Assembly: GCF_029227915.1 (NCBI RefSeq)
Contig: NC_079879.1
Span: 6,138,001-6,202,000 of the forward strand
Direction: 5' to 3'
Origin: Hydractinia symbiolongicarpus
Taxonomy: Eukaryota > Cnidaria > Hydrozoa > Anthoathecata > Hydractiniidae
Length of the DNA stretch: 64,000 nt
Shown one piece after another: positions 1-64,000 of the stretch. Position numbers and translations under genes: made by a program. The stretch's first letter is position 1; each line of letters opens with the position of its first letter. The notes beneath the pieces are model-generated. The model ran no database searches. It was given only the letters and a program-made list of their open reading frames with translations, and had not been told where the DNA came from.

Positions 1-934
1 GAAGAAAGGACTAGAAGAGAAAGGGCTAAAGGTAAACACAGCAAAGTCTAAAGTCATGATTAGTAGCATTGCAGCCAAGTGTGACCTTGTAGTTGGAAAG
101 TGGCCTTGTGGAGTTTGCAGGAAAGGAGTTGGTAGTAACTCAATTTTTTGTCAGACTTGCAAGCATTGGGTACATAAGAAGTGCAGTAGTATTAGTGGAA
201 GGTTAAGAGCTGACATTCAGTTTGTATACAAGCGTTGCAAAGGTGAGATTATTGAGAATGAAGTATTTCCAGCTTTAATGATGTACAACAGTGGCTCGTT
301 AGAGATAGTTGAGAACTTTTGTTACTTAGGTGATATGTTGGGCAGTGAAGGGGGTGTTGGAAGAAGTGTTACTTGCAGGATAGGTTCTGCTTGGAAAAAG
401 TTCAGAGAGTTACTTCCTTTGTTGACTGGCAGAGTCCTGTCAATTGAGGTAAAAGGTAGGTTGTATGAGGCCTGTATAAGAAGTGTTATGTTGTACGGTA
501 GTGAGACATGGGCAGTGAAGCAGGAAGATCTTGACTGTTTAGAAAGGAATGATATGAGAATGGTTAGGTGGATGTGTAACGCCAGTCTGAGAGGCAAAAA
601 GAGTTCAGATGAGTTAAGAAGCAGTCTAAGTATCCGTAGAATTAAAGATGTTATCCGGATAAGAAGATTGAATTGGCTGGGGCACTTGGAAAGAATAGAG
701 GGGGATAATTGCGTAAGTGTAGAGACTTGATAGTTCTTGGGGCAAAGCCCAGAGGCAGATCGAGAAAGACTTGGCAGGAGGTTATAAGGACAGACTTGAT
801 ACAGAGGAAGTTGAGTTTAGATCTAACACAGTCTAAATCAAATTGGAAGAGGGTCATTAATATACCCTGTCCAACCCATGCTAGCATGGAAAACGGACGT
901 TAAGCCGAGAATGATGTTGATGATGATGATGAAT
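1..934 (+). mobile_element. 3' end of a non-LTR retrotransposon (LINE), reverse transcriptase C-terminus
   Basis: The reading frame is already open at base 2 and runs to a stop at 728-730. The ATG at 56 is internal and is not the real start. The protein has the C-terminal part typical of animal LINE polymerases: a Cys/His finger (CGVCRKGVGSNSIFCQTC) embedded after the RT core, then YLGDML, YGSETWAVK and GHLERI blocks. About base 710 the frame shifts: the expected tail (PRGRSRKTWQEV ... PTHASMENGR) continues in another frame, 709-903. The copy therefore has at least one frameshift and is probably dead. It ends in a short ATG/GAT run (about 909-934), the kind of 3' tail seen on many LINEs. The 5' part lies outside the window. 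It sits in the first intron of DOP1 in antisense orientation. The exact LINE clade cannot be fixed from this fragment. Confidence 0.88.
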
Positions 935-1170
935 TTTAAGAAAGAAGTACAAAATTAATTTTCACTGAAAAAATAAATGCACAGAACAGACCTAGATAAA
1001 ATGTTCTGCTGATTATTCCGAGTTATACTAAAAAAATTAACTTAAAACTATTAACTTTTTCTGCTAGTATTTAAAATATTTTCAACCAATACCAGCTTTT
1101 GTCCTATTTTTTTCAGTACAGGTGTGGAAACAAGCTTTGACAGAGATACAGGTAAAATCAGTGTATATAC

Positions 1171-1305
1171 CTTATTAAGCTTTCCCAAACAGGAGATTAG
1201 GTCAGCCCATTCACTTGAATATTCAAAACTCTTTAAAGATTTATCAACAGCGGCAATGAATTGTTTATACTTTGCATCAGACATCAATTTCTGCTCATCT
1301 GTCAT
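1171..1305 (-). CDS. DOP1: DOP1 (Dopey) N-terminus, first coding exon
   Basis: The first 45 codons match the conserved N-terminus of the Dopey/DOP1 family, which acts in endosome-to-Golgi membrane traffic with the MON2 scaffold. The telling block is FEYSSEWADLISCLGKLNK, nearly identical to vertebrate DOP1 as I remember it. The ATG is at 1303-1305. The exon ends at 1171 and is followed on the minus strand by a GTATAT donor. The open frame continues to 1051, but that extension no longer resembles DOP1, so I place the exon end at the donor. All further exons, over 2,000 residues in the family, must lie to the left of the window. The first intron carries the LINE described above. The identity is secure; the 5' UTR and promoter were not resolved. 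Confidence 0.87.
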
Positions 1306-1783
1306 GTTGAAAAATGTATTTTCACTCTAATACCATGTTGTGTTAACCATTTTCATGGTTTTCCATCTTCCAAATTTTATAGTGCATAATTTATTATTCT
1401 TCCTCTAAACACATATATTTAAAGAAAACCATTTATTATAAACATTTTAGGATAGATACACTGATATTACCAATCATTACGGTCATAACTATTTTTTGTC
1501 TTAAACACTATATATATATACAGATTTCTAATTTTAGTTGTTTGCAATTAATATAAAAATTTAAAAACATAACTTTTTTTCCATTTATGACATAAATGTG
1601 AAGCACAACAATAATTTCTCAACATTTCTTTATGTATAAGCTTATCAACAGCCACCATAAAGTCTTATAGGCAAAGTTGTTAACTTTCGACTTTTTTTAT
1701 TATTACTTTTTTCCTACCTTACCATTTTTGTAAAATGTATAAAAAAAATTCCAAAAAATGTTGTAGAAATTTGCCTTGGTCTA

Positions 1784-2554
1784 CAGTACCGCTCAAATGT
1801 AACTTTACATGTACGCGATAGTTATCACCTTTGCATGAGCTTTCAAGAGTATCAGAACTTAAGTATCTATTTTTTTAATCACTTTACTTAGAAGAACGGT
1901 GATAGAAAAGCTTTATTAGATCGTGTTTTTAAAATTTAAGAACGAAGAATGGCAGTAGAAAAGCTTTATTACATCGCATTTTAAAAGTTTAAGAACGAAG
2001 AGCGGCGATAGAAATGCTTTTTTAGATCGCATTTTAAAAGTTTAGGAACGAAAAACGGCAATAAAAAAGATTTTTTAGATCGCATTTTAAAAGTTTAGAG
2101 CAAAGAGCGGCGATAGAAATGCTTTTTTTGATCACGTTTTAAAAATTTAGGAACTAATAACAGCGATAAAAAAGCTTTGTTAGATCGCATTTTAAAGTTT
2201 AAGAACGAAAAACAGCGATAAAAATACTTTTTTAGATAGCATTTGAAAAGTTTAAGAACAAAAAGCGGCTATAGAAATGCTTTTAATGTGTTATGTTAGT
2301 TCATTTTTCTAACATAATATATTTATATAGCCTTTGTGATCTTTAACGCTTTTAACAATAACATGCATGTTACATGTGACAACAAAAGGATTCATCAAAT
2401 CTTATTGTTATGACTCGCGCATGCCGATAACAATAAAAAGCAATTATGTTTGTGTGTAAACAAAAGATATGTGAAGGTTCTTTATGTAGACATGAGATCG
2501 TTACACGAGGTTGTAAAACTTGCGTACATGTAAAGTTACATTCAAGCGGTACTG
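1784..2554. mobile_element. Tc1/mariner-type MITE with TA target duplication
   Basis: A 33-base terminal inverted repeat bounds the element: the left end begins CAGTACCGCTCAAATGTAAC and the right end is its reverse complement with two mismatches. TA lies immediately outside each end (1782-1783 and 2555-2556). CAGT termini plus a TA duplication are the signature of Tc1/mariner elements. No transposase frame is present, so it is non-autonomous. Much of the interior is a degenerate minisatellite (separate entry). Confidence 0.82.
1892..2288. repeat. Minisatellite of about 55-bp units inside the MITE
   Basis: Seven to eight imperfect tandem copies share the core GAACGAAGAGCGGCGATAG, then AAATGCTTTTTTAGATCGC and a TTTTAAAAGTTTA spacer. 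Copies differ by several substitutions and small indels. The array lies wholly between the terminal inverted repeats, so it probably travels with the element. Confidence 0.8.
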
Positions 2555-2639
2555 TAAGTAGATTTGGATTTGCTTTGTTTTTAAGATTTTTATTTTCAGT
2601 TGACAATCAAACAAGTTGTACAGTAAAGGTTTAAATGTA

Positions 2640-3576
2640 TGAATAAAAATATTTTATTAAAGTAAAACATCATAATAATAGACAAACAAATTTATTAAAA
2701 ATATAAATGGACCCATGCTTTCCTTCCTATACAGCTTATGCAATAACAACTATATACCACAATTAGTTTAGCTAGAAAACTGAATAAAACTATATAATTT
2801 TCCAAAGAATAATTTTAATACTGACCCATATGTTGTGTAGAAACACATTCATACATAGTGTTGATATATCAACATTTTTTTAATTTTGAAAACATCAAGC
2901 ACTATCGTATAATACAAAATATAATTAAAAAAATACATAAAGAAGACTCGTGACACAAAATGACATTAGAAAATTGAGAAAATTGATAGCATATAATTGG
3001 TGAGACATAGGTAAATTTGAATTCCATAAAAAACAATGGCTATTGTAGCAGTCAGTCTTTCTAATTCACATTGGCACTAGACAATCGGCATTTACTGACG
3101 TGAAAAAATCAAACAAAAAAATAAAACAACAAATTGCACATTAATCCAAGTAATGTCACTTGAAAAAGACTACCCATATGATATCTAAAGTAAGTAAAGT
3201 TTAGCTTGCGTCAATATTGCTTTATGGATAAACTGCAGATGTAACAGACGCTCATAACACATATATACAATACAACATTTCATTAGGAAAGAAATCTTGA
3301 CTTGCTACAAAATTTGTCCGATGAATGTTGGTGGGGAATTGAATAAAAACAACAGATTTGGATTTTGTATACCATTGTGACACTTTTTGAAAAGCGGAAT
3401 TAGCATATAAGTGTTTCAAGAATGGTGAGCCTTGGAGGTTAGAATTTTTATTATACCACAGAACATTTTTAGCTGGGTTATAAAAAAATGAGCTTTAAAA
3501 CACACAAACTCTCATTAGACATTCTTCATGCAAGTTCAGAAACAGACATTTCCCATAAAAAAACTTGATCGTTGTT
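2640..3576. other. AT-rich intergenic stretch
   Basis: No supported gene. It probably contains the 3' flank of the GOLGA7 gene, which reads leftwards. An AATAAA on the minus strand overlaps its stop codon, but other poly(A) signals are possible. Confidence 0.4.
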
Positions 3577-3972
3577 TTATTTTACAATATTTCTTGATGT
3601 AATAACAAATTCGATGACTCTAAGACCTCTCTCCATTGGAGATGTTAGAATTAAACCTCTGGGTCCATAAATATTATCATTTTGTTCATGCACATACTGT
3701 GCTAGCTTCTTCATGCTTTTTTCATACTGGGTATCAAAACATAAGTATATAAGAAATCCAGTTAAACAAGCACAAAATCCTTGAAATAATGATGCTGCAT
3801 CTGATCTTTCTGCTTCAAGGAAAATTTTATTTACATTTGTAATTGTTTGTTCAAATAAGGGACGAGATATTTTGCCCTCGAGTTCCAAAGGAAACTTCTT
3901 TTGAAATTGTACAGCTGTACCCTCCGAATAATCTCTTTGAACATACACTTTTTGTGGCACTGGAGCACTCAT
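3577..3972 (-). CDS. GOLGA7: Golgin A7 (GCP16/ERF4-type palmitoyltransferase cofactor)
   Basis: A 131-residue protein with the conserved features of GOLGA7. VYVQRDYSEGTAVQFQ lies near the N-terminus, a CACLTGFLIYLCF segment follows, with its paired Cys, then YEKSMKKLAQYVHEQN and near the end GLILTSPMERGLRVIEF. In vertebrates GOLGA7 is a Golgi-associated, palmitoylated partner of the DHHC9 acyltransferase that modifies Ras, and it is about 137 aa. I choose the ATG at 3970-3972 because the frame upstream (to 4002) opens only with TTG and the family begins here. The whole coding sequence is one uninterrupted exon, whereas vertebrate orthologs are split by introns. The frame has no lesions. A 5' UTR exon to the right is possible. 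Confidence 0.93.
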   Translation of the reverse strand: MSAPVPQKVYVQRDYSEGTAVQFQKKFPLELEGKISRPLFEQTITNVNKIFLEAERSDAASLFQGFCACLTGFLIYLCFDTQYEKSMKKLAQYVHEQNDNIYGPRGLILTSPMERGLRVIEFVITSRNIVK

Positions 3973-4009
3973 TCTTTTGTTTTGTTTGGAGACTTCCCTC
4001 AATTAGCTA

Positions 4010-6590
4010 CAAATCCTTTTGACAGAACACTCTGCTTTCAACAATGGTGTCTAAATTGAAATATATTACCAGTTGATTTATCCTTAGCAGTAACTTTGGT
4101 AATGAAACTAACTATGTATAGAGCTAGGTATACATGAAATATAAAAATCGAAAGGTTTGCGTTTTGCTCTTGTTTTTCTCTGATGTTTTCGTATATAGTT
4201 GAGGCAAAGAACAATTTGTCTTGATTACCATACTAAACCCCTGCGACCCTCTCCCCTCACCCCCAAAAGACCCTTTTGCGTCATAAATGCAAATATACCA
4301 GCAAAATGCACCGATCTTTAAAAAACGGAGCGGTTTTAATATATTTTGTTCATTAGAGTGGAAATTAGGACTTTTGAGGTATGTTTGAGCTTGTTTATTA
4401 AAGGCAGATACGATAGACTAATTTTCAACGCTGCTACCGTTTGTTGCCACGTGGCTATATTTCCAATCTGATGAGAGAAAATTAATTCTTGAAACCGATC
4501 CTGCCTTTGCCACCGCACTTAATAAATAAATCTTTTAAACATCCAAAGAAAACAATCCGTCAGACAAACAACAATGCTTGGTAAAAGAAAACTTATAATT
4601 TATCCTTCTGGAAGATATCTTTAGTGAGTAAAAAAGCTGGCGACCGGCCTCGCTGCGCGTTTATGCGTCACTAAGTATGTATTATAATGCGCAACCAACC
4701 GTTAAACACCGGTACGCTTAATGAGGATGCTCTTGAGAATTTCTATATAATTTGAATTTTACTAATTGCATAAAGACTTTGACAAATCCTTACTAGGAGA
4801 CTTTAAGACATACTTCTAATGCAAAATATAAAATTAAAAGGAGAACAAAACTTTTTCGCCCAGCCCAAATCAGGCTTGCTCGCCTAACCAAGTTAGTTTA
4901 GGTAACAAAACCATCTTGCGTCATGTGATCAGCCTATAAGTAATGTTGGCATTTGACTGTTTGAGTGTTATGCACTCTGACAAGATTTTTTTGGAAATAG
5001 CTAATGACGAATGATCTGAGAAAGAAATAACCTTTCTTACTGTAAGTAAAACATGAAGAAAATAAAATAATGTTAGTAACCACATTAGCCTCATTCCTCG
5101 GGTTTTTTTTGTCTCTCATCGCTCATGACGGAAATAAACAGCAATCCCACGTGCGAAATTATTGGCTAGAATATTTTTTTCCATCCATGGCAAAAAGGCG
5201 GGCTTATCACAAGCAGCAATAACAGAGAAGCAGGATATATGAGTAACTATATGCAGTTACTGGTAGTTAGTTAGTAAGTTAGTTAGTTAGTTAGTTAGTT
5301 AGGAGTTGGAAAGCAATAATGTCCTTGCAAGCGAGACAGTAAATTGAAAACTTAGATAAAGTCTAACTTATCATTTTACAAACAAGGTACGATTTGCGAT
5401 GTATATTTGCATAACTTGTAGATATAAGAAATATATTCATCGATTCTTCCATTAGTAAAAGAACGTTATTCTAAAGTCAAATATTGGGCGTTTTAATCGG
5501 TTTAAATTCACAAACGTTTTACTCTGTTGCGAAAGGGAAAAGTTATGCGCCATTAAAATATATATATTTTAAAGGCTGCATGAAATACACGAGACCAGAA
5601 GCTTTTCTACATCATTTGAAGACAAAATTGTGTATATTTTCATTCGAGGAAAGCATTTTTCAGGTAGAATCTTCTATATTAGTTACTCTATTACGTTTTC
5701 TTTATTCTTTTTCCAGAAAAGAGAATATAGTTTTTAAAACAGAAAATATTACATAAAATAGTGCGTCGTGCGTCGTAGATCGTACATAATACACCTCGAA
5801 AAAACCTCTCACTTTAGTATAGTATGCTTTTTGTACAACTTAATTTTATTTAAAGAATAAATTCAAATTCTTTATCGTAAAGTTGATATATATTACAATA
5901 TTTCTCTTTGCTTAGAACGGTGCAAAATATTGAATATAGGTTGCGTTATTAACGTGAATATAAATGTTAACGGTGGCAAATATTTAGCCTGATCATGAAT
6001 TCATTATGATATTGTTACATACGTGTTAAACACCTTTCGTCGCATAGCAACCGCTTATACGAAGAAAGTTGGAAAGAATTTTTCTGTGTTTGCTGTGATA
6101 TGTTTGATGAGAAGAGTTAAGGTTGTTAAATCAGGAAACAGGTGGACTTGTTATTCACATGCAGTGAATTCGAAAGTAATTCTCGAAATCTTGTGATTTT
6201 GTTTAGAATCTACCGAGCGCACGTTATGTTATAAATGAAAAGATAGACGCACCGTATCGTGTCTTGTAACTTGATGTCTTCTGAAGCGAGAATCTCAAAT
6301 CGTTTTGAAAGCATTTAGTTATACAATAGCTCTTCGTGTTTTAATGAATGTGATGACATTTGATATTTAAAAGGAAATTTAAGCAGGCTTTGTCATTTTT
6401 TACCTGTAATTCTGGTTGATATAAATGTTATAGCCTTGCTGAACAAGATCTAGGTGTTAGCTACTGAAATCCTTAATGTCAAATATCCCTTATGTCAAAT
6501 ATTCGTTACTGAAATGTATTTACTTATTGTTGTACCGAAGTGATCCTGTGTTAAAAGAGATGGTAACTTATTTAGATGGAATACATTAAT
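4010..6590. other. Intergenic region between GOLGA7 and the GPCR
   Basis: No gene I can support. It holds a (TTAG)n microsatellite (about 5264-5301), a locally GC-richer patch near 4640-4700 that could be regulatory, and a CGT-rich spot near 5762-5785. The open frame at 5484-5756 has no recognisable domain and looks like chance. Confidence 0.4.
5264..5301. repeat. (TTAG)n microsatellite
   Basis: Tandem GTTA units, with one interrupted unit near the left end. Confidence 0.85.
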
Positions 6591-6628
6591 AGTTAGATGT
6601 TTATACTTTTAGATCTGAGGAAGTCAAA

Positions 6629-7651
6629 ATGGTGGAGGTAATATCAGAAAGAGACACATGTTCCGTTTTAGTGGACATGCATGACTGGTATCAACGTTAC
6701 ATATTAGCTGGAATCAATATCTTTTTTGCTTTAATAGCAAGCACTGGTAATACAATTATCATACTTTCAGTTCTAAAATCAGGCACACTTCGTTCGCAAG
6801 CACCGACATGTTTTATAATTTCATTGGCGATAGCTGATTTGCTAGTTGGAGCAGTGGTGCAACCATTATACTCTATCATATTAATTGATTGGTCAACTGG
6901 AACGTGCATGATCGAACCTTACAAGTTATATATAGGTTATTTTACGTGTTCCATTTCTATCAGTAGCGCCATGTTTGTTTGTCTCGATCGAATGCTAAAA
7001 ATTTGTTTTCCTTTTAAGTACGTAACATACGTCACAAATAATCGAGCCCTGTTTGCTGTGATTTCCATATGGTTGTGTGGGGTAGGAATTGGTTACATGA
7101 GCGTGTTTTTTGAAGAGAAAAAATTTATCGCCTTTGGAACTTTAGCCTGGATTTTTAACGCTATTTTGGTGGGAATATATTGCTCCGTTAAAATATATAA
7201 AGTCGGATGCCGGCAAATTAAAGAGATTAATCATAACTGTGTGGAAGGCAAGAAAAACATCATGCGCGAACGAAAATTGGCTGCCTCTTTAATATGTGTA
7301 CTAGCTGCCGTGCTTTTTTTCTGGTTTCCATTTGTCATTGTGAACGTATGTGTGTTATTTCTTTATACATCCAAGAACTGGTTTCATTTCTTTGTAGCAA
7401 GAGCATGGACGATAACATTTGGTTACACTAACAGTAGTATGAACATTTTCATTTTTAGTTTTAAAAACAGAGACATTAAAAAAGCTATTAGAAGTTTTTT
7501 ACGTTTAAACAAACGACCAAGGCTGAATCTATCAACGAATACCGTCACATCTAGTTGTGAAAGTCCGAAACATTTAGAAATGAACTCAATAACAAAACGG
7601 ACTTATGGTAGCACTGGTAAATTGAGCATAAACAGTATTCAGCCTAAATGA
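6629..7651 (+). CDS. Class A (rhodopsin-like) G-protein coupled receptor, single exon
   Basis: 340 residues with seven hydrophobic segments. Diagnostic positions are Asn41 in TM1 (GNTIIIL), Asp70 in TM2 (SLAIADLLVG), Asp120-Arg121-Met122 at the TM3 end (variant DRY), Trp232 and Pro234 in TM6 (FFWFPF) and NSSMN at 268-272 in TM7 (a variant of NPxxY). Cys93 is at the usual TM3 position, but the very short second extracellular loop (about 158-168) has no Cys, and TM5 has no Pro. Short Cys-free loop 2 and Pro-free TM5 recall the melanocortin/EDG/cannabinoid group, and many cnidarian orphan receptors are of this kind. The ligand cannot be named. The C-tail is Ser/Thr-rich. An in-frame TAG about 36 bases upstream of the ATG, with no earlier ATG between, supports the start. 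A TTTTAG just before it may be a 5' UTR splice acceptor. Confidence 0.93.
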   Translation: MVEVISERDTCSVLVDMHDWYQRYILAGINIFFALIASTGNTIIILSVLKSGTLRSQAPTCFIISLAIADLLVGAVVQPLYSIILIDWSTGTCMIEPYKLYIGYFTCSISISSAMFVCLDRMLKICFPFKYVTYVTNNRALFAVISIWLCGVGIGYMSVFFEEKKFIAFGTLAWIFNAILVGIYCSVKIYKVGCRQIKEINHNCVEGKKNIMRERKLAASLICVLAAVLFFWFPFVIVNVCVLFLYTSKNWFHFFVARAWTITFGYTNSSMNIFIFSFKNRDIKKAIRSFLRLNKRPRLNLSTNTVTSSCESPKHLEMNSITKRTYGSTGKLSINSIQPK

Positions 7652-7663
7652 CAAAAAATTGGA

Positions 7664-7669
7664 AATAAA
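7664..7669 (+). promoter_or_regulatory. Candidate poly(A) signal of the GPCR gene
   Basis: AATAAA lies 13 bases after the stop codon. It is close to the coding end but is the first canonical signal. Confidence 0.4.
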
Positions 7670-8078
7670 ATGAAATATTGGCATATGGATATTAAATATA
7701 TATTGGCACTATATTGCATGTCATTTTAGAATTTAAAAAGAATAATTTCAGCCCGAAAGCAGCACAGATTATGGAATATTTTGTATTATAAATTAAAATT
7801 GGTTAAATTGTCTCTAACAGTTTTTTTATTGTGGCGAGCTGATAACAATATAAATAAGAATGCTTGGAAACGAGAGTATTTTTTTTCCATACAAAAAAGT
7901 GAATTTAGTCACATTCATTTGACAACATAAAAACACTAAAAATTTAATGTGAAAATGCAAACAATCTGATGTTGAAGATTCAACTCTCCTTATCTATTTG
8001 CCAATTTTAGCTCAAGATATGCCAGTAAAATGAAAATTTTTGGAGTTTATGTTAAAAACAAAACGTTTTGACAGATCC

Positions 8079-8163
8079 GTACGAACCATTCTCGTACCCA
8101 GAGCTCTTTGAGATTAAAACCTCACTTTTCTTAAAGAGCTCTGGGGTCGAGAATGGTTCGTAC
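8079..8163. repeat. Foldback (hairpin) repeat
   Basis: Arms of 31 bases: the left starts GTACGAACCATTCTCG and the right ends CGAGAATGGTTCGTAC, matching with two mismatches and including AAAGAGCTCT. They enclose a loop of about 23 bases. It resembles a minimal foldback MITE. No clear target duplication was seen. Confidence 0.75.
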
Positions 8164-8574
8164 GTACATAAGTTAAAAACTTCTAGAAATATATTTAGCA
8201 ATGTGGATTAGAATCAAATATTATTCTACATTTAAATTATTTTTTGAATGAAGAATTCACAAACGCAAAACGCCATAAAAGTTTGCAACGGGATTCGCCC
8301 CAAATAATTTAGTGTATAAAAAATGTTGAAAAAGTCTGCTTAAGAATAAACTTATGCATCCAGTTAAAAAATTTCGATTTGTAAAAAATTTTCAGTCGCA
8401 CTACTCGCACTAAGCATGTCTTCACATTGCTATCTGTCCCAGATAGATATATCTACAATCTTGGTGAAAATATGTTGAGACAAGACACCCTATTTCGAAG
8501 TTTGCCACCACAAGTAATTGCGTAGGCTATTTCTATATTAGATTCACACATTTTGAACTTGTCAAACATAGGAT

Positions 8575-8800
8575 TTAAGAATTGGAATCTAAGCCTATTT
8601 GGTTAAGCCCAAACTCTTCAAATGTGCCACCTATTGCTGATATCAGCATAACCATTTTGCACGAGTTTTGAGACCTTCTTTGACTCCGACGTGGATTATT
8701 TCGGTGTAAGGGCGTGCTAGAGAATGTGACTAGAAACTTTTCAACGTTGTGTCTGCCTGGTGTGTGCAAAAGTAGTGACTGTGCAGCGTGACCACTGCAG
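8575..8800 (-). repeat. Dispersed repeat, copy 1 of 3
   Basis: The minus strand here resembles the plus strand at 55600-55850 and, more weakly, 51960-52230. Shared blocks include CTACTTTTGC followed by CACAC, CGAAATAAT-CACGT and GCAAAATGGT. The open frame across it is incidental. Confidence 0.5.
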
Positions 8801-10050
8801 TGCATTAACCGTTTCTCACTTTTGTTGATATTTACAAAAATGAGGAAAAAACTGCTTTCGTCTTAATATTTTTGTCCAAGATTGTAGATATCTTCTATGC
8901 AAAGTCTTGATACATTGGAGTAAATAACAATGGGTTTTCTATCCATTCCATTGCATCTTTTATTGATCCATCATTATAAAAAATTTTGTCTGATAATTTT
9001 GAGTTTTATACTTCCGTAAATCATTCTGAAAAAAAAAAAAAAAAAAAAACAGCACAAAAATGAAAAAGTGATCATGTAAATTGTTTCCTTACGTGCATAA
9101 AATTTAACATTTATTTGACTAGCATTTTCTTAACTATCTATTAGACATCTGCATGCCAACCTGTTAGGTCTCATATCTTCCAAACCCTAAATGTCAGCTG
9201 TTACTCGAAACAAATTATTTTGTAAAATTTATATAATCCGTAAATTCTAGTAACTTCCGTGCGGATTTTATTCGAATTTTAATCTTACAACATAACTTTT
9301 TTACATCAGCAATAATTGTTATACTAGTTTTGACACATTATTTCCCCGACCAGGAAAAATTAAATTTTTGGACAATCTTTAGGTATTCTATCCTCTGGAA
9401 TATGTAAAACTGAATGATAAATTAATTAACTTTTATTTAACTTTCAAGAACTTCAAACAGAATGCTAAAATTCGTTCTGGAACTAATAAAAGGCAGACAA
9501 TGGTATTATCTTGCAAATTTCGATTTTCGGGTTCATAACGTCAGAAAAAGGTGCGCACGACTTAAATGATTCTCATCGTTTTGTTTATTGTAGGACATAC
9601 TACAATTGTGTCAAGTTTATTTTAATTTAGGAAAGCCTATCAAAAGTTATGGAAGAATGGAGGTGGGAGGGGAAAGGGATAAATCTGCCCCCACATTTAG
9701 GCATAAAATACAACAAGAATATTGTGTTCATTTAACGTATTTTCTCTATTAAGGTGGACATTTTTAACTCATTTTATTTGAAATATTTCTTCTAAGAAAA
9801 CACGTGAAATATATAAAACACTTAACATAACATTTGAACATACAGTAAAGATCTGAAAAAATAATGCAACATTGGTTCCATTGCTATGACAACAATGTAA
9901 CTAAATTTTGAAATAATGTCGTATTGTTTTCTATTACTTTGTATCAAAACCTTTATTTTGTAGATGCAGAAGCTACTTTACTTTGTGGTATAAAGAGTCT
10001 TACAATAAAATATTACAAATAGAAGTTTTTGAAAGGTACTTTTCAGAAGT

Positions 10051-11245
10051 TCATATGTTTGTAGTTCTTTGTTTATCACTTTTCATTCGATAAGACGTTC
10101 TGGGATGGACTTTTTTAGAGTTTTGAGTTCCTTGACGTTTTGGTTTTTTCGACGAACTATTTTTTTTAGGACTCTTTTGTGATAAGGCTGGCCTATTTGC
10201 ACTGGAAAGGTTATTTTTCTGTCGTGAGGTATTCTGTGGTTTAATTTCCTGCTGAGATGATTCTTCCGTAACTGAAAATTTCGGAAAAGGTAGAGTAGGT
10301 TTTCTATCTCTGTCCCTGTTTTGTCCACTATTAAATAGACTGAAATCAGCATCTTTAATGTCATCTCTTACATCGTCCTGCAAGATGTGTGGCGCTACAC
10401 GTGACGACTCTTTTTTAAGTCTTGCAGTACTCTTTATTTTCTTCCTGACGTTTTTATCATGTTTTGCTTTGTAACCAACCTGTTCTTTTTCATCATGTGA
10501 ATCATTTTCAATAACACTTTCTAAATGTCGAGCTAAATCAATAGCCCACGACTTACTTTCTTCGTTACTCAACTCAACTGGTACTAGGACTAGAGAACCT
10601 CTCTTGCATGAAAGAGGAGGTAATTCCATATCTCCGGGATGATTAGTAGGCGATTTGATACTATTTCTACGCATCGAAACTTTTCGACGAGAATTATTTT
10701 TTTGTCTATACGACGTTTCCGATGTAGGGCGGGTCTCTCCGCATTCATCCTCTTCATCGATGATGATTGGCATGGAGGTTTGTTCTTTTCTCTTAGTGGA
10801 TACTTTATATGAATCCAACACAGGCATAGAAACCCGACGTATTGTATTGATAGGCGCTAATACTGGCTTGGAACCGCGCCTTAATTCGGTTGTGGGATCC
10901 ATGTTGAAATACTGAGCAGGCACAGAACCGCGACGTAACACAGTTGAATTACCAAACTCGTCAAGAATTGGTGGAAACAAAGTATTTACTACCGGCATTG
11001 AACCACGGCGTGACATATCAATCGAGTGTTGATATTGGTAAGGAAGTAATTGTATACCATCTATAACTGGAGTAGATCTACGACGATTTCCATTTTGATC
11101 AAGGAGCGGTGGTAATCGTGGAGGAAGCTTCTTCAAATTGTTCTTAAACATTGGGTGGTCATACATTATCGTTGGGGTGGTGTCATCTATGTCATCAGTG
11201 TTGTTGTAAGTATCTGTTACTATTTGTTTACCGTCACTGTCCGTC
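10051..11245 (-). other. ADAM exon 27: cytoplasmic tail with repeated R-R-x-S-x-P motifs
   Basis: About 398 codons ending in the stop. The tail starts acidic (DDIDDTTPT), then has a proline-rich SH3-type stretch (LPPRLPPLL). Five motifs follow: RRRSTP, RRGSMP, RRGSVP, RRGSKP and RRVSMP, with the Ser at about 847, 872, 897, 915 and 929. Each fits a basophilic (PKA-like) kinase site and the R-x-x-pS-x-P mode of 14-3-3 binding. The first and third units also share PPxLDxxGN, so the array grew by duplication. The remainder is Lys/Arg/Ser-rich with no known domain. Confidence 0.9.
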
Positions 11246-14200
11246 CTAAAATATACAATAAGAGAGTATTGAATTCAAAGAAAATAGTAATAAATTTGTA
11301 TATGTGCAGTGAAAAAGTGAGAATTTTTAGAAACTATTTTATGTGTAAATGTTATTTATATAGTTAAATAATCTAATTTTCTGTTAAAAAGGCATGCAAA
11401 TTGTGTTTCTGATCATCCAGCCAATAAACCTAACCTAAATTAACTCTTAGATACCGAAACGAATTTTTCCTCCATGGATTTTCGAAGACATCTTTTGTCA
11501 TTGAGTGCGATTTCTGCCCACCTATTGCAAATTTGAGAAAGTTGAACACTGCTGGTAGACAATTTAATTTTTATCCACATAGGCTTGATTCTAATATCTC
11601 AAAGTAAATTGGCCTTGAGCTATGGCTAATAGATGACATGGCGGTGTTCCAGCCTTGTTCCATTTTTATGTAAAGGAATATTTTTTATGTAACTTTTTAA
11701 GTCATATCGTATATAACCTAAAATAATGAATACATAATGTACAGAATCATGTGGTTTTGTTGAGCGGTTAAGGATAGATCAGGGTTTAAATGTTTGATGA
11801 CGTCAGCAGCGACACGTCAAAAATTTTTCTAGCCATTGCTTTTATAATATAAACGTTAAATCACATATCAAATAAACACACCTTTTAAGTAATCGTTTTT
11901 GAAACATTTCTTTCACACGTTTTCGCTTTACTATAACCAATGCAACAACGATACATATAATGATACAGACAGCAACAATGGCTCCAACCAAGACTCCTAT
12001 GTTTCCTGAAAAATGAAAAATCAACGTATTTATCAAAGTTGTGTAAAACAAAGTTTTCATCATATTACGAAATTAATTTTCTAAAAAAAAATAAAAATTA
12101 TAATGTTAAAGCAAGTGTTTTTTACCTATTTTTTAATTCTTTTTAATTTTTTGCGTGTTTTTTTGACCTATTTTTGACTTTTTTTACTACTTCTTTTAAA
12201 CTCAGCCAATATTAATATTTTACCTTCTCCTGTTGAAGTAGGTGCTGTGCCTTCTAATGATGGTGTTGTATCCTCTTCAGTTGATTTCTTTGTAGTGGTC
12301 GTAGTGGTGGTCGTTGTAGTATCAGTTGTCGTCGTCATCTTCGTTGTCGTTGTCGTGGTTGTTGTTGTCGTTGTCGTTGTTGTTGTTGTAGTTGTTGGAA
12401 GTATGCATTCCATACCAGAATCAGCACTACCACCGTTGCCAGGTAATGCACAGTTTGGACACGCATATCCTGGTTTGCAATGACAATTCCCGTTATTGTT
12501 ACACACCTGCAAAGTTTTTGTGATAAAAATTAATATTATTATTATTTTTACTGTGCATAGAACGTTGCAAAAAGGGAAATTCACCAAGATCAATCCCCTA
12601 TCTACAATGGTATTGTTGCCAATGAAATTGCTTCTTATTCTTAGTAGCACCTGCAAAGGGTGTGAGGAAGAAGCACAAATAACTCTTTGACAAGTAATAC
12701 AAATTACAACGCATGTGATTCGGATTGAAAATATATTATTTGATTCAATGACGTTACTATATCATTTTTTTTTGCTTTGGTGTAATATTATACGCCATAC
12801 TTTATTGTTGTACCAAGTTTCATGACATGAGCACTAAATTTCTAGAAAAACTCAAAATTTTTGCCTTAATAAGGGAAATCCAACTAAAGTCTATTTTAAA
12901 AAAAATTCGCGTTTTTTTTAATCCAATGACGTCAATAAATTATGAATTATTTGTATGAAGATAAGTTCTAACTATGTCGCGGCTCACTCCTGACTGCAAC
13001 CTAAGCAGTTGATGATGGCAGCGCGCAGCACTTTCAAAAAAAAATTGTTATAATGACAAACACTTACACCACCATTCAAACATTCATTTTGACATGGGAT
13101 GATGTTTGTGGACAATGATGACACTTTTTTGCATTTTTTCTCGTGACAAATCTGAAAGAAAATGTAGCGGTGATAAATACCATTTAAAAATTTTACGGTT
13201 TTTAACTCACTCGTCATAACGTAACTTCCACCATTTCAAATTTAATCGAAAAAAGAATTGTTACAGAGAATTTGTGTACCATCTAAATGTCGATTTTTTA
13301 AAAAAAATTTTATTTAAATAATTCTACATACTCTTCCATCAGCACATCGTGTTCCACTCTTCACAACTGTAGGATCTTTAATGTCGTAACCAAGAAACGT
13401 AGACCCCCCTCTAAAATCGTCAAGACAATAAATTTTGACTCTGGACTTAATATTTGTATATAGTTGTATATAGATGAAGTACAACTTTTTTTGTTCCCTT
13501 TTTTTCAAATATAAAGAGAAATAGTGTAAAATAATATGGCCTTTCCATTAAACTATAGTCAGTTGTGTGTTTTTCAAAATTACCAAAATTTAACCTTACC
13601 TACAGAAAACAGTAGTACCTTCTACACCAAAATAAAAATTCGACATTTTTCTATTACTACCAATAATTGGAAAGGTGGGAAGATTTTCTCCTGTGCATTG
13701 TAAATAACCACATTTAACATCCCTAGAAAAGAAAAGAAAACCAATAAATTCTATTTTTAATCAGTTTGGCAGTTTAGATAGTGTATAAACTCTCATTTTT
13801 GATTCAGTTCTAAAATTTAATCCTGCTATTGTTTAATGAGGCCTTGTGGAAAAAATAAACTGTGGACACAAGTTAAAACAAGTTGAAACAAGTTGAAACA
13901 AGTTGAAACAAGGTGAAGCAAGTTGAAACAAGTTGAAACAAGTTGAAGCAAGTTGAAACAAGTTGAAACAAGTTGAAACAAGTTGAAACAAGTTGAAACA
14001 AGTTGAAACAAGTTGAAAAAATAGCTAGACGTCGTAGTTATAACCGAAAAACAAACACATATTAATAAAATAATGGCTTTACACAATGACGAGTCGTTGA
14101 GACGTCTCGTTTATTCGAATACAAATTCAGAAACTTACTCTGGTAGACATTTTACATAATTTCCTTCATAATCCGTCCCGCAGTTACCAAAATCATTTGC

Positions 14201-17200
14201 TTGAACATTTAAATTAGCATAACAAGCATCGTCACCTTTATAGGCGTCTAAAATTTAATACTATTATTTATTTGGTGTCATGCATCAAAGATAGTACTTA
14301 ATTTCTAAGGTATCTTGAGGATACAAAAATATTGACGAAACTTGCACAATATTAAGATGTGTGCACAATGTTTAATCTAGGGTGTAATTTAACGACTTAC
14401 TCAGCCCCCAAAAACTTTTACATTGTTCGGTATACGACGGACTGCATACACCTTCCCAACAATAACCCTACAAATGAGAAATACAGTAGTGGACAACCAG
14501 TAAAAAAGTTGGTACTGTTGTTTTATTTTTTTGAACAAATATACTTTGACCAGGTCTACATTTATCGTCCGACAATCGACAGACATTTTTTGAATCAATT
14601 TAACCTTTAAAGTTGGATAGAAAATTTAAAACATAAATATGTCAGAATTTTCGAACAATAAACCAATATTCTAGCTACATCTCATTATGAATGGAGGACC
14701 TCGTTATAAATGGAGGGCATAGTTATAAATGGAGGGCCTATGGGTAAATTTTAATTTTCCGCAACCTTTCTTAAATTCTTACCAAAATAATTTGCAGTTC
14801 TCGCAAATACTGGAGCAAAGTACAAGGCTACAATCATGGACTAAAAATATTGAAACAGGACGGTTAATTTTAAGTTCCACCGCCACTAGTACTCACCGTG
14901 GTTGTTCCTTTACAAAAGCCGCACATTTTAAACTTGTAAATGTAGGTTAATAGCTTGAATCTGAAAGACACTAATTGTTGCTAACGTCAGCACGACAATT
15001 TTTTGATATCGTGACCCAAAGAATGCCACTAGTAAATTTTTCACGGTTTCTACATGACATAAATTCCTTCTGTCCGTGTTTGAAAACTGACTTAAAACAG
15101 ACTTTGTTTCTTAATTTTAAAATTTTCCCTGGTTGTTGATGCAAGGGGTAGAAATTAAAAACGCTGCTGCGCGTGACAAAACGGGCAATTTTTCTGAACA
15201 AAGTTTTGCAAATATTAGTCACTAGTTCGTGAATCTTATTTGGTTTGATAAAAAAGAAAAATAAGTCAGAATAAAAAGTAAACCTACGGTGTTGTTTGAA
15301 CACGATAAAAAATCTTGCTTGTAAAAATTAGCCGGACACTAAACAAATGACACACGTAAAAATATAACATTCGCACTCTAAAGTGTCACATAAATCTCTT
15401 CCCCCCGTTTGTCAATTTCTGGATTTTTCTTTACTAGAAACAACCATGTACTAATGTTTCTCAAGCTCCAGTAGTGTTTTTCCCTTAATTCTCTTTTTAA
15501 GCCAAAACAAGAACTGAAGATGAAATAAATAATTTTACCAGGTGAGATGAGCCAGTACAATATTCCTCAAGGTCACACTCACTCATTAAATTTCTGCACA
15601 GTGAGCCTCTAGGTTTAAACTAAGTAAAAAAGAAAGAAAACGATATATATTATATTGAATTGTCCTTAAAAACATGGACGTTTGTGTTTCAAAGAAATTG
15701 CAAAGCAGAGAAAAAAAGCCTGGGGACATTTGATTTTAGCTTACGCGACAGTTTTCACAACATCTCCCTGAACTGCATTCTGCATCTCCTAACAACGTAC
15801 AGCTGGTTGCATTGCAACAGGAATCTTTACATTCCTAAAAATAAGCATACTGTTACAACAAATAACAACAATAAAAACGATAAAACATACATAAAGAACA
15901 ACAACATAAAAAAGAACAGCTCACAACACAAAACAAAAACAAACATCAAATGAATATCAAAGCAAACAACTCTAACAATAATTTGTGATACACTGGAAAA
16001 AGATAACTAAGGAAAAAGCAAACACGAATTACAACAAAATGCATCTACAAACTGACTTCAACAGTTCCGCAGTCACAATATTCTCCTTCTTCTAAAAAAC
16101 CATTTCCACAAACAGGATCGCCATATAACTAGAAAAATAAATAAAATGACAACATAATTAGTTGTCAATTTAAGCAATAAAAAAGAAATATAACTACGTA
16201 GAAGAGTTTAAAAGTGTAACAAAAACAGACATTGACACAAAGTGTAAAAACGTTCCTACCTTTGTTGGTACATCAAACAAGCATTGATATTTTCCGTTTG
16301 CAGTTATGTCATCAAATTTATTACGAGTGCAATCTGTGAAACCATTTGCAGGTGTCCAACTATGGGAACAAAATTATCAATAAGATCATGACTAATACTT
16401 TGTGAGAATAAAAGAGAGGAACCATAACAATAGTTAGAGATTAGGGATCTTTGGGTTTTGAGTTCTTCAGGACAATTAAAAAGAAATGGCATTTCTCCTC
16501 GTGGCATTGCTTGCGTAATGCTCTTAAATCTAACAATGACTGTTTTTCTGTAACAAATTGACATTGTGAAAAATGCTAAAAATTATAACAAAAATTAGAT
16601 GGTGTGATATGTAAAAAGTGGGACAGGAAATTAAAAAATAACTAAACTCGTCGTATGGCTATTCACTTCAACGTTCCGGACGGGGTTATGAATGTTTTCA
16701 AACAAAGAAATATCATAATGCTGAGACTGCAAAATAAATTTTTTATTTTAGCTAAAATAAGAATTATCTTAGATATGACGTCATTAAATATTTTAAGTTA
16801 CCTGACGTAAGAATTCATTACACATGGTGTAACCTGACAGACACACCACCAGCCTGTGTAAAAACGAGACAAAAAAAATTCGCTTTAAAGTTACAGAAAA
16901 GTATCATCGTCCTGTGTTTCATTGTTATTCTTTAGACATTGCAACATGCATTGGTAGATATGTTTGTTAAGATAACGTTCTCAGAACTTACTGTTATGTA
17001 TAAATCCCAAGTTATGTCCCAACTCATGAGCTATAGTGCTTGCTGTAACTCCTGCGTTTCCAATGTCCTAAATCGTGACAAAATATGTTGAAAAATAATT
17101 AAATTCAAGATTATTCGTATAACTACAACGCCATGTTCCTGAAGTAACTTTTAGCTACATTTTCCTGGATTTTTTTCATGCCACGTTTTAACACTATTAC

Positions 17201-20200
17201 TATTTAGATATTTCATATAGGGGAGTATAATTGCAAGAATAATCATTCTGAATTCATGTATTACCTGAACGAAAGCAGAAGATGAATCCGTACACATTGT
17301 ACCAACTGCAGCTAAGCCAACCAACGAACCTTCTTGGTCAATACCCCTGTAAAAATGTTATTGTGGCGATAAAAGAAAATTGTTATAGACACTGTCGTAA
17401 TCATTTAAATATTAGTCGATTTTTTTTATAACAGTAGCTGCACCTTGCCTGCTACTGCGCCAAATACTACTGAAATCTCTTCGCACAAAGGAACCTAGAA
17501 ATCGCAATGCCCGAAATTTTTGCTGCGCCCAAAACTCACGATTATTATTTTCGCAGGCTAACATTTAGTTGAATCACACGTACAGAGTAGTGTGATATGT
17601 TAGTTAACCCTTTTGTCGCGGCGTTCGCGGGGCTATTTTAAACACTTTGGATGCAAATTAAGATAAATATGCGCCTTTGACTGGATTCAAAAACTATTTC
17701 GACACGAAAATATTATGTTGTTGTTGTGAGAGTAAAAAACTTGTTCATTGTGAAATTTTTATTTTAAAAAACAACATCGTATTCAGACATAAAAGTTAAA
17801 ATTTTTATTTTTATCGAGGATGCAGTTCATGTTGATTTTTTACAATGTTTTTCTTCTACACGCTTTTTTGCACGACTCATCTTTGCAATCTTGTAATACG
17901 AAGGTTTGATTAGCCCTCTATAAGCCGTAGTTATTTAACAGCAAAAACAAGAAAAAGAATGTAGCCCTAACTTTTTATTCCTTCTTTATTCTTTTATTTT
18001 TTCTCTTTTTATTATAGTTTTGTATAGGTTCAACACATTTTTCTAATTATTTACATATTTACACCAATTCCACAATTCTCAGGACTTTGCGTTCGTCATT
18101 GCAGAAAGAAAATAAGCCTACACTACATTTATATCTCGAACCCAGCTCTGTTTTGGATTTCCGTGGACTCACTTTCCAAATTTTTTTGCCATTCTGGCGT
18201 TCTGGATTTGCTGTGAAGCCAGGTTACGTTTTGTTACGTTATGTTGTTATCTTGTTCGAAATTCAACCGAAACTCCTTATGAAGAAAGTCAAAGACAGAC
18301 AAGACAAATAATCAAATAATTAACTTCGTTTTAGGGAAAAATATATGACAAATTGGTTACATTTACATAGGATCTTCCCGATACCTATGTGGGATGGACT
18401 AACTAATTACATGTCATCTGCCATCTACTTACGTGAGTAATTGAGCATTGTCATGCTTTCCTTGTCTATTGATGACTAATTCTGCCAAATTATATTTGTT
18501 AAATATATTAAGGTTACTGCTTGTGATGTTAGTGATCGTAATGACGTTACGTATGTTCCATATATCAAGCGAAATGATCGCTATCCGTACGTTTATAGTT
18601 CTGTAAATCTAAAAATAAAGCAGGTCGAGAAAAATTTGAATTATATCTTGCCGACACAAAAATGTTATTATCTGCAGGTTTAATTTTTAATCTGTTTCTT
18701 AGCTTGAAAGGATACAATTTGGTACAAATATGTGTACAGTGACACTGCTGTGGCACTTACCCACCTTGCGTTGCGACCTGTGCAGTAAAACAGACATATT
18801 CAAACTACTTACAAAATCCATGTGGTTTATAATCTTCATAATCTTTGTAACGCTTTTTTCCATGCTACCTTGACTTGTATACTAAGAAAAATAAACAGAG
18901 CTAAATCAATAGATTTCAACAAAATCCTTTGTGAAATAATTAAATTCTCTAATAAAGAAGAGTAAGGGATTATGTAAGAGAAGTTAAATAACAGTATAAT
19001 ATTTTTGACTGAATGTCACGTGATCACTTACGTATGTTTTATCAGCCACAAATGCGATAGTGATGTACTTTGTTTGATTGACGAGAAAATTACCATCTAT
19101 GTTGCGTCGAAACTGAGAATGAGGAATTATGTTAACATTTTTATTGTTTTGCATACTTTTTTTTCAAGAATAATGTTTTTTCGTTTCAACAGTCTTATGG
19201 TTTATTAAACATAAATATTCTTATAGAACATATTGTTATAAAAAGCGTGTATATTTCCACGCAAAACTTCTTTATTAGCCGAGACGGTGAGACGTATCGC
19301 CGTCCGATGTCAGAAAAAAGACAAGAAGCCCTGGGGACAAGGTTGATTTGTTACTATTATCAGCTATTTATTGTTACGAAAATGCGCTTTTTCAAACCAC
19401 GTTCATAAGAAAGTGAACTTGTTGCTCGTTGTTCTTGTTGTTTTAGTAAGAAAACAAGTTATTATCAAAAGAAGCTTGTTGTTCGTATACTTTATCCAAA
19501 TAGTATTTAACGATAACAAAATCATATTATAAGTTAGATACCCGAATGTTGTTTTTCAGCTTTTGAGGAACCATTCTAGACAGCATATCGATCTCTATAA
19601 AAGTTAGTTAATGGTAATAAATATATGATACTAATCATATATAACGAAAGAATTCGCAGCTTTAATTACTGTAAAGTTTGTATTTAAACATACTCATTGC
19701 TTTGTTGGTTTTGACGTCTTTACTTTTGAAGACAATATGTCGACCATGTTTATCCTATAAATACAAATACTTTTTTGCCAATGTGAATTCAGGTTTACTA
19801 TTTTTGCACTAAAAGGGAATAAAAAGTGCTGACTCACATTCAATGGTTCGATAAACACATTCTCTCCAGTGCTTGTAACAATTCTTCCACTAAAACATAT
19901 GCAGACGATTTTATAAAGTGAACTAAAAGCAAATGATGATATTTCTAACATATACCTGATTTGCACAAATTTTGGAGAGTACTAAATTGGGTGATTTTCG
20001 CGATTTTGTTTTAAAATCGCTAAATTAAGTGCTGATATAATTTATTTTTTTTCGTTTACAGCCAAAAAATTGTGTCAAGAGATATTAGATTGAATGACTT
20101 TTTGTTTAATATAAAGCATGCTTTTGTTTAAAAAATTGTTTTTTATTTTTCCTGTTCTCTAAAAACATTTAAAATAAAATTTGTAAGCAACGTAAAAAAT

Positions 20201-22952
20201 GAAAGAAAATATTTGCATCGCCAATTTAAATACACGTCAAGTTTAAGTCAAAATGGTCATAGCCAAATTAAATGCACGCCAAATTGGTACGAATAAGGCA
20301 ACTTGGAAAAAATAACTGTTTCCCATTTTATTTCACTACTGAATATAAAAAAACTGTTCGTTATGTTACTTACGACAAACCACCTTCACAAATACTTATC
20401 GCTGCCCTTGAGTTCGTCTCCAATAGTCGACCATGGTAATGACATTTTTTTAATATCGGCTAAGAAGGTTAATTGATATAAAATGGAACAGTAAAGTATT
20501 TAAACGTTCACATAGTAACAAAAAATATAAAGAAATTACCTTTTCGACTTTGTTTTTACCGTTGCGAGTTTGGTATGTTAAGGTAAAGTCTGGATGAACA
20601 AGACGCCTAAAATGCAAAAAGATATTGTATGATTACGGTAGTTCCATTGTCTGTACAACTCATAATGGCGGAATCACCACTAAAAACAAAAAGAACGAAA
20701 AATGACAACCGAACCAAATATGTTTGAACAGAAACATTATTAGATATTGTTTATTATTATTCAACATAAAAACAAATGAACTGTCAAGTGAGAATGATTT
20801 AACCTGTTAAGCTGTAAAAACAAATGGTATTTCTTTAACTTCGTGTGTAAAATGAATTCCAGATCCTCACCATTAACATGTTTCTGTGAACACAAATTAT
20901 TACATCATAAGTTAGAACAAATTTTTTGGCGTAACAACAAAATCAATAAAATGTTCATTGACGAAGAGTTTTCTGCTGATTGTACAGTTTGAAATTCTTA
21001 GTATAGTTTTTTAAACACAGGTTTTGTTTATACGATTTTCCAGAAGTATATCTTAAAAGGATTACAAATAGCTATAGATTTTGAAATAAAAAAAGCGACG
21101 AAATTGATTACAATTTATGATAAACTACATGCATCAGTTGTCTTAAATTTAAATGGTTAATGAATATTTCAGAACTTGAAAAAATTTGAAAAGGGATTTT
21201 GAAGCCTCTGGTCCAACTGAAACTGTCATTATTAGATATAGCGATGTCCTTAGTAAACATTTTGTTTGTAAGTATTTTTTTGAAAGAGTGAGTCTTTTGT
21301 TATTCTTTATAAATTTAGTAAAACAGTATCAGCTATTGAAATAATGGTTTGATTCCTTTCTTTTATTCCTCAGCGATTGACATCGACTGAAAAGTAACAT
21401 AGTAGGGGCGACAATGAACATAAATTCAAAGATACCTGGACTGCTCTTCTCCAGCGATGATGTTTTCCGCTTTTACTGACAACAATTGGTTCCACAATGT
21501 CGTAGGCGCGTAGATCTGATAACGCAGGGTATTCTAAAACGGGTATTATTTTGAATCATGTGATTACCCAAAACACAAACAATGAATGTTAATGCATAAA
21601 ATGTGAATGTATCCTATGTTAGTACTGCGCAACCTGTATAAAGTGTGAACGTACCCTAAGTTAGTACCGCGTGACTTACATAAAGTGTGAACGTATCCTA
21701 AGTTAGTACCGCGTGGCTTACATAAAGTGTGATCATATCCTATATTAGTACTGCGCGACCTATATAAAGTGTCAACTTATCCTATGTTAGTACTGCGCGA
21801 CCTAAATAAAGTGCGAGCGTAATGTCAAAACAGAAGGAGACATATTAGAAGGAAAAGATTCTTATATTTAAATAAGTTGTGACCACGACATAAAAGTCAT
21901 TGCTTATAATACAAAAGGATACATTTGAAAAAAATTATAAAAATTACTATATATATATATAAATGTTATAATTAAAAGCTCCTTGAACATCTAACATTTA
22001 AAAAGTACGTTTGTCCTGCATGGGAAATATGTGTAAAGATCATGTACATTGTTATGTCCAGTGCTGACATCATCATAATGGAAATACAAATATTTCCTGA
22101 AATGTATGTAAGCGAGTGCGATATTATGCATGGTTGATCTACAAAAATGGATTATGATATTGAGGATGACTATTTGTAATCCCTTTTCTGTATTGATGGT
22201 ATTAATAAATAATGTTAAGTCACTTGAAGAATACTATTCCAGCCAGTAATTTTAAGAACTCTATGTGGCCGGGAAAGGCGAGGGGAGGGGGTTAAACGTA
22301 CGATCCCCCCAAACACCCCCATTTCCGAAAGTAACAAAGTAGACATAGTATCGTCTCGTCTTTGTTATTGGTGGAAACTTAGGAGAGAAAAAATCTGGGT
22401 GACGTCATTTAGTCTAAGATGACGTCACCCGACCATTACCAAACCCGAAAAAAAATAGCGTGGTAGGTGGGGATTTTCCTTTGGCCCCGACCGAATAGGG
22501 TTTAATTTAAGGATGCAAAAAAAACAGTCACATAATGTGAGTTTTGAATCTTCAACTTTTGTAAGAAGCTAAATTGTTCAAGAATACCATTTCCTGAATT
22601 TTTTGTCGGTTGAATAACCTGCTATATAAATATTGTGTTTTTTTCTACTTTCGCATTTTATAGGTTTGAGTTAGTGAGTGTAAAATTGTCTATCCAATTT
22701 GCCATTTCTTTTTGTTTTCTCAGACCATTTAGTTGCACTAAAGGCTTCAGTTGAAGATGTCAAACATTAATTAATAATAAATCTTTTCAAAAAATTCTGA
22801 ATATGTGTATGGCGTTAGATCCACAATTATTCTCTACTAAAAAATTCAACTTAAAACTATTTAAATTCGTTATAAAAAATCAAACCTGCAATGGTGCAAT
22901 GGGCAAAGATGAACAAAACATATATCATAAACGGCTGCTTGATTTTTTCCAT
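10051..22952 (-). CDS. ADAM-family transmembrane metalloprotease-disintegrin, 27 exons, complete
   Basis: Exons (5' to 3', minus strand): 22886-22952, 21436-21533, 20804-20883, 20540-20606, 20374-20459, 19838-19889, 19694-19754, 19542-19594, 19032-19112, 18813-18881, 18433-18608, 17265-17346, 16992-17067, 16802-16853, 16260-16359, 16057-16128, 15745-15834, 15539-15619, 14897-14953 (tentative), 14401-14467, 14139-14247, 13600-13722, 13332-13410, 13068-13151, 12224-12506, 11882-12005, 10051-11245. All splice phases agree; the model gives about 1187 aa. Domains: signal peptide 1-22; prodomain to a furin-type R-F-R-R site (188-191); reprolysin domain with HDNAQLLT, HELGHNLGFIH (zinc His338, 342, 348; Glu339) and a CVMN Met-turn; disintegrin from about 403 (VCGNGFLEEGEYCDCG, ECDLEEYC); Cys-rich to about 650; EGF (CNNNGNCHCKPGY); Thr-rich stalk; TM about 751-774; 413-aa cytoplasmic tail. 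ADAMs shed ectodomains of membrane proteins and bind integrins. A meltrin-like (ADAM9/12/19) type is likely but unproven. No Cys is seen at the usual cysteine-switch position. Confidence 0.93.
12224..12506 (-). other. ADAM exon 25: EGF-like module and threonine-repeat stalk
   Basis: The exon opens with the ADAM EGF signature (CNNNGNCHCKPGY then GNGGSADSG). A run of 18 Thr, KM and further Thr blocks follow, encoded by mixed ACA/ACG/ACT codons. A mucin-like O-glycosylated stalk just outside the membrane is the natural reading. The repeat may vary in length between alleles. Confidence 0.9.
13868..14019. repeat. 10-bp tandem repeat (CAAGTTGAAA)n in an ADAM intron
   Basis: About 15 copies of ACAAGTTGAA with few variants (AGGTGAAGC, AGTTGAAGC). 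Intronic to the ADAM gene, between exons 21 and 22. Confidence 0.9.
14685..14737. repeat. Short tandem repeat of about 22 bp in an ADAM intron
   Basis: Two to three imperfect copies of TATAAATGGAGGGC separated by similar spacers. Confidence 0.6.
16992..17067 (-). other. ADAM exon 13: zinc-binding active site
   Basis: This exon encodes HELGHNLGFIHN, the HExxHxxGxxH zinc motif of reprolysins. All three His and the catalytic Glu are present, so the enzyme is predicted active. The residue after the third His is Asn where the family usually has Asp. The next exon (16802-16853) supplies CVMN, the Met-turn. Confidence 0.95.
21598..21830. repeat. 42-bp minisatellite in ADAM intron 1
   Basis: About 5.5 copies of AAAGTGTGAACGTATCCTA followed by AGTTAGTACCGCGTGACTTA. 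Copies alternate between CCGCGTG and CTGCGCG variants, suggesting two sub-families of unit. Confidence 0.85.
22397..22430. promoter_or_regulatory. Palindrome holding two cAMP-response elements (CRE) in ADAM intron 1
   Basis: Near-perfect dyad: GGGTGACGTCAT at the left and ATGACGTCACCC at the right around a 10-base centre. Each arm contains the full CREB/ATF octamer TGACGTCA (22400-22407 and 22420-22427). It lies about 520 bases downstream of the first coding exon. Single TGACGTCA sites also occur near 11798, 12927, 16777 and 62336. Function is inferred from the motif only. Confidence 0.4.
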
Positions 22953-25900
22953 ACCACTTTCCCTTAGTCTTACCACAATGATCAGTTCGATAAAGACTTC
23001 TCTTCTATTCATTTTGTTGATAAATTCAAACATTTTTATAAAAAAAAGTTTTCAAAACACATCATTATGGAAAGTTGTTAAGATAATTTATTCTTCTTCT
23101 TCTCAGGGCAACAAAAATAGGCGTAGGTGAAAATGATGTTTATATTGCCATACTTGTGAAGCTCACAAATGCTAATATCAACCATCACGAAACTTGCGGT
23201 GAATCATATTTATATATGCTTAACATGAAGAATTAAACAAATATACAAAAAATTGTTACTGTTGTAAAATGACAATATTTATTAGTTTTACTTTTTTGCA
23301 AGATAAGAAGTTGTCAATACTAACATAATGTACGAGATCTTCTGAAATGTTTCGCATTTCACAATGCAACATAGTGTAGCATTAAAAATAAATTGATAAC
23401 CATATTTTTGCCGATTGTGTTATCCATAAAAAAAATGTGAAAAGAGACTTCACAACCGATGGGAGTTTTTAGAGGAACATATGGGAGTTTTTGCTAAATA
23501 AGGTAAAAAAGTTACTTTAATTATTTTTTAGCCAAATAATGCAGTAGGTTTCTACAAGATTGTGCATGTCGATATCAGGCTGTGCCTTTCTGTGGACATT
23601 TCATTTTTGCTCTTTTCTTTGACCAAGAATAATCCTTTTTTGATATTTTAGATAAGACTGTCAACTCAGATATTGATTTAAAATTGAAACATAAGACACA
23701 CCTTATTATGCAAAACTTTGAAAACTGGCCTTTCTGAGCCTTCTTATTGATGTGTTGCATTAGAAATATCTACCATGAACAATACTTCTTTCTTGTTTTC
23801 TTCTGGTGAATTATCTATGAAAATTTTGATTTACTCACAAGTTTGTTTTATCCTGTTTCTTTAACATTCACCATTTTTTACCTTCATATAATTTTTTGGC
23901 ACTCTCCTGTCTAAACTTTTTTAGAAATAATCAAAACGTTGTTTGTGAAAAAACAGTCTTGTAAAAGACTATCACTTATGGTTTCGCTTTGCGACGTTAA
24001 CATTTCTAGCAATCTGCTTTTCCTAATACTTTAAACTTTTTCCTGCGTCCCGAACCTCGGGTCTCACTCTTTAAGGTCCTTGGATCACAGGTCCAACTTT
24101 TCTGAAATGCCAATTCAAAATTTAAAATTTTTGGTCTTTGGATTACCCATGCATCTATTATAGCTAGTTTAGCTGTCTATTTTATGCTAGTTACTTTTCT
24201 TTTTTAAATGATCCGACTAATATGAAGTGCGATTGAGCATTAATACGCTGCATATTAGGTATAATAATTTTAAAGAAATAAATGTAGATTGTTTAACATT
24301 TACCAAAAGATACGCATTATAATTTAACTTGGAGGAAAGAATTTAGCTACTAGCTATATCATCAACACCATTTTTATTGCCGCCCTTGTTACGCAGGTTG
24401 TTCATTGCCTTAAAAATTATCATTGTCTTAGGATTCAATAAGAATGCTTTGTTTTTTAATTAATAAAAATACAGTATTAATGCATCTTGAACGGCCTACT
24501 ATAAACAAAGTATTTTTCAGTCATCAAGTCCAATCAACAAAACTTAAAGCTATGTGTTGGAAATCGTGTAGTTAGATCTAAGACATATCTGGTAACACTT
24601 GTTATATTTTTGACAGCTAGTTATATCAAATAAAACTGCAGAAACAATGTTGTGTTTTGTTCTGGATAGGAGCATGTAATTTGGCTAGCATCAACAAGTT
24701 ACTTTTTATCTTCTGTTAATCTTTAATTTCTTTCGTTTCTGCTTTGGTACAAGTGTATAAATATAAGACTCTCAATGCCATTATCTTTTGTTAACCTTTA
24801 TTTTCTTTGCATCGTTTCAGAGAATCGCAATGTTAATATATATAAAAACGTAAAAACGACATTTGTTTAACAAGGAAAACACTTATATTAGCAACTGGTG
24901 TAAGCACAGTACATGATGGTTGTGGGTAATATTTTTGAAAGAAAGCTGACAAAGAATAAGAAAATTTCTTTGGAATGTAATGTTTAGTAAAACTAACAAA
25001 AGTAATTGTATTACTAATACCGTTGCATACATAACTAGTTACAGCCTTAAGAAAATTTGAAACCGTACATTTTTAAAAGAATGGTTTGTGTAAATTTAAC
25101 TATTAGTTAGTAACATCCAAGAAAAGTATCTGGTTTTATCTGAGTGTCATTTGTGTAGATTTAATTCTTTGATATGGAGTGAATGTTATCAAGAAATGTG
25201 AAAAACAATGTTCTTATTGTTGTTGTTTATTTTTTAGAAAGTTATCTTAAAGCTAAACCCGTTTTTTGAACTCGTGAAAGCTTTTATGACGCAAAGAAAC
25301 ACTAGTCAGTCTTGGTGGTGACAAGTTAATTTGCTTTTTAATAGAAATTTTTCAGCTAAACTTCTTGGTGTTGTCCTAAAAGATGGTATGCTTGTCCCAG
25401 GTATATTCACTTCTAGCATTTCCCAGGAATAAGTGTTTCGCATATCTCCTGACTATTGCATTGATCAGGGCTAAATGGATGGTACCTTAAAAGTACTTAA
25501 CCCTTGCACATGTTGAACCTACGTGAGATATGGCAACTCCGAATTGGTACAAAAAATTCAGTCTTTGTTCTTGAAAATATACGCCATCTTTGTTTTCCTG
25601 TCTATCTGAATCACTTGGCACTAGTTTTAATTATAACAATGGGTTATAACGTTAGGAAGATTAGATTTTCCAGACTATTTTTTTATGACTATGTTTTTCT
25701 GTTTCAGAAAAAAATGGGTGATTAGTATTCTCTGTTGCTAAGCGATTTAATATAAAAACATTTAAAGTTTGGTAAGGCCAAATTCCGGTGAAGTTGTTAA
25801 TATCCAGATCGATAAGACTTTGCTTGTCAATCAGATGCCACACGTTGTAATTATCATTAGAAGGTGGGCATTTATATTTAAATACTTGCTAGCTAAGCGG

Positions 25901-26288
25901 AACATGTTTTTAGAATTATTTTTTACTAGAACAACACATTTCTCCATGACAACAAAACAACATTTTCTAGTTTAGGTATCATCTCCTTTTTATCAAACAA
26001 TTGTGAAACTATTTCTTTTTTAACGCGGAGGTAATACACAAAGCTGACCAAACAAATTTTGAAACGACACCACTCTCCCCCACGGTTTGTTATTGTATAA
26101 TAAACTAAAGAAATCTTTGTTAAACTTATCACGGAGAAGCGTTTATGAGAAGAGCTAATATTTAGTTCAGGTGATATTTCATATCAACAATGTCATAATT
26201 CTTCTTTTCAACAATGAACATCTAGGCAACGTCGTAAAAACGAGTAAAGGCAATTTGCCGCTCAAAAATTGATTCAAATAAATTGAAA
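22953..26288. other. Intergenic region, 5' of the ADAM gene
   Basis: AT-rich with no supported gene. The ADAM promoter and any 5' UTR exon should lie here, but I could not locate them. Small open frames (22891-23130 on the plus strand is antisense to ADAM exon 1; 23575-23760; 25504-25843) have no recognisable domains. Confidence 0.4.
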
Positions 26289-29093
26289 ATGGATTTGTCG
26301 AAGATTCTTACGGTAAGATTGCCTATCATTTTCATAACGCTATAAACTCGCTGAACTAAAAGTTGAAAAAGTCTCATAAAAATTTTCACGACTTCACCCA
26401 TATGGGAACCTTTTCGATAAGAATCGAAACTTAGAAATTAATATGTGAAGATAATAATTTAGGGATGCATTTAGTTTCAATGTTGCTGGTAATTTAATGT
26501 CAGTTCGTTTTTACGTAAAAAAACGCAGGTTATAAGAAACTAATAATATAAATGACTTATGATTTTAGAATATTTTTTACCAGAAAAAAAGAAAGCTTAG
26601 TTTTAGAAACATTAAAAAATTTTACTTTCTAGAATGCCATACTTTTACTTTCTAGAATGTTTATAACAAACACAAATTTTTTTGATAAGAAGAAGAAAAA
26701 TATTCTTATTATTAGAACAGAAATCAATAAGAAAAATAAAAAGAAATGACAACGAGAATTGAATTAAAATCTTGTTAAATTTTCGCGCGCTCTGGGGAGA
26801 GATAATTGTTTGATTTCCAATTCTTGTCCGTCCATCATTTTTGCAACCCTTAAAAAAACATAGACTTATCATAATTAATCTTATAACTTTTATTTTTCAA
26901 CAATTAATTTTGTTTTACACCCTGACTTTAATTTCTCGACAAGGCATTTTTATTACGTTTAACCTTGAAAACAGTTATAAAAGAATTTAGCTCTGTTTAG
27001 CTACTTCAAATGCCAAATTTAATCAAAAACTCCTGGTAGATTATTCTAGAAAAACACCTCAGGAACTTCCCTTGCTTATGTTATGTTATATTGCATTTAT
27101 TGCGAAAATTGTTAAAGTCCCTGAGCTTGTTAATGTCTGCACATTAGCAGGACTTCTTCAAAACTGCTACCATATACACATAAAAACTCCTTTTAATGCA
27201 GTATCAAATTAATTAAAAACACAAGTCAAAAAGCAATTAAAAATCTGCCCTTATGTTGAGTAACGAGTGCACCAATCCAAAATTCTTTCCCTCAACATTT
27301 TTTTTAGTTCACGAATTTTACATTGTCATCGATCAATACGAATCTCAAGTTACTAACATCATCTCCACAGGATCCATCTATAAAGTGTGTAACAATTCTA
27401 TAAGTCCGGAGTCTCTTTCTGATACTTACTTTGTAGTTTGTAAGACGTGATTTCCAAGCAATGGTAGAAGTCACTCCTTGTTTTCGACATTTAGAGAAAA
27501 ACTCTTCCTGTTGTATAGGAAACAACAAAATATTTCTCGTCAAAAAAGTTTTGACATGGATCGCATTTATAATCACACTTGACATATCCCTTTTTATCAT
27601 TTTTACAAAGAACAGGAGGAGGAGAAGGTGAAGGGGAAGAAGGAGCAACTCTTTGTCATACATATATGTGCATGTTTTATATGGACATTTTTTTTATGGA
27701 CAATATAGTTTTAATTTTTTTGTAAACTAAGCTAGCCTGCAACTTGATACCTCACTTGTGTCTACCATTTTGTGTTTTTCCCGGAAGAAACAGCTGATTC
27801 ACTTTTTACTTATACGCCTATATAATCACATATTACCTTTATAAAAAGATTAAAAAACATCTGATACCAGCTGTGATGTAATAAATTTCTTAGTGTAGAA
27901 ATAAACTTTTCTTTTTACAGTGCATATGCCGTATCCTTGTCTTAATTGCATATTGTCAAGTAAAGTCACAATACACAGCTTCAAAAGTACCGGCAACGAC
28001 TAGAATTACTCAAATTACACACACTGAAGCCAGAAGAACGTCTCTACTACGAAAGAAACAAATTAAGCAAAATATACAGAAACATAAAAAAACAGGATCC
28101 AAAATTACGGGACCGATAATAAAAGAGTTTCCACTACAACCGCTATTAGAAATAGGATTAACATCAAGTAAGTTATTCTTAATTTTTTTAAAAAACCTTC
28201 CCGGTGTAAATTGTTAAACGTTAAAGAGGATATAAGTATAACTAATTTCCGTTCTCATCAGGCTAACCTGAGAAATAAAATAAATTTTTCCTGTTAGAAG
28301 TGTAACCCTAAACTAAACTAAATATTTTAAAGTTGTTGACTTTTCTTCAGTGAAATATCAAAAGCTAATATTTGGGTTAATTTCCCCTTTTTTGTCCGAG
28401 AAGTTATCCCGTTATAATGTGTTTTACTGTATTGTAACTTAAATGTATATTTCAGTATATTTTGTATTTACATTTGTTAGAAAGAACACAAGAAGCGTTA
28501 ACTGTAGAAAAAATTACACAAATTTAAATATTACAGAAAGTTAACATTTTTTCCGACCTAGTTTGTAGAAAATAATGTACTTGGTATTGAACTCTCCTTC
28601 GGAACGTGATTTCGAAAGCTCTAAACAAAAGCTGGGATATAGTTTGTAGAAGCAGATGAAAGCTGTTACTAAGATATTCAACTCGCAACATTGTTACCGT
28701 CTGAATTTTACAAGAGGGCAATACGGGTTTTAAGGCATTCTGAGCTTAGCGTTCTTGACAACGGCCGATATGGAGCGGTATTGCCCGTCGTCAAGAAAAA
28801 CGATAGCCTAATTGTAAACAGGCACGAAAGAAAAAGTTTCAAGAAGCATTGTAAATGATTATATATCTAACTCCTACAGTACATTTATTTACAATATATT
28901 TTTTCCTGTTATTTTAGATGAAGCAAATAAGTTTATCCGATCCAACTACATCAAAGGTAAACCTTTGGAACAGCAGTATGAAAAAACTCGAGAAGCGGAC
29001 ATGATAGCCATCGAAAATAAAATTTTAAGAGACACCGAAAAAATTAGGAAGATGATAAACGCTGCTAAACAGAAAAAGAAAATCAGAAAATAA
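26289..29093 (+). CDS. Small secreted or membrane-anchored basic protein, three exons, unrecognised
   Basis: Exons 26289-26312, 27921-28167 and 28918-29093; predicted 148 aa. Each junction is canonical (ACG|GTAAGA, TTTTTACAG|TGC, CAA|GTAAGTT, TTTTAG|ATG) and the phases agree (0, then 1). The N-terminus reads MDLSKILTCICRILVLIAYC: a short charged start, then a hydrophobic core, as in a signal peptide or signal anchor. The rest is strongly basic, with RKKQIKQNIQKHKK in the middle, a more hydrophobic stretch (FPLQPLLEIGL), and a charged helical C-terminus (ENKILRDTEKIRKMINAAK) ending in KKKIRK. No family is recognised and there are no Cys beyond the leader. AATAAA overlaps the stop and recurs at 29244. 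Exons 2 and 3 lie inside an intron of the Ig gene on the other strand. Confidence 0.6.
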
Positions 29094-32000
29094 ATTCTAA
29101 TTTTTTTTGACTGTTATATTTTACCTTATTGTCTTTCCTGAAAAAAAAAGAGTTCCAGTTTGAAAAATACTTAAACTAGTTCAATAGCATATAATACCAT
29201 CATGCGTATATTGATATGATGACACGATTACAAAAGGACTTTAAATAAAAATAAATCGATAAAAGAATGATAAAATAACACTTATTGCGCAAGATAGGGA
29301 ACCAAGAAAGTGTCAAAAAGTCGCTGTTGCTAATTCAGAATTTCAGGTTACAGAAATACTACACGTGTCCATTGAGAGTTTGATGTTCGAAAACAATTTA
29401 AACCTAAATCTAGTGCATTTACTATGCTGTTGCAATTTCGAATTCGACATGACTGCCAAAAGCATAAAATGATAAAGTAATTAGCTTTCCAAAAGTTGAA
29501 TTGCCATTGGACAAGACCTAGATGGTTCTTGGTTGGTATCGCAGAGTAGCTTAACCTCTTTCTACAACATGCGGAGCACTTTTTATAACCTAGTTTTCAG
29601 ATGTTTTAACCCAATTATCGTCCACCATACCTCAATTTAGGATTTACAGTCACATCTCCATAAAGCAGACATCATCCAGGGCGGACACCTTTATAATTCG
29701 GACAGTTTGTATTCTTAAAGAATCTATTAAAAACGCTATTTTCTCAACGTAGACACCTTCAGGAGGTTCCACTATAGTTCTGATTCGGTTACGTATACTA
29801 ATTTCACATCGGTGCGCAGAGAAAAAGGTCATGGTCAATACAGAAATAATCTCAAACTTAAAGCTGTCTTTTTTTAAAATTCAGGACATTTTTTATCGAA
29901 TGACAATACCAGAGTTCAAATACGGGGTCTATTAAAAGAGATTGCACAAATATTTATTGTTAACAGTGTTAATGCTTAAATGTTTAATGTTAATAATAAA
30001 GCCGTAAGCTGTGCTACACATTCAGGTGGAGTAGATATATGCATTACGAAGTAATAAAAAGGAATTTTTATTCTTATATCCAAAAAATTTACACAAAGTT
30101 TGAAAAATATTTACAGAACATATTTACAATTAGATCATATCTTGCAAACAAGAGAATTTTGCATTGCTTTCGTGTTATGAGCAATCGTCGCCATACAGTG
30201 AAAAAGTCAGATCAATTGAAATGATCGGAATTACTTATTATTGCAATGATTAGCTTTCTCATAAGTTTAATTGATTACATATTCGCCTATGAAACTAGAA
30301 ACAAAGCTATTTAGCTTATGTCACTGATGCAAACAGGTTAAATTTATTCAATCTGTCCAGTTGTAACATATGGTTTATTTTCAAAAACATCTGTTGATGC
30401 TGAAGTTAAAACAGCATTCTATTTTTATTTACGATTGTCAAAACATCAACAATTGCCCACGTTAATAATGACTCTTTATTATTGCTGACTAAGCATGAAT
30501 ATCGACCAGCATTTTGAAGTGTCACTTTATGGAGATGAAGTTTTGATCCTCTCTAGAACGAAAAAGAATCATTTAAACGTGTTTCTTTTATATTTACCCT
30601 AAAGCAGCGAGTTTCACCAAGAGTTAAGCAATTGAAGAGGATAGAAACATGACTAGCCGCCATTCTGCACAGTAATACTAGCAATTGTGTTCTTGCATTA
30701 ACAGCCCTTCTAACTGCTCACCCTGTGGGTTTCGACCAGTGTAAATTCTCTTATCGCTCTATTTTATTTCAATTATTCTTTCGCACTGGTGAAAATTGCA
30801 CAGCGATGAATTTTCTCCTCCTGTCGTGCAATTTTAGTGCGATAGACAAAGCGACAGTTATCAAAAGGTTTTAATAATTTGTATTCTGGAAATGCTGCAG
30901 GTTGAATCGAAAGAATTGTACAAATTTTATAAAAATGTTGCCGTATCACAATTTTCACGTGTAGAAATAAAGCAGAAAAATTTTTTTGGAAACCCCTTAA
31001 TTGTTTTCAACTTTCTTTTATTACTTAATTGGTTGAGAAAATGTTTTTTACGGTTCCTTCATATGAGGCGGAGCTTTTAAAAGACGAGACGAACTTAAAA
31101 AACAGATAAGGTGTAAGAACAAGATTAACCTAAGCACGCTTCTTTTTCGCTCTCTTTTTCTATAGATTTGCCAAACACATTTAAATTGAGCTTTTCAACA
31201 TCTATTTTCTTCTTCTTCTAATTAATTATATTTTAATTATAGACTTACAAACTTTTTTTTCACTTCAGCTGTATTTAAAAAATTGTATTGGCTTATTCAG
31301 CGTAGAATTCCTGGAATTATGAGCGATGTGAGAGCGATTTGAGAATTTGCACTGGTGGAGATTTAACACAAAAACACACTGTCATTTTTTTGCAGAAATC
31401 GCTGTCATATTGTTTGAAAACGTTCAATAATTTTGTTTTTTAAATCAGCCAATTTGCTGATAGAATGCATATCAGTTTTAAACCATATTTCTGATTAAAA
31501 AACTAAAACGATGATATGAATAGATAAAGTGAACAAGAAATAGTGCTTCACTAGATTTTTTAAGCCAACAAAATTGAGTTCTGCTTAGTTAACACGGAGT
31601 TTTGTTCTATTATTTTACTAAATTTATTTTTAACACATTGCTTTACTTTAATGCGTAACCTACAATGTGAGTATGCAAAAATTCGTTAATTACCTCATTG
31701 GACAAGCATCTACTATTCTTGAACCATTTAAATTGTAAGTTTTTGCCAGTAGCTTTACACATCAGGCACACATCATCACCTAGTTCGACTACGCAGGATT
31801 TTGGATGCTCTTCGATTTTTGGAACTAAAGCGTTGAAAAACAGTGCTCACAAACAAAAGAACAAAAGCAGCAAAAATAATAACAACAACAACAATAACAA
31901 CAATAGCAACATCAACAACACAAACAAACAAACAATCAACAACACAAACAAAAAAACAAAAACAAAAACCAACAACAAACAACAAACAACAACAAAACAA

Positions 32001-33445
32001 AACAATAACCGTCAAAAAGTATGAACAACAAGAAAGTATTTTGTAAAAAAAAGAACATTACAAAAATGAAAAAAGACGGAAAAAAGCATTTCTATATTGT
32101 AGCAGTACCTTCGCTTAGCAATGTTGGCATTTTAAGTACCACCTTGTATAAGTGCGATATTTGTTCTACTTTTTAACTGAATTTCTTTCTCTTCTTTCGT
32201 TTTCCTTTGCTATTTTTACAGTTAAAATTTTTCTCCGCTTGAAATGTTCTTGATCGTCCAAACTTAAAGGTCAATTAATTTCAAGTTTTTTTGTTGATCT
32301 TTTTAAATCTTTTTCTTTTGAAAACTCGCGTGTTTACACGCTTCGCTTTACACGATACTTTATAATTATAGTCGCATAAACATTTTACAGATTCAAATAT
32401 TGCCGCTGATATCAGCGAAATACGGGGGTAATAAATTAGTTATTTAGAAAAGAGGGGTTTTATTAACCATTTCCAATTTATAATTATACATTCTTTGAAG
32501 ATAATAATCTATTAATATAGTAAAAAAATACAATATTTTTTTTAAATAATTGTTGTGTTATAATGGCAAGATGTTTTTCACTACGCTTGAGCAACCCCCT
32601 GAAATACTCCAAACCTATTTTCTCTATTTTTTGCTGAACATGCGCCGTTTGTTCTTGCGCAATAACCGCATTACCTTGGTATGAGAAACATGAGTATAAA
32701 CATTGTTTGTGCATTGTTTACTGAAGTTCGTAAGCTTGTTCGAACATTTTACCTAAACGTTTAAGAATTAGGATGTTTTAAATGTAAAACCAACGAAGCG
32801 CGAACAATGTATTGCACACTGCAATGTTCCCTTCTAAATATACGCGTACATGTATTTATAGATTATCGCAGAATCACGTTTATAGGTAAAGGATAGGGTA
32901 ACCCACCCCTTAATCTGTTTTTGAAAAAAAAAATTGTTTAAAGGCAGAGTTACACTATTAGTGCGATATTAATAGAAATCATTGAAATTTGGTGGATATT
33001 TTAAACAAGTGAAAACAACGGTTGGCAACGGTTTGAGTGTCCAGTACACCAACTATCAAGTCTTCTGTATTGAGCTACTAGTTTACAGCAGAATATATAT
33101 ATATATGTTACGAATTGTTTTTTACAATTATTATAAAACGCTTAATTAATGTATTCTGTTTGTATTTCCGAATCACGAGATAACCGATAGTATTTCAGAG
33201 GCTCATTTGAGTCTGTTGAGTTATAATTATTAAAACACAACGCTGAGAAAAAAAATTATTTAACCGTACCTTTTCTGGTTTATTAGAACCTTTTTACCCA
33301 GAATAGTTAAAATAACAACATTAACCTTGATTTCCTTTAGATTGCGGCTTTACTTACTTCTGAGAACAGCAATTATGTTTATTTTCTTCCCGGCAAGTGC
33401 TCGTCACCATTCCCCTCCGACATGAAAAAGGCTGATAAAGTTTGT
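27491..33445 (-). CDS. Immunoglobulin-domain protein (partial model, 5' end missing)
   Basis: The secure core is one I-set Ig domain over two exons. 31694-31824 has CLMCKATG then FKWF, the B-strand Cys and core Trp. 30433-30552 has LHLHKVTLQNAGRYSCLVSNN, the L-x-V, G-x-Y-x-C block. Their splice sites and phase (0) agree. The Ig most resembles those of FGFR-like receptors, but no kinase exon is seen. Proposed extra exons with fitting phases are 33358-33445 and 32675-32720 (a Cys-rich segment, FSCRRG then NCCSQNKQC), 32109-32142 (12 codons), and a last exon 27491-27589 (KCDYKCDPC, then a stop). The last exon follows a long pyrimidine tract. These flanking exons are less certain. Left of 27491 another frame (27297-27480, EEFFSKCRKQGVTS) could be an alternative end. 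A secreted Ig plus Cys-rich protein is the simplest reading. No signal peptide was found. Confidence 0.5.
28751..28797. repeat. Short inverted repeat
   Basis: TTCTTGACAACGG and CCGTCGTCAAGAA arms flank a spacer of about 20 bases. It lies in the intron between exons 2 and 3 of the small basic-protein gene. Role unknown. Confidence 0.5.
31872..32020. repeat. CAA/ACA-rich simple repeat
   Basis: Low-complexity AACAACAACAAT-type tract. Asn/Thr-rich open frames across it on the plus strand are repeat artefacts. It lies just right of an Ig-gene exon. Confidence 0.85.
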
Positions 33446-36280
33446 CTGTAGTGAATAAACTTTCGTTAGTTGCCGTTTTTGAAAGTCTCGCAACACAAAG
33501 TTTTGAGGAAAAGGTCGGATTAAATTTTGTAAGGAAGATTCCCACATACATTATTGGGATCTCCCTTACAAGCTCTTTATGCATACATAAAGAGCTAGTT
33601 ATTGTAGAATTAAGTTTTACACCTTGCGAGCTGTTGTTTTATAAAAAAATTTAAGGACAGCGAATGCATGCAATATACCGAAATGACTGATTTCGGTTAA
33701 TTTAGAGTTTGTTATTTGATTAGAGAGAAATCTAATAAAACAAAGCAAAAAACACAAATATATAACACATTATAAATTTAAGGAAAAGAATGTTTTATTG
33801 GTGAACTAACTCGTGTTTTTAATTCTGCGATGATAATCCAAGAGTTAGCACAAAACAATGGTAATTTCAATGATCCTGAGAGATATGTTTTACTTTTATT
33901 CGACGAAATGAAGATCCAGGAAATTTAATGTGTGATAAACATACCGTTGAAATTATAGGTTTTGTTGACCAAATTTGCCACTTTACAAAATGTTTAAGAA
34001 CTTTCATCTCAAGTACTTGTATGGCTTACCAAAAGTTGTTAATCCACTGTCTTACAATTTGCAGTTGCGACAACTGGTTCCTCACTTCTCAAATATTTTG
34101 GAGAGCTGTGTGACCTTGAAGGTATGAATTTGAAATTCTTTGCAGCTACTGCTGATGGTGCTTTAAAATCTATTTTTTTAGAACGCACAGGTAAAAGACG
34201 TCAGTTATTGCACAAAAAAATGTTTTTAATAAAAAAGAACGATTTATTTACTTTTTTGCAGGCACACCATATCTCATCAGAACAACTAGAAACTGTCTTT
34301 TAAAATCTTGTTCAGGTAGAGCAACAAGATTTTTGTGGAATAATGGATGTTTTATTCTTTGGTAACACATAGTTCCATATTTTACTAATTCAGCTTATTA
34401 GCACCTGAATTTTACAATATTTAGGTGTTTAAAACTTATACTCGCTTAAAATTTTTTGAAAATGTCGATGGTTGATGTTTGGATAACAGCTATTCTAAAA
34501 AAGAGAACATTTGAAAAATGAGAAAACAATTTTATTACAAGCTGAAACAGGTTGTATTCAAATACTGTCTCTTTATAAGACAATGCTTTTTAGCAAAAGG
34601 AAACAATGTTCAGTGATTGATGTCCAAAATTGCCACACTAATCAGCTATACGCCTTAAGGTTTAAGACATACATACATACTACCTTATCAATGAAAGACA
34701 ATGTGGAATGTGATATTGTACTTTTAACGTTTTAAATTTTAATTATGTAAAACTGCTACATCTTATCGTCTGGAAGGTTAATATACATACATGCATACTT
34801 CAGGTATATAGCTGACAACCATGGCAAGCTTGGTAAGACGTCCCTCTAACCAAGTTTAGAGCATGTAAAATATTAAGGCATAAATCCCATAAAATTTATA
34901 GCACATAGTTAGGCTTCCAACGCCAAGGTTCCATATGGGAGCTTAGATTAATTTTTTTTACTTTTTTAAATGCTTGGAAAATGCATTTCTAAAAAGAGAA
35001 CGTTTTAACATCACCATACATTGTTACATTGTTTTAGCAAATAAACCCTTGTCAGAATCATGTGAAATATTTTTCCAAATTGGATTTACTAAATTTTTTG
35101 TTGATGTCAAATGTTGCTTGAATAGAGAATATATTTCATAACAGGAATACAGGAGAGTTCTCCCAAAACAGGAGTCTTCTATACAAAAAGGGAGGGTTGG
35201 AACATATATATACTTAGAAAAAAAATCCGAAATTTTGACTTTTATTAAACAGGAGGCGCTTAAGTGAGCATTGACGCAAAATCCCTTTTTTAAACCTTTG
35301 ATTCGCAAAAATTTATGATGCATTAATTGGTGTCTTTAAGGCTGCTATCAAATATATGTATATTTGCATCCTCCAATCAACTCGCTTGAGATTAATAAAA
35401 ACCTGAGTCCACATGTCAGTGAAAAAAACCAGAAAGAAATTCCAATCCAAATGCAATTTTCTCACAAAATTTATCTTTATTTTAGATGCAGTGATAATCT
35501 TTATGTCTGTCGAATCACATTTAACATAGTAAAATGATATAGCCCGGTGCTAGGATAATATGGCCGCCATCTTTCCTATAAAATGTCCGGCAAAAATCTG
35601 ACTGACTGACCAAGCAACTTATTTTGCAGAGCTTCAGGATGCAAACATAAAAATTTTTTCATGGCAGCCTAATGTGTCCTGGAAAATAATAGCATGTGCC
35701 AGATTAACAGGTCATCCTTTTCTAGCAAGTCCAGTCATTTTGTACTGCCTAATTAAACTGTTCCGTCTAGCTCTTATTACAGGCTATTTTCCCTGACTGT
35801 ACCATGTGGCTAGTGTAAACATACAATTAATTATTCTCTCCTAAGTTTAAGGGGTATAATATAGCGTTCAAAAGTGTCATCAGAGACTGCACTAAAAGAC
35901 TTATAAAATCAACATACCCGATGTCGTCGACAAGCAAAGAATTGTAACGCAGTTTATCAGTTTTAATATATCAATGACACAACAACAGGTTCAGATTTAA
36001 TGCAAAGGCACTTAGCTACCTGAAAGTTTTTGCTCATCTGAGATGCTTTAGAATCAGAAATTCTGTATTCCAACTTTCCGTTCTCTTTATACAGCTTTCC
36101 CGCAATGAATTGTGGTAGTTGTATTCAACTTTTCGCGAAAAAACATAAACATGGCTGGCGCAGTAGGAGAAAACTAAAGTATGCAGCATGAACAAATTTT
36201 AAATTCCACCGCTATAAACAGTTTTTTGAAAGCTCAAAAAACTTTCTTATGGTAGCACATCAAGAAATAAGAATGGAAAT
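33446..36280. other. AT-rich region without a supported gene
   Basis: The 5' exons of the Ig gene may lie here but I could not identify them. There is a small perfect hairpin at 33572-33597 (AGCTCTTTATG and its complement). A dispersed repeat near 33650-33740 resembles 51055-51140. CATA microsatellites occur near 34670-34690 and 34785-34800. Confidence 0.4.
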
Positions 36281-36282
36281 CC

Positions 36283-37697
36283 TGGAGGTGGAATAACATG
36301 CTGTGCGCCACTCTGCTACAACAATTCTAAAAGAAATCCAAAGTTGTCATTTTATGTTTTTCCAAAGGACCCTGTGTTACGAAAAAGTGGCTCATAAAAA
36401 TCAGCAGAAAGGATTTTTAACCCACAGCATCACATCGTGTATGTTCAGAACATTTTGTTGATGGCAAGAAAACATACATGAATTATATTCCAACTATAGT
36501 TCCAAATCCATAAAACCCAAGGATTTACCATCTAGAAAAACCAGAAATAGTTCAGGGGTCAAACGTATTAATTTTTCTTCTATACGAGTTGTTGTAGCAG
36601 ATGCTCCAGAAAAAAAACTTTCAGTTGAAGAGGAGTTGAACATAGAAGTTCAAGAACTAACTAATGAGCTCCAGGATTTAAAACTAAAATATGATCTGAG
36701 GGAGGAAGAAATTAAAACAAAATAACAATATCTTGAAACAACTATTCAAAACAACAAATTTACAGTTGATCGATTCAAGTAAAATGATGAAGACCACTTC
36801 AAGTTCTATACAGGATTTGACTCATATGAGGTATTTAAAGCTTTATTAAACTACCTTCAACCAGCAGCTAGCAAACTAGTGTATTGGGGATCTAACACGA
36901 ACATGGAAAATAAAACAACTGAAATGTGAACAAAAGAGGGCGTAGTAGAATTCTTTCCTCTGAGGAAGAATTTTTCTTAATACTTGTTAGGCTAAGATGT
37001 GGCTTTCCCTTAGAAGACCTAGCAATACAATACAATATGTCTACCAGTCATATCAGCAGAAATTTATTAACATAGACAGATTTTTTACACTCCCAATTCC
37101 GGATGCTTCCGATATAGGCTAGTCGACAACATATAGGAATCACTTTGCCAAAATGTTTTAAAAAAGAATACCCTAGTACACGTGTAATATTGTATTGCAC
37201 AGAAATATTTACAGAAATGCCAACGTCTTACCGCAGTCAATCAGCTACTTTCTCGAACTATAAACACCACAACACAGCTAAAGGATAAGTTGGCATAGTA
37301 TCAAAGGGAGCCATAACATTTGTATCAGATCTGTATGCTGGGCGTTTTTTAGACAAGAAAATAGCGAGGGACAGTGGTATATATATTTGTTACAACCTGG
37401 TGACACGATAATGGCTGGTCGGGGTGCGAACACGATGAAGATCTCCCTGATGGTGTATTATTGAATGTTCCACCTTTTTTAAATGGGAAAACACAATTAA
37501 GCTTGGAAGAAGAAAATGGAATAAGAAGAATTGCATCTGTACGAGTACACGTGCGATTGAAAGAGTTAAAAGCTACATAATTTTACAGACTATTTTTTCC
37601 TTTATCTATGGCACTAGAATTGAACGAAATTTGGGTTGTATGTTGCTACCTAGTGAACTTTTTGCCTCAACTTGTACCCAACAAAGATGATGACTAA
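36283..37697 (+). pseudogene. Decayed transposase: THAP zinc finger plus DDE (DDE_Tnp_4-type) domain
   Basis: Conceptual reading in shifting frames shows a THAP finger ([19 protein letters not shown], then HRVCSEHF), a coiled-coil stretch (EEELNIEVQELTNELQ), the FFLILVRLRCGFPLEDLA helix-turn-helix block, and DDE-type blocks (TFVSDLYAGRFLDKK, PGDTIMADRG, LNVPPFLNGK, RRIASVRVHV). This is the architecture of THAP-DDE transposases of the PIF/ISL2EU kind. Several in-frame stops (for example near 36412 and 36723) and frameshifts show that it is dead. The terminal repeats were not identified, so the element ends are unknown. Confidence 0.85.
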
Positions 37698-37699
37698 CA

Positions 37700-39100
37700 A
37701 AAAATAACAAAACCTATCCTATACTAGTGTGTATTAGTGATAGATATGACATATTACGTTTGTATTTATATGTAATTATGTAATATATATATTACTCCTT
37801 CAGGTTCATAATTTTCCATCATAAAATCAAAATAAAATTTTGTAAGTCTGGGGAGATAACATCCTTCCCAATGGTTGATAGAAAACGGCAAAGTATTTTA
37901 ATTGGATAATAAAACAATTTGTTGCACTGCAGGTGTGACTTACACGGCAAATTTTAATGTTTCTTTTTGAAATATATTGTGTACCAAAATTATACATACC
38001 TTTTTACATCAAAGAGCTAGATAAAAATGTTGATCTTTATCAATAATCGAATTTATTTATTCTCTTTGCTTTTAAACGTCGCAAGGAATTTCCAATCAAC
38101 TCACGTGTAAATCAGCCTTTGTTGCGCTAGTCTGAATACGCCATTCATCAACGCATCCAGGCTTTGGATGGTTATCTCTGGCTGCCTCAGGCCATTTTAA
38201 AGATTCCGCCCAACCGGCAAGAATCAAAAACAATCTAGTGTTAATTCAACTTGTGATAAAATTGTGTTCTTGTTTAATTTTTAATGTTTTTTCAGCCATT
38301 ATCAAATCGGCCACTAACAGCATTCATATAAAGTTTTAGGGAGCAAGTTTTCTGACTTAAAATAACAAAAAACTAGCAGAAACTACCAAGAAACGATAAA
38401 ATGCTCCAAAAAATGACTAGAATAGAGTGACACAAATTAAGCGCACGTTTTAAATATCTAGAAACATTTAAATACTTTTAATTTTTGAACTACTGCCATA
38501 TTAAACTATAATTGGCTCATTGAAGTTATTTGGAAGTTGTCATCGATTTGTATAATTTTTTGCATCAACATAATTCAAGTTTTTACTTTAGTTAGAATAC
38601 CACATGTGAATTTTTTATTTTTTATTTGATCAGTTTTATTTTATGTAGTTAATATTTTGAAATGGATGCATAGCATAATAATTGGGATTCTAATTTTAAA
38701 ATTTCTGGATATTCAATGTTTCTTCCATATTCCTTGGTTTTAAAGGTCATAATTCAAATTTCAGGATTTTCTAAGTTATTTAAAACCCTGGTTTGCGTAT
38801 GTATGTTGTTAATTGGAGGAGAAATGCCAATTTAACTGAGTCTATGGCTCAAATAGCTTTGCTTTTGAGCAAATGTGTATAAATTTGCCAAACGTTTATT
38901 ATATTTACATGTTATTTTCACAGGGTGTCGATGAGAAAAGCACAGTATCTGTATTTGATAAAAAAATTCTATTTAGATAAATATTTAGGTCCTTTTCGCA
39001 AAATTATCGCCATTTACGTCATTGGGAAAATAGTAAACACACTTCTGAAGTTATTTTAACGTTTATTATAAGAATATAAAAACCTGGGAATGTTTATATC
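37700..39100. other. Intergenic, 3' flank of the THAP-DDE relic
   Basis: No gene seen. AT-rich sequence with a slightly GC-richer patch around 38090-38220. Part probably belongs to the decayed transposon. Confidence 0.35.
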
Positions 39101-39166
39101 TGGGAATAACAACGAATGTGCACAAAGTTTCTGTTGTATATGTCGACCTTTAAGCAAGTGTTGCCG

Positions 39167-39167
39167 C

Positions 39168-39214
<47 letters not shown>
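39167..39214. repeat. (ATT)n microsatellite
   Basis: About 15 uninterrupted TTA units. The leucine-rich open frame over it is an artefact. Confidence 0.9.
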
Positions 39215-39216
<2 letters not shown>

Positions 39217-40152
39217 AATCGATTTCACCAAAGGTAGCACTTGCACATGTTTTATTTGTGTTACTTTTATTCATTATTTATGTTTAACTTTACAAATCCT
39301 CTTTGTTATTAAAGCTAAATTGAAACCAGAAAAATCTCGAAATGAAATAAATCGAATATAGGAATAATTAATACATGGTTGATTCTCTTATATTCAAAAT
39401 ACAAAAAAAGCTAAATAATGGTGTCTGTTGATATAACGAAATTTAAGTTGAAAATTGTGATCGAACTGTGAAAGGGGCAGAAACTAAAAATTGCTGAAGA
39501 AGAAGACGAAATATTATTTGACAAATTGTTTTAAAAAGTGTACAGGGATAAACAACAAAATATTGCAGAAGTATTTCGAAGTTTATCTATTTAAGGTTAC
39601 TTGTTTGCAAAGGCAATTTTTTATTGTCTTCTTTATCCAGGTAAGTGATTAACAAAACGAAAAACCAACTTTATGGACTGGATTGCTGTTAGATCTGTTG
39701 TTTATATTTTTTTCACAGCTAATATGACTTTAATCTCTACAAGAAAAGGCGCGAAAGTAGTACTGATAAAAGTAGTGAAGCGATATACACAACTAGGAAA
39801 TATTTTAATGGATTCATCACACATAATTTTGGTTGGCTTAATTATTCAACGTTAAGAACACGTTTAAAGTTTGTGGTGCCCCGCACCCGCTTCTGCATTT
39901 TTAAGTGCGCTAATAAGTCATTGACGTTTTCATTAGGTGTCAAAAAATTAAATCCAATAAGCGCACCTGCTTAACGCGAATTAACGTCAGATGGAAACCA
40001 AGCTAGAATAAAAAAAGCTTTTGCATTACAATGATTGAAAGTTCTTATAAAATCGGCGCCGTTTATAGGATGGATTAATCCGTAATGGGATTACAAAATG
40101 TGACAAGTACTGTAAATGATTTACTCGAAAAGAATGATATCGTAATTCATAT

Positions 40153-40450
40153 ACCGACTGGTAGCGTTGTGGTAGAAAATTCGCTGCCAGTGCGGAAGGT
40201 CTTGGACTCAAACCCCGGATGAGTCATGCCAGTGACTATAAAATGTGAATCTATCTTTTCTGCATGAGAATAGGATTGATACCTTAGGCTGTTGTCTAGT
40301 TGGGCGATCGCTGTTTTTGCACGACCTTTATAGGTTAAATGGGAGCTTTAAATGGACTAGGACCCGCTTTGCAGTACCCTCGCTTATAGCAGTACCAATA
40401 GAAACTGAAGAGGCTATCCTGGGTAAACAATTTCAATATTTAATTCAATA
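40153..40450 (+). mobile_element. tRNA-derived SINE-like element
   Basis: It begins with a tRNA-like head: A-box-like GGTAGCGTTGTGGTAG and B-box-like GGACTCAAACCCC, spaced as in a tRNA. A body of about 200 bases follows that is not tRNA-like, then a CA-rich tail (CACACACAC near 40455). Mismatches in the stems argue against a functional tRNA. Confidence 0.6.
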
Positions 40451-40614
40451 ACAAACACACACACTTGTTCCAACATTTGGATATTTCTGTTAACAAGAGT
40501 GCAAAAAAATTAATAACTGAAAACTACAAGAATTGGTACGCAACTCAAGTTGCGCAACAGTTAAAAAAGGGTGCCTCGGCTCATGATGTGAAAATAGATG
40601 TTATACCTTATCGG

Positions 40615-40955
40615 TAACAAAAAAGTCGGCAAAAAAATTAGTCGGCAAAAATAAAAAGTCGGCAAAAATATTAGTCACTTGGACAAAATTTAGTCACTTT
40701 TTGCCGAGTTAGTCACTTTTTAAGTTAGTCACTAATAAAGAATAATTGCATAAAACTGATAAAAATTGGCAACAAGGAAGAAAAATCGGCAAAAAAAAAT
40801 GGTCGGAAAAAAATCGGAAAAAAGTTAGGTCGGTAAAAAAATTGTCGGCAAAAAAGTTTGGTCGGTAATAAAAAAGTCGGCAAAAATTTTAGTCAGTAAA
40901 AAATGTTAGTCACCTAGCCAAAATTTAGTCACTTTTTTCCGATTGTTTTTTTACC
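40615..40955. repeat. Array of GTCGGCAAAAA and TTAGTCACTTTTT motifs
   Basis: About a dozen GTCGGCAAAAA/GTCGGTAAAAA units are mixed with several TTAGTCAC(TTTTT) units. Irregular spacing; the second half partly mirrors the first. No coding potential. Confidence 0.75.
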
Positions 40956-41095
40956 GCTAAGTTGGTATGTTAAAACCGTTATACACGCGAAATGAGATAA
41001 TCGAGATGTATGATCATTATAAACAATCCAAGAAAACTGTTATTTCAGCCTTACGAAAAGCTTTAAATGAAGCAGCTCAGTTGAGAAATATTTGT

Positions 41096-41135
41096 TAAAT
41101 CCCTTTTATGGATATTGGTATGGTTAAAAGGGATT
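41096..41135. repeat. Short hairpin
   Basis: AATCCCTTTTATG and TTAAAAGGGATT arms of an imperfect inverted repeat. No associated gene. Confidence 0.4.
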
Positions 41136-43544
41136 AATTCATTTAGAAAATGATTTTAAAGGATTCCTATAATATTTCTTTAAATTTTGTTATCATCGGT
41201 TGCTGTTCTCGTTAACATTTTCATAATGGTTATATTCCTATTGTAAAAGAAAAACTGAAGAAAGTAGAATAGATTATGTCAATTGAAAATGAGCATCGAT
41301 GTCATCATATACCTTTTCCAAGTCTAATTGAGCAAAAATAAGGGTTATAAAATTTACGTCGTTTTTGGCCTTTTGCTTGATATTTCAACTTCTTTTACGC
41401 CAAGCTTTTATAACGATAGGCCTAATTCCGCCACACGCCAATAATTAGCGTCAGTTAGGGTCGGCGTTATAAGGACCGATAAGGTGTTCATCGCGTTGGT
41501 ATCAAACAGGCTGCTTTATTTTTTCCATAATTAACTTCAAAACAATTTTGTCAAGACGATCACACTGGAGGAGCTACATTCCAATGTGTAATTTCATGCT
41601 ACTGATCATCAGTTGCTTAGTAACCTGTTCTCTCTTTAATTTGTCAGTTTATTAAATAATCTATTTGTTTATTCATCAATGTTTTTATTTGCATTCCTTA
41701 TGGTTAATCCATACTTAAATCATATATTGATATTGGACGATGTAAAATCAACATTTTGACACAGCAAAACAAAACTCGGCCACAACCGGATGATAGAAAA
41801 AAATTGATTATGTGTTACTATTTCGCGTAGATAACTTGGCCATATGTCTGATTATATCATTGAATGTTTATCTGGAATAATGCGATTTTAGTGCTTGAAA
41901 GTTCAAAGATTCTTTCAAGATATATGATACCCCATTAAAACTTCTTTATCGCAACTCGATGTTTCGCCTTCGAATGTCAAAAGTATTATTTTTGTTGTAG
42001 CTTTTTATCAAGTTACACTTACAACTTACATGACACAGTATTTCCAGTCAAAAGATAAACCAGGTCACGTCAGGCCTATTTGTCCAAAATCAAAAATTGA
42101 AGAATTGAGGGGAACAGCAAAACCTTAGAAAAATTCATAGGTTTGACCTAATGTAACGTGCTTTACAGTTTCTGAATTATTAAAATATTTCGACAGCCAT
42201 AAAATTAAAAACTTCTCAAAATCACAGTGATTCTTGCGCCATATCTTTTTTCACTCATAATACAAAGGAAGGCTTGTGTATACACCACAAAATTGCCATT
42301 GTTGACAAATATTTGTGTTTCATAAATAAAATTAGTTGAGACAGAGAGACACTAACCTAATTTTGAATTTTGCGACAGAATATTCTAAAAATGCGTTCAG
42401 TTCAACTGCCAGTTTTAAGAAGAAGAAGAAGAAGAAATAGAGGAAACTGAAAATGACTTTTACGTTGTTTTTTTCTTAAAAAAGAAAAGAATAATATCAA
42501 TACAAAATAGTGGAATGTTTTAATACTTGTCTCTGAATATACTTCGTGTTACTTATAACGGGGGAGTTCAAAAAATTTTAATTAATTATACTAAAATTAA
42601 ATTGCTATATATTTGTTTCCTACCTACACCACATGTTGCTATGGTAATATTTTGCACAACTTTCTTTTAACCTTCTAGAAAAAAGAGATAAACAAGTCAA
42701 ATCAGCGGGAGAAATGTTTTTCATACCAAATGCACCACAAAATGCCAACATGGCTCGCATCAAACAAAGAAAAGGTAGGAATTTTTTTTTCATATTTTGT
42801 ACGTGCAATGTAATTTTAACATATTTCACAATGCTGTTGTTTAGGATTGTATCAACGAGTCAATAAATGTCTTTGAAATAAATGGTGTTGCCTTGATTTA
42901 AATAAGCCACATTTGTCTAGCCTGTGGTATTATACGCAGCCTAATTATAGCTTAAAACGTAGCGGGTGCACGTTAGTTAAAAAGGTCGATAATATTTGGC
43001 TTGCGCGCCTACTTTCGTTGAGTCATTTGCTTAAGTTAGTATCATTCACTTAATCGTACTAAACTAGAAAAATAAATAAAAAAATGTATTATTTTACTTA
43101 TTTTTGTTTTGCACAGTCAAGTTCTTCACTCCAAGGACAGTCGAATTTTCATTCTGGGACCGATTTTAACCCTCAACAGTATTAGCTGTCACAATACCGT
43201 GATATTTTCATCATCAGTATGATGTGTAGTAGAGAAACTTAACCTAAACATTCAGAATTAAGGAGTGCTAAGGGTGAAACTCAACTAGTGATATTGATAT
43301 TCTTATTGGCTTTTCGAGAACGGTGATATCCATGTTTTGGGCCCTGCATGGTGCCCCTCTTTTTATCTTCTACCAGGGTACTTAAAAAAATAGGTTTCAA
43401 AACAAAAAAAACCCGTTCTATAGCTTTTTTGTAGAGTTTTGTTACATATTCAATTACTAGTCGGTAAAAATAACATTTCGTTAGTAAAAAAACACTGTGA
43501 AAAAAAGTTTGAATTTTATTTTGTTTCATAAACGTTTAGTGGAT

Positions 43545-44225
43545 TAAAGGAGATACGAAAACGACTGTAGATTTTCGGCTTTAGTAACTTAGACGAAAAT
43601 CAAGCTAAAAATTATGATCACTAAGGACAATAACAACAACTTAAATCATTTTAAATATTATATATTCTAAATGACAGAAACGTTATCAACATATATCGGA
43701 TATCAATGATTAATTCGATTTAAGTTTAAACTCAAACTTTCTAATAAAATAAACTTCAAACCTTTTCAACTAGCTAGCTAGCTATAATCTTCGAAATATT
43801 GCAGAGAAAGATATAAGTTTATTGTACATAAAGATAATCGAAGCAACAACAATGACTTAAAAATCTTTTTAGATGTATTAATTACCTTTTTAAAGCTAAT
43901 AACATAGCATTTTTAACAAATACAGCTCCTCGTTTTTATCAAAACAAACTTTTGATTTACTGATATTTAATATATTTTACAAACCGTAGGTTATTTTACT
44001 GCCGAAAAGATTACTGCAGGAAAAGTTTTCTTTCTTTAAAAAATAATAAAAAAGTAGCAAATTTATCATAAAAGTTTTAATTATTCATAAATACGTTGTC
44101 TAGACGACTTTGTTGTTCTGAAGTGTGTATAATTTCTTTCACCTTGACCTTTTGAGTGGTCCATTTATTACACGACATTCTTCGTAAATTGCGTGATTGG
44201 TTTCGTAACCCCTTTAAAAAGAATC
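43545..44225 (+). repeat. Dispersed repeat family B, intact copy
   Basis: Matches 56393-56790 (left half) and 59547-59740 (right half) in the same orientation. Shared blocks include CTAAATCATTTTAAAT, AATAAACTTCAAAC-type, AGCAACAACAATGA, AAAAAAGTAGCAAATT and AGTGGTCCATTTATTA-type stretches. It is contiguous here, so this is the reference copy. Confidence 0.65.
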
Positions 44226-45203
44226 ACATTTAAATTTTCTTGTGATTAACGGGGAAGAAACAGGCATGAAAAAAAACGGTTGAGATTTTAAAATAGCAGA
44301 GAATAAAAAAAAGTTAATAAAGGGAGTGGCGAAAAAAATGGCTATAAATATACATGAACAATTTCGTGATTTATTTTTAAGCATGCCTGTGTACTAATAA
44401 TCGTCAATTTTGTTTTGAAAATAATTCATAAAAAGTGTAAGCTTAAAAACTCGATCTACAAGGCTTCTTTGGTTAATATTCAGGTTCTGCCTCGACGCAA
44501 AAACCTAGGAGGCTATGAGACGAGGTTACCTAGCCAAAACTGCACTCTACCAAACGGCATATATTTTTAAAAAGTTGATATCTGGTATTGCAATGCTTTT
44601 GAAAGATTTTAAAATGTTTACTTGCTAAGTAATCGGGCATCTGCGAACCGTAAAATGATTTAAAGGTGGATTTTGATAAAGCGATATAGAAATTTAAGGT
44701 AGGGCGAAGATAAAAGATTTTTGAGTAGGTACAGCTGTTTACATGTTAAATTTAAGTTGAGGTGTTTTCTATGATGTGAAACGTTAATTGATACCTAAAA
44801 GGTTGAAAGGTGCCAAAAAGGCCTTATTGAAATACTTTTGTTAACAAAATGACTCCTTCAGTAGCTCAACCTCGTCCCCAGAGCTCATTTAGGCCTATAA
44901 CGTCCTGACAAGGCGGCTGCGTATTTGCCCGGGTCCTAATAAGGGTGATTTTCAATCCGTGAATCAGCAAGCAAAAAGCGAGTAAAGGTATTTGGGTGAA
45001 TTAAAAATTTTTTAAGAAGTTAAGGTTGCGTCATAATAAATTTTGTGTAAATTATTTATGCTTAACAGCAACAACTTAGATAGCAAGCTATCTAAGTTTT
45101 TGTTTTTAGACCCATAGTCACTTTTTCCTAATGCTGGCTAACAATTAGTTTATCAGTTATGTGTTATAGCTAACTCGATTAAGGAGTTTCATACCGCGCA
45201 GGT

Positions 45204-45240
45204 CTGGGCATTAGCGAAGCGCTTGTAGGGACAAATTTTT
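45204..45240. repeat. Short dispersed repeat, inverted copy at 51015-51052
   Basis: CTGGGC(att)AGCGAAGCGCTT then GTAGGGACAAATTTTT. The complement, with few changes, lies at 51015-51052 on the other side of the composite element. Confidence 0.6.
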
Positions 45241-45707
45241 ATATCCCCCGCAGAGCGTAAGGCATTTGCTAAGAAAACATGCAGTGCGAAGAGAATTATT
45301 CACTTTTTCCCTTGTATTTTCACTTTTTAAACTGGTTCGATATATTGATTTTACAATTATTTAAAGGAAGGATACTCAGTATTGACATAAGAATGTATAT
45401 TATGAAAGTTCAAGACCTAAACTTGGTTATTAATTTAATTGCTTCAAGTTGTGGGGTACACTCATCATGAAAAGTTGGCAGTCAAAAGAGAAAGAAACCT
45501 TATTTTGATAGTTAGTTACATCACAAGTTATAATATTGTCTTAAAAATATCACAGTGCTGATCAAAGAGGGATTGCTAGCATGTCATTCAAGATTTATAT
45601 AGCTACTAGTACAGCCAAAATAATGTAGCTCATTAAACACAAGTAAAGAAAGCAATGTTTTTTTTTCTAAACTAATAGTTTCATGCCCATTAAAAAGATC
45701 CTAGCTA

Positions 45708-45911
45708 CAATCCCGGTCAAAATATATTGGCAGTAAGCTACAAAAAGTGCAGTATAATCCTTTCTTACCCCCTCTCCCCCATTATCAATGTTTGGAAACG
45801 CGTTAGCACAACTTTTGAACATTGATACTGGGGGAAAGGGGGCTTTGTACTTATCAAGCTCTTGCTACACATGAAAAAAGGGTTTACTGCCATTATTTTT
45901 GACCGGGATTG
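45708..45911. repeat. 204-bp foldback repeat, left copy
   Basis: Starts CAATCCCGGTCAAAATATAT and ends ATTTTTGACCGGGATTG. Outer arms of about 30 bases pair with few mismatches. An inner pair (CCCCCTCTCCCCCATTATCA against TGATACTGGGGGAAAGGGGG) also pairs, so the unit can fold back along most of its length around a central ACGCGTT-containing loop. Confidence 0.9.
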
Positions 45912-46184
45912 TCTGAATTTCAAGAAAAAAATTTGACAAGAGTTGTGGCCTTTTTCTTCATAGAGAAAGTCAAAAAGGCCTCTGTAACTAGAATTTACAC
46001 GTGGACTTGACCCTAGTTTCTATGAGACTACTATTCTGTAACGAATCCAGTGAAATGATAAGCAAAATTAGGCGCCAAAATTCGAAGAAAACGAAAGTGA
46101 AATTAAATGATATTCAACACAAGAAATAAGCTCTCATCCTAGCCTAAAATAACGTATAAAATAAAGTATAAAACCTAATATAGA

Positions 46185-47545
46185 ATGGCAAACAATATAA
46201 ATAGCGATGAGGAGCTTGAGAACAAAGACAGTTGCAGAACGTATATGTTAACGTACTCCAAAGCAGATCTAAGTGTTGTTCCAAATCAAAAGGCGTTCAC
46301 TGACATCGTATTAGAGGCATTTTCCACAGGGACGCCTAAGGCTAATGTCGAACACTGGGCTACTTGTACAGAGGTTCATGCAGATGGTGAGCATCAACAC
46401 TACCACATGGCATTGAAACTGAGTGGAACCCGTCGTTGGCGCCCCATTCATCAGCACCTTTACAAGACACGTAAGATTTCTGTGAATTCTCATCCAAAAA
46501 CTATGGGTACTTGGCTGCATACCGTTATGGTTGCAAAGATAAACCGTTTGAGTCAGTTTTGCACAGGAAAAATCACCCAAACTTAAAGAATGCCAAATCA
46601 CCAGTGTCAAAGCGGGGTTTCACTCGTTTTTCCCAAAATTCAAAGAAACGCCGGGAGGTCCAGTACAAAAACCGGAAGCTTCAGCTAAACGACGCTTATC
46701 TAATAGTGATGTTGCCAAGTTTCTTGTTGAAAACGACATATAAAATGACACTCAGCTCATGTCAGTGGCAAATCGGAGACAAGCTGAGAATCAGCCAGAC
46801 TTATTCAATATTATCTTAAATAAGTCTTCAAAGGCACTCTCAGAACTCATTTCGGTAACTTGGAAAATGCACAGTGCCCCTAAAGCGATCGAGCGACAGC
46901 GAAAATGTAGACTTGACGTTGTGGTAGAAAAATCAAACACAGCCTGCGTAGACGGATGCAACGGCACTTGGTTGGTGTGTGCAAGGCAAGTGTTAAGAAA
47001 CAATAGCATCAATATATACGTTTTTGCTGATGCTCTGCGAGAATGTCTGAAGCGTGGTCGCAAGAAAAATAACAATATCCTGTTAACAGGACCAACAAGT
47101 TGTGGAAAATCATTCTTGTTGAACCCTGTAGAACTAATTTTCAATTGTTTTATTAATCCTGCAAGCAGCAAGTACGCATGGGTTGGCCTCGATGAATGTG
47201 AACTCGCCTACCTTAATGATTTTAGGTGGTCAGCGGAATTAATCGCATGGAACGAATTTCTCCTGCTGTTGAAAGGTCAGACTGTTCACCTGCCAAGGCC
47301 TAAAAACCAGTTTGCCACTGACATGGTTATAGGCAGGGACAATTCCATGCCAATTTTGGCTACAAGCAAAGGTTCAATTAAACATGTTGAAAAATATAGC
47401 CAGAGGCCAACGCGAAACAGATATGATGAGTTCAAGGTGGCGAGAATTTAAATTCATTGAAGAAATCCCAAAGGAATCGATGAAACACTTAGAACCTTGT
47501 CCGCACTGTTTTTGTACCCTGGTTATCCAAGGCGTGGATGCGTAA
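46185..47545 (+). pseudogene. Rep-like gene: HUH endonuclease plus superfamily 3 helicase (broken)
   Basis: The first segment (46185 to about 46505) carries an MLTYS block and the metal-binding H-x-H of HUH nucleases (HYHMALKL, about 46398-46421). The next frame holds a YRYGCKDK block fitting the nuclease Tyr/Lys motif. The longest segment (46759-47451) has a Walker A (GPTSCGKS, about 47088-47111), a Walker B-like GLDECE (about 47184-47201) and an ILATSKGSI block like SF3 motif C. A CPHC-type finger follows in another frame (about 47500). This HUH plus SF3 order is that of rolling-circle or rolling-hairpin replication initiators (parvovirus, CRESS-DNA virus and related integrated elements). 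The frame is broken near 46505, 46650 and 47430, and there is an in-frame stop at about 46740, so it is most likely a relic. Small introns cannot be fully excluded. Confidence 0.78.
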
Positions 47546-47596
47546 AATGTATAATATATAAAAACTATGTTCGTATTTAAAAGTTATTATATTCCA

Positions 47597-47805
47597 TGCG
47601 TCACAAGTGCGTCACATATGCGTCACAAGATATATAGTAATATTCTGTAAAAGAATTTAATGCGTCACATGCGTCACATCCAAAGTTTTAAAAGAATAGT
47701 ATATATATCTTTAAAAAAAAATGTTGTGACGCATGTGACGCATACATTTAACAGTTAAACACATGCAAAAAACCGAGTGACGCATTAGTGACGCACTGTG
47801 ACGCA
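47597..47805. repeat. Mirror-symmetric array of ten TGCGTCAC/GTGACGCA octamers
   Basis: TGCGTCAC starts at 47597, 47608, 47619, 47661 and 47670. The complement GTGACGCA starts at 47726, 47735, 47777, 47788 and 47798. The steps are 11, 11, 42, 9 on the left and 9, 42, 11, 10 on the right: a dyad centred near 47701 with an AT-rich middle. It lies exactly between the convergent Rep-like and transposase genes. Such iterons commonly bind Rep proteins at origins; here that is inference. Confidence 0.93.
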
Positions 47806-47835
47806 TAGAATTTACAGCTAAATATCTTTAAAAAC

Positions 47836-48951
47836 TTAATATTTTGTTCTGGCACCTTTGTGCTTTTGCACAAGTGCCAACCTTTTTGGCATTGATGATA
47901 TCAGGTTGTCAATAGTTTGTTTTGGAATACCTGTCAACATGGTTTGCTTGATTCTGTTCACAAACTGTTCATATGTTTCTGCTGTGATGTTCTGTTTCAT
48001 TGCGTCTTCTTTTAATTTTGTCCTAACCAGGTGGAAAAAATTTTCTATTGGGTTTAGATCCGGGGAGCGTGCCGGTATTTTGACCATGACATAACCTTTG
48101 CGCTCCAAGGCCACCCTCGCTGCTTTTGAATTTTGTTCAGGACATCCATCCTGAAGAAACTTGTACGGTAGCGCAGACTCGCTCTTCGCGAAGGCAGTGG
48201 GGAATTGTTCATCAACAACATACCTGGCAAAATTGTCGCCAGTGATTTTCCAGTCATGATGGTGACACATGACAACCCCATTACCAAAACTAATCGCAAC
48301 GAAAAAATTTGCCATCTTACCCCCACTGCCTTCTTTTCGTCCTTTTGTTGTGATAGAAAGACCTTCGTTGGGCCTACGCCAGGTCATACTTGATACTGTT
48401 CTCGCCTCTCCAGCCGGGTTGGGCTTAAATGCAAATCCAATCCCATCCAAATAAAACCCAATCTCCTTAGTCCAGTACTCGGCCGGGAGATTTAACTGTT
48501 GCCTAGCAAACTTCGTGCGAATGAATTTGTCTTTCACGCTCAAAAGTCCTTTTTTCCTTGATTGACAATACTTGTAACCATGTTTCTGCAAACAACGTTG
48601 TATGTCTCTGTTACTTATCTTCCAGCTGAGTCCTGCTGTCTCTTGAACTTTCTTCGAGGAAAACTGTACCCCATTCCGTCGCAATTGTGCCACAGTCCTG
48701 ACAATAATTCGTTCCATACGGATAGACAACTTTCGAGGGCGACCTTGGTTTTCTTTCCGTGGATCGAACAGGGCAGCGGCATCCATAGGTTTTTTTGCAT
48801 GCCTGTAAATGGTCCGCTTTGAAAACTGTTTTCCATAACACTTGACAAGCTCATAACAACTCAGACCGTTCTCCTGATGCAATATCCTCAACTTCATGGA
48901 AGTTTGTAGGTCCATTTTTTGATACTTACCCCGACTGTTTTTTGGAGACAT
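47836..48951 (-). CDS. Tc1/mariner-superfamily transposase (DD34E), intact
   Basis: 371 residues, uninterrupted, ATG at 48949-48951. The N-terminal half is a paired-like helix-turn-helix region (MKLRILHQENGLSCYELV and TIYRHAKK), then a GRPRKLS linker and a second HTH. The catalytic core has YLDGIGF (Asp169), FLQDGCPEQN (Asp268) and SPDLNPIENFF (Glu303), with 34 residues between the second Asp and the Glu, hence DD34E. These enzymes cut and paste DNA at TA sites. The intact frame contrasts with the broken Rep-like gene that converges on it. The gene is inside the 4.0-kb element. Whether it moves that element or is itself a passenger is not shown by the sequence. Confidence 0.94.
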   Translation of the reverse strand: MSPKNSRGKYQKMDLQTSMKLRILHQENGLSCYELVKCYGKQFSKRTIYRHAKKPMDAAALFDPRKENQGRPRKLSIRMERIIVRTVAQLRRNGVQFSSKKVQETAGLSWKISNRDIQRCLQKHGYKYCQSRKKGLLSVKDKFIRTKFARQQLNLPAEYWTKEIGFYLDGIGFAFKPNPAGEARTVSSMTWRRPNEGLSITTKGRKEGSGGKMANFFVAISFGNGVVMCHHHDWKITGDNFARYVVDEQFPTAFAKSESALPYKFLQDGCPEQNSKAARVALERKGYVMVKIPARSPDLNPIENFFHLVRTKLKEDAMKQNITAETYEQFVNRIKQTMLTGIPKQTIDNLISSMPKRLALVQKHKGARTKY

Positions 48952-48959
48952 TTTGATTT

Positions 48960-49548
48960 TGCGCTGGTTTTATGTTTATATATATCTTTCTAAAAAGACG
49001 AAAATATACATGTAGTTGTTATCATTGTTTCTGTTGGCAGTTATGTACATGCAAAACAAACATAAACAAGGTCCTTTTTTCAGTTCGATCTTCCCTTACA
49101 GAGCTTAGCACTACCTTATTGGTACTAATTTTCTGAATTTTTGACTCAATATACATGTACCCTTTCATTCTTGAAAAGGTATATATATATTTTTTGCGCG
49201 TAGTACTTTTCACCCAAAACATTTTGCGCGTTGCTTCTGTACTAAATTTTTTTTCGCACAACTGCGTCAAAATTAATACCCACAAAAATTAGTAACAATA
49301 ACGTATTTACAATTTTTCACGGAATATTATAATGTCTCGCGATTATCGAAAAATGCCCCATTCGCCTCGTCATCTATTGTTTTAGCATTTCTATTGTTTC
49401 CAATTTTAGCATGGCACAAAAGAAACAATGCTGGTACATACTTCAAAACATATATATAGTATCCACCTTTAGAATTAATTTAAAAATTAAGTCAAAAAAA
49501 TTACTGCAAAAAATTGCCGAAAAAATTTTAAGTCTAAAATTTCAGAGA
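48960..49548. other. Upstream region of the transposase, inside the composite element
   Basis: Non-coding. It contains the likely transposase promoter and a few TGCG/GCGC motifs (near 49195-49270). No second terminal repeat flanking the transposase alone was found here. Confidence 0.45.
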
Positions 49549-49752
49549 CAATCCCGGTCAAAATATATTGGCAGTAAGCTACAAAAAGTGCAGTATAATC
49601 CTTTCTTACCCCCTCTCCCCCATTACCAATGTTTGGAAACGCGTTAGCACAACTTTTGAACATTGATACTGGGGGAAAGGGGGCTTTGTACTTATCAAGC
49701 TCTTGCTACACATGAAAAAAGGGTTTACTGCCATTATTTTTGACCGGGATTG
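49549..49752. repeat. 204-bp foldback repeat, right copy
   Basis: Same unit as 45708-45911, same orientation and same length. The one difference I see is ATTACCAATG for ATTATCAATG. Near identity implies recent duplication, gene conversion or one common insertion event. Confidence 0.9.
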
Positions 49753-50517
49753 TAGCTATATTATTAAAAAACAATTCCAAAATTTCTTATTTTGTATTTG
49801 TTAGGAAACTTTATTTAACTAACCAGGGCGAAGCTACCTACATTTTTTATAAACCAAATTAAAATTGTCAAAAAGCTGGCTATATCTGTCTCGTTGTAGT
49901 TTTTGTTAGCTAGGGGTCACACTTGGTCACTCAAATATGTCGTAGCCTTAGTCATACAGTAATCAGATATATAGGTGGGCAAGTGCCCAGATGCTAAAAA
50001 TAGGATCATAAAAACTCATTTCTAATATCACTCAACTTAACAGTGCAGTTCAAACACCAACTTAGCCTTAAAAATTGCTACGCCTCAATTTTGCATTGGA
50101 ATAATTTAATGGAAAGTAACTTTTTAAACAAATTTAGTGACTTTAACTCTTTTCGTCGAATATTTTCGGTTGCCAAATTTTTCTTATGTCAATGTACCAA
50201 AATTACTATAGCTATCACAAAATTCTAAAAATGGACCTTGCCTAAATTTATTCTTGCGTTTTACCATAATTAAGAACACAGTAATACAGTGTAACATGCT
50301 ATTATATATATCTCTTCCTAGCTAGTTATGTAATATTTATATACAATAATTTCTAACGAAAAGTTAAAGGCAGTCATTATATCATTGAAGTGTGTATTTT
50401 ATTTTCAGTCGATTTCATCTGTGCTCTTTTTTATATAACTAGTTAGCTATACTTTGCAAATAAATCCTTTATTAAATGCTCTTCCACGTTCATCCATGTC
50501 AAACTTGCAGATCCATA

Positions 50518-50552
50518 TATAGCTAGCTAGCTAGCTAGCTAGCTAGCTATAG
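50518..50552. repeat. (TAGC)n microsatellite
   Basis: About eight AGCT/TAGC units. Related short AGCTAGCT tracts occur near 43770 and 58670-58810. The motif is common in the flanks of the composite element. Confidence 0.85.
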
Positions 50553-51014
50553 CTTACTGTAAAAAAACTTTCTTAAAGTCTTTTTATAGCTAGCTGTAAT
50601 TTTTATTTCTTCTTGCCAAAGTGCACTGATAATGATAGAATAGTGTTTCTTTTTAACCATTACTTTATTCCTCACAACACAAAATGTATGGTATATGTAG
50701 CTTGCAACTTCAGGAAGCTAACCCCTAAAACCAACATCAAAAATATGTCTTCTCTTGCCTCTCTATAAAAGTCAGTAATTTAAGTTTTCTTCGATTCCAA
50801 CATCTTACCCATGTCAATATACCACAAAGAGGGTTAGCAACACCATTTAAACGTGTTATTAAAAAGCAAAACGTCAGTTAAAGTAAAAAATTAGTTGAAG
50901 AAACATCAGGCAGGATTTTGCATTTCTGCCTCTTTTCGCAGCACTAACCAAAATAGTTGTGAAAAACAGACCATGAAAATTATTTGGGCTATCGAGACAA
51001 ATGAAAATAAGCCA

Positions 51015-51140
51015 AAAATTTGTCCCTACAAAGCGCTTCGCTAGCGCCCAGTTTCAAGGGCAGGAATGTATGTAATATAGCAAAATGACTAATTTTTGAT
51101 GATTTAGAGTTGATTGATTTAAAGAGGAATGTGGTAAAAA
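51015..51140. repeat. Dispersed repeats (inverted partner of 45204-45240; relative of 33650-33740)
   Basis: The left part complements 45204-45240. The right part (GAATGTATGTAATATAG, AAAATGACTAA) resembles 33660-33740. It suggests one repeat family with several truncated copies. Confidence 0.5.
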
Positions 51141-51959
51141 CAAAACAATGTGTTTCTATCCATCTAAAGAAATTTCAATGCTCCTAATATGTAGTTTGAA
51201 AAACGTGTAATGTGAAAATACATAGGTAACTAGGGGTGGAGTAATGATAGCTGCAAAGAACTAGCTAGCTTACATAACATAACGCTGTTTGAAATCTTGA
51301 AATTTTATGCACCTAAAATCTAATATTTTTGATAAACCCTATGTTTAAGTTAACATGGCAATTTTTAACATCATAACCTGGCTGGATGACAAGCATGCTA
51401 CTTCACCCATCACAGTTTTCGAAAGAAAGCTATAAAATAAAAATAGAATTTCATAAAATTTTAAAGCCCCAGCCAGTTAAATTTCATTCATCAATATTAT
51501 TGATAGCACCCTGTTTTAAGCATTTCTGGGGTTTTTTGTGACACCATTTTCCTCTCTCCACACCCCATCACCTTGTTATAAAATCAAACAAACTCTGTCC
51601 AACTCTCCGTTTATATTCAAAGCGCACATCCAATCAAAATCCGTATATCAACGCCGGTCACAACACCAAAGGCGTAAAAGATCCCTGGGAACGAGCTAGC
51701 TCTAGCTGAGATTTTATCATCTTGAAATCAGAAGACTGAAAAAGGGAAAAATTCAAGCAGATTTTCAAAAGCTTCTTTTCAATTTTTTTCGAATTTCCTA
51801 ATATATTGGTGATTTTTTTGAAGTTTTGGTATGTTTGGTGCCCTTAATCCAAAAGATCTAAAAAAAAATCTGATTCAAATGACTTATTTACAATTCCAGG
51901 TATATTGTTTTTGTAAAAGGCCGTTCTTTAGTTACTTCTCGAAATAGCGAAACGAAATC

Positions 51960-52260
51960 ACTTGCCCAGTACTCTGCAGCTGGTAGTTGTACGAAAGTTT
52001 TACTTTGGCAGATGTGTAGGCCAAATAACCGATTTAAAAATGCCCTAAGTTTACTTTCCACAAAGTCCGCATTATGTAACAATCCGCTCCACTACCCGGA
52101 AAAGTTCGAAAAGTTATTAAATCCAGGCGTGCTGACTTAAGCAAAAATTTGTGCATTTTTTGGATCTAATCAAATAATCTAAGATCCGAAGTGGTAAGTC
52201 CGCTGTGAACTTAGGCAAGTGCGTGTTACTTACATTGAAACAGTTGCTTGTGGTCACAAG
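51960..52260 (+). repeat. Dispersed repeat, copy 2 of 3 (diverged)
   Basis: Shows the same succession as 55600-55900: TCTGCAGC, a GTAGGCCA-type block, a GAAAAGTT block, then ATCCGAAGT and TCCGCTGTGA. Similarity is partial and ungapped alignment is poor. Confidence 0.4.
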
Positions 52261-52269
52261 CTTTGAAAG

Positions 52270-54420
52270 TTTGCCCACCTATACACTAATTTATTGTAAT
52301 AGGATTGTATAATTCCGAGCTTTTTTTCCAATTAGTGCCTTAAAAAATAATGGATAATGGCTATATAGTTATGTCACTAGTTAATTGTCATGTGACAGAT
52401 ATAAGAATTAAGTTCTAAGCCCGCTGCTGTTTGACAAGTGAACTTTGACAATCTAGAATACGCTAGGATTCTAACACCTCAAATTACAACCCTTGCGTAA
52501 GACTTCGGCAACTCTGCCTCTCAACTGGGCAACAATTGAAAAAAATTACAAAAATAACATAATTTAAAATGTAAAACACTTTTATAACCTTCAAGATTGT
52601 GCGCGAAGAATGAAGAAAGGTTACATGCATTACCTGTACTTTAACCCCGAAGGTATATTAAAAAATGGCGGTTATTAAATTTAAACTCTCACGTGCCTAG
52701 ATTCCCACTAAGACTCTCAAACCTGACTATGTTCAAGTGAAAGTTATCATTTGTTGAAAGTTATCTTTTATGAATGTAACAGCTGCAAGAAAAAATATGC
52801 AAAAAAATGAATTTGCATTTTGACAATATTCTTTATTGCTATGTTCTTCAAAAGAAGCTCCTTAACCTTAAAATAAATTTTTAGTAGGTCTTGAAGGTGT
52901 TTAATAGAAAGTGCTGTTCTAATTCGAGTTCGAAAGAAAATCATTTAAGCAGGTAGACTTCACTGTTTCGGCAAACAGAATACTACTGTATGTGCTTTTT
53001 TAAAAGCAAGCTAGAGTTTAATTTGGTGTGCACAAAAAGGAGATGAAAAATGAAAGAAAAAACATGTTGTTTTTGTTGTGAAGCTTTATGTAAATCAAGT
53101 ATATCAAATAAAAGAAAACGCGGACGGCATATGTTTCTTCTGGTGTTAAGTTTAATAGTTGAATAAAATATGGAATTAGACTTAATCATAATAAATTATA
53201 AAATTTAATACGAAAGAATAATTTATCGTTCGACAATATTTGAGAAGCTGGTTGTATAAAGAAAGTTCAAATGAATAATTTGTAAGTTTTTTTTTGCACA
53301 TCTTATAACAGGATAAGGTAGGCGAAAATAAGGCCTTTTTGCAACTGAAACCTAAATTTAAAATTGTATTTATACCCCCATAAAAATGGAAAAAGTTAGT
53401 GACAAAGCCGAAAGATACCGCAAAGAAAAGGCAAGGATAAAGTTAGTCATTTGCAAAAAGTTAGTTTCTTTTCTACGTTTAAATATTATCAATTTTTTTC
53501 ATCTTATTTTTGTATTTTACTTTTATAAGAGCGTTTGCTACATGCATGACGCCGGAAAAATAACTTATTCCCTCCCCCACCGCTTCACATACATGGTTGT
53601 TATATCAGACATCATTTGACTTGATCCTAAATATTCTGATTAATTTTAATAGTAAACCATGAGTACGGCAGAACTTTTATAATTTAATTGTCATCCTGGT
53701 GTCATGAGCAGACAAAAAAACAAGATTGAAACTAATGAACATTTATATTTACCCAAAATACTTATAAATTTGTCAGAGTTAGTTACCAGACGACACAACG
53801 AAAAGGGTACGCCATTTTATTTCAAAGTTCTGCAGTTCAAAAAGGTCTAAGTTGCATCCTTTGTTTACCTGTTGTTCGTCTCTTTTATTATTTTTGGAAA
53901 TCGATAAGATATAAATCCAATTTAAAACAGATGTTTCATTTCGAATTTGAAGCACATTTTATTTTAAGGTCACACGCAAAATAAAAGATATCCATTTAAA
54001 CCAATTAAAATTACAAACTGTGTTGAATATCAGAACATTTGAGCGAGGTTATTTTTTTTTTAATTCTGGTACAATCCAATTAAAAATGTTGGCAACGTCA
54101 AATGTACGAAATAAAAAAATACTTCTTTTGACCCTTTAAGATGATCTACTTATCCCATGATTAGAAGAATTAAATTCTTGTAATAAAAACCTAGTTTATG
54201 GACGAGTTTCATCTTGACGCATGTTGTTTATAATCCCCAGACCTCTTACGCAATTCTACAGGTAAAATAATGTAAGCGGTAAGACATGAACTCTATTCTC
54301 AGGTAGAGGCATCTTTTGATCTTAAATTTAAAATGTAGCTTAAGTAGTTTAGTTTAGAAACCTATCTATAAAAACGTTGATATTTCCCCAAAATTATTAT
54401 ATTAAAAACTTAATCAATGG
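52270..54420. other. AT-rich region without a supported gene
   Basis: Only short open frames without domains (for example 52983-53189 and 53386-53619). No RNA gene or clear repeat recognised. Confidence 0.4.
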
Positions 54421-54429
54421 GAAGTTTTA

Positions 54430-54655
54430 AGGTCCTTGGGGAGTCCATCCTAATTGCTGGCTGTTCGACGTTAAATGAGTTACATAACCCGCTCAGAATA
54501 CGCAGTTTGGCTGCCACATAAGTCAATTAGCGGTCAGTGAATGATTCCGAATGGACTGACAACACTACATTTTAAGTGCGCCAGAGTGTAGTGTCGCCCC
54601 TGCAAACTTACGAATAGAAGTTGACAGCGCTACCACTACACTATCTCCGCCTTAT
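54430..54655 (-). mobile_element. tRNA-derived SINE-like element, diverged
   Basis: On the minus strand the sequence starts near 54655 with GGCGGAGATAGTGTAGTGGT, a tRNA head with A box, then a degenerate B-box region and a non-tRNA body running to about 54430. The B box and stems are eroded, so it is not a working tRNA gene. Confidence 0.5.
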
Positions 54656-55599
54656 TGAACCTCATTCATTTATTTCACTCCGATCGTTATTTTCCTATTT
54701 TTCGGTAGAAAACAAAATATGAACGAGATGCCTCCGCTTAAAAATAAAAGGTTTGCAAAATCTTACTCCTCACGCAACATTAAATACGGTGATACTCACT
54801 TGCATAAGATTTTCTGTATATTGACTGATCAAATGTACCGTCGTTGAAAATGATACTGTATAAATTTATCTATAGTGTTAAATTAATTCGTTGAATGCAA
54901 TTTCGCAATTTCAAAAAAATCACTGCTTATGAAACGTTTGAGCAAAAAAAATTGGCTTAATTGGCTTAATTTTCTTGTGCCCCTGTCACTTTTATGTTAA
55001 ATTGACATGCCAACACGAATGGAAATTTAATTTGTCTGAAAAAGCTGCAGCGACATGAACACAGCTATATATTTACAGCCGACACAGAATCTGATACAGA
55101 TAAAAAATACTATTTTAGACGGGGAAAAATGAAGTTACGTATTATTGTAAGACATATTGTGTCTTGTTCTTTGATTTATTGTTTGGTTATTGTGTTGCTT
55201 GAAAATGATTTTATTAGATGTAACTTCATTAATGTAACTTATTAATTTTTTAAGACCTTGAAAAACTTTCGCTTTTATAAACTAGTCGGCAATACTAATG
55301 GCGAACTGTACTCTATACCATGTAATTACTATAACAAGATATACATTGAAGTTTCGCTAAAGTGTTCACTTCGATCTGGTTTATGCGAAAAGTGGACATT
55401 TTTCATTGAGCTTTATCTTTTTGGTGTAAAAACGTTTATTATTCAACAGAAAATAAATGTAAAGTCTTGCATGAAAGTAGTTTTAACGTTTATTTTATAT
55501 CTTCATGTATTTTATACATTTTTATAATTTTTTGGGGTGAAAAAACATAAGTGCTATAGTTAAAGGACTGTTTCTGTCATTTTCAAAAGAATAAAATAG

Positions 55600-55905
55600 T
55601 CATTACTCTGCAGCCAGCGGGGTGAAAAGTCGCTACTTTTGCGCACACGTAGGCCAGATATCAACCATTTAAAATTTGTTAGTGGCATTTTCTATCGCAC
55701 CTGCACAACGAAATAATACACGTTGGGGCCCACAAAAGTTGCGAAATCCGGTGAAAATGGTCGAGTTAACGTCAGCAAAAATTAGCATCTTTCAGGAGTA
55801 TGGATTTAACCAATTAACCTAATATCAGAAGTCCACTGTGAGCATTAACAAATTCAAAATACGCGACTCTGATGTAGCCACAACCACTTATATTTTGTCC
55901 ATAAA
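55600..55905 (+). repeat. Dispersed repeat, copy 3 of 3
   Basis: Resembles the minus strand of 8575-8800 and the plus strand of 51960-52260. Shared blocks are CTACTTTTGCGCACAC, ACGAAATAATACACGT, GTGAAAATGG and CAGAAGTCCACTGTGAG-like. Confidence 0.5.
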
Positions 55906-56392
55906 GTATGTTAATGAAAACTTGGAGATTAAAATAATAACCGTTGTATCATACGGCTAACAGGAGATAGTCACCCGCTTCAGGTATTGCAACAGATTAC
56001 TAAAAAAACTAGTTTAAATCTGAATGTTACGCTAAAATAAATGGAATGGAACATATTATATCGGAGAAAGTAAACGAATTATGCGAAATTAATGACTTTT
56101 AATTAATGACTCCAAATTAAAAATCACTTTAGAATTGAAAAATGCATCTATATTATAATGTCCGTATACGTCTGTCCGGACGTCAGTCTGTCACGCAAAA
56201 TGGTAGCTTAGCTGCAACGGGCGAACCTGTGGATTTCTCCACGGGCTAACCACTAGTGTTTAGAAAATGGCTATGCTTTAAATTAGCCTATAGACAGACA
56301 TGAAGATGAAAAGAAGAAATTAGAATGATGATTTTGGTGCAGTACAGGCGTAAAGTAAAGGCAAAAAGCGTCCCCTTTAGACGAATAAGGGG

Positions 56393-56790
56393 CTACGAAA
56401 CGGCTGTTGGTTTTTGACTTTAGTGACTTACACAAAACTTGAGCCAATGGCAGTGAAACAGTTTATGAACACTGGCGACAAAAACAACATCCTAAATCAT
56501 TTTAAATGTATTATTAAGTTTCCAGATATAACTGAAAAAGACAAAATAGCTCCCTACATATTTTGGATACTCATGATTTATTCGATATATGCTTTTAACC
56601 CAAGTTTTCCAATAAAAAAAAACTTCAAACTGGTTAAAGTTTTTTACACATAAAGCAACAACAATGATTTTGAAATCTTGTTACAGGTATCAATTACCTA
56701 CTTTAAGCTAGTAAGATAACATTTTTTAACAAACACTCCTCCTGTTGTCAGAAAACAAACCTTCCATTAACTACTATTTAATACACTAGT
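56393..56790 (+). repeat. Dispersed repeat family B, left half, interrupted
   Basis: Matches the left part of 43545-44225. The match stops at about 56790 (after TTTAATAC) and resumes at 59547 (ATTTTACAGACCGAG), so 2.76 kb has been inserted. Confidence 0.65.
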
Positions 56791-57009
56791 CGGTGGCCCG
56801 TGAAAAAATCCACGGGTTGGCCTGTTCTTTTTATACATTACTATAGACTACAATATAGACTAGTCGTGACCCGTGGATAAATCCTCTGATTTTAACATCG
56901 TTTATATACCGCATTTTGTGGGTCTCACTACTTGAGGTACCATTTTGTGCAGAGACAGACAGACGACGGATATTATTATAGAGACTAGCCGGGAGACCCC
57001 GCGTCGAAA

Positions 57010-58130
57010 CGCCGGGTTAAGCCACAAGTAACTGTTGTTGAACGCCTTGAGGAGCGATTAATAAGAACCGCAAACTGTGCGACCCGGTGAGGTGGAGCGC
57101 TTTAGTACGGGTATGCAGTATGTCGTAAATCAAGTGGAGGGCACACACCATTGCAGTGTTGCGACTGTAAGATATTTAAAAAAAAATAATTTCCCGCAAC
57201 AAAAGCTGAATTAAAACAGTTTACAAACCGTTGTTACTCCGCCATAGCAAAAACAATCGGGCAATATTATTTTATTTTGCGGAATAAGTTTCTGTAAAAG
57301 TTCAAAACTTAATCATGACAGTGGGCCAAGAACGCATAATACCCTTTTCATAAAAAACTTTACTGCAATTTCAGTGTAACTTAAAACACAGGAAAAATCC
57401 AGTCGTTACCCCATAAAAAAACTAAAAAAACTGCATAATTGGAGTGCTCTAGTACAGGTATGCAGAATATGTCGTGAATTGAGTAAAGCTCACACAACAT
57501 TATAGTGTTTCGGTTGTAATGTACTTTTTAAAATATATGTATATATATATAACTTTACTGCAACTTTAACTGAAATAAAAACACAGTTTACAACCTGTTG
57601 TTACCCCGTCATAAGAAAAGAAAATAGTCAATATTATTTTATTAATATTGACTATTTTAACCTTAACAAATTAATCATGACACCGGACTGAGCACTTAGT
57701 ACAGGTAAATGGTGTCACACATGCGTTATAACCATAATAGCCTTTTCCCCCAAAAACTTATCGCAACTTCAATTTAAATAAAAAACACACAAAACACCCT
57801 GTTGTTAACACCAGGTTGAATGTTTATTGCAGGTAAAAAAACTTTATCACAACGGATTAAATAAAAACACGGAAAAAGCCCGTCATTAACACCAGGCTGA
57901 GCACTTAACATGTAAATTGTGTCATACATGAGTAACAGGCGTAATAAAATTTTCCAAATAAAATTTATCACAACGGTTTAAATAAAAACACAGAAAACAG
58001 CCAGTCGTTAACACCAGGCTGAGCGCTTAACAGGTGAATCGTGTCATACATGAGCATAGGGGTAATACCATTTTCCAAAAATCCAAATCGTTTCGGTTTT
58101 AAAAGAAATCAGTGAACAGCCTGGCATTAA
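57010..58130. repeat. Degenerate tandem repeats of about 85-200 bp
   Basis: Repeated blocks AATAAAAACACAG-AAA, GTTAACACCAGGCTGAGC, TGTGTCATACATGAG and TTATCACAACGG. Two adjacent units near 57859 and 57980 are 121 bases apart. Confidence 0.65.
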
Positions 58131-58244
58131 CCCGGTTCAGTTTAAAAAATTACTCAGCAATTTTATTTTGCATAATAAATTTTTAAATCAGTAATAAAAG
58201 TGGCCGCTGCCAACTGCATTTAGCATAAGAATTGTTAAGAATTG

Positions 58245-58595
58245 TGGCACCGTAGATTAGTGGTTATAGCTCTCATACTCTGTGCGGGAGACCGGGGTTC
58301 GATTCCTTTTGACGGCGATTCAACATGGGCGAGTGAATGTTACCATAGCCCCGGGTTAACCCAAGCCATGTGAGGGAAATTGGGAAGATGGCACACTGTG
58401 TGGGCCGTTGGAAGTTGCCGAGAGTTGTCTAGTAGAGCGCGGGCCCTAATTGGGTCTGCGTCGCTCAAAATGAGCATTAAATACTCTAGGACTCTCCATC
58501 TAAGCCATGGCCCCTCCTGGAAATAATAGACAGGGTATATCCCTCAATATTTGTGAGGCTAGCCATGTAAAATATGCACATCTATCTATCTATCT
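58245..58595 (+). mobile_element. tRNA-derived SINE with (ATCT)n tail
   Basis: The head GGCACCGTAGATTAGTGGTT is a good pol III A box, and GGGGTTCGATTCC about 35 bases later is a good B box. A tRNA-unrelated body of about 250 bases follows, ending in TCTATCTATCTATC (58580-58595). The intact promoter boxes suggest a fairly young copy. A 31-bp tandem duplication (CCAAACTGCATTTGGCTAC) follows at 58597-58659. Confidence 0.8.
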
Positions 58596-59546
58596 GTTGC
58601 AGCCAAACTGCATTTGGCTACTTTCACTTGCAGCCAAACTGCATTTGGCTACTTTCACTTTTTAGCAGGATGTAGCTAAAAGAGGAGCTAGCTAGGAAGA
58701 CCCAACTTCAACATAAAAATAAATAATAATATACCAAACTGAATAAAAACTTTAAAAGTATAGGAATAAATAAAGCTAGCTAAAGCTAGCTGCCTCAAAA
58801 TGTACGTTTTGTAGCTAGCCAAAAACTTAAAATTGGTTTGTTTAAGATTTATACGTAGCTAGAAAACGTGATGAAAAATTCACCTTAACATGTGAAAACA
58901 AACTAAATAATCCTATAGGATAAAAAGTACTCAGAAATAAGGAGGATTGAAAGGAAACCTACAAACTTCACACCATCACTTCCAAACCAAAATGGCCTTC
59001 GTAGGGGTAGCATGTTTCCTCCCGTCGGCATGTTGAGGCCGCGAAGCACTTGGATTGGTCATTAGTGAAAATGGAGCCTCGTGATTGGTTTATTACAATG
59101 AGCGGCAAAGCAAGGCCGGTAAAAAAACGGAGTCTGCCGGGGATTCGAAATAAAGCTGCAGGGCCGCGGGGATTTTCCGTGTGTCTCTCGCTACTTGCTC
59201 CGCCATGTTGCGCAGAGACAGACAAAATACGGCTATTATTAAAGAGACTAGCCGTTAACCCGTGGAAAAATCCACGGGGTCGCCCGTCCTTTATATACCG
59301 CATTTCGTGTTTCCGTAACAGGAAGCGGCTTTCGCGGACAGACAGACAAAATACGGCTATTATTAAAGAGACTAGTCGTTGCCCGTGGAGAAAAATCCAT
59401 GTGTTCGCCCGTCCTTTATATTACCCGTGGCAACAAAGTGGATAAAAATATATCGCATTTGATATTCGTGTTTTCGTAGCACGATTTTTTAACTCAGCGG
59501 GGGGTCAGCGCAAAGACATACAAAATACGGCTATTATTAAAGAGAT

Positions 59547-59740
59547 TTTACAGACCGAGCTTATTTTACCACCAAAATGAGTACTGAAGAAAAATAAAAA
59601 AGTAGCAAATTCATTATAAATATGTTTGTAATTTCTTGCACATTGATATTTAAGTGGTCCGTTTATTATACACCATTCTTCAGAATGCGCGGGCATTGAG
59701 CTTATTGAATCGTTTCGAAGCCCATTTCCCCTTTTAGAAA
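59547..59740 (+). repeat. Dispersed repeat family B, right half
   Basis: Matches 43978-44225 (AAAAAAGTAGCAAATT, AGTGGTCCGTTTATTATACA, TTTCGAAGCCCATTTCC-like) and completes the copy interrupted at 56790. Confidence 0.65.
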
Positions 59741-60587
59741 ATAAAAAATGCGAAATGTATATCAATCAAACCAATCGAGAGCACAAACGCATCAGTACCA
59801 CCGTGGGAAATCACTCTAACAATAGGTCACGGCAACATTTTAAATTCATACATTAACAAATAAGATATTATAATTATTCTTAGTGTTTATAGTAATTTAA
59901 GAAATGGTTTTAGCATACTGATTTTATTAGTTTTTTGCTTTCAATTTACTGTGGTGTGCAGGTATGTGCGGATAAACTTTTAAATATATGTTGCTTGTTT
60001 TTAACGATTTTAACTTAATTATATTTCGACCTGCCGCTAATTTAGGTATTTTTTGGCATTAATTCCCACATTTTTTTTACTAATTTAAAAAACTTCAATA
60101 AACGTAGAATTGTTCGACGTTATTTTTCTACGCACGCCATTTCTCAATTAATGGTTGGTTCTCAGGAGCCAATTGTCCTTGCGTATTATTTTAGACAAAA
60201 GTGTCGATTTTATATAATTGGAACGAGGATCAAAATATTTATAAATATGTGTTTTGTCACCAAACATAATATAAGCAAAAACAAAGCAACCTGAATTGAG
60301 CATAAAAAATTCGTCATATGGGAGGCAGTCAATTGTGTTTTTTCGGCCGTTAAATTTTGCGGTATTGCACTTTTACTTTCAGCCAGCGCGAAATACCAAT
60401 GTTCGCCAAAAAAATTTTTTTTTGGTTTGTCAGATGTAAAAAGAACATTTTAGATAATGCAATCTATCTAATTTTTTTATAGCTTTGTCCAAAATGTAAT
60501 TCAATAAAGTCATTCCCTTTTAGTTTCTACCAGCTTAATAAAAAAGAAGTAATTTAATAAATCTCCTTTCTTTCTTCAGGTAAGAAG
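59741..60587. other. Upstream region of the Kv channel gene
   Basis: No gene. The bases just before the start codon, CTTTCTTCAG then GTAAGAAG, look like a 3' splice site, so a 5' UTR exon and the promoter probably lie further left and were not located. Confidence 0.45.
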
Positions 60588-62119
60588 ATGTCAGAGGAAA
60601 AGGAATCCTTAGTGAACGGACGATCATCAAGTAAATATTATGGTATGGAAGAAAATAAAATAGACGAGCTTGTCTATTTTAATGTCAGTGGAAGATCATT
60701 TGCAACCACCATTCAAACTTTGGAATTTTTTCCTAATTCATTGCTAGGATGCAAACAAGAAAGGGATCAACTGCCACGTACAAAATGTGGAGAGATATTT
60801 CTAAATCGACATGCAGCAGTTTTTGAGAGTATTCTAACTTTTTACCAATCAGGTGTCTTTGAAGCTCCAACCAATGTAAATCAGAACATATTTGTAAGCG
60901 ATGTTATTTATTACGGACTGCAGCAGGAAGCAGTTGAATCTGGTCTCAAAGGTTTTGATATTGACGAAGTGCCTTTTCCGGAAAATAAAATACAGTGCTA
61001 CTTATGGATTTTATTGGAATATCCAGATTCATCGTTGTTGGCTCGTGTTGTGTCAATGTTTTCGTTAACCACAATTATCATATCAATTATAATATTTTGT
61101 TGGGAAACTTTACCAGCTTACAAAAAACCAGTGAGCCAATTATCAGCTTCGAAACAATTAACTGTGAAAGCTTTAAACGACATTGAAATATTTTGCATTG
61201 CGTATTTCTCTATTGAGTTTATCGTCCGATTGGTATGTTCGCCCAGCAAAGGTGCGTTCATCAAAGATGTGCTTAATCTCATTGATTTTGTTTCGATACT
61301 ACCGTTCTACATAACGCTTATTTTTAACATGGAAGGAAACGTATCGATATACTTTTTGCGTGCTGTTCGTCTAGTGCGTGTTTTCCGTGTATTCAAGTTA
61401 TCGAGGCATTCGAGTGAAATGAAGATTTTGGGGATAGCTGTAAAAGACAGTGCTAGAGAATTGGGAGTGTTACTTTTCTTTATATTACTTGGTGTGTTAT
61501 TATTTTCAAGTGCTGTGTATTATGCGGAAGGAGGAATGAGCAAATCTCCACTGCAGAGTATTCCTGGTGCGTTTTGGTGGAGTATTGTTACTATGACAAC
61601 AGTGGGATATGGAGACGAAGTACCACATTCGACAGGTAAAAATTCTAGAATAGGTAGAATAGGCAAAAAAAAATTCATTTAATAATTGCTTAAAATTATT
61701 TAGTTTTGAATTTAATTAATTTTATCGCTTTAGCTGGCAGATTAATTGGAGCCGTCTGTGCCATGACTGGAATCCTTGTCATTGCGATGCCTATTCCAAT
61801 CATCGTAAACAATTTTACCCGTCAGTACCAAAGACTTAAACCAGTGTCAAGATTTTGGTTAGAATTTCAGGAAAGGGAAAAGCAACAACCAGCCAGGAAA
61901 CAGGTGCTGGGTTTATTTAATTTATGCGATCTTAACGAGAATGACTTACTAATATCGTCCAATCCCTGTTGTGGAACTCTTTTAATGAGAAGATCCCATG
62001 ACGATGAGCAGAAGGAAACTGATGATAGTACAGAAAAACTAAACCTGGAAGAAAAAGTAATTGTTATTCATGAAATACCACAAATAAATAGCAGTAGAGA
62101 TATTGAAACGCATATGTAA
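60588..62119 (+). CDS. Shaker-type (Kv1-like) voltage-gated potassium channel, two exons
   Basis: Exons 60588-61635 and 61734-62119 (ACAG|GTAAAA ... TTTAG|CT, phase 1) give 477 aa. Order: short N-terminus; T1 tetramerisation domain (about 28-120, VYFNVSGRSF, FYQSGV); S1 (155-173, IIIFCWETLP as in Kv1); S2; S3 (LIDFVSILPFYITL); S4 voltage sensor with Arg258, 261, 264, 267, Lys270 and Arg273 at every third position; S5; filter TVGYGD (338-343); S6 with a PIPIIVNNF hinge. The channel carries outward K+ current as a tetramer in the plasma membrane. LLEYPDSS-ARVV and the S1 sequence favour Shaker over Shaw, Shab or Shal. The hinge is P-I-P where most Shaker channels have P-V-P. No inactivation ball is obvious in the 27-residue N-terminus. 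The intron falls just after the filter. Confidence 0.96.
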
Positions 62120-64000
62120 ACACGACATATCTCTTCTGTTGCTGGTGCTACCATACTTCTTGCATCACTTTCTAGTTCTGTTTAAAAAAAAAATCTTAAC
62201 CTTATTAGACCCGAGGGGGGGGAGGGGTTATGGCCTTCACGTGATACTTGATTAGTGGGTAGTTTCGTCCTATTCAAATTAAAATTGCAAAAAAAAAAAA
62301 AAATTAGCTATAAACTCATCACTTCCACTATGTATGACGTCATAGATGCAGATCGTTAGTTTTTCTCAAAGTCCGAAAACTACCACCTGTTTTTTGCACT
62401 AACTAATAAATACCCTTTACATTTTCCACCAAATATTCAAATTTCAAATTAAATATAAAAATTTAAAAAACGTCATTTACCATATGAAAAAAAAAAGAAA
62501 AAAAAGAAAAGGAAAATATTATATTAAAATTTGCCGTGGACCATTATGACCTCCCTTCCCTTCCTCTTCCTCCCCCGGGGTTAATAGGATTAACTTTTTT
62601 AATCAATTTTGAGTGCAGTTTGTTCAACTTTTATTGTAATTTAAGCAAATATTTGCACACAGATTCGTAATATGCATGAAACATGACAAAACAATTTAGA
62701 TATGTTAATTCTCCCCACGCCTTCAAACGCCTTCTCCAAAGAATAAATTTTGTTTTCTGGTATATACACAAAAAGAGAGATACCAATCAAGATGTCTATC
62801 ACGCTAGGTAGGCTGCAAAATTTAATGGGGAACTAAACAGACATTCCCTTTTGACAGAAGAATATTGTCCTGGCAAAATCTATATAACAAATCTATATTT
62901 GTTATGTTTTCTGTAGCCTACCACTGTTGTACCCTGGATTTGAACTGTACCCTATAAACCCTATACCGGAGTGCACAGGCATGGGTGATAGATGGGAAGT
63001 TTCCATATGAAGCAGTCCTCCATATACTATGAATTAGACGAGATGTAAATTTCTCCGGGGTCCCCTGGCCCATAAGTTGTTATTACGAATCGCCAACAAA
63101 GATCCGACCCATGTGATGCAAAAATACCTAGATATACTTGGCATTTTCAAAATTCCTGAGCTAATGAGATAAAAACTCGACGTTCGCTTCAAAAGCAAAA
63201 TTTAGAGATGGCGAACTAAAAAAGACATGTAGCTCACAATATCAATATGAAATTAGTCATCTTGTCACAGCAAATTTTGACCAAGATTATAAATATAGAA
63301 AGCATAATATTTGCGATGATTTCAAATGGGGCGTAGTGAAATGCGCATAAAGAATCTTTTGTAAAAAGGCTTTGCTTGGTAATGCTAGTTATGTAGATTG
63401 CTCTTGCAATAAAGCTTCTAGCAACGAATTGAACTTTATAACTTTAAGGCTTTCAATAGCTTTTTATGTACCTAGAGTTTCCCTTCTCTTGACATTTAAA
63501 GACAGTGTGTCTTCAAAATGCATAGTTGAGTCTATACTAATGTGATGCAAGTAAAATAGGTTAAGCTTCAACTGGAAATTAAAGGACATATATAAAATAA
63601 TCACGCTTTTTGTTGCAAAAGATTCTAGAGCATTTGCATTCTGAGGAGATAGAGAACTTCAGAATATCCTATTTATGAAAGGAACGCGTTGATTCAGTGA
63701 AAGTTTTTATCAACAAGACCAAGAACAAGGCCAACAACTGGTTTTAAAAGCGATGTTTCGCGAGTAGATCTTAGAGAGGGATGGTGTTGTAACATTAAAT
63801 ATCTTCAACTGCACCAAACGAAAATGAACTTAATCAAAAGGTAGGCTCGTCTCAACGCTCGTTTGGTTGCATTATGCGGTAAAAACCCGCATTTATTTGA
63901 CTGCATTTTCCGCTGTACCGCAAAAACTTCACAGGTTTTCTTGATAGCGCGTGCGTCTTTGATGAAATTAAGGAATATACCGTTCTCAAAATTGCTACAT
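62120..64000. other. 3' flank of the Kv gene, no gene recognised
   Basis: Low-complexity runs (A13 near 62287, G-rich near 62213, CCCCGGGG near 62572) and AT-rich sequence. No coding frame, RNA gene or clear transposon seen. A CRE-like TGACGTCA occurs near 62336. Confidence 0.4.

Follow-up and report, generated by a model that had tools for sequence, protein, structure and literature searches.

The locus examined here, in a 64,000-nucleotide stretch of Hydractinia symbiolongicarpus DNA (the window), raises the question of why a HUH-SF3 replication (Rep) gene and a DD34E Tc1/mariner-type transposase gene lie together between foldback repeats, and whether the whole forms one mobile unit. Our best reading, which we hold with somewhat better than even confidence, is that the element belongs to a widespread lineage of two-gene DNA transposons of the Tc1/mariner class, in which the transposase would paste at TA and the resident Rep would amplify the excised circle into concatemers. 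The direct basis of this reading is the anatomy of the locus, the domains of its proteins, their conserved catalytic residues and a pairing of the two genes that recurs elsewhere, as judged from contig sizes. The features of the element are collected in Table 1.

Table 1 Features of the element, with positions in the 64-kb window and the observations on which each assignment is based.
Feature	Position	Strand	Basis or remark
Left outer border TAGCTA	45702..45707	.	Final TA is the likely target duplication
Left 204-bp terminal repeat, LTDR-like foldback, inverted ends CAATCCCGGTCAAAA...TTTTGACCGGGATTG	45708..45911	+	Identity, fold, end motif
Rep piece 1, HUH endonuclease domain, motif HYH, one frame	46179..46586	+	41, 58 and 82% identity to P0180, P0200 and P0002 (matching part)
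Rep piece 2, region of nuclease motif 3 (Y-x-x-K), different frame	46475..46819	+	46, 70 and 82% identity to P0180, P0200 and P0002
Rep piece 3, SF3 helicase domain, Walker A GPTSCGKS, 235 aa	46744..47451	+	PPV_E1_C, homologues
Rep piece 4, C-terminal end, different frame	47402..47545	+	54 and 65% identity to P0180 and P0200
Palindromic iteron array, TGCGTCAC x5 (+) then x5 (-), candidate replication origin	47588..47826	.	Site counts, fold
DD34E Tc1/mariner-type transposase ORF, intact, 377 aa stop to stop, first Met at 48951	47836..48969	-	Domains, triad
Right 204-bp terminal repeat, oriented as left	49549..49752	+	Identity to left, end motif
Right outer border TAGCTA	49753..49758	.	Initial TA is the likely target duplication

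The element spans positions 45708-49752, about 4 kb, and is bracketed by TAGCTA. The left and right terminal repeats of this locus are in direct orientation, spaced 3841 bp apart, and identical at 203 of 204 positions. Each is a near-palindrome: its end motifs, about 16 bp long, are inverted relative to each other, an inner stem measures 25 bp, and other stretches are complementary as well. The left repeat, folded as DNA, gave a z of -9.3, with 0 of 200 shuffles folding equally well. The end motif ACAATCCCGGTCAAAA, searched with up to two mismatches, occurs at four sites in the 64 kb (0.05 expected); all four are exact and correspond to both ends of both terminal repeats. The outermost inverted ends extend over 21 bp with 100% complementarity, including the 6 bp of TAGCTA, and we take the element ends to resemble those of Tc1/Bari elements. 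A TA is present at both outer borders; the inner borders begin with TC or end with GA, without TA, and TTAA is absent from the borders of the element. The target duplication is likely TA, though TAGCTA also fits both borders. The sequence-only reading had placed TAGCTA at the outer borders only: it does lie at both and at no position between them, but the window as a whole contains 41 sites where 14.0 are expected, about a threefold excess. Because the hexamer is this common, its presence at the borders says little by itself, and the six-base match may reflect a mere TA target within TAGC-rich DNA. The two near-identical direct foldback repeats claimed in the same reading are borne out by the identity and fold values. 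Sequence comparison found no second copy of the element elsewhere in the 64-kb window, and a search for another end-like pair around the transposase gene found none; the terminal repeats, the iterons and the gene order are described from the one copy at this locus.

The transposase contains a DDE_3 domain (PF13358; 31.0 bits, cut-off 28.6) and an HTH_Tnp_Tc3_2 domain (PF01498; 35.5 bits, cut-off 31.5). Its catalytic triad is formed by Asp175, Asp274 and Glu309 (stop-to-stop numbering), with 34 residues separating the last two, and the DD34E triad agrees in 110 of the 111 transposase relatives of at least 330 aa. With both domains above the curated cut-offs and the triad present, the DD34E transposase proposed from the sequence alone is confirmed, as is the convergent gene order, the Rep pieces on the plus strand facing the transposase on the minus strand.

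The Rep gene (about 46185-47545, plus strand) is broken in this copy. Its relatives match frames +3, +2, +1 and +2 in succession, the frame changes at least three times, and a stop falls between two pieces; the pieces were searched separately, with no repair of the reading frame. Piece 1 has no Pfam match of its own. Piece 3 matches PPV_E1_C with an E value of 8.6e-6 and 25.5 bits, slightly below the cut-off of 26.5, and gave 59 homologue matches. The combination of an HUH nuclease with an SF3 helicase was demonstrated on the intact relatives of this broken copy, and the catalytic residues are conserved across the Rep family; the best two matches, P0001 and P0002, likewise seem partial or frame-shifted. 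In comparisons that used a predicted Rep structure of moderate quality (mean pLDDT 76.6, pTM 0.48), the helicase appears closest to AAV Rep68/Rep40 and B19 NS1 among solved structures. Against predicted viral structures, parvovirus NS proteins are on top of a list that includes some CRESS-type Reps and papillomavirus E1, and the modelled nuclease domain appears to match geminivirus-type Reps. A Rep sequence profile gave one match among solved structures, papillomavirus E1 (E 0.005), and three Rep sequences had no match in PHROGs at E ≤0.01.

With its own Rep broken, this copy has no current need of a functional one in cis. A recent insertion is suggested by the near-perfect match of the terminal repeats, which differ at one position. 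Set against this divergence are at least four Rep lesions. If 0.045 stops and 0.15 indels are assumed to arise for every substitution, at least four lesions would have a probability of 0.004 given the divergence observed and of 0.49 given its upper 95% bound. Because the probability reaches 0.49 at that bound, the comparison only suggests that the Rep was already broken before the latest jump.

The ends of the Rep and transposase genes are separated by a 239-bp palindrome that is absent from the sequence-only reading. Its TGCGTCAC sites are arranged in groups of 3-2 / 2-3 flanking an A+T-rich centre, with a spacing of 9 to 11 bp inside the groups, and 10 of the 11 exact sites in the window fall in this array (chance expectation, 0.85 per window). 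The palindrome folds with a z of -11.8, a value that 0 of 200 shuffles reached. The terminal repeats contain no TGCGTCAC site at up to one mismatch. By analogy, the array resembles the iterons of replication origins, which makes it a candidate origin.

Relatives of Rep were collected by a search with an alignment and those of the transposase by a search of its own, and the best 120 of 720 Rep matches and the best 120 of 990 transposase matches were compared by the size of the contigs on which they lie. The two sets have 14 distinct contig sizes in common; when one list was offset by 1 to 60 bases in either direction, a mean of 2.0 coincidences was obtained (range 0-5). The 14 sizes gave 15 matches, from which we dropped one of 2004 bp (P0267 and P0065) that combined differing sources (lgn, ena), and also P0005, a second Rep match at size 28679. 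In none of the 13 remaining pairs do the source tags conflict, and in 11 they are identical. Eleven of the pairs lie on contigs between 3.9 and 5.5 kb long, for example 3906, 4487 and 5330 bp, which is about the size of the element, and the other two are on contigs of 16.5 and 28.7 kb. We infer linkage of the two genes from these equal contig sizes, and one or two of the pairs may be coincidental. The sequence-only reading had described a single unit of about 4 kb that combines an HUH-SF3 Rep, a DD34E transposase and foldback repeats, and the recurrence of the pairing in about 12 other contigs, as judged by size, supports it. The Rep matches P0181 and P0005, one of them partial, are 100% identical over 233 aa, both at size 28679 and apparently on one contig; this duplication would fit a tandem multimer, and neighbouring insertions or an assembly fault would fit as well. 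In the viral and prokaryote collections (viral_contigs and genome_contigs) no relatives were found.

The 13 pairs are diverged, and both proteins look full-length in them (Rep 454-504 aa, transposase 357-386 aa). Among these pairs and the window, identities range from 42 to 68% for Rep and from 43 to 67% for the transposase, the window being represented in the Rep comparison by the 235-aa helicase piece alone. That both genes are kept at full length across 42-68% identity suggests selection on both. Distances between the Reps correlate with those between the transposases (Mantel r 0.63, equalled or exceeded in 4 of 20000 permutations), and the two trees have 3 of 11 splits in common, a number reached in 6 of 2000 permutations. 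The other 8 splits differ, mostly with weak support. Contig 5525, which groups with 4608 in the Rep tree (support 100) and with 4582 in the transposase tree (96), clearly points to a partner change, at least one having occurred in the lineage. Collectively, these sequence comparisons suggest a long joint history of the two genes, apparently an old association in which partners were sometimes exchanged; part of the distance correlation may come from shared host history alone.

From this basis we infer excision, a circle, its replication into a concatemer and the origin function of the array along the following lines. The DD34E transposase, going by its family and by the flanks, would excise the unit and reinsert it at TA. 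Each terminal repeat is itself like a small transposon, with ends on both sides, and a Tc1-type transposase using the two outermost ends would move the whole unit. The HUH-SF3 Rep would then nick and unwind the excised circle, probably at the internal palindromic array, and replication of a circle with one repeat would yield a head-to-tail concatemer, in which any stretch of repeat, interior and repeat has two proper transposase ends and could be pasted. In this model the terminal repeats are direct and near-identical because both are copies of one original in the concatemer, and the two enzymes are retained together because both act in the cycle. Gene conversion could be an alternative cause of the likeness of the repeats. 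With the Rep broken and the transposase intact here, the last move of this copy perhaps used Rep from another copy or was plain cut-and-paste.

A plain Tc1/mariner transposon carrying a passenger Rep, captured from an ssDNA virus and without any role in mobility, would agree with the broken Rep beside an intact transposase, with the partial or frame-shifted appearance of the two top Rep matches and with the partner change of contig 5525. It is nevertheless unlikely in our view, given that the 13 diverged pairs have full-length-looking genes with the Rep catalytic residues kept, which suggests selection on both, and that a passenger accounts neither for the direct repeats at the ends nor for the iteron palindrome. 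The sequence-only reading had likened the palindromic ends and the HUH-SF3 gene to elements replicating by a rolling hairpin. In such an element, parvovirus-like hairpin telomeres would be resolved by Rep, the transposase would serve for integration only, and opposite flip states would mimic direct repeats. Parvovirus flip-flop can produce directly oriented ends, so the direct repeats are compatible with this mode; the ends of the element are palindromic, and the structural neighbours of the modelled helicase point the same way. However, the TGCGTCAC sites that may serve Rep lie inside the element and, even with one mismatch allowed, not in its ends, the ends adjoin TA and bear a transposon end motif, and the Rep is broken. 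The predicted nuclease domain, moreover, matches geminivirus-type Reps, and such Reps act on circles. We consider a rolling hairpin possible but rather improbable, and it is less favoured than amplification through a circle and concatemer.

That two 204-bp MITE copies merely happen to bracket both genes seems very improbable. Every repeat does have inverted ends of its own, as a MITE would, and the comparable repeats of KolobokP elements appear to move alone in the account given of them (PMC9587614). Yet TA is found at the outer borders and at neither inner one, and the 64 kb contain no further end motif, no further copy of the element and no alternative end-like pair around the transposase. 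Repeats with target duplications of their own, which the sequence-only reading had named as the sign of independent MITEs, were not seen at this locus.

Among known systems, the element shares with DD34E Tc1/mariner transposons the domains, the triad, the TA flanks and the inverted ends, and differs from them in its extra replicase gene and its direct, palindromic terminal repeats. With parvoviruses it shares an HUH nuclease and an SF3 helicase, as seen in the intact Rep relatives; no capsid gene was found, only the Rep and transposase ORFs reaching 150 aa in this copy. Helitrons join an HUH Rep to an SF1 (Pif1-like) helicase, and were rejected because the helicase here is of SF3 type. KolobokP elements, as described by Kojima and Bao (2022, PMC9587614), have an interior between long terminal direct repeats of about 450 or 660 bp that carry their own 11-18 bp inverted ends, and encode a DDE transposase together with a second DNA-cutting enzyme, a His-Me homing nuclease. 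Multimers and solo repeats are reported there, the latter with 3-5 bp duplications, and the authors state that the molecular pathway of their elements is unknown (PMC9587614). The layout, the repeats with inverted ends and the pairing of a DDE transposase with a second DNA-cutting enzyme are thus alike, whereas the present element has a Tc1/mariner-type transposase, TA flanks, an HUH-SF3 replicase and near-palindromic repeats of 204 bp. Kolobok is a TTAA-targeting superfamily (PMC9587614); with Tc1-type domains and borders of TA, not TTAA, membership in KolobokP was rejected. The five ORFs scanned gave no Pfam match to a His-Me homing endonuclease.

The geminivirus-like transposon of Tuber melanosporum (Liu et al. 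2011, PMC3198968) likewise brings a geminivirus-like Rep and transposase ORFs together in one repeated element. Its account gives 37-bp inverted ends and no obvious target duplication, and direct terminal repeats are not part of that description (PMC3198968). DENSOV_HM of Hydra (Repbase 2008) is described in the same paper as parvovirus-NS-like repeats, a description in which a transposase partner is not mentioned (PMC3198968); its Rep possibly comes from the family of the present one or from a neighbouring family. Rotifer terminons, which carry Rep proteins (PMC6431247), and Teratorn, a fusion of piggyBac and a herpesvirus (PMC10175614), are likewise described as transposable elements that acquired replication genes of other replicons; the former are giant retroelements and the latter measures 180 kb, in contrast to the 4-kb Tc1-type unit here. 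In the titles and abstract openings of the literature covered, with Repbase and most subscription papers outside that scope, no element combining a Tc1/mariner transposase with a Rep was described.

To our knowledge, the prevailing view is that cut-and-paste transposons gain copies solely by way of host replication and repair. If the proposed cycle holds, a lineage in which a transposase and a replicase are kept side by side would amount to a DNA transposon that amplifies itself; it would also tie transposons concretely to ssDNA or parvo-like viruses and be a case in which direct terminal repeats have a replication-based origin. The model predicts one-repeat circles, tandem multimers and identity of the repeats within a copy. 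There is a real chance that the element is a class of its own. More tentatively, and as a proposal we would put at somewhat below even, this may be a distinct class of eukaryotic mobile elements that obligatorily uses two chemistries, an HUH-SF3 replicase starting at an iteron origin to amplify a one-repeat circle outside the chromosome, a DDE transposase inserting units of the concatemer, and the direct terminal repeats being made by DNA replication as LTRs are by reverse transcription.

The 64-kb window contains no tRNA genes and no Rfam matches at gathering score. A TAGC microsatellite lies at 50520-50549, to the right of the element. Tandem arrays are found at 1891-2284, 21595-21821 and 57835-58081, their units measuring about 53, 42 and 121 bp, respectively, and two copies of a dispersed repeat about 400 bp long (43547-43972 and 56387-56783) align in two pieces that are 69 and 79% identical. 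At 8078-8164, 87 bp are about 81% identical to their own reverse complement and perhaps represent a small foldback element. Finally, in keeping with an animal genome, rhodopsin-type GPCR and BTB/ion-channel genes are located at 6593-7651 and 60561-61682.
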